A stretch of 64,000 bases of DNA, from NCBI GenBank assembly GCA_009869945.1, contig WIXG01000005.1:496001-560000 (forward strand). Reading direction: 5' to 3'. Made by a program: the position numbers and the translations under genes. This DNA is from Mesaphorura yosii (taxonomy: Eukaryota > Arthropoda > Collembola > Poduromorpha > Tullbergiidae). The notes under the pieces are model-generated. The model worked only from the letters and a program-made list of their open reading frames with translations. It did not search any database and was not told the origin of the DNA. Positions 1-64,000 of the stretch are shown here, one piece after another (the first letter of the stretch is position 1; each line of letters opens with the position of its first letter).

Positions 1-413
1 TGCAACTTGTTTGATCATATTTTCCAACATGACAAGACACTACACGAAATTTTGGCTGTGGAAATACTTCGTGAAATCAGAAGAGACGTCAGTCGAAGTT
101 ACAATATCGAAATGAGCAAGATACTCAAGAATCTCAACATTGTGACCCAAGAACGAGCTAACCAAATTAGAGTTCTTATCGACGAAATATTGGAGTCGAT
201 ACTTCATATACCTCATTTTGTAAGCGATATCACTAAAATGTTTAAGGCTGGAAACCTGATTAGATAATTTATTGACAGACTGAAGTCTCACGCCTGAAAA
301 CTCTCTTAAGAAAGTATTCCAAGAAGTTGGACGAAAAGTTTCAGCACGAGAGGTTGGATGCGCCTGGTCCGGACAGATCTGGTGCAGATGAACCTGAACC
401 CATGGAATTTTAA
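1..413 (+). CDS. 3' end of an unrecognised gene (5' partial)
   Basis: The frame is open from base 1. Two exons are seen: 1-219 and 279-413 (stop TAA at 411-413), joined in phase 0 across a 59-bp intron (GTAAGC at 220, TTGACAG ending at 278). About 117 residues are visible. They are mostly charged and helical (LHEILAVEILREIRRDVS, then VSRLKTLLRKYSKKLDEKF), so a coiled coil is likely. The C-terminal end is short, acidic and proline-containing (GADEPEPMEF). I do not recognise the family. The start and upstream exons lie outside the window. The splice join is well supported because it removes an in-frame stop and continues the helical pattern. Confidence 0.6.
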
Positions 414-770
414 GTTAAAGCGGAAAAAGTTGTCTACTCACTTGTAGGGCGAATTTAGGTTCGCCCTGCTCACTCATTCAATGAAAATGTTTAGTGCATG
501 TTAGAGGTCGTCAGTTATCTTTGCATAAAATTGGTTATCTTAAGCTTAATTAAATTTGCGTGATATCACGTTCTCATATTAAATGGCACACCGTCTACGG
601 TACGCCCTCTCAAATCCTTCGTGTAGTCTATTGTTCACTGCGCTCACTCCATGCCATCAGACTCATTGGAGTCCGTGGCCTCTCGCTCTGGCCTGGAATT
701 AAGATTCGGGATTAGTTGCTTTCATTCCTCAAGTTGATTCACATCAATTTATTGCTCTTAGCCGGGCACG
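414..770. other. Intergenic spacer, 3' UTR of first gene and 5' region of protease homologue
   Basis: I see no coding exon here. The segment should hold the 3' UTR of the first gene and the promoter or 5' UTR of the next. TATTGCTCTTAG, ending at 761, looks like a 3' splice site 9 nt before the next ATG. Confidence 0.4.
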
Positions 771-2227
771 ATGCCGAAGATTGTTTTGGGTAAGAATACC
801 TTGAACTTACTAAGTACTATTATTTGTTTCATGAATATCAGTTATGATTAAGTTTCTGTTCTGAATTTCCCAAGGTATTTTGTGCCTGACTCAGGCTATC
901 TGGGTAGGATTTGGGCAGGATACAATTACATCCGGTCAAGTTCAGCAGTTGTTAGATTCCACAAAGTTGAATCCGGAAGATGTAAAGAAATTGGCTCAAA
1001 CAATAAAGGAAATCGGCCCATCAATCAGTCAACTGGCTGACCACCTTCAAAAAGTGCAACGGAGCATTTCGCAAGAGGAAAAAGGAGCTGACTGGATGTT
1101 CGGGTCCGATCCGTCGACTCAGGCAACAGATGAAAACAACGATCAACAGAATGTGAAAGCTCGTGACATTGGAGTCAACGGCATAAATGACCTCAAGCAT
1201 TCTTCTGAACTTGGTGATGGAATCTTATTCCAAGCCAAGCGCTTTTGCGGTTACAGTCCCAAAGTCGACCCTTCTCGACTCTCACAAGCGGCTCCAGGCC
1301 AAGTAAGCAAAATGTGGCCGTTATGAAATCGTTCTAACGTCTGGTTTGTACTTTTAGTATCCATGGGTGGCCGCCATCTTGTTGGACGACGAATCCTTTC
1401 TATGCAGTGGGACATTGATCTCCGAGAGCATCGTTCTAACGACGGCATCTTGCATCTTGAAATACAGGACCAGGAATGAAGCACTCAAAGTTGTTCTTGG
1501 AGCTTGGAACGTCGTGGATGGACATCAGATTCTACCCGAACTGAAAATTGTTGTTCGAGCTGCCGTTCTGCACCCTTCGTTTAGCCCGGACAACCCACAA
1601 ACGTTTATTCACAACATCGGTCTCCTGCGTTTGAGCGAAAACGTCGATTTTGACTTGTACCCGCACGTATTCCCTGTCTGTATCATCAGTCCGTCCAGTG
1701 AGCAATCTGTTGGCACGAACTTCTGCCAAGCACTTGGCTGGCCTGGACTTCCGGTAAATTATTTCAGTTGCTCTTAAAGCATAGTTTAAGAGGCGAACTC
1801 GAACTGTGAACCGCTTGTGAATTAGGAAATGCAACACTGGAGGTCAAGGACCTATTTGGCCATCGGAGACGTCTCTGTACAATCGAGCGGATGTCCTGCA
1901 GGATCGCCAACATCAACTTGTGCTGTGGGACATGGATGCATTGTAAGTTAAGGTTTAACGTATAAATAAAATATCACGAACCACAGAAGCATACACGCAT
2001 GCTGAAGTGGGCAACGGATAATTTGACTTGTGCTTATCTTCAAGGGTAACGAAGGGTCACCGATCAATTGCCTGGCCAATTCCCAACGCTTTTACCAATG
2101 GGGAATACTGCTAGCTGGACCAAACTGTGATCGCCAACCAACAGCGCCTCTTTCCGTTGTGACTATCTCAGACAACTACGACTTCCTTCAAAAGTACATC
2201 TGGACTCCGAATCACGCTATAAATTAA
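771..2227 (+). CDS. Secreted trypsin-like serine protease homologue, catalytically dead
   Basis: Five exons: 771-789, 875-1302, 1358-1753, 1826-1942, 2045-2227; 380 residues. The N-terminus (MPKIVLGILCLTQAIWVGFG) is a signal peptide. Residues 22-149 form a linker that looks partly helical, without a recognisable clip domain. From about residue 150 (YPWVAAILL) the chymotrypsin fold follows. The catalytic triad is lost at all three places: TTASC replaces TAAHC (Ser180 for His), NIGLLRL replaces DIALL (Asn235 for Asp), and GNEGSP replaces GDSGGP (Glu323 for the nucleophile Ser). In arthropods such secreted homologues are known as cofactors in prophenoloxidase activation, as lectin-like pattern receptors or as adhesion proteins. 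Which applies here is not shown. The fold is certain; the specific role is unknown. Confidence 0.87.
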
Positions 2228-2324
2228 ACCCACGCTCAGGTTGCTCTGTACCAGACAGACTCTTTCATAATTAGTTTGCAGACACCATGATTTAATTATT
2301 AAAATCTTGCGTCACTGTTATTAG

Positions 2325-2330
2325 TTTATT
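2325..2330 (-). terminator. Polyadenylation signal of the SDR gene
   Basis: TTTATT on the plus strand is AATAAA on the minus strand, 119 bp after the SDR stop codon. It implies that the 3' ends of the two convergent genes overlap. Confidence 0.45.
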
Positions 2331-2350
2331 GCCATTATACATCACAAGTT

Positions 2351-2356
2351 AATAAA
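2351..2356 (+). terminator. Polyadenylation signal of the protease homologue
   Basis: AATAAA, 124 bp after the stop codon of the plus-strand protease homologue. It lies just beyond the opposite-strand signal at 2325-2330. Confidence 0.55.
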
Positions 2357-2448
2357 TCTAGAATCGTATTCTGTTTTCAGGACGCTTGTTTTTTCCTCTC
2401 TTTTACTCTTTTCATTTGGATGGCATTTTTACTGTTCTCATTTCCAAG

Positions 2449-3585
<1,137 letters not shown>

Positions 3586-4116
3586 TATGGAACAGGCAGG
3601 CTGTGAATTCAGGCTTAATTGGAACTGCTGCTAACTTGCACTCTCTGGTTCGACTAAAATTAGGAACCACTACCACGAACCACCGTTGCATAAAAGCTGG
3701 ATTGGGACTAGGGGACCACTTGACTCTTGCACCTTGGACTGACTCCCTTGTATTTCATCTGTTATCAGTTGGTTTGGCCCAGCATTGCCAATAAATTATA
3801 GTATTTCAAAGCTTGCCGACTTGCGACTTGACGATGCTAATCGAGAGCAGGCGCATGGAGCGCGAACGAATGCAGTGAACAATTCAGAACCAGCCAAATA
3901 AAACGGGGATTTCAGAATTTACTTCGCATGATGTTTAATAGCGAATACATAAGTTACAGATAAGACGCCCGAATTACAGAAAGTTCTAGTACAATATACA
4001 ATTACACAAACAGCAATGAGAGTTTAACTACGCATCTGGTAAAGAAATTGGCTGTAAAATCGTACAAACACTACAATAAACAATATGCTGAGACAAACTG
4101 AGACCACATCATCGAA
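3586..4116. other. Spacer between SDR 5' end and HP1 3' end
   Basis: Both neighbours are on the minus strand. The segment should hold the SDR promoter and 5' UTR and the HP1 3' UTR. I see no coding exon. Open frames here have no family resemblance and no splice context. Confidence 0.4.
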
Positions 4117-6438
<2,322 letters not shown>

Positions 6439-8048
6439 ATGACTGGCGGAGTTTTGTCCAAGATAGAACCAGAGGAAGTTCCAGTTAAGAAAGAAATTGT
6501 GATTGCCCTCATTAGAGCTGGAGCCATTGGAATCTTGACCTTTTATTTAGTCCGCTGGGCTCTTCGTCGTAAGTTCTACAAAACTTTAATTGGAGCAATA
6601 GGTTTTCTTTTTTATTAATCATTAACATATTTTCAATTTCAATTGGCACTTGGTCTTCCTCAGATGCTGACCCCACTTATCAACAAAAACAAAAGGCTCA
6701 AATTAAGGCGAAGGAGATGATGAACAAATTGGGCGTCACAAACATTCGCCTGACTGAGTACGAAGTCATGATTGCTAGTCACCTCGTCGATCCAAATCAA
6801 CTGAAAATTAGTTGGGCTGATGTCGCTGGATTGGACGACGTGATAGAACAACTAAAGAAGACGGTCATTTATCCTATTCTAGCCCACCAGAAGCAAATCC
6901 GCATGAGCCGTTTGATTCAGCCACCGAAAGGTACTTTAGGGTTTTAAGATATGCTTCCCTCTAAAGTCAATTAGTCGTGCCATGCCGAGAGTAATGCCGA
7001 GAGTACTCATCTTAATTTCCTATTTCAGGTGTGTTGTTGTATGGGCCACCAGGATGTGGGAAAACTCTCATCGCAAAAGCTATGGCGAAGGAGGCGAAAT
7101 GTTGGTTCATCAATTTAGACATTTCGATCCTCACAGACAAATGGTACGGAGAGTCTCAGAAGCTTACTGCAGCTGTCTTCAGTCTTGCCGAGAAAATTCA
7201 GCCTTGCATTATATTCATTGATGTACGTGATTTTATTTTAATTTCCTCATTGGTGCTTTTCTGTCAAATTAATCAATTATCTCATGTCCTTGCAGGAAAT
7301 TGATTCACTGCTGCGTTTACGAGCATCGCAAGACCATGAGGTGACAGCAATGATGAAGGCACAGTTCATGTCGCTTTGGGATGGTCTCATCACTGATCCC
7401 AAGAAGACTGTCATAGTTATGGGTGCAACTAATCGACCGAAGGATATGGACACGGCTATATTGAGAAGAATGGCTTCCAAGTTCCATATCCCAGCGCCTG
7501 ATCTGCATCAAAGAAAACACATTTTGAACCTGACTCTCAGGACGGAGCAGGTAGCCTCGGACTTCAATCTCGATAGATTGGCGGAAATGACGGATGGATT
7601 CTCCGGTTCTGATCTCAAAGAGGTGGCGCGCGCGGCAGCCGTTGCTTGTCTGTCAGACTTGCAGTTCACTAACGGAGCACTTTCTTCGTCAAATCCAAAT
7701 GTTTCAAATGGGTAAAGAACAAGCATGAAGTGATGAGTGATAACGTTGTCCTTGAATTTGCTAAGTTAAATATTCATTTACAGAGGCATTCGTGGGGAGG
7801 AACATGACGAAAGGGAATCCTCATCGCCGTCTTGGCTTCAAAGATTGAATCCCTTCTCATCGACAGGATTGTTTTCTAGAAATATGGTGACGTACGAGGG
7901 CAGCGTTGGAGTGGGTCGAGGAAGCAATTCGCCGATGACTTTGAGACCCATTACAATGAAAGATTTCGAAGTGTCGGTCAGAAAAGTTCAAGAGTCAAAA
8001 GCACATTGTGCACAGCCTGTACTAAGAACAAGAATTGAACTAGATTAA
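6439..8048 (+). CDS. ATAD1: ATAD1/Msp1 outer-membrane AAA ATPase
   Basis: Five exons: 6439-6568, 6664-6930, 7029-7222, 7296-7711, 7784-8048; 423 residues, compared with about 361 in human. An N-terminal membrane anchor ([19 protein letters not shown]) is followed by a linker and one AAA domain. Walker A is GPPGCGKT (138-145), Walker B is IIFIDEID (193-200), and the substrate-loop region is [10 protein letters not shown]. Sensor motifs GATNRP and the arginine pair in ILRRM are present, as is [10 protein letters not shown] in the lid. The protein extracts mislocalised tail-anchored proteins from mitochondrial outer and peroxisomal membranes. The extra length is a serine-rich insert after about residue 325 ([10 protein letters not shown] to SSSPSWLQ), before the final helix ([17 protein letters not shown]). 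Two AATAAA signals lie at 8435-8450. Confidence 0.95.
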
Positions 8049-8646
8049 ACGCAATTGCTTGAAACAGCTAGTTAGTAAAGTACTTCTGCGCGTGTCATAT
8101 ATTAATTTTAAAAATCGTTGTTTCTCAGTTTTCAATTAACAACTTGAAACTCACTTGAAGGAAATTCCTGACAGACATCAAACTCAGGAGTCAGCAAAGT
8201 TTGGTGCTTACTTTTCGATGCATTATTGTAATTGTAATTAAATAATCCTGGATTGCAGCAATATTATAAGGCTAGCTGTTAAATCTATCATCACTCGTCA
8301 TTTACCATGTTGTTTAGTATATTACATTTTTATAATAAGTTGGCTGAGTGCAAACTTGCGAACAAAGCATTGCAGTGCAGAAATATGTGAATGCTGAAAG
8401 GAGTAGTAATTTAATAGAAAAACGTTATCATTTTAATAAAAAAGAATAAAACTTCTTATTTCATAGTTCATAGAACTGGAGAAAGCAACTAGCGTTCAAC
8501 TCCGTGCCTTCGGTCCTCATTTCCTTTCTTTTGATTTTGTAACGTCTTCCCGCGAATTCGAACCGTATTTGCGACTGGATCCATGCGATTCACACTTTCA
8601 TCTTTCTTTGACTTCTTGGTAGATTTTGGTCAGTCTATCGTGCCAA
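8049..8646. other. 3' UTR of ATAD1 and promoter region of TYW5-like gene
   Basis: AT-rich and without a coding exon. It holds AATAAA at 8435-8440 and 8445-8450 as likely ATAD1 polyadenylation signals. The next gene's ATG is at 8647. Confidence 0.45.
8435..8450 (+). terminator. Tandem polyadenylation signals of ATAD1
   Basis: Two AATAAA hexamers 4 bp apart, about 390 bp after the ATAD1 stop codon. Confidence 0.5.
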
Positions 8647-9970
8647 ATGCAATCAGTTGACACTGAAACAAACACGAAGGCCGGTCCCAGTCCCGCTCGT
8701 CGAAGAATTCCGGAGCAAGTCGAAGTCATTTGTTTCAGCACAGAAAAAGCTAGACCTAAGTGTGGAGACCTCTTGAAAGAATATGAACCGGCTCTTGATG
8801 TAACGAAGAACCTTCACGACGACGAGGAGTCAAGATTCATTCAGCAGGTAATTGACACGAAGATTTGTGAAGGATCCGCCCGACGTCCGGTGATTATCAG
8901 AGGATTGAACATTGGGTGTTGTACAAGCAAGTGGACGGGAGAGTATTTAAAAAACGTGATTTCAGCCAAGCTTGTGAAAGTTCATCGAAGTCAGTCTGCG
9001 CAGCTTGATTTCCGGAAGAAGAATTTCAAGTACGAGACAATACCTTTCAATAGACTCGTCGACTACTGCAGCAGTGAAGGACAGGAATTTGGAGATACCA
9101 TCAATGAGCAGATTTTGGATTCCAGCGTTGAAGAGAAAGACGGCTTGAACGAAGAAACGAACGGCAAGGCCTTTTATTATCTGAGATCACTAGGAGATGA
9201 TCCCAGGTAAGGCACAATCCAAAGCTAATAGTATTTTATAGAAAGCAGCTGTAATGTTAAATCTTAATTCTTAATTTGCTTTGTTTCAGGGGGAAAGACA
9301 TTTCGGATCTATCAGTACATTTTCCTGAGTTGAGCAAAGACATAAGAATTCCGCCCTTCTTTCCTTCGTCTTCATTCTTCTCCTCCGTATTCCGAATCAC
9401 TTCGCCAACGTTGCAACTGTGGACTCATTACGACACCTGTGATAATATCTTAATACAAATTAAAGGACGAAAAAGGATTGTATTCTTTCCTCCTTGGGAA
9501 GCCTTGAACTTGTACTTGGATGGGGACAAATCAGAAGTCATTGATATCGACAACCCAGATCCTGAACTGTATCCGGACTTTCTCAGAATAGAAAGAGTTG
9601 AAGGGCTACTGGAAGAAGGAGACATCGTTTTCATCCCTGCGCTTTGGTGCCACAACATCACAGCTTTAAGTTTCAGTATATCCGTAAATGTGTTCTGGAA
9701 AAATTTGGAAAAGGACAAATACGACAAGAAGGACACTTATGGGAATCATGACGTGATTCCAGCTCAACTGGTAATATCCAGTACTGGTTTTATTAGAATT
9801 TTAACTTTTGCTCTACTTGCCTTCCGGCATCTTTTTCTTTCCAGGGATTTCGAACACTGGACAAAGCAGCTTCACAATTGAAAGTTCTACCGATTGAGTA
9901 TCAGGATTTCTATTTGAGGCGGATGATCGTAACTCTGCAAAAGCGCCTTTCTAATCTTACTGCACTCTAG
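8647..9970 (+). CDS. TYW5: TYW5-like JmjC tRNA wybutosine-synthesising hydroxylase
   Basis: Three exons: 8647-9206, 9290-9770, 9845-9970; 388 residues, against 315 in human TYW5. The JmjC/cupin core carries the Fe(II) ligands: His233 and Asp235 in THYDTCDN and His308 in LWCHNI. The region [14 protein letters not shown] with [11 protein letters not shown] and IDIDNPDPE matches TYW5 closely, as does the C-terminal [12 protein letters not shown]5 hydroxylates wybutosine at position 37 of tRNA-Phe using 2-oxoglutarate. The start was placed at the first ATG in frame; the frame stays open upstream to 8626 without another ATG. The extra length is an N-terminal extension and an acidic insert around residues 152-178. 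MCM9 starts only 38 bp downstream on the same strand. Confidence 0.9.
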
Positions 9971-10008
9971 ATTGGTACTTGCCTTTCAGCCGGCGAAGAA
10001 ACATTAAG
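9971..10008 (+). promoter_or_regulatory. 38-bp TYW5-MCM9 junction with splice-acceptor-like sequence
   Basis: The gap between the TYW5 stop codon and the MCM9 ATG holds a pyrimidine-rich run ending in TTGCCTTTCAG at 9989, then 19 nt to the MCM9 ATG. There is no AATAAA. The space is too short for a conventional 3' UTR plus promoter. It fits a dicistronic unit, a trans-splice site, or a 5' UTR intron of MCM9 that begins inside or upstream of TYW5. Confidence 0.45.
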
Positions 10009-13000
10009 ATGGCTATGCATTCCAAGAAAGATAATGAAAGTGAAGTTTTCGAAGGTAAGAATCAGTTCAATCTTTACACGCATCAATGATTTGCGGCCAT
10101 TAACGCGTGCTCTTTCATATTTCTTTTAGAGCTGTTCCTAGAATTCTTGCAACAACATTGCCAAGAAGAATTAACACGGATCTTGGCGGCAGAACTGAAT
10201 GATCAGTATCATGTAATTGAAGTGAGGTATGCAGAACTCAATAATACCCACAAAGTGGATGTGTTCCCTGAATTCCAAAATTAACTTCAATGTTCTGGTT
10301 CTGGTGCAGTTACATGGGGGTCTTTGAGATTTGTACTTCTCTTGGTGACGCAATATTAAATGAACCAGCAATTGCATTGAAGAGCTTCGATGTTGCTGCT
10401 CGCCGCGCCCTTGCCCTTCAATATGAGAGGTTAAGTTCGGATGCCTCCGCTAGAAAAAAGTATACTTTAAAGAAAAATGTCCACGTCCGTGTACGACAAC
10501 TTCCAAACCAAGCTCACTTAATTAGACAAGAGTTTCCGCTTACAAAGGACATTGGACGTTTCATCTGCATTTTGGGGACTGTTGTTCGAACTTCAAGTCC
10601 GAAGCTTCTTGAGTACTCGAAGCTTTACCGATGTTCAAGATGTAAACAGACATTCGAAGTGGAGGCGAATTTAGAAACAATGCATACCTTCCCCAGAAAG
10701 TTGACCAAGTGCAAAGTAAATCTTTGTGTTAATGCTACAATTACTCCAATTGAGGATTCGAGTTCGACTGAAAGCGGCGCTTCTTCTACAAAATACCGCG
10801 ATTACCAGGAAATAAAATTACAGGTAAGTTCAATGTGAATTCCTCAATAACGAAGTTAATGTTCACTTCATTTATCAATCCAGGAACAAATCCAGAAACT
10901 TGAATTTGGTGCGATGCCGAAGTCTCTTTCCGTTATATTAGAAGACGACTTGGTGGACTCGTGCAAACCCGGGGACGATGTGGAGATCTTGTAAGGAGTT
11001 CGTGACACCTTCTTTAATTGTTACTTGAATCTTGAATGTCGTTATTTTGTAGTGGAGAAGTCATTTTGCGTTGGAAATGTCTCAGGTCGGATCGCCGAGC
11101 GGATTCAGAACTTTGTTTTAAAGCAAATTTTGTTGAGGTAATTAAAGTGCCGCATTAAAGTCTTTATTTTGCCGCATCTTTCTTTTCTTCGGTTCCCTAA
11201 ATTCAGACGATTTTTTTTTCGTAAAGGTGAACAACAATCAGAGGGCCTCAATTTTAATAAATGAAGAGACGGAACAATTCATCAAGTCGTTTTGGAGGAA
11301 ACACAGTGTCAATCCGCTGGATGGAAGAAATCATATTTTGGCATCATTTTGTCCTCAGGTTAGTTTGCGAGTAACCATTTTGATACAAGTAATGCTTTAA
11401 CTGGAAATAATTATTTGGCAGATTTACGGGATGTACATTACAAAGTTGGCCTTATGCGTGGTACTTTGTGGGGGTGTTGGGAAAGAACGAAATGGCAGTC
11501 GAGTTCGAGGAGAATCACATTTATTGCTTGTTGGAGATCCAGGCACGGGAAAGTCGCAGTTGCTGAAATATGTGTCAAAAGTTTGTCCCCGATCTGTGAT
11601 GGTTAGTTTGCAGATAGAGTGAACAACTGAATGCTTGCTAAATTCACCTTGTATACTTGAAATAGACCACCGGAATCGGTACCACGACCGCCGGCCTCAC
11701 AGTCAGTGCAGTTAAGGTTAGCGGTTTGGTAATTTCTTCATTTCTTGCATGTGAAGGCATTTAGTTTAAATGCGTATTGACTTATCTTGGAAAAGGACGG
11801 AGGCGAGTGGCAATTGGAAGCAGGAGCACTTGTGTTGGCTGACGGAGGAGTATGTTGCATTGACGAATTTTCTTGCATTAAGGAGCATGATCGAACGAGC
11901 ATTCATGAAGCTATGGAGCAGCAAACAATAAGTGTGGCAAAGGTTAGTCGTGGAAGCCGTGATTCCCATCACGCGCTGTTAATTTTAAGTTAAAGTCACA
12001 TGAATTCATCCTTCACCCACTCGGCAGGCTGGAATGGTTTGCAAGTTGACAACGCGCTGTACCATAATCGCTTCTACTAACCCGAAGGGAAAATACGATC
12101 CAAATGAGTGCCTGCCTGTGAATATTGCAATTCCTAGTAAGTCGTGAGATTATGTATTGTATTGTTGACAATGTCATTAATAAAACATCACCGCTTGGAA
12201 TGCAGGTCCACTTCTTTCAAGATTTGATGTACTACTTGTCTTAAGGGATGCGCAAAATTATGATTGGGACAAGTAAGGGGAAGACCAAAATTATAAATTG
12301 AATGAGGTAAAATTAACTCGCGGTTTCTTGTTCCACAGCCTAGTGGCGGACTTTATTCTTCAGGGAAAGGTAATTAGCGGGTATGAATCCCCTGTGTAAG
12401 TTCTGAACTATTGTACATTAACTAAATAGGATCCACATAATAAAACTGTCAATGCAACGCTCTTGGACTTGTGGGATGTGGAAAAGTTGCAATCATACTT
12501 GGTAATGGTGAAGGTGAGCTTCTTTATACATTTTTTTGTCGTTAGTTGAATCAATTATTAATTTTTCCTAATTCATTTAGGAGCTGAATCCAAAATTAAC
12601 GGACAGGTAATGCCTAATGTCAAATTAATAATGGAACGCAGTTAAGAACTATGTACTAATGTGCTTCACAATTCTGGTCAGAGCTAATGAAGTATTGAGT
12701 GCGTACTACCAGTTTCAACGAAGGTCGGAGACTAGAAATTCTGCGCGGACAACTGTAAGGTTGCTGGAGAGTTTAATTCGTCTGGCTGAAGGACACGCTC
12801 GTTTGATGTATCGAAGGGAAGTCATTCTCATGGACAGTATCATGGCAGTATCGCTTATCGAGTCTTCTATGCAAGGTTTCAATATGCTCGCAGAAGAAAA
12901 TATTTTGCACACATCTTTCCCTGAAGACTCGATAGAGGAGTACAAAACGCAAGGTTGGTTTGTTGGCTACTGATTGCTAGAGATCAATGCGTAAATCTTG

Positions 13001-13632
13001 AGACTATACCTTTCTACGCAGCGCATTTAATACTCTCAAAACTGAATTTGGAGCACCTGTGGGAGGAAGAAATGAGCTTTCAAGAGGATCCACACTCCCA
13101 CTCCTCCACGCCGAGTGGATATGGACATGTAATGCATGAAATCAGTAACGAGAGTAACGACAGCTTTCAGGTCGAAGTAGAAACTTATGACCACGACCAA
13201 TGTCATGCACCGCCCACCAAGAAACCAAGAATTGAAATAGTTGATGAAGCACATGAACGGCAAAGTCAAGATGATAGCCAAATTGAAAACATGGACCCAT
13301 CGAGCGGCCGAGCGCCCTGGCTCGGAACAGCAGAGCCCGATCAGCACAACGATATGGAAATGGACACCAGCGCTGAATTCTTTTTGTCATTATCACCCAG
13401 CCCTTCTAATCCTTCAACGGCAGACCAATTACTACGTGAACAAATTGATAACATAATCGGGGAGCTACCTGAGGCTGATTTCCTGCAGGACTTGCAACAA
13501 GATTTCCTCGGGGAAGAGCAGCAAGCAGAAAAGCCATCAGAAGAATCGATTCAAGAAATTATTCCAGCACAGTTCAGCTCTTCACGAATGCAAGAAATCC
13601 GTCAGCGACTGGCCAAGTTTAAGAAGAATTAA
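10009..13632 (+). CDS. MCM9: MCM9 DNA helicase
   Basis: Sixteen exons: 10009-10054, 10130-10226, 10310-10823, 10884-10990, 11053-11137, 11227-11358, 11422-11601, 11666-11716, 11796-11942, 12028-12136, 12206-12272, 12339-12369, 12430-12513, 12581-12606, 12682-12953, 13022-13632; 852 residues with phases consistent throughout. An OB-fold with a zinc-ribbon (CSRCKQTF and paired CKVNLC) precedes the MCM AAA+ core. Walker A is GDPGTGKSQ, Walker B is CCIDEF, and the arginine finger is SRFD. The stretch [20 protein letters not shown] and [20 protein letters not shown] are diagnostic of MCM9 rather than MCM2-7 or MCM8. MCM9 works with MCM8 in homologous recombination and mismatch repair. The tail (from about residue 660) is acidic and disordered, ending in [14 protein letters not shown]. 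Confidence 0.95.
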
Positions 13633-14138
13633 CATTTGATTTCAAAATATAGGCTTGGTATGTTGTACCTGCACCAAAGTACCGAAAGCACCTCTGATAA
13701 GGCTTTTAAACATTACCTTGAGTTGATGCGGTTATCTTTGCCAATGAATTAAATTGCTCATACAAATTGGAACACGTTTTTGTAACACATTGATGATGAA
13801 TTGAATTCCATTCCGTTTTCCACGTATCACCTCTACCCCGCCTGCATTCGCATTGGCCTCATTTGCACTGAGTAACCGTACCAGAATCATATTCTTATCT
13901 TATCATTTCTCAAATCCCGTTGGCGAAGTCTCTTGCATTGCTTCAATGGTAAATCACAAGCACGGTCATCGGCGCAGTTTCGAGTTCCGTACCTCCTGCC
14001 ATTTAGTTTCTACAATTCCTAATTAGAATTTCTAATTAAAATCAAACCAGCGAAATGAATCCAACTCCAACTTCACTTTTGTAGCTAAGAAGGCATTACT
14101 TTCACCTCATACAATTTTCACTAACAGAATCTTTTAAC
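13633..14138. other. Spacer between MCM9 and the CLCA gene
   Basis: Holds the MCM9 3' UTR and the upstream region of the CLCA gene. No coding exon is seen. TTTTCACTAACAG ending at 14127 resembles a 3' splice site 11 nt before the CLCA ATG. Confidence 0.4.
13748..13753 (+). terminator. Possible polyadenylation signal of MCM9
   Basis: ATTAAA variant hexamer, 116 bp after the MCM9 stop. No AATAAA is closer. Confidence 0.3.
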
Positions 14139-17100
14139 ATGAACTCAAAAATGCGACGTTTTTTGTGCGCATATTTTCTATTGTGCCAACTTCTCCCGTC
14201 TGAAAGCCGGACTTCGAAGATTACCTTCCTAAATGGTGTGTACAACAACATTTTCGTGGGACTGGACGAAAATCTTGACGTAGCGTCATGCAAAGAAATC
14301 ATCATGCAGCTCCAGGTTAGAATGATACTGAAATGCATGCAAGGTGCAATGTACAGAGAGAATGCGGCTGAATGACGTGCCAATCATTGACTGTTGACTG
14401 GACTGTTGGCTAGACCATCTTCGACTCGTCTTCGGCGTACCTCGAGACCAGGGTCAATGGAGCCACATTTGGCAGCATTACAGTCGTCATCCCGTGGAAA
14501 TGGCAAACCCAACTGGCTAATTGTGAACTCACGGATTCGAACGTGGCTGATTCTGCGTATGACGTGTATGAAGAAGCAGGTAATGCTAATGCTAAATGCT
14601 CTTGTGTGCAAATTACTAGCACTATCACGGGACTTATTTACTATCCTGCTAAGATTTTAAGGTAACGGCAAGCCACCCGTTTGCCAGAAGCACTCCGTGG
14701 ACGAAGCAGGTCGGAGGATGCGGAGAGAGCGCAGAAGCCGTGTTTATTCCGCCCGACTTCTTGCAGAACACGGCAGACTTTGACACTGCGACGAAAGGAA
14801 GGCTCTTGTTGCACGAATGGATGAAACTCCGATACGGAGTGTTTGAGGAGCACGGCTACTACGATGACTCCGTCTACTCGCCTTGTTATACGAAGAAAAA
14901 AATGCTCTTTTATTCGAGCTGCACCAGCAACAATGGAGAAATTTTACCAATTTCCAACAAGTAGGAATCTACAGTAAAATGAAACTTTTATGCTATTCTT
15001 TCATTGTTCTGATTTGCCAAGTGTCGGAGACGAAAACGAAGACATTTCACCTCAAGAATGCAAACGACTCGTAGAAGAAAGTACGATTAATTTGAGATCC
15101 CAGCTGAGTACGAGGGATGTGTCCATCATGTATAATCCGTTCTTGAATAATGTAAGACTCGATTGCAAACGAGGACCACATCGCCTTCAGAACTCATTTG
15201 TCGATATCAGCCAAATTGATAATCTCTGCTGCTCTCTATTTTAAGGGGGATCTCTTGTGTGCCAGCTCTACGCATAACGGCATTACTCCAACAAAGCAAA
15301 ACATTCTTTGCGAAAGAAAAAGCGTGTCAGATGTGATGACTTCGCATTCGGATTTCGGTGGGATGCCATCAACGAATGTCGAACCTGGCCAACTGGATTC
15401 ATTGGTGCCCAAAGCGTCCCGAGCTGTGAATCTTCGATTTGTGATGCAAAAGAACACTTTGAGTCCTGCCTACTTCATCGTGATTGAAGATTCGCTGGAG
15501 AGCCGGAAATTTGTAAGCAATTCCTTGACAATGCACGAATGCACGTTCATAAGAACGAATCAGTCATTTGTCATTTTTTTACAGAACCGACTGAGGCATG
15601 TAAATCAGGCAATGGCCGAATTTTTACGATTAGCTTCAGATGGAAGTTTGGTTCGAGTAATAGAATATTCATCGCTGGCCATACTCGTTGACAATGGACT
15701 GGACGATGTCCAAAGGGTTGCGATAATGAACACGCTGAAGGACAGGCTTGAAGGTAATGCTCAGGATGTCGAGAATTTCCTTTATGCCGATGCTGTTCGC
15801 GCGCTGAGGGATGTGTTTGCGTCCGCTATAAGCCAGATTAATGTGAGTTACGTTTTTAACTTACATTCGTGCATACCTGCATTCGACGTTGACTAAAGCC
15901 CTCATGCATTTGTACAGGCAGAAAACATGAGAAAATGGGAACTTGTGCTGATTGTCAGCAGCCCTCCCACAGCCACTGCAGTGGCCGACGCCCTGCAAGT
16001 GTTGCGACCCACCAATATTCCCGTGTCTATTTTAACGTTTAGTGACTCCAGGGAGTGGCTTGCATTCAACACGATTCACAACACACAGAAAATTATTCAC
16101 TTGCCCCATTGCTACTCGCTACAGGAAGCAATATGCCACGGTCGGACAAGTGCTCTTATCACAGACCATTTACTGGAGCTTGTGAACCTCCTGAAACCTA
16201 GAACAGAGCAACAGCGGTTTTTTCACAAGGTAATTCTATTCTTCCATCTGTTACTGTATACTGTAATTTATTCACTTCTCCGTTTGAGCATTTCTTGTCT
16301 TATGCCTTCTCAAGGTTATTGACGCTTCCGCGAATGGGACCTTTGGAGGCAACTTCGAGATTCCCAGTCTGGTCCAAGGCTGGCAAAACTTCCACTTGTT
16401 TATCCCTGTTTATGACAAGTTTACTGAGGTGCACATTTCTAAGGAAGGAAATCCTCAATTTTGCGACATGTCGGAGCTCCTGGAGTATGAAGGTGTGTTG
16501 ACTCTCAATTGCCCCGACACCAGCTATTCGGTAAACCATTGCTTCTCCTGTCGATTCTCGCTGTACTCTTGTTCTGTTCGTAAATTCATGTATGTGAAAT
16601 ACGGATGTGTAGGCAGGAAACTGGATTGTTTCGATAACCGGAAGCGACATAGCCATGAGGCGGACGCATGTGATCCGAGGTTACGTGGAGACTTCAGGCA
16701 CGCCTCGCGATTTGAAGATACTCACTTCGTACGGGTTCAAATCCGAAAAGGAAATCCTTCCCATAGTGAACCATCGCTCTCCAATTCATGCAGCGGTGAG
16801 CAGCAATGAAATGATTCCAGCCAACACTAATCTGGTAATTTCTCATTTACTCGTTTCTTATTTTTTGTGTCCACACATTTTCAGATTACAAACGCGAATG
16901 ATCAACCCATTGTAAATGCTGATGTGGAACTGAAGGTAGTGTACCAGCTCAGTGATAACACAATTTACGTTGGAAACTCTGTCCAACTGCTTGACGATGG
17001 CGAAGATCCCGACACAACGAAGGACGATGGCGTGTACTCTGGGTTTCTCACAACGTTCAATTCCAATCCGTCATTCCACTCTGGCTACATCCACGTGTCC

Positions 17101-19242
17101 ACGTCGGGCAACTCCAAAAGCGTTCAGGGTTACACGAACGAGGCTGCGCTGTTGGATCCGGTCGCAAACTCAAAGTGCTGCGGATCCTCAGTATCCTTTT
17201 TGGATTCGCAAGCCTCTCCCGTTGAGTATGCAACTTACTTGCGCGTCATTCCATCGTTTCGCACTGGAGAGCCGTTCGGTCCTGGCGAAGACATAATTCC
17301 ACCCTCACGCATTCAGTCCAGAATCAAAGTGATTGCTGAGGATCGGGAGTACATTACTCTGGAATTCCGTGCTCCGGGTTCTGAACACAAGTTCGGAGTA
17401 GTAGACCGGTATAGAACGTGCTGCACAGAGTCGGAGGAGGCCAATTTGGATGATACAATGTGTGCCGACATCAGTACGTCCAGATGCAGCCCCGTCCCGT
17501 ACAACGACATGCAGGAGTGTGTCATTTCCCTGGTCGCCATGTACGACGCATTCTATTCTGGTCAGAAGCCCGAGTTGCCCGAGGACGAGACAAGCGTGAC
17601 GCTTTACTGCGGACTGCTGGGAATTGACTCTGCGGGTAATGCAGGTCCGCTTTCTTCGTTCCTGTACGAAATGGTTCTGGAATTCGAAGTTCTTGACGAG
17701 ATTAAAGCAGCCAGCAATGAATGCAAAACAATCAGAGACGGCTGCCTTCCAGAATGGGTGTTCTGGGTTATGATTGGTTGCATTGCTCTGCTGCTTGTTG
17801 TGTTGCTTGTTGTTGTGATCTGCTGGTGCTGGTCAACAATGTCAACAAAGAAGCGAGAGGCAAACGCAGCGGCTGACGACAAGAAAAGGAAAGACACTGA
17901 GAAGCAAGAATACATCAGCAAACCAGTGACTCCAGCAGTGGCGCCGTCAACCGCGGAGCCTGTAAGCGAGCCAGCAACAAACTTTCCTCCGCGCTCCATT
18001 CCGATTCAAAATGCGTTTATCAACGAGGCTTACATCCAAGAAACGAACGGAACACTACGGTTGATCGCCAGCAATGGGCAATTTCTGGAAAGTAATCACA
18101 GCACTTTGACTCGAGAACGTGATCATCGACGTCCTGTGTCAAATGAATCAGTAGGTGTGGAGCCTGAGACATCGAGCAGATTCGACAATAGAACATACGT
18201 GCCACAGTCACAGCCAAGCAATGTCGAGGAGCGAATCAGTCCGGAAAGAGAAGACATGCCAATATTTTTTACGAACTCCTCTGCCAGTCCAGTGAGTCCA
18301 GTACACTTCAATTCCCCAGCGAAACAGAGACCGCAATTGCAACAGCATGAGAACGTCTACTCCCGAGCAAACTCTGGTCTCCTGCCTCCAAGGTATTCTC
18401 ACAATCTGAGCGATCGAGTTGATCGAAACCGTGTTCCGATAGAGCCAATTCCGAAGAGTCGTCAGCCAAGAGAAAAGAATACGTACATAAATCCAAGACT
18501 TTCTCCTACGCAAGGAAATATGAGTCCAATTTATGCGTCGGTGTCGAGAACTGGGCCAAATCCCAATACGACCATGAGACCACAATCACTTCAAGCACAG
18601 CGCAGTCCTGCAAAGGCAACTCCGTACCATGTTTCCAACACCAATGGCGTCCGCCGGTCCGAACAATTTTCACCGAGCCAGACGCCAGAGGGATTTGAGA
18701 GAATTCCTGAGTCAGAATCAGCACGAACACGTCCCCCACTCCGAAATGCGAAGTCCGAGCCTAGTTCGACGCAGCAGCTGCCACCAAGCAAGATTATTCC
18801 TCTGCCGCCTGTTCGACTGGACCACTTTCCATCATCAGAAAGTGAGACTTACAGCGACATGAGCCACATTGTCCCATTTAGCAAACAGTCAAGCAAAACA
18901 CCGTCGGCAACTGCCAAGGCCCCACCGTCGTCGCAGACATTTCCACGCAATTACTCGGGCAGAAACATTTCTCCGATAAAAGAACAGCCTCCGCCGATAC
19001 CCAAAACACCTCCAAATCAAAACAGGTTCGGCCCTCGACGAGGAGTGCGGGGTTCGGCAAACAGACCGCAATTCCTCCCACCTCCTCCTCCACGAGGGCA
19101 AAACCAGTCCCTCGATAACAATGGGGCAGGAGCAGGCTACAGAGTCAACAGTGCGGAAGAGTACTACGATGACGACTCGGACGAGTGGGGAAATTATGAC
19201 GAAGAGATAACACTGCCGAATACTGGCCAGTCCTTCGCGTAG
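14139..19242 (+). CDS. CLCA-family protein with degenerate protease and VWA motifs and a long cytoplasmic tail
   Basis: Ten exons: 14139-14315, 14414-14579, 14654-14960, 15022-15151, 15246-15512, 15585-15842, 15918-16229, 16315-16530, 16613-16834, 16885-19242; 1470 residues, about 500 longer than vertebrate CLCAs. A signal peptide comes first. The CLCA N-terminal domain follows (TIFDSSSAYL, then VFIPPDFL) and holds HEWMKLRYGVFEE at residues 168-180. Here the zinc motif HExxH reads HExxK (Lys172). The VWA region gives EDSLE at 341-345 where CLCAs have DxSxS. A beta-sandwich region and AGNWIVSITG follow, then a fibronectin-like part. One transmembrane segment lies at about 976-1001 (WVMIGCIALLLVVLLVVV), then about 469 cytoplasmic residues rich in Pro, Ser and Arg with PPPPP runs and an acidic end (YYDDDSDEWGNYDEE). 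CLCAs are secreted regulators of calcium-activated chloride channels that self-cleave through the protease domain. That activity is predicted to be lost here. Confidence 0.9.
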
Positions 19243-19697
19243 ACACAGCTCTCGATTTTTATCAAAAACATAGTGTTAAGAATTGTACATTTAATGGCCA
19301 ATGATTTCAATTAAATAAAGGCTGTCAATCTTTTTTAACAAACGCTTTGCAAATCATGAAATGAGTGTTTTGCAACTTTGCAAGCGGCGCATTTTGAAAG
19401 CTTCCTTTTGTATTCTATATCAGACTCTCACTGTGTACCAACAGAGTATCGATTGACAAGTCATATTCGTTGACCTAAAAAGGCATTTGTATTTAGATTT
19501 GAGTTTTCTTGTCATTGTCAGGCTCAGTTTGAGTGGTCACACAATTAATGTAATAAATCAGTAAAGCTCCAATTCACTGATCCAGTCATTCAATCGCTGG
19601 GAAGTTCGAGAGTCATAAGACATAAGAGCCATAATCAAGACTTTCAATCAAGACTACCTGACAGTGCTCTGCAAGGAGGTTTATAATGCTGAGGGCC
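19243..19697. other. Spacer between CLCA and ABHD16A
   Basis: Carries the short CLCA 3' UTR and the upstream region of ABHD16A. No gene is seen. An in-frame ATG at 19686 lies four codons before the chosen ABHD16A start. Confidence 0.4.
19314..19319 (+). terminator. Polyadenylation signal of the CLCA gene
   Basis: AATAAA, 72 bp after the CLCA stop codon. Confidence 0.6.
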
Positions 19698-21833
19698 ATG
19701 GGCAACTTTATCAGCTGCATTTTTGCCCCCAGACTGTACCGGACATATCCTGGACGATCAAGCGGCTCACCTTCCTTGGTAGGTCGCTTTCATTTTCATT
19801 AAATTCGTCGTGTTCAACAGGTAACGAACTTTCCAAATTTGCAGGGTCAGATTTATGAAACCAACTTTGCGGAACGATGGGGCGATCAGCTGGTCACGTA
19901 TTTGTTGCCTTTTGGGACAGTGTTTTGCGTTTGGCAACGGAAGTTCAATTTGGCTCTTTATCTTGGGATCTTGGTTGTTGCTTCATACATGCTGAGAGCT
20001 GCTGGGAGATCAGTCAATGCGTCATATCTTCAGTTCCTACAAGTTCTGTCGAAAGCACAGCAAAGTTTTAACACCGAAAATGCAGAGAGCCTGCGCCGAT
20101 ATGACTTTCAATTTGTACACTGGCCAATTAGCTTTAAATCTACCAAACATCCACCTCTATCGCCGGTGAATTGTCACGGAACTGGAGCGTTTGCTACTCC
20201 TTTGTGGTATATTGGATATGCAGTTGCGCACACAATCGGAATCCGTCTTATATACCCAGGAACAATTTTCTCATTTCTTCTCAGAGTAGGTCTAGAGGTA
20301 AGGTACTCATGATGTCCTCAAAATCAATTATCAACGCGTTGGAATTTCCTTAAGCCTTTTATCTTTTATGATTTCAGGAGGGTCGAGCTAAGCAAGTGGT
20401 AACGCAGCGTGGTATACGAACTAGAATTGGAACAGCTGACGGGAATACGCTAGACACGATGTTCTTCGACCATAGAAGGTAATGCGGGCTTTGACTTATG
20501 GTCCCGAAGTTCTTGAAACTCAGTAGATAGTTCGTTTTTCTCGCAGGGACTTGAATCCAAACGGGAAGACGCTGGTAATATGCTTCGAAGGAAATGCCGG
20601 ATTCTATGAAATTGGAATGCTTAACACTGCGCTAGACTTGTCATATTCCGTTCTTGGGTAAGTAATTGTTCAAAATTTCACCTTGCATTATGTGTACCAA
20701 ACATTCTTATTATAAAAACAATCATTATTTTGGAACTTCGTAGATGGAATCACCCTGGATTTGCTGGATCAGTAAGTGCGGAACGTGTTTTTGTGTTATT
20801 TAAAAGAGAATCAAAATGGTGATAACTTCTATTTAGACGGGCATGCCGTATCCTTCAAATGAGAAATACGCGGCTGAAGCAATTTTTGATTATGCGACTA
20901 CGGTACTTGGATTCCGCGAAGAAGACATTGTATTATATGCGTGGAGTATTGGAGGTTATCCTGCTTCATATTTAGCAGCTCGTCATTCCAAAGTCAAGGG
21001 ACTAGTAAGTTGTAATTTGGCGGTAAGATTTGACAAAATGTTGAAGATTATTTCCACTACTTTTATCTCCAACAGATTCTTGATGCCACGTTCGATGACG
21101 TATTGCCGTTAGCCTTGCCGAGGATGCCGGCCGTCCTATCAAGTGTTGGTAAGTTAAAATGCGCATAGCATTTATCGCGTTTGAAATGACGTAGACATTT
21201 ATTGCACTTTAAAATAGTGGAAGCGACCATTCGAAATCACGTTGATCTCAGAGTAAAGAAGGAATTGAGAGGGTATGATGGCCCACTGACTCTTATTCGA
21301 CGAACAGATGATGAGATTATCGCCGATCCGCCTGGCGTGCTAACAGAAAATCGTGGAAGCTTTTTACTGGTGGATGTGATCAAGACAAGATTTCCGTCAC
21401 TTCTAGATAATCCAACTGCTGAAAGAAGTTTAAGTAACTGGTTGGCAAAATCGCATGCCGCAGCAAGTAAGCTTTGGATTGTAATTCATGAAGATAAAGC
21501 CTACCAACTCACTAACAAAATGAATTTAATTTTGAATGCAATCCCAGATGCAACTGCAGCCACTCCAACTAGTGAATTAAATATCCCAGAAGACACCGCC
21601 AATCTGTCTGAGAACGAAAAGGCGAGGCTGGTGACCGCTATTGTAAGTTACAACATTAGGGCAGTTTTCTATGCTGAATTTGCTGAAACATAGCTTATTT
21701 TACTCTTTCATTACAGGCTGATCGTCTCATGGTAGATTACAAATCAACGCATTGTACACCATTGCCAACGTCATTATTCAGAATACCGGCACCATTGGAA
21801 TCAACCCCAGTCGGGCAGTCCCTGAAGAACTAA
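19698..21833 (+). CDS. ABHD16A: ABHD16A phosphatidylserine lipase
   Basis: Nine exons: 19698-19778, 19845-20297, 20378-20478, 20547-20657, 20744-20771, 20837-21004, 21076-21148, 21218-21642, 21717-21833; 518 residues against 558 in human. The start ATG at 19698 gives MGNFISCIFAPRLYRTYPG, which aligns with the N-terminus of human ABHD16A; an alternative in-frame ATG lies at 19686. Hydrophobic segments around residues 49-83 fit the membrane anchor. The alpha/beta hydrolase core has CFEGNAGFYE, GWNHPGFAGS and the nucleophile elbow YAWSIGGY with Ser295. The acid region is LIRRTDDEIIADPPG, and the catalytic His is His492 in STHCTPLP. ABHD16A hydrolyses phosphatidylserine to lysophosphatidylserine in the endoplasmic reticulum. 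All catalytic residues are present. Exon 5 is only 28 nt. Confidence 0.95.
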
Positions 21834-23896
21834 TGCATAGTTGTGAACGTGATGATTTTCGATGATTTGCGTAAATGATTTTAGCAGATGATATTAACTA
21901 TGAAATGAAATGTAGTGCATGGCTTTCATTCGCTCTTAACGTACACAGGAAAATTTGGCTTGTAATTATGAATTTATACTCGTTGTGATTAACTTATTAT
22001 CGGGTGCTGTCTTCTCTGATGGCGATGAACATGAATTTTATTGTGATTAAATGTCTCGTGATTACCCAGGTATTCCATGTATCACCTTTCTTTCAATCAT
22101 TTTCATCACGTCCGTACTACGTAAATTGCCGGTGATTTTTCAGAGAAATGGGAAATTGGTATGCAACCTTCACTTTACACATGCACACAACGCGAAATTA
22201 AATTTAAGTTCGAGTTTGTAAAAATAGACGTTCCGGATTACGTCAGGGTGCCTGTTAATTATGACCATACGGAGGTGAATGTGACTCATTTCTACTTTCC
22301 CATGTGCCAAGTCGCCAGATTACAATTTTCAGGGTCGGCCAGGCCTCGGGTACGAAAATACGGTACCTCACGCAGACTGGCTTATCTGATTCTAGCATCA
22401 GTTCCTGGCCACGTGTATGTGAATTGGTGAACTTCTCCGCTTTCATGTGAAACTAAAACGTCGGAGTCCGAGCCTGAAGTTTGGAGTTGGTTTCATGCTG
22501 CCCCCAACCAAAGAACGACCAAGTACAAGAAGCGACAGCAATAGTAAAATGTGAGAAGTCATAAACTTCATGAAAAGAGCGGCCGAGGGCTGACGAGGTC
22601 GTGTCGTCGGAACCTGAACGTCTCAAACCGCAAAATACTAAACACAAACGCAGCGTACGATGGAAAGTAATGCGATACTGGAGTAAATAAATAGACGCAG
22701 TTTGTAATTACATAAATATTGGATGATGACGATGATGATGCATAAAGACTGCTCTACTCTTCGGAACGAAAACTGAAAACACGCGAGACTCAAAGAAGCG
22801 AGCTTCCTGTTTGCTAGCGAGTGTTGAGTGTAATGTACGATATTCGCTCCTATTTACGTAATTATGATACTTCCAGTCGTATTTCTACCTTATTTTGCCA
22901 TACACGCCACTTGCGTAGACAGAGGTACAAAAGCGAGAGCGTGCATCAAAATCGACAGAAAGTATCATGCTGGATAAATGTAAATTCGCATTTTAATAAT
23001 TGTAAATGAGGTGCAGAGACAGGCGACAAAAAGGACAAGCAGGACTCTCGGCCTTGCGGCAAGCAAAGTATGCGTGCACTGTTCCCTGCTTACTGCATTG
23101 ATAACCGAACTCAACCGTTTGCAAACGTTGGTGATTCTAGCCTCTAGAATTGTGACTTTGCGGGAAGGAAAAGGAAGTATGATTAATTTCGGACCGCGTC
23201 CCACGCGCGACGCGCCTGACGCTCGCAAGCCGCAGTCGCGTCGACGTGACCTTGTGATTTGTGGGCCAGGCCAAGTTCTTTGACTTTTTGCAAGACCCAA
23301 CAAGAAAGAAAGAAAAAATCACTTGCTACTTTGTTTGTAGTAGTCACCTCTAAATATAATCATAATCATGTGCTGCTGCTGCTGTTGTATGCAGTCTCTT
23401 GACAAACTCTGCCAAATTCAGTTTAGGCCTCCGGGTATTCTTCATTTGAGCTTGGAGTTGTCTCAACGCATTGGATTTGCTTGAGACTGTTTAAGATTGC
23501 TTGAGACGAAGCTGTGTGCTCATGGTCAACCTGTGTCTAACTACCTTCGTACTGCACACATTGCATTGTGGTAGCAGACGTACAGACGTAGTGACAGTGA
23601 GAGTCTTGGTCTCAACAATTACCACGCACATTGCTGCATTGCTCACCGAAATAAGTCACGCGAAATTCATCAGTTGAATTTCTTCCACGAATGTCGGTGC
23701 ACGTGTTACACTTCCTGTAATTGAAATCGCAAATACAGAAGCCAAAAACCAAAAACCCAAGTCCTTCTTTCCTGAATTCTATTTTAAATTGAATTTATGA
23801 CAATAATTATTTGTGTTCCTTCATACTTTTGCCTTGCACATAAGTGATTTTAGCAGTTGAACATTAAAATTCCAATCCTAAGTGGTTCTGAATGAT
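21834..23896. other. Gene-free region between ABHD16A and the caspase
   Basis: About 2.1 kb with no supportable exon. It holds the ABHD16A 3' UTR, a GATGATGACGATGATGATG run near 22722-22740 and a TGCTGCTGCTGCTGTTG run near 23370. TTTTAGCAG, ending at 23856, may be a 5' UTR intron acceptor of the caspase, 40 nt before its ATG. Confidence 0.4.
22722..22740. repeat. Imperfect GAT trinucleotide repeat
   Basis: Six GAT-like units with one GAC interruption, in non-coding sequence. Confidence 0.6.
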
Positions 23897-26313
23897 ATGA
23901 ACTGTTTCCGGAAGTCGAAAGAAGACAAAGAGAGTGTAGAAAAAGGCGAGAGTGCGGCTGGAACTGGAAAGCAGCAGCAAAAGGCTTCGAAGAGCCGTCT
24001 CTACAAAAAGAAAAGTGAGGGCTCCAGCAAGAGCAGCAGCAACAGCAACGGTCTCAATCAAAACGGCACACTAGGAGAAAAACTCAAAATGGATGCTCAA
24101 GACGGGCACGGGCACAGCAAAAAGGCGAACGGTACTAATCCGAAATCGGAACAGAATAAGATACAACTTTGGTAAGTTCAGCAATTAAACTGATGATGAC
24201 TATACCGAAAAGAATCGCTGAAACTGAATGTGTTCGTGCATATGGCGTTTTTGAATTGTTCGTTCTAACGGCGTCTAGTAGGCGGTAGTTAAAACTTCTC
24301 TTGCTGCTGTGTAGCTTTCAATCTTTTAGTCAGATTTCTCAGTTGATGTTAATTTCGTATATTCGGTCGCGCCAGTCGTGGTGCTCACGACTGGACAGTT
24401 CCATTTAATTTTATGAGCTCTCATTAAATGATTTACAGAGTAAATTATTGCGATTCAGATCACCGTGCCAAGAGCCTCCCATCCACCTTCTTTACGTGAC
24501 ACGTACGCATACGCATGCTTTCCATGAATTATCTCTGACAAACAACGTCTGTTGCGATGAACCGTTAAGATAATCTTATGACTAAGATATCGCGGGGTGA
24601 AGGTTGGACAACTTGAAAACGAAAATGACAATGAAGCATAACAATTAACAAATGCCAACTTCAAATCATGTATAGCTTGGTGCACTGGTTTCCATTCCAG
24701 TAATAACCGGCACACGGATAGCGAATAGTTGTGACTGCAAGAGCAATGTATTTAAATATGAAATGCCATTTTTGCAGCTGCAAACAGTCCGAAGAAGCTG
24801 TTGATACGCAGTGCTATGGAACAACGCTGGAAACCGTGGCGTACATGCCCGTCTCAAAGAATGACCCCTTCTACAATATGAATCATTCTCGCCGTGGAAG
24901 AGCCGTCATCTTCAACTTCGATCGTTGGGTAAGTTAGCTTGAAATGGCCTGTTATTCTGAGCAGACGGTGGATTTGTGATAGTTACCGTTTCTTTCCGTG
25001 CAGGACAATACGACGATTCCAGACTTGGAGCTCAAACCACGGCGAGGCTCAGAGAAAGATAAAAACGATTTGACTGATTGCTTGAAGAAACTAGACTTTG
25101 ACGTTAAAACTTACGACAACTGTGGAAACCTGGAAATGTGGGCAATCTTGAAAGATCGTAAGTTCTTGCAGTTTAATTTTCATTCCAGCAGTAATTATAT
25201 TTGTCCTGTATTTTAACTTTTAGTCCAACAAGAAGATCACTCAGACGCTGACTGTCTCGTTGTTGCAATTTTCACGCATGGAGAACGAAACACGGTTTTT
25301 GTTCGGGACGGAACACAAATACCGGTCAACTTAATTTGGGAAAATTTCGAGGCTCACGCATGTCCCTCTCTGGCTGGAAAGCCCAAAATATTCATCGTAC
25401 AGGTACATCCTTCTCCATGCAACTTGACTTTATGCCTTCAAGTTTCTAAAACGAAACTCCCTGCGACACAGGCATGTCGAGGACAGAAATACGACAGTGG
25501 AACGACGCTTGCTCCAGGAGGCAGACCAATCGACAGAGAACGTCCGATCGTCGATGAAACTGATTCAGCGACATTCTCGTACGTCATCCCGAACGCAGCC
25601 GACATTATTGTTGCTTTCAGCTGTCCTTTAGGTAAGCTTTCACTTGCCAAGAATTGCTGAGAGGGCCGTCTTGAATTTGAATTTACAATTTCATTCCTTA
25701 TCAGGCCATTATTCTTGGAGACACCCGGAAAGGGGATCCTGGTTCATCCAATCCATTTGCAAAATATTTGGCGAACACGCCTACGATATGGATCTCCAGA
25801 CTTTGTTCATGACCGTTGCCCGAGAGGTAAATCATTCCATTCCACTGCGCTACGATGCGCAGTGCGTTGTCCATCGATGACATAGGTTTCTCGCAGTAAT
25901 GCAGAGCTTGAAGCAGACATTTTTTCGTCTGACAGGTTGCATTAAACTACGAATCGACCACAGACGAATGGGCAACACACAAGAAGAAGCAAGTCCCATC
26001 AACCTGCAGCACCCTGATTCGAAGTGTCATTTTCGCTCCCAAGAGAGTCATACTTGGCAATGGCACTACCAATAAAGTTGGCGCTTGCAGCCTGGAATTG
26101 CAGTTAGACTCAATTCAGTTGACTGACGAAAATAAGTCTGAATTAGTTGAGCTGAAAGTGGAAGCGTTGCGTGAACCAATTCCTGACACTGACATAGAAG
26201 TACTCAAGGTGGACATAGAAATTCAGAATGGTGGCCAAAATCTTGAAGGGACGGTGAAACCTGACGAACTTGACGTCCCCGAAACGGAATCGCCCAACCA
26301 CACTAAACTTTGA
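23897..26313 (+). CDS. Effector-type caspase with long basic prodomain and acidic C-terminal extension
   Basis: Seven exons: 23897-24171, 24778-24928, 25004-25157, 25224-25402, 25472-25631, 25705-25826, 25936-26313; 472 residues, far longer than caspase-3 (277). The start is the first ATG after an in-frame stop (TAA at 23879-23881) that opens a long frame. Residues 1-92 are Lys/Ser/Asn-rich, low complexity, with no CARD or DED seen. The p20 unit starts near RRGRAVIFNFDRW. The catalytic dyad is His212 (FTHGE) and Cys255 (QACRG); the intron between exons 4 and 5 splits QACRG after Gln. A possible cleavage linker contains DRERPIVDETDS. The p10 unit has FSCPLGHYSWRHPERGSWFI, matching the caspase-3/7 substrate loop. 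After about residue 405 an acidic tail with no known domain follows. The enzyme should be an active aspartate-directed protease of apoptosis. Confidence 0.92.
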
Positions 26314-26458
26314 CACTAAAGCACGGATTTTATTCCTTGCAAGGAACTAAAACATCGACTTCAAAGCTCAAAAGTTTCTCAAACTTAAAATTATAAATTC
26401 TGCATTTAAAATGATTACAGGAATATTTATTCGTAGATTTATACGTTTTATTTGAATG

Positions 26459-26464
26459 AATAAA
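26459..26464 (+). terminator. Polyadenylation signal of the caspase
   Basis: AATAAA, 146 bp after the caspase stop codon. Confidence 0.55.
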
Positions 26465-26582
26465 AGAGTGCAATTAAAATCGTGTAACATTTTTCATGTT
26501 TCATTTCTCACTGATTATTAAAAGTCTCATGCGCAAATTGAAATTAATGCCCATAGCCTGCAGTTTTTCGCAACTTTCTGTT

Positions 26583-26588
26583 TTTATT
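26583..26588 (-). terminator. Candidate distal polyadenylation signal of pangolin
   Basis: TTTATT on the plus strand is AATAAA on the minus strand. Further copies lie at 26447-26452 and 26426-26431. Using one of them would give pangolin a 3' UTR of about 1.8-2.0 kb that meets or overlaps the caspase 3' end. Confidence 0.3.
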
Positions 26589-28393
26589 CACCTTCTTCGC
26601 TTCTCACGCCTTGTCAAATGATTGGAGACAATAACAATCAAGTAGCCTAACGCTTACGACAGTAGAAATTACAGTATACAATAGATAGTAGTTTGCAATA
26701 AGTTAATATAAGTTGTATGACGATAAGCTAGACCTTAAACGTTTTACTAAATATTACATCAATAACTTGGTATTCCATGGTACAGGAGCCTTAACTTTGT
26801 ATTTTCTATTACGTAGGAGAAAAATAATAATTCCTTACATTACTTCATGTCACGCACGTGTACATTTACATTTTACAGTTTCGCGATAACGAAAATACTA
26901 GATTACGACTCTCTAACCAACTCTCCACATTCTCTTGACGGTCTCCTTTGTTGCTGTCAATAATACTTTAGGATCTACGAATTTCGTAGCGTAGCATTGT
27001 AAATTGTAACGGACATAATTTAGTATCAGATTTCTAACGCCAATTTATGGCCTTGCTGCTAAACTACAGTTTACACTTCCTAATTATAGGTTGGCTGATG
27101 AATCTAAATATTTTCCTTTTGGCTTTTCACCTTTCTCAAATTTTACGTTCATATACTCGAAAATTTCTTTACAATATTGAAAAAGAGTAGGAATGCTGTG
27201 AGATTTTGCTTAGAAAATTATCTCCTAAGATGTATAGATACCAATACATTATATTTTACACAACAACAATGAGTTCTAAGATTTTGTACATGTTTACATC
27301 GACTCTAGCTTAATGATTGAATTTCTCCTTACCGCTACGAATACTTTTGTGTAATCTTAAAAATTGTTCAGAACATAAATGATGAGACAACATTGCACAA
27401 CTCCCGTTTAGAGCACAATCCAAGTAACGTAATTTGAAACTAAAGACGATGAAGAGTGAACAGTGAGTGATTGACATCAAGTTTCAGTACGGGTCTTTAG
27501 CGACAAATACAGGACACTGTAATAGTTTGCTCTTTGCGGTTAAAATGCTACAGAATGCACGCTAAAACTAGAAACAAAATGTATCACCAGTAATAAAATA
27601 TATTTTAGTCTAAATGGGCTCTAGAACTCTAGGTTAATTGTGAATCTGATTGTCCTTTGGTACAAACAAAGAAGTATACAAATTGGTTCATTTTTACAAC
27701 TGATTTCAGTTTTAAAAGTTTTGTATATCATAATCTGAATAATCTCATAATGAATGTTATGTGTTTTGTTTAACTATCTCCTTTCAGAACAACCAATTGT
27801 TAATCAAAAGCCTAAGGCGGTATAAGGGACTGCACGGTAGGAAATGGCACAAAAGTAAGTACAACCATGATTTATTACGAGAAGGGAAGGGAATCTAATC
27901 AAACGCTTTCAGCTTTCACATTCACACCATGTCAAAATTCGAGTCTCAATTGGCACAATTTGCGTTATGATCAATTCTGTTTACCGACAAATGAGTACAT
28001 AAATCATGAATCCGTTACAAGTATAAAAATATGTCAAGATCAAGTTTCCAACCTTTAATGTTTGATAAGTGGAAGGAACTTCTATTGTAGTCAACTAAAA
28101 CAACCCTCATCGAAAATTGCAAAACATTTGCTTTGAGATCAGGTAGTCAGAATCAAAACTGAATGCAGCTGGACGCAGAAAAGCAAAAATGGCCGAGAGA
28201 AGTGTGCCTGAACTTTCAGATTTTGTGATTTTGATTTTTTAAAAGTGTCTGCTTCGATCTTACGAAAGCGAGCTTGTGTATCAGAATTTATATTTACAAT
28301 AATTGAAGTCATCTGAATTAGTATTACAACGATAGGAACGAACTTTTCATTATTGCAGCTAGCGTAGCGAATACAACTTATAATTCATTTTGA
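26589..28393 (-). other. Probable long 3' UTR of pangolin
   Basis: AT-rich, with no coding exon on either strand. It lies directly downstream of the pangolin stop codon. A Pumilio-type element (TGTAAATA on the minus strand) is at 28291-28298. Assignment as 3' UTR is by position and base composition only. Confidence 0.4.
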
Positions 28394-31300
28394 TCACAGT
28401 TGGAGTGGAATTTCCGTTTTTATATGCTGTAATAATTTCTGTCCGTTGTCATTGTTCGAATTCTTTGAACTGGTGCTGCTGCTACTGCTGCTTCCACTCC
28501 GCCTGCTTGAGCTAGAATTTGAACCTGAGGAACCCGAATGATGATTATTATTTGTCAACTGGTTAACGCTGAGAGGATTGTTTATGTCATGTGGGTTTGC
28601 CCCGACTGGATTGCGATGCGGAAGAGGCGCTTTCAAACCCAAGCCGAAAGCAAAGCCGCCATTTGAGCCGAAGAATTGTCCAAGCTGGTGCAAAGGATTG
28701 TGGTGGTTGTTGTGATTTGCATTGTAGCTTAGCTTTTGATACATTGATTGGTTGAAGGACAACAACGACGGCGAAATCGAAGCAGAGGGCGAAGCGTTGA
28801 AGATGCTATTATTATTCAGGTGACTGTTGGTAGAGGCAGAATTCATGATAGAAGAGCTGGCAGTCGAACTGACAGAAGAAATAGGATGGCGGTCATCCAG
28901 AGGAGTCATTGGAGACTGAAGACTAGGCAGGCTAACGGCGGGACTCGTCAGACTCGCTGGAGATGGAAGAATGCCCGAAGGACACGGCGATGTCATGGCA
29001 GGAGACGGAAGCGACATCCCAGGTGAGGTTAACGACATGCCAGGTGAAGCCAACGACATACCTGCGAAATCATTAGCAAAATTAAGTTAAATGGTCATGA
29101 AACGAGCAGGATTCATATGGCTTGACATCAGCGTACCTGGAGAAGTCAGACTAAAGTTTGGGCTTGACATGCCGAGCTCTAAAATGAACATGAAACATAT
29201 AATTATTAAAAACTAGAAAGATACTTTACATGTAATATTATATGGAATAAGAAAATCGTCTTTCTCGTGTTAAATCAGAAGCCTAATGCCGTATTTGAAT
29301 TTACACGAGCGATGACTGTTCACTATTCTATTTACTGAATCAATTTCATTGCAATTGCAGATGCTTGGTGCTTGTCGTAGAACAGTTCAGAACTCCAGCA
29401 GAAGACCTCAGTGGATCATAATCAATAAAAAAAAGTCGAAGTTAAACACGCTCAATCCCTGCTAACAGCACGAAATAAACGTGATGCTGGTGTGCTGGCC
29501 AAACAAAACCACGAAGTATTGTGTGAGGGATCACAACACGAAACGTCGCCAGTGTTTTGGATTATTTCACCGTAATGAAATATTCAGCCATTGGACTTTG
29601 GTAGCTCATAGAAGGAGGATTCATGTGAGTAATTTATGCTCTGTTATGTAATGTAAGCGCTTTTAACTGTCTTCCTGGCTAACATGTCAATACTTACTTG
29701 TGCTACATGTATAACATAATTTCTCAGTTGTTATCTTCTAACTTTAAACAAAAGCTTTCATGAATACTACGCATTACACATTTCTGTAAGGGCTTTATAA
29801 AGTTATAAGCAGACCTTTTGGAAAGTAAAGAATAAAATAAGAAATTGAAAGTTTTTTACCTGAAGATTTACCACAATCAAGATCTGAATCTAGCCCGTTT
29901 TTTGAATCAGGAGTCAAGGCTTCTCCCGTGCTTCCAGCTGAACCCAAATTATCCGGACTTCCACTGCTTCCTCCACCATTTTCTCCTCGCTCTCCTTCCA
30001 TGTACCGAATGCACTTCTTCTTGCGTCTGCAAAATACAAATCACATTAGCGAATACGCCATAAACCTCAACATGCATCTACATTTCCAATTGAATCTTTG
30101 AATCAGTATCCATGCTAAGAAGCAAGAACTAAACAAAGCAGAACCCAGACAGTAAAGAGATAGAATTTCTTAAATTAACTCCAGATTCAGTAATCGCTCT
30201 GCAAAAAAAACGATACAAAAACTATGACCTTAATTAAATCGCATGCGACTTGATTTGATTATCAGGTCTAAATACCTCCTTCAGATTTAAATTCAAGCCC
30301 AAGAATTACATTTTGACTGCTCAAACACAATTACGCTGCCCGTTTTCTTATATCACAGTGAATTACAAGTTGGAATGCCCCAGGATCGGAAAATCGGAAT
30401 ATGATTATGAACAAGAACAAAACAATAACAACCTGACTGGTGGGTAAAAACAAAGGTTCAACAAAGAAAGAGGCTTAGAGAGAAAGGAAACTGACTAAAG
30501 GTTGACATAAGTGGGTTCGGGAAGTGGGGAAGGTACAGGTAATTGGGCAATGTGGCCCATGGAGGACGAGGTTGGTGGGTGGTGGTGGTGATGCATGGAG
30601 GACAAGGAGCCTAGGATCCCTAGCAGGTTTTGTGCTTGGTTCTGTTGGTGAATGAGGTGGGCCGAAGAGGTGATTGTTGAGGTGGGTGGGCCACTAAGCG
30701 AACTGGAGGAAATCATGGCCAGTTTGTGACCACCGCTACTCGAAATCATATTCGCCGGTGATGATGACTGTGCGAGATTGTTATGAGCGCCAACGATGAG
30801 ATTTGTGGGTCCGCTGCTTCCTCCACTCAAGTAGCTCACTGAACTCCCGAGCGAACTCAGTGACGTTGAGTGCACTTGATCAGGACTGATGCGAGAGAGG
30901 CAACAAATCACAATTCATACAAAATAAGAAACAGTTAATCTCTTCAAGTATGCACTTCATCGTCATTTTGCCATCGCATGCCGTTATTATTTCACATTTC
31001 GGACTCTAGTTTGCATTTTTTGCATTGGATTCGAAGACACGGACAAAGATTCGAAATGAACATAAAATTACTACATAATAATTTAGTGCAGCTAAAATAA
31101 ATGCTAACCGATGCCTGAAATCATGCAGATACAAAGAATCATGCTCGTGATTGACATTTACTACAGCTGGCGCTATAAAACTATTCTAGCGAACTAGGCA
31201 ATAAATTTCTACGTCCTAAATTTCAGAAAATGTGTCATGAAGAAAACAAAAATGGAAAACCGCGGACTGCTGCGGACGCGGAGCTGCGCACAGGGTTAAG

Positions 31301-34300
31301 GAACGAATTCCAAAGAAAGGCATAAATTGGATTCGGGAAATAGCCGTACATCGGCCATAATCTATTGCGCAATCAGCAATCTATTGATAAACTGTTTCTG
31401 TATTCTGTACTGAGTGTGTTCGTTGTCTCTCTCTCCGTCCTCACAGTGAACTTTTAACTCATGTAAAATGTGGGAAGACACATTTTCTGAAATCTCATCA
31501 TTCGTCTTTCACCGTCATCACGGTAAAAGAATAAAATCATATCGCACTGATAACATGGTCATGGCTTACGTATTCGATAATACAAATAAGGTAGCATACA
31601 AATTTAAAGTACAAACTTATAGTAATTTAAAGCTGGAAGCCAGCATTGGACAATGCAAAGGTAGCAGTCAAATACAAAATCGAACGAAAAATACATGGAA
31701 TTATTTTGTACGTGTCTTCTCACAATGTGGTTTAGATGGAAAAGAGAAAATTACGCAATTACGTTAAGCAGCGCTTGAAAATGTTAGATTGAAAGTTAGT
31801 AGCACACCGTGACCAGTAACGTAGAAGAAAAGTATTTACGCAGATTGGACTCACCTGCAAGGTTTGCACCATTGACTTTGTTGATCCAGTCCGTAGCGGG
31901 CCCGACACTTCTTCATGCTATTGCCTGCAAAGTCACGAGAAGCAATTTTAGCGCCCACCTCAACAAAAACCGGGCTATTCCTTCGAGCAGCGGTCAAGAC
32001 GCACTACAAAAGCCAACCCATCGGTCTAATTTTGATCGAATTCAAGTCTCGGCAGTTATTTATTTACCTCCATCAAATTTTTCTTGTTTTTTCTTCCGCT
32101 TCTTTTCGTGGTGAGTTCTACACTGTGCAGAAGACCAATTGGGATATAACTCCATATGCCGTTGTCTTTCTCTACGAGCTAACTCGTAGTATTTCGCTTG
32201 TTCTTCCCGGCCTAGTGCATGCCACTAAGATGGGGTTCAATAAAATAAAATAAACAGTCGAATTCATTCAATCATCGAGTCGCACGGAAAAGGAAAAGTT
32301 AGAAAAAGTACGAAGAGAGCGATCATGATCATTTCTCGTAACACTTTGCACCTTCTTTTTCGACTCCATCCGAGAGAGAGCAAAAAAGAAAGAATCATTT
32401 CAACCAAACATGAACCAAAATCAGAATGAAACTACAGAAGGAGCATTTGTGCATTGAAGCTTCATGTTTTCAACTTCTAGAACGTTCTCAAAATGGTCTA
32501 ATTTGGGCAAGAATGAACAAGCGAAATGATTCTAACGCAAATTGATTGCCGCTGAATTGGACTCTTTAAACCGATGGGTTGGTCACTTTGAGTGGCTATT
32601 CAGTGTCACGCATCAAAACGGTCATGCAGTTTTGACAAATTACACGAACATGAACAACGAGATTGTAAACAGAAATTCGAATGCACAATACCTCCATCGG
32701 AAGTTTTTTCTTTCTTTCTTTTCTTCTTCTGCTGGCAAACAAAGGCATTAAAATTGCAAACATCAGATTTTGTGTCTTCATTTAACCAGACGCAAAACTA
32801 GTTTGGAGAAACAAAACTTGCTCGGAACAGAATTTCAATCTCATTATTTTCAATTATTAGAATTCAATGTCAACATGGACTCACGAACTTCAAAATTCAG
32901 TGAACACATCAAACGTGGGGAAACTAGAAGAGAGATTTGTGACGGTGAACCAGCAAGAAAAAGTTTGATGTATGGTTTCTTACAAGCCAAGCCAGCTTGT
33001 GAAGTATGGCTTGGTATCAGGTACTTCGATCATTAATTAATGCACAGATTTTGTTCATATTTTTACATATTTACATGGAATTGTTTTACCAGGTTTTTGG
33101 GTTAGCTGCTAATCCACTGAAAACAGGAAACTGCTGTTGGAAAATTTGTAATCGTAAACCTGAGTTTTGTAATATGCGTCAGCTTCTTAATGCAGCAAAA
33201 TTTCATTCAGCTTACATTCTTGGATCAAGAGATAACAACACCTTGATTTGTCTGAATGATGGATGTACAATTCAACATGGTCGGACTTGTGACATACCAT
33301 ATTCATCTAGGTTTCATGTTAAGGCGGTAGACTTTAAAAAAATCGAAATTGCTGACTCGATTGTTGGTGTCGGTCAACATAACGATGAGCAAGATTATCC
33401 TGAGTCTGATTCAAATTAGTTATAAATTTCGCCTTGAAGCTGTGTTCCCATTACAAGTTTTGTTTCTCATTACTAGTTCTGTTCTTCATTACATACATTG
33501 AATAATTAAAACGTACTTTGGCACCGTAGCCGTAATTATCTCTAGCCGACCAGCCGGGATGCAACTGTTGATGGAGCTGTCTTTCCTGTCGTGCTTTGTC
33601 GTAATACTTGGCCTGCTCGTCTCGACTCAGTGAGTGCCACTACAGCCAGACAGAGAGGGACAGTTATTTAACCGGCCAACAACAATGCGGTCTGGCTCGT
33701 CGTGTTCGTCATGTGTCAAGAATCAGGGCTGGAAGTGCTACACTCAATGTTATGCACGGAAATAAAACTGGTCAGGATGCGTTTACAGTTACAGCTACAA
33801 TTTAATTCAATTACCAGTGGAGCACGAAACTAAAAGTCATGGATTGGCGTGGGTCAACGCAAAACGGAAAACGAAAGAGCACAATTAATTCGTGCGATTG
33901 TTGAGTTCCTTACTTTCCTATTGCTATTACGGGGATTTTGTGAGATGGACGAACGACAAATGGCACATTCGAGAAAAACAAAGGTGCAAAATGTTGAATG
34001 AATCATAATTCAGGAAACAAAAAGCAACGGAAAGATAAATGCGTTCTTTATAAGTACAATTTGAGAGAGAAGAGGAGAAAGGTCAATCAAAGAACTCACC
34101 CGACGACCGAGGATCTGATTAATAGCAGCACTCTCCTTGAGCGTACATTCGGCGACGACTTTGGCCCGCATCTCTTTCATGTACAGCTATAACAGCATAC
34201 AAGATATAAAGCCTGTACATGTACCTGTTCTACAAATATAAACTTACCATGAAAGCGTTAAGAGGTTTCTTGATGTGCGGCTTCTTCTTATCATCTGCGC

Positions 34301-37300
34301 AAAGAGAAAGGCCGAAATGAAAGAAAGGACAATAAATTCAATATGAGCCTTTCTTTCTCCCTCGCTCCGAATTCATCCTCTTATTTTGTTCTTTTATTGT
34401 AATTCAATTATGATTACATTTCAGAGGGAAGGAAATTATTTTATTTCACTCGCCAAAGGACTTACTCTGACTATTATTCGATTGTCCTGACTCGGATGCA
34501 TTTTTGATTCCTGACGTCTCAGAACTTGACTTCTGATCCGACAAACTGGAGGACCTGACAAAAATGGACACAAAAATTAATTGCATTTTAGTTCCGACTT
34601 GTTCTTTTGATGCGATAGACCGAAACCAGCGGCACTTGACAGCGTCCCTCCGTATCAATAAAAGAAAAGCCGGAATTTAATTTTGAAATTTCGTTTTTGA
34701 AATCACTTTCTTTTTCTTAAAGTGGCGGAGCACAAAATTGGCATTCGGCCACAAAAGAGGACCCCAAAGTTTAAGGCCTGACTCCGAATCTCCTCAATTC
34801 CCTCCCTATCCTGCGACTCTGAAGTTAGCTCGCATTATTGCCCCTTGCAACGTACTTTAAATATTATTAATGACTAATTTGAAACAATGACGGGCTGAAG
34901 TCGATTGGTATGCTTGTTAAAGTTTCCAAGAAATGCTTCATTGCAATGTGCAAACAAAATTTAAATAAGAAATCATAACTCTCTGGTTGAACAAGCAAGA
35001 CTGAATATTATTTGTGGTCACGATTACGTGCTTAATCATACAAAACTCCTAAAATCCTCGAATCTATATGCGAAGCCCAGGTAAAATTATCCCTGATTGG
35101 CAGTGCGTGGCTACGAGAATTACAGCGACCACGAAATCACGAGCAAAACCACAGAGAGAGATCCCAAAACGCTCATCAGCATCATTATTATGTCTCAATT
35201 GCTTAACGTCTGCGCTCTGTGGGTTCTCATTTTTAATTTTCATACTTGGGCCAGGAACAGAACCCTTCGGACCGTGACAAGAGGGTAATTTGCCTACCTA
35301 TGGTTTAGATTGTGGTGAGAATGAGCGTCATGTTTTGTGTGGTGTCCTAAACTTGAACCTTGCAGTAAATTCCCAGGTGAAAATCTATAAAAATCACTTT
35401 TTTTGAAAAGTAGAAAGAAAAAGAAAGATATTCAGCAAATAGTTAGAAAACAAATTCGACCTCTCGAAATTTGCGAATTTGCGCATGAAATGCATGCCAG
35501 AAGATTCACATGCAGATAATACGCGACGCGGTGCTTACCTCGGGAGAGACGTAGGTGGTATTGAAAGTGATGGAGGGTAGGTGCCACGGAACCCAATCGG
35601 ATTAGCTGGATTCGCAGAACTTGAGATCGGATACATCCCAGACGCATGCCTGCGAGGAAGAGATTGCCAAGAAAAATAGTGAGAATCCGAGATTGTCGCC
35701 TGCTTGTCATCGTCACTCGCCTCATTTCATCTCAAAATTAAGGAGCGCATGAATAATCCACTCAATAATGTCCCACTTTGTTTTGACAAACAGAAACCTC
35801 AAAGGCGTTCGTTTGAGAGCAATATTTATTTAATAATCTCGAGGAAACTTTACAAGGCGAACGATAAAAATAGAACGAAACCCCAGTTTGTGAATCCTTC
35901 CGACGACGAGGAAGAGAATTCGCTTCCGAGTTTTCGGAAAAGCGCAGAATTAAAATTGCGGATTTTGTGGAACCCGCGTCTTGGCGTTTGTGTTTGTACT
36001 TACCACGAAGCAGCGACCTGAGAGACATCGGGGAGGTAGGGATATTGACTGCCAAACGAGTACATGGATCGGGGCAAACCTGCGAAGACAGAAGAACATG
36101 TTAACAGCGAATTCACAGCATGATTAATTGACGACGGGCGATGCTGCAGTCGATCTCATCAATTAACCAAGTTGCAGATCCCGAACTTGGAGCTTGTAAC
36201 GTGAGTACAAAATTCACAATTAAGAGTCACCTCCAAAGGGATGCTGAAGTCAGGAATTAAGCCAGTCAGCAGCATCAGTATCGTTACTAGATACTCGTTC
36301 ACGTCAGAATGTGAAAGCAACAGTAATTCTATCCAGCATAGCAGCAGCAAGCGAACATTCAGTCGCAATCGCAGCACGTGAACGAAATGAGTGTCAGGAA
36401 ATGAATCCGAGATCAAAAGAGATCTCCCGCTGAAACTCGCTGTCATGTCTGCTCGACTCTCGAAATTAATCAAAACTAATGATCTAAACTTTACGTTTTA
36501 ATTATCACATTTTGCAACTGCAGGTTAGCCAGAACAAACTCGTTACACGTTACACGCTACGCTGCGATCGGCCAAGACTTAATCTGAGAAACAGCTGCGT
36601 CTGACATAAATTCCTCGAGCCGACAAAACTCCAGCACAGAAGGAGCTCCTGAACTCGTGCTCTATTAATATTAAACTGTTGCAAAAGTTTAACGTAATTT
36701 GAAATTAATTTTTGTTTCTCTTTGAGCAACCAACTTCTCTCATTACTTTCATCGTCAAATTACTTCCGTAAACATTCTTCGCGACACGCCGTGGAAGTTC
36801 TACGGTTCAGCAGCTCTTCGAAATCCTTGCACGTTAACTTGTTATTGTAATGGAATCTGCATTCTCAGTTTCTCAGAGCAATTATCGTGTGCGCACGAAC
36901 AGAAACATGTTGCTGAACCGGCGCTGGAAGACTTGAAAGAGGAGACTCGTCGTGAAAGTTGATGAAAGGAAAAGTTTTCGCATGATTTTGTTTAAAAATC
37001 ATTATTTTTATTATTATGTTGTGATACGGTGTCAGCAACAGTAATTTGACGAGACCTGCACCGCCACGCCAAGCCATCAAAACACTTGCGCTTGGAAGGC
37101 GAGTGAAATATTCATCTTTTGAAATCAAAATCCCGAAGCGAAAAAAAGTTTTAAACTTGTCTTTCCCTGGCGTGTCTTGTCAAAGTGTTGCACTTGTTGG
37201 AAATTAATTAAAGCAATTAAAATTATTGTCGCTGAAGCCGTGTGTTAGTAGAGTTCATCGCAAATGTGTATTTTAGCCGTAAAGCATTGCGATTTGCGAT

Positions 37301-38276
37301 TTCTCGTAACTCACTTCCACTGTAATCGATTGGATTGACGAATTCATCTTGAAGAACATCCCACCCTGAAACATCGGACAAGGCATTGCATCAAAGACGT
37401 GACGGCAACTTTGCTAGTTTCTCTGCGTACGATGCCAGCAACGGTTATCGCATGGAATCACATTCCTCTTTCGCGCATCGGTCTCACACTGTGCGTTCTT
37501 GGACGGACTTCAGTAGCCCGAGTATCGCTAGTGTCACGGACACGTCCTGCTGCTGTCGCTGCCGTGCACTGTTCATTTGTCCATTTCATTACGCATTCTT
37601 AAGCCCGTCGAATCGGCGCGCTTGTCCTACTTCTCTTTCATTTAGAACAACCTGGAAGTTCGACCTGTTATCATTCTTTACGAATCTTATTTATCTTTTC
37701 CAGACGCTGCGCCACATGCAATCTGTATTGCTATTCAAGTCTTTCGTCGTGCTTGGATCTTCTGACCCCAGGACACACATTTGTCACGTCACGACTGTCA
37801 CATTGTTGCCTACTGTGTGACACGCAGCTAGAATAAGAATATAAATTGCAGTAGTTCTTCTGGTTCGCCGGCATAACTAGCCTCTGGCCTAAATGCATTA
37901 TTTTAGTCTTTGCTTCCGTTGCCTGCTTGACACGGTTCCCTTTCGGACTTGCCAAAATTAATCTTCCCAAAATAAAACTTGAAACTCGAAAGCGGAACTG
38001 CTTGCTTCCATTCTTCTTGCTTTATGCGATTACACGTGCAAATGCAAACGCAGGCGTGAGTTGCGTTGGGAAGTTGTTAACGGAATTCGACGACTGTCGA
38101 CTCTTTATCGCGGCGATTAACTCGAATAATTATGCAAATGCAAATGCACAACGCTCTAATTATGCGAGTTACTTACCATGAACAGCTTTGGTTGGGTCCA
38201 GGTGATGATAAGGAGGAATTCCCATGTGAGCAGGAGGAGGTCCATCATTGCACAGGAGATTGAGTCCAAATGGTTT
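28394..38276 (-). CDS. pan: TCF/LEF transcription factor (pangolin), 5' partial, alternatively spliced
   Basis: Minus-strand coding exons in order: 38177-38276, 36004-36079, 35539-35649, 34466-34554, 34248-34294, 34100-34186, then 33517-33639 plus 32692-32731 (form A) or 32068-32224 (form B), 31855-31924, then 29860-30026, 29137-29178, 28394-29061, or the alternative end 30495-30885. The central region ([26 protein letters not shown]) resembles fly pangolin. The HMG box runs from [13 protein letters not shown] through [20 protein letters not shown]. The C-clamp is [19 protein letters not shown] followed by RRKKKCIRY. The C-terminus has repeats of GMSL(A/T)SP, the motif [12 protein letters not shown], and Ser- and Asn-rich runs. 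TCF proteins bind Wnt-response elements and recruit beta-catenin or Groucho. The first visible exon begins in phase 0, so the N-terminal beta-catenin-binding exons lie upstream (above 38276, possibly beyond the window). Confidence 0.93.
30495..30885 (-). CDS. pan: Pangolin alternative terminal exon (C-clamp-truncating)
   Basis: The frame is open for 129 residues after a strong acceptor (TTGCCTCTCTCGCATCAG) and ends with TAG at 30495-30497. The exon begins in phase 2, which fits the C-clamp exon that ends in phase 2. The join gives CKPC followed by [12 protein letters not shown] in place of RRKKKCIRY, so the fourth C-clamp cysteine is lost. The new tail is Ser- and Gly-rich with a HHHHH run and ends [11 protein letters not shown]. 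No good internal donor returns it to frame. I see no AATAAA in the 300 bp downstream, so use as a terminal exon is inferred. Confidence 0.55.
31855..31924 (-). CDS. pan: Pangolin C-clamp exon (first three cysteines)
   Basis: 70-nt exon between TTTGCAG and GTGAGTCC, starting in phase 1 and ending in phase 2. It encodes [20 protein letters not shown] and PC, which is most of the C-clamp that contacts helper sites in DNA. The fourth cysteine (KKKCIRY) comes from exon 29860-30026. Confidence 0.88.
32068..32224 (-). CDS. pan: Pangolin alternative HMG-box exon B
   Basis: 157-nt exon between ATCTTAG and GTAAAT, starting in phase 0 and ending in phase 1. It encodes an alternative second half of the HMG box ([20 protein letters not shown], then [10 protein letters not shown]) together with its own basic tail ([12 protein letters not shown]). 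It therefore replaces A plus A' in one piece. If A' were joined to B the frame would shift and stop after about 17 codons. Confidence 0.87.
32692..32731 (-). CDS. pan: Pangolin micro-exon A' (basic tail for exon A)
   Basis: 40-nt exon between TTTGCCAG and GTATTG. It starts in phase 0 and ends in phase 1, encoding [13 protein letters not shown]. This is the basic tail that follows the HMG box in TCF proteins. Phase and content fit exactly between exon A and the C-clamp exon. It is easily missed by gene finders. Confidence 0.75.
32878..33419 (+). CDS. Possible small nested gene inside a pangolin intron, unrecognised
   Basis: On the plus strand, opposite to pangolin, between exons A' and A. A frame from ATG near 32875 ([20 protein letters not shown]) may splice at a weak donor after 33003 (GTATGG) to an acceptor ending TTTTACCAG at 33092. 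The second part (33093-33419) encodes [20 protein letters not shown] and a further 90 residues with several cysteines, ending in an acidic tail ([11 protein letters not shown]). No family is recognised. It could be a remnant of a mobile element or virus, a short gene, or a chance frame of 330 bp. The only support is frame length and the plausible acceptor. Confidence 0.22.
33517..33639 (-). CDS. pan: Pangolin alternative HMG-box exon A
   Basis: 41 codons, phase 0 at both ends, flanked by GCTGTAG and GTACGT. It encodes the second half of the HMG box as [20 protein letters not shown], ending in [13 protein letters not shown]. It has no basic tail of its own and needs exon A' (32692-32731) to supply it and to reach the phase of the C-clamp exon. 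Joined directly to the C-clamp exon it would hit a stop at the fourth codon. Confidence 0.85.
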
Positions 38277-41200
38277 CTGCAATGCAAAAATGGAAGTTTT
38301 TATTACAGGAACCGACACTCAACACGTCATTATCAATATGGCGTGGAAAGGGAAGGGGCAGCGTACAGCTTTGTAGTGCTTCCAATTATCATTAATGAAA
38401 TTAATGCTTGTTCTTCGCGTTTAATTACTGTACTGTCATGTCAGGAGTCAGGTGGCTGCCTCCATTGTTCTGAGGCATGCCACAAAAATGGCTTAATTTA
38501 ATCTGCGGAGCGGTGCAATCTGTCTCTCGAAAAATACTGCACGCACATTTTTTCACGTTTACCGAAGCGGAACAGATTGGAGTCATTAAATGCCTTTAGG
38601 AAAATTAAGCAATGCGCACGCGATATTCGAAAGTATGCGAATTTCAGAGCAGGCATCGTAAAAATTCAATTAAAAATGTACGGCAGAGGTTCCTTGACTT
38701 CTGAGCCAGCCGTTTTTTTATTTGCGTATTTCAATTTGATTACAACTTAAGTTCAATTTTCGTAAGTTCGTCTTTCTGTTCCAATTCAGGAGACGCATGA
38801 ATTATTTAATGCAATTTCCTCCGATTCGACTTGACATTCGTATTCTGACTCTGACTGAGTTCAATTCTGTCGTTGTCGTTCGCATTCTCACAATCCGGTC
38901 AACAAATCTCTCGACAGCGGAGCGGAATCAATAACGCGATACAAATGAACCACTTGAACTTGGTTGAGTTGAAGTAATGCGTACGCATAGTACGCGTAGG
39001 CCGAATTGAGAGGCAAGTCGCAAGTGAAGTGAAGTAAATGATATCAAATTATGCACTTCATTCAGGAAGAAAGCTCTTTATTTCTACTCTCATGCTTATT
39101 AGAGTCTAAAGCATAGGGCTGATGGCAGCGGATTACACAAGACTTGATGATGCAAGTGGAAAAATTCTTGGCAAGAGCAGTCAGCGCTGGGAGATGCACT
39201 GGGGAATTTCTTTCACTGAATAATTCAAGCCAGGCCGTCGATGCGCTGGTATTATGCAAGACGGGGAAAGTAAAACTAAAGGAAGCAGCCGCCTAATGTG
39301 CTTGTCAAGCAGCGTACCAGCCACTAATGCTCAAACACTTGAGATTCACTGGCAACACTGCTGTGCGTTGTGTGGCTGCTGCCATGCCTAGAAAATAGTT
39401 GAAGATGAGTTGTTAATGGTCGAATGAATTATCAAGTGCCTAATGCAGTGAGCATTGGCTGTACAGGAAATTGAAAGGATTCAATCTATTCGCTCATTTG
39501 TCCTCAACATCCCATTTAGAGCATTAATACGATGCAATGCCACATTTCGAATTAAAAATTTGGCATTCGCTTCTACAAAAAAACCCTGTTAATTAAAACC
39601 GTTGACTGTTCTCAACAAGCGCGCCGAAAAACCGCGACCTCCTAGAAAATGTGGAAAACCACGGCCACGGATCCAAGCCATGTTGTTCCTGTTCCTGCCC
39701 CGAAGATTAACTACATTACTGTATTGCGGCATTCCTTTTCGCTCATATTTTGTTTGAGGCGCCTTAGTGCATTTGACAAGCTATCAACGTTTTCCGCACA
39801 GTCGAGCGTGCAGATAAGGTTCGGCGGTGAAAGGCGCTCTGGGCCTGTCGATAATCGAAATCGTGTGCGGTGTGCCTGCCTGCCTCTTTTGCATGCGGCG
39901 TGCCGGCAATGTCGTCAACAACCAAAATCAAACACAATCAGCGCACTTTCACCTGGAATTACAATGCAAGCATGCGAATGAAAAAGGCAAACGTGAATAT
40001 CTGAAGAAGAAGTCTGCCCCACGCGTGTTTTTGACATGTCGGCATCAACAGAGAGTCGCTCCGTTGCTTGCTTGTGCACCGGCACCGAATCTCGCTGCCT
40101 TTTGACCATGTTTATTGAGATTGCGTAGTTTTATTATCAGAGATGAAACAATCCCCGCAAATATTCAAAGAAACAAATTTTGATTTCGATATTTCACAAA
40201 GGAATTTCATTTGTTTTGTCAAACGCTTTTATCATCGCCGGAAAATACAAAAAATGCAAATACAAAAGTCGCAATCAGAAATTGTAACAGAAAACAATAA
40301 GACGACTTCAAAGGGCTCTTGGTGCCCGTGTTGCAACACCTTTGCCAACAAATCAAAAAAATGCACGTAAATTCGGTGTGGAGAATTCGGAAATTTCGAT
40401 TTGGACGGAAACTGCCAAGCTGTCGATTGTTATTTGTTTGCTGATCGAATTTTGAATTAGGCAACGGGAGCCCGTGTGAATCCAAAAAACGAAATACTGC
40501 GTACAAATCAGTGCCTTTATGAGTTTATGAAGTGGGCGAGTTTATAATCTCATCTCTGACAAAAATCGAGTACATTAGCGACGCGTGTTCAAACGGATCA
40601 GAAATTACAGATTTGTCGTATTTTTCTGTGCTGTAAGTTTGATAGCATTATACATGCGTTCGCCTCGGTAATGACTGTTTTGTCCAGTATCAACATGTGA
40701 TTTACGTAATGGAGTGACGCGAGCCAAACATGAAAAGAGTCAGACGGAAATGTCGGACATAATTGTGCTTTCACGGAGAAGAGAGAACTTTGTATGATTA
40801 TTACTCAATCCAATTGCTGATAAAAAGCCTCTTTTGTGCACTGCGCCCTGCACAATGGTAATTTAGGGTCGGAGTCGCGAGAGTAAAAAGATTTTATCTC
40901 GGATGAGAAATTATTGTCGCAAAGTGTGTGTGACTGTTTCGTATAAACAGTCGAAGTACAGCACAGCAGCAGCAGACTCGGGACGCAAATGCTTGGGACA
41001 CGGGACAGTGAGCCCGAAATCAGCTTCTCATAATGCCACTGATTAAGAAAGGAAAAGTATACACTTAATCTAGCAACAACAAACAGCGAGAGACTACTTC
41101 ATTATTTGTGAAGTTGTTCAATGCCCAGAAGCTGCGCTCTGCTGCTGAGCGTTTGCGTTTGTTTAATCAACATCGGGGACAGTACACAGAAGGGAAAAGG

Positions 41201-44200
41201 TGGGCCGGCCAGCGGGATCAGAACGACGGGAATTGAAACGTTGCTGCTGTCTTATCGCAGGTCAATATCATGACAGCTGCATCTTCCTTTTTGTCATTTC
41301 ACTAATGTCCTCCTTTCACATGTCCCCTGATACCAAGCTGATGTCTCTTTGTAATAATAATATTAATAATCCGACAATCTTTGCAAACGCAAACACAATG
41401 TAATCGCAATCGCAAAGCGCTGACTGACTGCATGGAAGCCCATTGTTTATTGCTTTTAGGAGTCGAAATGGAAAAATGGAGGCAGCTCTTATTAAAATGT
41501 AACATGACAATAATACGCCAGCAGAATCAGAAGCAAAACGTATAATTAAAAATGAAATAAGAGCAAAGGGCTTAATTCTTTGCTACAATTTTAATAAGTA
41601 CTTCTTTCAGCTTCTGTATTTCGTATTCTGTGCTCTGTCCTGAGAGTAAACACGAATTAAATTGAGAATTCTCATTCTCTCGTCCGTATTTCGTATTTGC
41701 ACTGACGCTCGTTTTCTTGCTAATGATTCCAATTTCGTTTTTCGTATTTTATTAATTCTTTAAATTCAATTTCGCCGTGCTGTGCTGTGCTCTTGTTAAA
41801 TAAAGAGGAATTGCTGGCTGTTGCTTCGAGCAGTCAGGCAAGAGAAGCGAAGCTGTCGGCATTTCCTTTCTCAAAAATAGACTTGAACTTTTAATCATGT
41901 TTCTGCGCAATTCCGTGCTGGATGAGTAGGGGAAAGCTGCTTGAGTGCGCTGGAGCACGGCCGGAATGCCGACAGCACACGGAATGAATTGGACGTAATG
42001 ATTTCCAAATAGAAAGAAATTTCTTTGAAATGGAAACGAGGCTCTTCCATCCATACATGTTACATTCCGGCCCATGCCACGTCCGTCTAGTGTTCTTCTG
42101 TTTATACGATCTCAAGAAGATCGGATCAGGGAAAGGAAAACACCAAACACGGGAAAGTTTGCAAGAAACAATGCGACGCGACGAGATGCAATAACGTGAA
42201 ATAATAAGAAGCGAGACGATGGGCATTGGACACGGATAGTCCACGTTGACAGTGGACGACTGGACTGGACGGGAAGCGATTTGCAATTGCGACTACGACG
42301 GTGACAACAAACGAAACGAAGAACGGATGGAGAAGGGGGGAAGATGATTTAATATGGTTTTATAAGAGCAGAGCAGTGCAGCATGCAAGAAGCAGGAGGA
42401 TGAGAGCTGTGGATAATGCAGAGTAGATGATGGGAGAGAAGAGAAAGAGCCGAGTACGATGCGATGCGACTGTCGGCAAAAGATCAAAGGCGGTGCTTGC
42501 GAGATCTCAGGCGTCCCAATCTGATTTGCTACAACGCTGGCGCGTGCCCTTCTTATTATTTATACACAGTGCGCGATGGCAAGGCAATAGCAAAAGTTTT
42601 AATGCAGGAGCAGCGCAGACTGCAGAACAAGCCGGAGTGCTCTTGCTTCACTTTTTATATGAAATACCGTATCATCAATGCCCATTACGCGCGCATTGTT
42701 AGTCGACCTCTCATTTTTAATACAGAGCGGGAGGCGGCTCGTCAGAAGTGGCACAGGAGACAGCGTTGTACGATGACGCGATGATGATGATGAGTCCACT
42801 TCAATTTATTTAAAATATTTTCCGATTCTGTCGCAATGATTTTACGTCTGAGTTGAAATGTCTAAACAAAATTATAACGGAGGACAGAATTTCATACGAA
42901 TCGAGCTCTAAATTCGCGTGCATTCGCATTGGCGTAGCTCGTTATTCGTTTTCAATCGCACTTTGTGTAATTATTTATATTTCTACGTGACGTGACATGA
43001 TGCATCTGCTCCAGTTGCCGGTATCGGCAAGGCACAAAGAAAACCAAAGAAAGACGTGTATGATATGTGTATGACAGAAGAGCGGAATTCATTCCTAATT
43101 TACGTGATAAACGCGATTGCGATTGATTTTGAGAGGAGCATGAAAAGCGCCTTGGCATCTTGTCTCAATCAGTCAATCATCTTCAGCCCACACTTAAAGA
43201 GCATGGCGAATGAATGAATTGAGCTTTTGCGTTTGAGGAAGATTTATTAAGTTCAAAAGTTAGCACTGCACTACACAAGAGCTCGTATTCATAAATGCTT
43301 TGCGTGGCACAAATGAACCTTGACCAAATCAATCTTTCCAAGCACACGAAGCATTTGACAAACAATGCAGGCATGACTTGGTTGGTGGGCCACTCTTCAG
43401 CGTTAATATTCTTAGCACGGGACGGTCTCTTCTACAGCAAAGCACGATAATTCGTGTGTGTTTGTGCTCAGGTGTTGAGCCATGACAAATCGCTTATCTC
43501 CGCTTCAGCTACTGGACATGAAAGTACACATGGCCAAAGAGTACGACAAAATCTCTTCCTTTGAACTGAGGGTAGAGCATTGTTATTGAGAAGAATTTAT
43601 TTATTCTTCTCAGATCCAATCTGAGTCCTGCCTTATCGGCACACAAGACATTGCAATGTTACACGTACGCTACACGCAAGTAGACAAACAAAAGATCCCA
43701 AATGTACTTAACCAATTTCAATTGCAATGCATTCAGTCCGATGCACAGGAATACGTATCACAATGCATACTCGCTACACGCAAACGTAAAGAAAAGAGCA
43801 TCCGAAGAATGTATGAGCTGCTTTTGCTTCATTTCAAGCAACAGAGCAGATACTGCACCTTGTACACTTAACACGATGCAGGCAACAATAGGCAAGAAAA
43901 GCGACAACGCATTTCTATTCGCTTCTTGCTTGGTCGATGAGCATTGATTATTCGTTCTTACTCGTTTGTCGTTTCTGGCGTTAATGATAAAAATTCTAAT
44001 CGCAAGTGAGCTTTTGGCGTTGCCGTTCGCCGTTTCCGGTGCTCGCATTTTCATGCAGACCGGGAGAAAGTCGTCGTCTACACAAAATTCATGCCAGCTC
44101 ATCAACACCAGCTCGCCTCACTGCAATTGCATCATTCAGGCTTTATTTTCACAAAATATGGAATTCTGCAGCTCGGAATAAAATGTAAATTTTCTTCCGC

Positions 44201-47200
44201 AGGTGAATTTTCCATTTCTTTCGTCAGTAAGGCGCAATATGAAATTTGAAAGTCAGTTTTAGTTATGCATGCATGTTATTATACCGCATGAATAAATAAC
44301 GTCACATCGAAAACTCTTTGACCAATGTTCAGTCATGCTGCAAGAATAAAGATCATCGTCGTCTCCGGCGCTTCGTTCGCAAGCAAACCGGCAACCGACC
44401 AACTCGTTAGTTAGTACTTGGTCCCACCATCGCCATCGCCATCGGAGCACGAGTCGGTAGTCGCAGTCGCGCTCTCGAGATGAGAAGCAGCAAACAAAAT
44501 CGTTAAAAACGGTTAGGCAACAATAACGACGACTCGGCTGCTGTTGCGGAGCGAGCCACAATGCGTGCATAACGCGCAGAGTGCAGTGCAGGGAGACGGG
44601 AATGGAATGGCATTATAAACTTTCCAGAAATATGTAAACTAACTAACTGCGAGTTTATGTTCAAAGCGTTGCATTGTCATGGCTGGTTGTTGCACGGGAA
44701 CGGAACGCGTACGCTGAAAGAATAAAAGTTAGGCGTGCAGTCAGGCCGATGTTGGCAGGCAAGACTTTCATTCGTTCTCCTCTCTTTCTTATTTCTCCTC
44801 TGCCGCTCGTGCAGCAACAGCAAGCAATTCCGCACCACTTTAAAGTGTGCGTTGAAAATAGCTCAGAGCGAGAGCGCGAGCGGGGGAAGCGAGCAGCAGT
44901 CAGCATCCGAACGAGCAGAGTAGGCGCTGGACCAGAATTTTATTATTGATCGTGAGCATGATGCGATGATGTTGCCAGCAGCGCGGCGGAGAGAAAGAAG
45001 GAGGAGACTCGCCGTCACCGCCGCGTTCCCCCTCGTAATAAAATTCCGCTCTTTTTCCTAGGCTGGGCTCTAAGCTCATTTTCCCCAGCACAATGAAATC
45101 TTCTTTTCTCCCGTAACTTTCTCCTTCTCTATTTTTCTCCTCGCGAAGAGTGAGTCCACCAAAACCAATAAACTACAAACTCCTGTCCAGTCGCAGCCGC
45201 TGAACCATCCCAATTTTTCCCACCCAACAGTTCCGACTCGGACTACCCGACTACTGTGCTGCGTACTTTTCCCTGCATTGTCCGTAGTATTCAGGAACGT
45301 ACATGTACAATAACATTGTTATTACAAAGTAATGCGCACAACTACACTCGCCGCTTTCACGAGTATCCATTTTAAATTTTCAAATTCCTTCCTGCTCGTC
45401 CTCTGAGGAGATCGTGAATATTTACATTCAGCAACGACCAGCAGAGAGATTGAGTCGACTTGTCGCAATATCTACTAATAATTTTTTCTTCTAAGCAAAC
45501 TGATTTCGTCGATTTGGATGAAAATTAATTCCTAACCATGCTATGCAGACGTAAGAGGCAATTTACAAAATTAGTGTTGAGTTGATTTTGATTTTGTCGC
45601 ATCAGGCAAAGTGACAAGGCTGACGAGAAATTATCGATGGAAGGCTGGGGAAAAAATTCGGAAAAGTTCAAAGGCTTTCATCACCCCGGTGAAGAGCGAA
45701 GAGGGGAGCGGCAATTGCAAAGTCGTCGATCGGTTTTAGTTTTTCAGCAACAACATTCTGCAAGCTTGTACTTAAAGATGCAATGTCAATTCCAGCCAGA
45801 CTAGACGAGCATCGTGGAGAATTTATCGATTAAACCGAATGAGAACGGGTGGCTCTTCAAACTTGAACAACGTAAGTCCATTCTATACGGAAGCCGGCAC
45901 AAATTAAAATCGACCTAAAATGCGTTTTTATAAAAGGTCGCATGTCGAGTATCTGAGAGTAATTATTATTAAGGGATTCTAAGCAAGTTATTCCAAGAAT
46001 CTTCCTCATTACTGCAAATATAACCGGACAAGGCAAGGCTCATAAATCTTGCAGCGTAGCGACACTCTCGCTCGGACCGGCCATGGCCTGGCCAGTTAAG
46101 TCAAGTGAGCACTCCTCATTTGCATTCTATTATTACTACACAAGCTAAGAAGAAGCCTTTTTCAGAATTCTTCGTTTTCCATGCATTGCAACAGAAATAC
46201 TTGCAGTCAAGTCAGCCTATCTGGTCGCATCTCCGAGAGCATAACTCTTTTCCTCACATTTTCCACTAAATCATTCGCAGCTCGCAAACACTTCACACTT
46301 CCAGTGCAAAGTAATGCGTTTCGCGTTTCTTGGCTGAGGCTGAGGCTGCTCGTGTAATGTGTAATGTGAAGATGTCTGCCTGCTGCCTACGCACTCGCTC
46401 GCTCGCTGCGGAATTAATTCATTTCGTAATGTACTCTTTGCATAATATTTCTTGTCTTGAAATAATAATTCACTTGTCCTCACCAACACACGTCTCGCTG
46501 CCTTTCTCCTCTCTGCCTGTGTGTTTCCCGTATCTGGTTGCTGCTGTCTCTCGGAAAACAAGCAACACTTCATCATCCCATTTTCCTGCTCTTACGGCCT
46601 ACTCTCGCTCTCGCTCGTTTTCACTTAGAACAAATTAATATTTAATTCGCGTTGGCAAAAGAAGAAGCAGAAGAAGCTGGCATGTAATAATATTTTAAAG
46701 AAGTTTTAAAAATCTTAAGCACATTAATACAAATTTGTATTTTATTAGATACATGAATCTGCATATATTTGCATTATAATATTAGAATTCAATTATACAC
46801 ATTTTGCAGCTTGCCTCTAACGCGCTGCACGAGGACGAGTGAGACGACGGAACACAAGAAATCTTGTTTCTAGACTTGACTAATGGCCGAAGCGAGTGTT
46901 AACTCTTGTCGCCAGTCGCGAAATGTGCACATCTGCCCACCTTTTTCGAAGCTGAGGCCGTGTTACCACCCAGGGACTTGGACAAGCTACAAGACGTCGA
47001 ATCACACGCTCGACTCTGCCTTCTCTGCACCGCGCAGCGCATCTTCCGCGTGCCTCAAGCTTACGGCGTACGGCTCGGTAGAAATTAGCAATAATAACAT
47101 CAACATCACCGGGATACAAAAAGTAGTCACACAGTTCGGCGTGTTGTAGGAGACGATTTTTTCGTACTTCATTCATTCTCAAAGGACACACTTAAGAAGA

Positions 47201-48327
47201 TTTATTGCCAAGTTTACAAATTCTTTAGAGTTGGAGCGGCGCTCCGACGACGACCTCTTTCTTCCTGCCGAGCCGAACTCCCGCGAAATAAGCACTTCAC
47301 TATACTGCAGCGATACTTTATTATATTACATGAAATGATTGAAAAAAGATATAAATCGTGATTCATGCATTTCTAAAACTCCACGAGTCGAACTGAATCC
47401 TCAAAAAAGTCGTACAGTAATCCAAAGTTCAAGCCAAGCCAAGTTTAGAAACGGAAGTACTCTGGACTCAAGTTCTATTTCAAAAGCAGATCTTTCCAAC
47501 GCAGCTTTCAGCCATTCAGCCAGTCTACCAGTAACTCGTGCAGGGTACAAGGTTCAATTAGGCAGGAACGAGTTGACTAATTCAGTGACACGTCATTGTC
47601 AAGCAACGTCCTGGCTTTTGGCTTTTGAATCAGGCGCTAGGCACAAGAAGATAATTATTGCTCACATAAAAGAAACCGATTACATAACTCAGGCCGGAGC
47701 GCGAGCATAAAAGCACAATGAAGCAAATGTCATTGCATTGTGGGATTGCGGTGATTTGCCCAAGCCATTCAAGCGACAAGAATGTGACATTTTATACGAA
47801 ATTATGTCCATTCTTATTTTCAACGTTCTCCATGCTCCACGCTCAATGTTCAACTTTGACGAGAATCTAAAGACGTCGACGTCAATTCGTCGCACATAAA
47901 GTCAAAGTCAAGGCAAAGGCCAAAGGCTTCATTCTCTTTTCTAAAATCTGTACAAACTCGACAGGGACAGCCGGATAATGTTAAAAAATTCCACGTAATT
48001 ATCGTAATTTCAAACGACACCATTACGCAACATTCAATAGAAACAATCGTGATCTTTGTTGACTCCATTCCATTGAAACTTAAGCCGGCACCAAATCGGA
48101 GGAGAGGACAGCCATCAAGTTAAATCATAACAGCTTCGAGAACAAAGGAAATCGATTTCAGAGATTAAACACATAAAACTCAGCTTCAACTGGAGAGATT
48201 CACGACTGGTACGAAGCACAGCGCAGTTTGTTGAATTTAGTACACAATGATTCAGACAAATAACTAATGTAGACATTAAAACGAATTCCAAGTCAAAAAT
48301 TGAGGTATAAATTACAGTTTATTACGA

Positions 48328-48343
48328 GTCGAGTGCACTCGAC
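48328..48343. repeat. Perfect 16-bp palindrome
   Basis: GTCGAGTGCACTCGAC reads the same on both strands. It lies in the non-coding region upstream of pangolin. It may be a dyad site for a dimeric transcription factor or chance. Confidence 0.5.
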
Positions 48344-51300
48344 ACCATTCCTTTAAGGGAACAGATTGAGACGGATAAACAGCGCAAGTGCGCTTATCGC
48401 CAGAATTATTACACGGGGATTAATTTAATTTTTCATCATCTCCTTTGCATAATTATGCAATATCTATCTGAAGATTATCCAATAAATTACCTTGTACAAG
48501 GCCACAGCACACGCAAGACTTGCTGCATGAAATGCGGGCGAGTGTGACTTTTATGTGCGCCAGACGCTCATAACAATAACCATTATCTGTGACACGAAAC
48601 GAGTCTGACTCCCATTCCGAGCTGACATTGACTAAACACCTCGCGTGGGTAACCCTTAACTAAACACCATTTGGTCAAAGTAAACTTTCCCAGCGCCCGT
48701 GCAGTGCAGTGCAATCGCAATACGTTAATCATTTTTAAATGTATCGTTCTGCAAACAGCTCAGCGCATCAATATGAGCTTATGACATGACACTGATAAAT
48801 ACGAGAACATTATTCGACGTGTTCTACTTTCCTTCTTGGCCATAAGCTACAGCCTAAATCCGAGACCGTGGGGAAAGAAAAGATTACATTTTTCGCACCG
48901 CTTACCATTTCATGATTAACAAAACGTAATCCTTCGAAAGTTCTCACCTTTCCATTGTAGATTGGTGAGTTGTATGAAGTACCAGGCTGTGAGGTTTATT
49001 TATCTGCTCTTTTTTTTTTTACTTTGCCGTACGTTTCATTCATTTCGTAAAAGCATTCAGGCTTTTTTGTTCCGTGAAAACCGGCCCGCCACCACTTTGG
49101 TTAAGATTCAAGCTCTTGTGGAATTTTCGGGTCTTAAAATCGAGCTGACTTGGCCGTGATTTAAGAAATCGGGCCGGGCGATAATAACTGCGAAATATTT
49201 ACTGACTAGAAACAAAAACAAAGTTCCTTTGCTCATTTACGCCGTACTTTATGATCGAAAAAATCTGGAGCAGCGGTCGTTAACGCAATCACCGACCGTG
49301 ACAGGCGTGGTAGCTTCGTACTTGACTTCGGAGTCAGAGCAAAGACGGCCTATGTGTATTTATACTCTGTACAGGCATAAAATACGACGTCATAACCATT
49401 TTAGAGACGACAATCTCTCCATAAAGAAAGGCTAAACTGGAAAAACAACACATAAAATCAATTCCACCATAAACTTCGATCCTTCCTTCATCCAAAGCTT
49501 ATTGCATCATTACCGAGCAGAGCATGCCCGCGCGATAAAAAACATTAACTTCAGTTTTATAGGAGACTTCTTGAACCTAATTCTGGAAGTACAGCCAAAG
49601 GCTTGGAAATGAAGGCAAAATGTATTCATTTGGTTTCTGTGACGAATTTTACTTTGACTTTTCATTTTGGTGTCAGTTAATTGCCAGATCGTAAATACAA
49701 AATCGTAACATGCCAAACCAAGACTAGCCGTTGCCGTTGTCGTTGCAGCATTATCGACTCGCTGTACAAAGTCGGAAGTCAAAATTGATCTTGGTCAGGG
49801 TATCGAAGTCATCGTCATCGGAGTATGGATCAAGCAACGTGCTGGTCTGTTCGTTGCACCACTTTCGCCTTTCGAGGGAGCACGCAAACAATTGATCCTA
49901 TAAAATTTCCTAATAAACAACTTCCCTTTTCGTAGTACAAAAGGAACTCTTTAATAAACGACTTTCACCGTTCGCCCTCCTGACTCAGCGACGGCAGTAA
50001 TAATTATCAACGAGGGGATAACTTTTACCTGTTCAGATAATAACATGTTGTGGGTTACGACAGGCACGTGTGACACACGGCCGGAAAGAAGTTGGAAATG
50101 GCTGAGGGTCAAAAATAAAACTCGTCAAGTCAAAGTCAAGTGAAACTGATTTAAAACGCTTTCCAGAATATTTCCTATTTTCCACGCTCCAGACCTCGTC
50201 AACATACGCATTTGTAAAATGCCATATCGTCATCGTCTTTCATGGTAAGATGCTCAAATATACAGAATTTCAACTTCCCATGAGCTCGAGTCTGAAATTG
50301 AGAAGTAACAAATTCTGGGAGCAAGAGCATATCGTCTCGTCTCATCGCAGTAATGACAGCGCACTCCATAATCGTCTGTCTATTCACGATTCCTTTTCAG
50401 CAGTTGTACCGAACCGTTTTCGGTCTTCATCTTCTCAGATTTCAATATTTGTGCAACTAACAGACACAGAATGAAGCAGCTTAAGCTGTTAGTGTAGCGT
50501 ACGAAAACGGCTTCTATTTCAATCTCTAAACCTGTGAGCCGTGAATTGTGTAACAGGCTACAATGCCTTTGCTGTTGCTTCTGCAGTAATACAAACCTGT
50601 AATCTACAAGATCCTGACTCTGACGCTTGTTTGCCTTGCAGTTGCAACGTTGAAAGCGACTGCCGTGTCGGCGTATAAAAATGAACACATACGAAGTATC
50701 AATCTATCTTCCCCACTTTCCTCTATTTTACAGGAATCTGGAGTTGTATTTGCTGTATCGCACCGCAACGGTACCGGTACCGACATCGTGCATGCATGGA
50801 ATCGTAACAATTATCAATCTCGTTGCACGAAAGGTTCTCTTTCTGTCGCTCGAATCACGCACGCTTCAGCACGGCACACACTCACGTGGAACGCAAACCA
50901 AAACAGAACAGGCAAACAGGTGAAGTTGAAGTTCACGAAATGACGAAATGAGGCAAAACAAGAAATAAAAAGAAACTGTTTCCAGTTTATAAGGAAATCT
51001 AATAAGGCATTGCATTCATTCACCGTGCACGCTTCACGCTTAACGAAATCAGATTACGATGCTATCTTAACAATAATAAATATTCTGCGTTTTATTTTTT
51101 TGGGTAAACGGAAAAATAGTTGTGACTCGTGATATAGTTAAGCACTTATAGGGCACGACATTCTGGAAATTGATAACGAGGCTTTTGTGTGTTCTGCGGT
51201 GCCACTTCGACTTGGCAGATTTGTTGACTTTCTAGAGAAACATTGACGATTGTGACAGCAAAACGGTAAAACTTGATCTTGCATGGAATATTTTTTTGTA

Positions 51301-54300
51301 AAATAATAACAATCTACTCAAACGGAGCAGATTTACCTTTTCTACCAATTTGCTCTGAATACGTGCACAATAAAATGCCTATCATGTGAAAAATAAGGGA
51401 TAACGATGTCGATGTCGTTGTCGCAGTCGAATAAAAAGATTTTGTGCTGAGTGCCGAGAATAAAGAAAGCAAAGCACCCCTTTCCTTATTTTATTAATGC
51501 CCCGGACTCAGAAACCAATTCATATAAGTAAATACCATAATATATTACAATAATACAAAGCATTACACAATGCAGTACATTAGACTCATTCACTTGGACT
51601 TCTTTTGTGTCGATATCAACTCTCCATGCTCCTATTCGAGTGCACACAAAAGAGTATTATTTCAGAAATGACATCAACCAGCAAGCGACGACGGAGGAGA
51701 ATGATTCGAAGCAAATCTACATTTAATAATGTCACAGCAGACCTTCCGACTACGACAACAGCGGCAGTCATCTCCAGGTATTGTGATTCGCATAATCGTG
51801 CTGGTTGTTAAAAATCGGAGCAGAGCGAGGAGAGAAAGTCCCACAAATTGAAACCTGAACGACAACTTCGTCCGAGTAAAAAAAAAGCGACACGCAATTT
51901 GAAAACGAGTCCAGTTGAACGCTGAGCTTGTTAAATTTGAAATGGCGTAATTTATTTCGGGTGACAATTTCAGTCAACGAACTGGATCTCTACAAACAAA
52001 TTTGCATTTATTTTGTCTTTGGACTTTATATAAACGTGGTCGTTGTCGTGTCGTGTTACGCTACTACGCTGGACTCGGAGAGCATACACGAATTCAATCT
52101 CGCAGTCGCGTCCGCCTCGGGTTTTATTTGGGATTTAAAATGTAACATGTCCGATGACAAAAAGTAGTCTTAATGATAGTAATGCGGCTTTTGAAACTCG
52201 TTGGAGCATGCAACCCTTTCCTTTCAGTGGAAATGAGAAGGATAATGTTGGGGTCAAAGGATGACAAAATAAATACGACGGGGACAAAGAATGCGAGAGC
52301 AAGCACGGCAAAAATAGACAAAATATTATCCTTGTTACTTCGTACAAGGCTCAAAGATTGGCTTGTAATACGTCGGTGTCCTCCTGGCACTCATATTTAT
52401 CAACGAAAAATTCTAGGCAGCCATTTTAATACTCTGTTTGCATTTTATTTTGTATCAGTGAGACGACTCGGCTCCTGCTGAACCTCCATTTTAACCATTT
52501 TATACTGCATTGTAACAAACATGGCAAAGCCAGTGGAAATCCGATCCACGCCAAGCCGAGCAAGGCAGTACGTTCTGGAATGCGAAATTTGAAATATTCA
52601 AATAGTGAACCACCTACGCTCAGTTTCCAGAAATATTCCCAAATTGGTATTCTGCTCAACGCACAAGTCAAAAGAAATTCCTCAAGTCCGTGGCCAAGTT
52701 ATGAAAGTCCGTCATACGAATACGAAGAGAAAAGAATTCCAGCATCATAAATACTCGTGTCGTACAATCTTAAATTCATCACCACAGCTCATTTCTAATT
52801 CCTTACCAGTTTGACTGCCTGACTGAGAAAAAGGAAGGAAAGTAAACACCTTTTCGTCAATCAATCTTTCTCTTTCTCCGGTCGTTCAATCTTGGAGTCC
52901 ATAACACACATGAAGTGTAACCAGGCACTACAATTGCAGGTGCCTGAGTGCCATTTTGCATGAACAGCTCAATAAATTACACACAAAAGAAAGCAGCAAT
53001 TAGCTGTCAAGTGTCGCGCTCGCGTACTGGCCAAGATTTTTCAGATTGAACACGAAATTCTTGTAATTTGAATTACCTGAGCTGAAATTCTAATTAGAAA
53101 ATTCAAAAGCGGTTTTGCGTGTTCATTTCAAATTAAAAATCTGTCTTGACGCGTTTGCGTTCGCATGGGCACGGAATCTCAGAGCCCAGAGCAAGAAACG
53201 CACGCCCGGTGGATGGACAGTAGTCAAAATGACTCAACAGAACATGAGTTCAATAAATCACACAGTTTGAAGATGCTTTGCCATCTCGACATAATAAATT
53301 ATCATTTCTGACCACGTTTTATTAGCATTCATGCACTTTTATAATAGAAAATTGCATTTTATTTGAATAATAAATTCAAACGGAGATTATTCATCTCTCA
53401 ACAGTGCAGACTAAATAATGCGAATGCGTGCGAGGTTCAAGTAAAGCAAGACGGGACGATTTCAATTAATGAAATGAATCTGTGCACAAGCACATTTCTT
53501 TCTTTGCTGGACGAGACGCTGGAAGATTTATTGCACTCGGCGGAGGAAATTCTTGCGCCTTGCGAAGGTGGTCGTGATTTTGAAGCCTTGCATGTCTTTC
53601 TGTGCTCTTATCTTCTTGAATCTATCAGAATCGAATTAATTATGCATTGCGTGAACAGCGGAGCTTTCTCGTATTGATTGCCAGTCCACGGCACGGTAGA
53701 AGCTCGCGTTTGACCATTTGACTTTGGCCCTCCTCTTGTTCCTTGTTCGTATATCGTGTGACTGAGCAGCAGCAGCGGAGAATTCATGACCATGACTTGG
53801 CTGTTGCTCGCCTTCGCTGGGCTGGCGAACGCGTGAGGTGAGTATCAAACACGAGTTGGTAGAAAAGAAAGTCAAGTTTCGTGTCAAACTGACAGATTTC
53901 TATCAAATATACATATCTCATAAATATTGTACGCACGAGAGAGAAGAGGGTCCATTCATACAGTTACGGTGTATCACACTCGGCACTGCGCGATAAGTAG
54001 CGTTGGCGTGGCGCAGGAAAAGAAAAAGTGCCGTGTTTCACGGATCAGTTGCATCACCGCAGCAGTCATAAATAAGCACATTATGAACTGAGCGAGCCAG
54101 GCAGCCTGCACTGCGTACAAAGTATGAAATGAACATGATCATGGAAGAGCGGAGCAATTGTTCATTTTATCATTTCGGAGGTGCGATATTACAACAACGA
54201 TCGCTCATTAAGTCGGGGGATTGCCTTCGCTTGCAGAATGCACGAATCTTAGCTGGGCTGGAAGTGTTGTCTTCTGAATTTAAATTAATTACACGTCTTG

Positions 54301-55456
54301 TTAGCGATTGTTACCTGAGGATGTACGCTTTGCAAGACAAAAATTGTGTGAAGCACTCATTAGTCATTCCAGTAGCTTAGCTTGGTAGCGACGGCGGCGG
54401 CGGCAGCAGTAGCAATGCTGCCTGGAGGTATTTTCTATCAAATGAGATAGAAATCTGCAGATTACAAACCTACGCACGATGCGTGTGCCTTTGCAATGCG
54501 CACATGTCGTGTACAGGCACAGACTCACAGGCAGGCTAAATTAGAACAGGCGACATGGGTTGGAAAAGAAAATCCAATTTGCCCATGGTTCACTTGCTCA
54601 ATTTTATATTCTAAATTTGTATTGCGTTTTAATTGGAGTGATGACGATACTGATAGTGCCTGCCTGCGCCTGAAAGCCAAAAGCTTAGCTTGCCCGAGCT
54701 GTTGCTGCACCCTGAAATCTTTTCCATTCGAGTCCCATGAAATGTATCGCGCATTCACATCTTCCAAATGCGCGTGTGTAATTGCAGCTTTTACTCGACT
54801 CGAAGTGCTGTACTTTCACTTTCGCACGACTTTTCCAATAATTACTCAAACTTGCGCTCGCGCTCGGCTCGGCCAAGCCACTACTAACGAGCGACGAATA
54901 ATCGGTCGAACGTGTCTATGCGTACGCGCATTCTGAAGAGCAAACGAAGCGTCAGCCTATTTGTACCATTCTGGTTTCACACAACAATAACAATAATGGA
55001 ATTGTGAATGTGGCAAACCCAAACGTAATTGACTTGTGCTTGCTGTCATTATTTCATATTTTTTAACAACTCAGGTCCATTGTGCCGTGCTTCAGGACCA
55101 TAACGGCTGCTGCAGGATCATAACAAGATCGTTCTCAATGGGTTGCAACGCGATTATGAACACGTCTCCGGCTCGGCCCTTGCTACTATTGCTTTCTGAA
55201 CGGAGCTGCTGCTGCTGCTATTTGACACCCTGTCTCGCCTAAACAAAAGAGTCATAATAATCGCGTCCCCTTTTAAAGCGTGAGCAGTGAGCACTGAGCA
55301 CGGATCCTTTGCATGGATTGTTAAGTAACAATAGAAGCATGTTGTATCCGTATTCAGAGCGAACGAGTAACAATCATGACCCTCAACCCGACCGACCCGA
55401 CCAAGCCTTCGATAAATAGTCGTCGTCAGTGGATGCGATAAGTGCTTGGTATTTGC

Positions 55457-55480
55457 AGTGCAGGCAGGCAGGCGGGCAGG
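55457..55480. repeat. Short CAGG tandem repeat
   Basis: Imperfect tandem of CAGG units (with one CGGG change) following a GCAGTGCAGG stretch, in non-coding sequence. Confidence 0.5.
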
Positions 55481-58400
55481 CTTGTAATTCAACCCTCCAT
55501 TGAAAAGAATCGAATCATAATTCATAATCATAATCGATTATATTCATTCATTCATCATCTCCCTCTTCTCTCTTGTTTGAATGACAGGCAGGCGAAAGAG
55601 ACTGTTGACTTTTAAATGATCTCTTCTCTCGTCCCTCTTGCCTCGCCATTCTCTGCCCATTATGCTTATTAACTTTTACCTGTATATGGAATGGACTCAA
55701 TTTATTTTAAATCTTCTGTCTAATGCTGCTCTTTTGAGTATCTTTCAATTAACTTGACTGCAAACGCAAACTCGACTACGACTACCATTTTTAAACAATG
55801 CCCACTGGAAGTGGAAGCAGCCTGTCGAGGGCAGGTTCAAGCAGCCAAAGGCTTGAGTACGTTTTTATTAAAGCGTGGCAGAGATCAAGTCAGTTGAAAC
55901 AATTTCAGCAACCCCGTCCACAAGAAATTGGCCCGCCATGGAATTTTATAATCAGTGAATTCCGACAAATCGCAAGAAAATTGAACTGGAAGGGTCTCTC
56001 GATTGGAAAGCACTTGCGTCATGAAACATGAAAGTCTCGCATGAAAATGTCCACCCAATAACTTGTCAAAGATGCAGCAAATAAGTTAAATTAAATTTTT
56101 GTGAAGAAAGCGAAACTTCTGTTGCAATGGAATGGCGAGCCGAGCGCAGCAGTGTATAAAGAATGTCTTCTTTCTGGGTTCGGATTCAGAATTCGGATTC
56201 TTTTCGCTTGCATTGCCAATTCTGGTTAAGCTTTTCCGGTAGAATTATGCACAAGACGTTGGTCGCGACTGACTGCGTTTCTTTCCTTCCTTCCTTCTCG
56301 CATCGCAATTCAGCCAGTAATGTCAATAGTGGGATTTGTCCAGCCGAGGGAATTCATGCAATGCAATTTCTCAATGCGAGTTCAATTTCAAACCATTAGA
56401 TTCTTCTGCTCACGTGCGTGCGGGATTTTATTTGAGAGCAAGTATTCACAGGAGAGTGGCCAGGCTCTCGTGCTCCACTCGACCAAAGCAAATGTTGGGA
56501 GAAGACAAGCCTTTCTTTTCCTTTTTTTCGCTGCGCCCTCGCCTTTGCGACCGTTTGCGTGGTTGTCGTGTGTCCTCTGCTATTCTCTTCAAAAATACGT
56601 AATACTCATTGAAATGAAACTACTTTAGACTGAGAACTCAACCATGATTGCTCTAATGGCATGCACACAATCCGAAATAACCCTTTTCTTTTCTTTTCTT
56701 CGGTCTTGTTCGGGTTTAGCGAGCGCTAGAAAGGCCAGTGAACCAGGTGAATTCTGTTAGGAGTATAAATGAAATGAAGCGGCGATCCCTTCGAGACCCT
56801 TGGAAGAAAAAAGTAATCTCGGATCAGTTAAAATAGATGGAGTTTGCCCCTTGTCCATGATTCATCTCTGATTTTGAGAATGGGTATCTCATCTCTTCTT
56901 GGTACTGGAACCACCGAACGACTTGATCGACTATCTTCAATTTCATGCTTTGGTTTATATAATTTTTCAAGGACCAAGGCAAAATTTCCTTTAACGCAAG
57001 TTCGTCGCTTAACTGGACCCATTAAATTAACGACGATGACGAAGGAGTCTTGGAATTGGTGACGACGCGGAGCGGAACGGCCATGGAAAATTATGATGAG
57101 AAAATCACCAACTCTGATTTAATGTGCAGTGGGTTGTTAGATGCATTGGACGCCCATTGAATTTTAATTTTTAACGCATCACAAGCAGAACAAGCAAGTA
57201 GTCTCGTCTCTGTCAGTGTTGAACTGGTGACCAAGCCAAGTGCAATTGCAATTATGTAAACGGAATGGTCATAAACTGTCTCTTTACCAGAACAGGTCAT
57301 GAAAGCAACGCAATGATTTTAAAGAGTCTGCGTCTGCAGATTACTCCACAAGTTCAATTTGTACGTTGCGTGCAATCACGCATCACACGGAGCTTTGAAG
57401 GCAGAGATCGCATTACATAACCTAGAAACGTCTTTGATGTGCCTGTTTGAAGGACGCGAACAAAAGAAGCAAGACGCAAGACGCGATTATCGTCATTTCC
57501 ATATTCTTTATTAAGAACATTACTAAATAGACACTCAGCGTTTCTGTACTGAAGAGTCAGCAGATCGGTTCTCATCTTATTATGACTCAACGAACCTTTC
57601 ACGGTCTCGTTCTCGTTTTCCTCACTCACGACACGAATCCGCGCTGAGAAGATGATCATCTGCATGATCTGTTCTGCACGACACCTTCATTGCTCGTTTC
57701 ATTTCTCGTTTCTTTTATTGTTTCGAATTTTTGGAGTATCATCATCTCCAGCGAATGCCAGACCCAAAGCCATATCATATCAAATGTCTGAAGAAAAGAG
57801 CGCGATAGCATCTTCGTGCGTCTGGAAGAAGTTGCATCAGTTTCATTAAAGACTATTACCATTCAGACGCGCAGAAGGATGATGATACCTTTCTCAGGGT
57901 ATCAAAGTGGTTAATCATCCTCATCATGCAGCAAGAAGAGTGGAGACTGCGCTGCTTTGCGTGGCTGGCGTGCACGCAAACTCAAACTCAAATTAGTCTC
58001 TTAGTCGCAAGCGTTTTCAGTTTTTACGTGCTTTAATTTACTGCATCTTTCTGTTTACTAACCAAAACTCGTTAATAGACTTCCGACGTTTATTGAATCC
58101 GTGCATCAGCGGCCCAATCAACATTACGTAATCGTCACGAGAAGATTTACCAGCAAAACTGCTCGAAACCCAAAGGTCAGTCGTAAGAAAGCAATAAAAA
58201 GTGAAGTTGAAAAGAATGCATGTTGTTCTAAAAGGTTTTAGGTTTTTAACACGCCAATTCCTCAGACGCTTGAGTCATAAAAGTCGCCAAAGATAGCTTA
58301 AGTATTTGATTGCTCAAAGACAAACTGACATAACGCACGCAAATATAGCGAGCTGGGGCCAAGACTCGCACGGGACTGAAGACATGGAGCATTATTCGGC

Positions 58401-61400
58401 TATAGTCACGATCATACTCACATTATATCGCAGTTATACGAATAATTTATATCAACACGCCCATAAAACACATACTAAAAGTTGAAAATGTAAAAGTTGC
58501 CTTTCCCCACGTAATAACACGGCAATTCACGTTCATCGATAAGAATGTTTAGTGTCGGGTTATAATTTCATGCAAGTTACCATCACCAAGCCTTGTGTGC
58601 CCATGAAACGAGTCGAAGCTGTGCAAGGGCGGATTTGTTCGCACTATTAGTGTAAATCCTATCTCATTAGATGACAATCAGGGCGGATATCCAAGTCTGG
58701 CTTACGCGCATGCGGAAACCAATCCAAGGTTATTTCAGTACTGTCGAACTCTTGATTCTTGATTTAAGGCGACTTGTTCGGGCCGAGGAAAACGAGAATT
58801 ATTACACTCAAAGTGGTTAATGCATATTCCTGACTCTGGTTTTTGTTTTATTTCTGGTTCGAGTTCGGAGTCATTACGTGATTTATAAAAAGGAACACGC
58901 ACTCATCTAGTTTCTCGCACTCGAGCTTATTATTAACCATCACGCTCATGCGAGGGAAATAAATTACAAACATAATATGCGCAGAGAGAGCACGAAGCAC
59001 GAGGAAGGGAAAGATGAGGTCCCTGCTTCAGAGAGCAGAGAACAGGTGGAAAAACGTATGAAAAATGTTTAAAAGCTGCCTGACTGTTTCTTACCTGGTT
59101 ATTTATTACTTTAATCTTTCCCTAATACTCGTTTCCCCATTTCTGAGCTCGAGCCCTTGTTCCCAGGCGCAGGAATCTCTCCGACACGCTAATAATAACG
59201 CGTTACCTACCCTTATTTATATATTTCTCACCCGTCTTAACAAGGTGTGACAAAACCTTACTCCAGGCTCGAAATTCCAAACCCAAAAGGTTACGCTACG
59301 ATTTATACGAGAACAACCCAATTTTTCCTACTCCTATTCTAATATGGTCATGAAAGAGATTCCAGATTCTTGAAAATAACTCTCCCAAAAATGCACTCAG
59401 CATAATTTCATGCGGAAGAACTTACAAGTCATTTTCTCAAAGATGGGTGCTACTTGCTACGCACTTGCCCAATTCTGGACTGCAACTGGAATCTTATACA
59501 TTGAACGCGTTCCTTCTACGGCGTGGCATGCATGGTTAGGAATTACGGTAGCTTCTGTCTCTTTCTTCGTTCATTCAGTCCGGAGATTTCTCACACGGCC
59601 GGCACAATGAAAATAGACAACAAAGCTAAAGAGGAGCAACGGTGGCGAGGCAAAGGATAAATTTCCGACGACGACTGGAGAGCCCGATTTTGTCAACTCA
59701 GAATGACGGTGGAATATTTCATATCAATTTCTTGTTCTCACTCTTCGCTGGGCCCGGCCTGGAAGCAGCAGGCAAGAGAATATTCGTACCGTCATCATTT
59801 ACTTCCACTGCATTCAAAGGCTGGCGTAAGAAGAGACTCAATTCTTTCGGTTCCAATTTACGTTTTGTTCAATCACGATGAATTCACGGTCGAGGTGAGC
59901 TCAAGATTGAATTATTTTGAAGGGTAGGCCGTTGTGAGGCAGATAGAAAAGATTTAGTGGTACAATCGTATGAAAGTGACTTCAAGTCTCCTCCACTCGA
60001 GATTTCTTGGGGAAATCTATAAAGCCTTGCCATGCCATGCAGCAAAGAAATGAGAACTTGTGACAACAATAACGCCAAAGCGGTTCCAGCTCCAAAGCTG
60101 AAGGCTGGTAGCAGCAGAACAGATTAAAGGGTACCTGCACAATGGCAAGGCAGTGAATGGAATGGTAAGGCGGGCGGGTAAACCATTATTACAATTTCTA
60201 ATACGAAGACGAAGACGATGATGCAGCCACTTCGGTCATGCTCTCATGCTTAAGACCCGCATCTTGTACAAACAGAGACCGTCATGGAAAATGATGACCA
60301 ACAAGGACCGGAATAATTAGAAATTATTGTGCCGTCTCTCTTCAGAGATTCAGAGCTCAGCGCTGCGGCTGCGCTGACGCTGTTAATATGATAAATATTA
60401 TGCTGTGCCGGGCATTCCTTCTGCCGAAAGGCTCGAATGCCCACACCCTTCGCGTTGTTCGTTCGCCTTGCTCATTACCATCTCATTATAATATGGAGCT
60501 TATGCCCACAAAATAAATCACGACATTTCTCGCGTATGCGACGTCGTGTTGGCCGGGACGATTAAACCCAGAATCCGAGTGAAAGCCTTAATTTCATATT
60601 AGCATTCAGAATTCCCTGAATTAGTTAGCCCGCCGGAGAATTTACCGCATTCCGATGCATTATCCCTTGGCCTTTGGTATTCGGTAATATAAAACTGATG
60701 CTAGTAAGAAGCAGGATCTTGGATCTCATTTTGCTTTTCTTCAGGAATCATTTTTCACCTGAGCATTCTTCAAAGAAAGGAAAACAAGAAAAGTATTATA
60801 TTATTTATTTATTACCTGTCGCGAATTGCAAGAGCGTAATTTATGTACTTTTTTGGAGTCTTGTCGAGTGGCTCACACCAAGCGAGCAAACAACTGCACT
60901 TCGCTGCGTGCTCTTTTGCTAGTTCTACAATATATTTCTCATAATCATCATCGCAGCGCAGGCACGAGATTTGAACTGCACTCGCACTCGCATTCTCCGC
61001 ATGTGTGCTTTTTCGATTCATTATGGACTTTTCCCCGCGTAATCCTTCAAAATTAATGAGAAATGGTGGATAAATAGATAAAATGTCAGTTGAGCAGAAT
61101 CAAACAATGGAATTTATGAGTTGATTTTTTATCTGTGAGCGGGTAACAAGTAAATCGTGAGAAACACCGCACACAATCGCTCCGTCGAGCTCAACCCGGC
61201 CGTACTCCTACAGTAATTGTTTGAAAATTGAAAAATCATGTGCCCTGCACTGCAGTTTCGTCAGCTTTGATCACAAAGACAAGAATGAGCAGTCGAGTCT
61301 CACACGCTCTCTGCACTGCACTGTGCTGTGCCATTATTATCCAATTTTCTTCGTCAAACCATAACACGACTGAGAATCCGTAGGCATTCATATTCAAATC

Positions 61401-64000
61401 TGTCGAATGAAGTGAACTGCACGCTTCCATTCCATTCCACCTTTCCTTTTGCCTACACTCGACGAGATTTCAATGTCAATGCTGAACTCACGAAATGAAT
61501 CCGCCCACTCATTCAGTCCCGTCGTCGTTGACATTGCAAAAAGAATATTTAAAATCATTTCATCATCTGTCTCGTTCGCTGCCTTGCGCTGTGCTACTGC
61601 TGGCGAGGCTCTTTTCATTTTCATTCCGTCGCACATTGCGCATCGCTCTCATTGACTTAACTTGACTTGACTCCCAACGGCAGTGCAGCAGTGCAGCGGG
61701 GCAGAAGCACGAACGACGGCGCAGAACATTCACAATTTTTATTATCGACTCAAAGAACAGCAGAGAACAGAGTTCACACTGTGCGACAGACAAATAAAAC
61801 ATTCAAGAAGAAGATGATGCAGCAGCAGCTTAATAAGCAAATGCGCGCAGTGTCGCGTCAAATCATCAACAGAAGCGAGGCAGTAATGTAACAGTAGGAA
61901 AGATCATGTACTGAGGAGACACAGACAAGACTGACTTGACTCCTCTCCAGCCAGCTCATATTCACTGAAATATGACGCTGCTCCGCGACGGATCGTCGAG
62001 AGGAAGGAGAAAAGAATGCGTCGTGCCTGTGTACCTGGCACAATGGAGTCGGAATGACTTGGATAAAATATTACGATTTAAAATAGACGAGGCAGTGAGC
62101 AGGATGATGAAGAAGGACTGAAATCTCTGAAAATATAATAAAAATTGAATGAAAAGAAAGGATTTCAAGAAACAGGGGAAAGAAAGATGGATTGAACTTT
62201 TCAGTGCAGAGGAGACAACGAGAAGGACTTGACTCTCGGTAGGGATTCATTCAATAATACGTTTTCATGGTTGTAAGACTCTCCTCGAATTCTTGAGCAC
62301 TTTTGATTCCGAGTGCCTGCTTTTAATATGCACACATAGCATTATCCCGCACTCTTTAAACGCATTATCCAAATTCTAACAACCGTCTCGCGTAGCGTTA
62401 AATGCCTGTATCGCTGTCTCTGTTTTACCTTAAAATTAAATTCCACGTAAACCCATTCAGCTGACTTGACGGTCTCAACGCACCAGAGCCAGAATGCAGT
62501 ACGATTACAATGAAATGCGTAAACAGAAATGTATGAATGAATGAGGCAAAAAACTGCAGCAAAAGCGAAAGAATGAATCGAATTTCTTGAATTATGAACC
62601 GCGAAAGAAGATGCTGCATTAGATTGCATTGAGAATGGACAAGATTTACGAAATGGTAAGGACATGGTTAAGATTAAGATGGGTTAACGTATCTTCGCAT
62701 TTATCATGAATGAAATTATTGAATCCAAATATACAGAATGTCTGTGCGTTGGATGCTCGCGATTGCGATTCATTGCGCAGCGCCATTAAAACTCTTCAAT
62801 TCCCATCAAAATACGTAAGTTTTAGCCAAGGTAGTTGTAGGGATACCAAATTATTACAAGGCGCAATTGACACAAGACTTTCCAGTTTACTGAGCTAACC
62901 CAAGCCCAAGCAAACGACGCGGACGAACTGCGAGTGCGAGCTGAGTACGGAGGAGAGAAAGATGTGGAAAGATTTGGAGAGGAACGAGAGACGACATGAA
63001 GGGCGTGTTGGGCCTTCTTTGTTCCAGAAAAATAATAGTTGTATACATAACTAACAACACATACCAACCATCGCAATGCGCGGACGCGGAGGAAAAAATC
63101 TGTATCTGAACATCTCAAACTCGAACATGGAGCTCGAGAGCACTGAGCCTCATTGAAATGAGTTTGACGGCATTGAGATGAAAGAAACAAGGTGGAAAAA
63201 CAGGTTCATCCTTTCTCAGCATCCTTTTTCGTTCCTCTTAATTAGATTCAAAGTGCAATGTGATTAAGCTTTTGACAAATTTGTTGCGCGTTCGAAAAGG
63301 CGCGTGTAGTCGTGTAGCGAGCAGCTTTATCAGAACAATGCAACGGCTTCTATTACAAATCGGTGATGCTCTGATAACCGGCGAAACGGTGAACTACGCA
63401 TCAGAAACTAAAAAGGGTGCTGCTACCTTCACCTGAGCGAATTCACCATTCACCTCTCTATGAATTTAATTCAACAGTTTCCACATGATCTGATTTCAAA
63501 TCCGAGAAAATTAACTCTTTCGTTTTCATTTCATTTCATTCACCTTGTTCATTTTGCTTTTTGCAAGTAGCATGTCAGCGCGCAGAGCAGAACAATGGCT
63601 CGATTCTACGCTCCGATACTTAATCTGAAAAGGCCCGGAAAGTAATAACGACAAGAACGATCTGCAAACTTTAATAATATGGTACTTCAACCAGCGACTG
63701 CATTCCTGGTCTTCTGCTTCTTTCTCTTGATTAACCACTCTCAATCCAATGAAAGGGTGACGGTGACAGAAACGCGCATTCCAATAAGTTGTACGACCGG
63801 GCTGACGAAGACTCAAGTTTCCAAGTAATGTATTCCGACACCTGGAGGTTCTTTTCATTTTCATTCGGGTCTGCAGTCGAGTAAAGTCGTACTTGCTAAG
63901 CCTTGCAAAGGGCCGTTGCGTGAATTCAAATTAAAGCAGAGCAAAATCGAGTTTAGGCTGCAGAAATGCACCTTCAATTCATCTGGATACCTGCTAAAAT

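Follow-up and report, generated by a model that had tools for sequence, protein, structure and literature searches.

The TCF/pangolin gene of the springtail Mesaphorura yosii encodes the second half of its HMG box and the adjoining basic tail twice, in two intact versions that diverged long ago, and these versions are probably employed as alternatives, which would give two TCF proteins. One version is distributed over exon A and micro-exon A', and the other is encoded by the single exon B. Intron sequences around these units could pair in two helices, P1 and P2, and it is possible, though far from assured, that the predicted helices decide between A+A' and B. Exon pairs of this kind are already known, and any novelty would lie in the crossing intron helices. 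Coordinates refer to the window, i.e., the whole stretch of 64,000 nt that was analyzed (positions 496,001-560,000 of contig WIXG01000005.1, assembly GCA_009869945.1).

By its sequence features, the gene, which lies on the minus strand, can be assigned to TCF/pangolin, and it is the sole locus of that kind found in a search of the 93-Mb genome. It encodes a TCF-type HMG box (..ILGRRWH) whose best match in the PDB is LEF1 (2lef, E 3.7e-43), followed by capicua (3.5e-12). A basic tail follows HMG helix 3 in both forms (KKKRKKEK in A', KKRKKKQEK in B), and a motif search located the C-clamp (CRARF/Y ... RKKCIRY) as CRARYG at 31907-31890 and RKKKCIRY at 30025-30002. When the A-form protein was used as query against the 93-Mb genome, seven matches were obtained, four of which are exons of the TCF/pangolin locus, while the remaining three show weak similarity, with 22.9-26.1 bits at 27-35% identity, and no second TCF locus was found. 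Paralogues or assembly duplicates were therefore rejected as the origin of A or B, as the query found only the TCF locus and the three weak matches. One scan for relatives of the A form in viral contigs confirmed none. The β-catenin-binding domain (Pfam CTNNB1_binding) gave no match at the TCF locus, where short exons may escape detection, and the lone match elsewhere in the genome is on a different contig and below the cut-off (E 0.078). On the same strand and 3' of the C-clamp, an open frame of 230 codons (28394-29086, minus strand) without Pfam match at E 0.01 may belong to the TCF gene as its C-terminal portion. Another open frame of the window, 803 codons on the plus strand (16831-19242), likewise has no Pfam match at E 0.01.

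All exons of the gene described here are on the minus strand. The HMG box starts in exon H1 (34248..34294), and the first half common to both forms is encoded by exon H2 (34100..34186, 87 nt), which ends with ILGRR in phase 0. In one form, the second half is provided by exon A (33517..33639, 123 nt; WHSLSRDEQ...NYGYGAK) and the basic tail by micro-exon A' (32692..32731, 40 nt), and in the other form exon B (32068..32224, 157 nt; WHALGREEQ...KKQEKFDG) provides both. Both A+A' and B start with WH in phase 0 and enter, in phase 1, the exon with the first half of the C-clamp (31855..31924, 70 nt), and the second half of the C-clamp (30002..30025) lies immediately after an AG acceptor. All six exons checked are preceded by AG and followed by GT, and the neighboring homologous exons thus fit each other in phase and splice sites, as expected of a mutually exclusive pair. 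When scored alone, each half exceeds the Pfam HMG_box cut-off of 25.4 bits (B 27.7, A 27.0), and therefore neither is a chance open frame. When re-derived from the sequence, the coordinates, lengths, phases and translations that a first-pass annotation had given for H2, A, A' and B proved correct, and its claim of two paralogous continuations after H2, A+A' versus B, was borne out.

After H2, the joins A-A'-C, B-C, A-B-C and A'-C stay open, whereas A-C, A-A'-B-C, A'-B-C and skipping of all alternative exons reach stops. The first-pass annotation had argued in the same way that A'-B and A-C stop and that A-B stays open; the open join H2-A'-C was absent from it. The reading frame enforces the exclusion of A and B in part: exclusion by frame is incomplete because A-B double inclusion and A' alone remain open. 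Introns too short for the inclusion of both exons were considered as a cause of exclusion and rejected, given lengths of 460 nt for H2/A (I1), 785 nt for A/A' (I2), 467 nt for A'/B (I3) and 143 nt for B/C (I4).

Between WH and WS, A and B are identical at 20 of 31 residues and agree at 60 of 93 bases. When Met and Trp are set aside, 18 identical residues remain; 13 of them are encoded by different codons, and because identical residues mostly use different codons, A and B appear to be old paralogues that have been kept for long under constraint on the protein. A recent tandem duplication was rejected on account of this codon divergence and the identity of only 60/93 bases. Of the 31 residues of LEF1 (2lef) in this stretch, 24 are conserved in A and 26 in B. 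A and B differ at a few positions of helix 3 and in the segment that leads from there to the basic tail. The two proteins would therefore be unlike in this region and would have the C-clamp and the first half of the HMG box in common; different DNA preferences had been suggested for them in the first-pass annotation.

Drosophila dTCF/pangolin, which we take to be UniProt P91943, reportedly also has A and B HMG forms. The fly A and B sequences used in the alignments are provisional, hand-entered versions. Exon A aligns best with the provisional fly A (39 of 55 residues, score 225, versus 179 with fly B), and exon B aligns best with the provisional fly B (39 of 50 residues, score 198.5, versus 159 with fly A). 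Over the 31 core positions, A is equally close to LEF1 and to the provisional fly A (24 each), and, again with the provisional fly letters, no more than 3 of these positions distinguish the two forms in both the springtail and the fly. As far as the provisional letters go, the fly gene resembles that of M. yosii in that the same HMG half is swapped and the A and B sequences correspond, and the exon pair is very probably of the same A/B type as in fly pangolin. If the provisional fly letters are right, the duplication would be older than the split of the springtail lineage from flies. In the literature searched, of which a part was opened, no text on the fly A/B HMG exons was found: neither PMC3228551 nor PMC3303723 names pangolin in its main text, and an alternative HMG exon is not mentioned in the portions available of PMC4154663, PMC4999783 and PMC3916239. 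For dipteran pangolin, the accessible part of PMC6783274 describes isoforms that differ at their 3' ends and not in the HMG halves.

Exon layouts in other TCF genes place the arrangement in context. According to the sections of PMC9303524 that were available, the second HMG half of vertebrate TCF/LEF corresponds to exon X and the NLS to exon XI, and exons X-XI are fused in hemichordates and echinoderms. A+A' therefore resembles the split X/XI layout and B the fused X-XI layout. In M. yosii both layouts are alternatives within one gene, whereas the same sections of PMC9303524 mention no second version of that half. The first-pass annotation was right about the gene, the two HMG halves and the frame logic, and had called the design of one against two exons unusual. 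This last point loses force, because split and fused layouts have both been described (PMC9303524, available sections), and by this analogy the contrast inside one gene would not be a strange architecture. The single-copy Tcf of Platynereis, Pdu-Tcf, has alternative HMG exons as well (PMC5996498, part available), but these replace the beginning of the HMG domain and not, as in M. yosii, its second half. Among arthropods, two isoforms of pangolin likewise exist in shrimp, LvPangolin1 and LvPangolin2, although the site of their difference is not stated in the available part of PMC8365339.

The candidate helix P1 is formed by an inverted repeat with its 5' arm in the A'/B intron (32566..32582, minus strand) and its 3' arm in the B/C intron (32013..32029, minus strand). 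All 17 positions pair on the transcript strand, one of them as U-G, and the helix would loop out B. In the 93-Mb genome, the 13-nt core of P1 was located twice, once at each P1 arm. A helix scan located P2 with its 5' arm in the H2/A intron (33980..33995, minus strand) and its 3' arm in the A'/B intron (32340..32355, minus strand), comprising 16 bp with two U-G pairs, and P2 would loop out A+A'. For each intron pair, the most stable helix without interruption was compared with that of 1000 dinucleotide shuffles, a statistic that was adopted after the 17-bp repeat had been seen, because whole-intron duplex energies discriminated poorly (10 of 200 shuffles for I3xI4 and 36-134/200 for the other eight pairs, I1xI3 among them with 39/200). 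I3xI4, the P1 pair flanking B, reaches -32.6 kcal/mol (0/1000 shuffles as strong), and I1xI3, the P2 pair flanking A+A', reaches -26.5 kcal/mol (5/1000). The other four pairs are unremarkable, with 585 (I1xI2), 62 (I1xI4), 586 (I2xI3) and 109 (I2xI4) of 1000 shuffles as strong. A clear excess over the shuffles is confined to the two pairs flanking the alternative units, among six pairs compared. The corresponding counts of a first small run were 0/150 for I3xI4, 5/150 for I3xB, 1/40 for I1xI3, 2/60 for I1xI4 and 18/25 for I2xI3. A 13-bp helix between exon B and the A'/B intron was discarded as weak, its level also being reached in 83 of 846 window placements.

Within the A/A' intron, a third inverted repeat of 28 nt (86%) has its 5' arm at 33454..33481 and its 3' arm at 32793..32820 on the minus strand, and in 2 of 1000 shuffles the first and second halves of the intron pair as strongly. 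In the 12 bases outside each 28-nt arm, a target-site duplication was not found. Between the arms lies a two-piece open frame in antisense orientation (32875-33419, plus strand), whose DNA is single-copy. The protein joined by hand from its two pieces gives no Pfam match; elsewhere in the genome it weakly matches 10 further places (27-34% identity, E up to 0.0077), four of which contain stops. The weak genome matches and the lack of a Pfam match suggest that a mobile element lies here, or a nested gene from a small, diverged family.

The arms follow one another in the order P2-P1-P2-P1, and because they cross, P1 and P2 are mutually exclusive as nested folds, so that a single helix would be possible per nested fold. 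With P1 formed, B would be looped out and the A' donor would come to lie near the C-clamp acceptor, giving the A+A' form. With P2 formed, A+A' would be looped out and the H2 donor would be near the B acceptor, giving the B form. Frame-breaking joins would be cleared by nonsense-mediated decay. A two-state RNA switch, with crossing helices P1 and P2 of comparable weight and with the third pairing, in the A/A' intron, bringing A' to A, is offered here as a tentative model. In partition function calculations, the mean pair probability of P1 amounts to 0.985-0.987 when three fragments that lack the H2/A intron are folded. For the complete 2333 nt, reaching from H2 to the C-clamp exon, values are 0.27 for P1 and 0.70 for P2, and when pairing is limited to 1000 nt, P2 is lost and P1 attains 0.99. 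The minimum free energy structure of the 767-nt stretch from the A' donor to the C acceptor contains P1, and as a whole it is not unusual (z -1.8).

An explanation to which we give nearly even chances is that the exon pair is real, that splicing factors and splice-site strength choose between its members, that nonsense-mediated decay destroys broken frames, and that the helices are coincidental or leftover inverted repeats. Its frame argument follows from the joins given above, since A-C, A-A'-B, A'-B and full skipping are eliminated by frame, and it also draws on genomic controls. Real genome sequence carries more inverted repeats than shuffles, and controls of this kind are less favourable, chiefly for P2. 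At placements of the same geometry, the stability of P1 is reached in 0 of 844 cases in the window and in 7 of 3720 elsewhere in the genome (at 3 of 20 loci), and that of P2 in 34/830 in the window and in 38/3280 elsewhere (at 11 of 20 loci). P2 alone is modest, because so many window and genomic placements match it. Against coincidence stand the restriction of clear signals to the two flanking intron pairs and the joint behavior of the helices, as the thresholds for P1 and P2 are met together in 0 of 3672 same-geometry placements (20 loci plus the window). A summed score as low as that of the TCF locus occurs at three placements, two of which owe it each to one very strong repeat, and the third consists of the P1 arms on the opposite strand (-31.0) beside another helix (-30.8). 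P1 is thus nearly as stable on the opposite strand, and its pairing is therefore not transcript-specific.

Considerably less probable is that P1 drives back-splicing of B to a circular RNA, or that the pairings merely shorten introns, without enforced exclusion. Circularization typically involves complementary intron sequences on both sides of an exon, and the coordinates indicate that the pairings would reduce the distance for the H2-B, A-A' and A'-C joins; on either account, however, P2 and the crossing of P1 with P2 would be superfluous. That one form is a decaying relic exon is hardly credible: B departs from the SARDNYG stretch of LEF1, which A keeps, and over 46 residues retains 33 of those of LEF1 versus 37 in A, but both exons are open, bordered by GT..AG and above the Pfam cut-off, 13 of their 18 identical non-Met/Trp residues were retained through synonymous codon change, and each resembles its provisional fly counterpart.

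The proposal that P1 and P2 select the exon has a counterpart in Dscam1, for which competing intron structures, consisting of docking site and selector, have been proposed to underlie mutually exclusive splicing, although the competing-structure model has been questioned for exons 4 and 9 (PMC8042237, part available). In both cases long-range intron pairings would compete to select one exon. In Dscam1, according to the same part of PMC8042237, many selectors compete for docking sites and covariation has been shown, whereas the predicted P1 and P2 are separate helices that would compete only through their crossing. If the helices act, a gene of central importance to development would possess a compact splicing switch that is directly testable and less elaborate than the Dscam arrays, and P1 and P2 offer exactly defined arms for mutation. 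If both forms are made, one TCF gene of M. yosii would supply two DNA-binding versions of the Wnt effector, comparable to the use of several genes by vertebrates, and, if the switch is true, folding of the pre-mRNA would control which DNA-binding form of this effector is produced.
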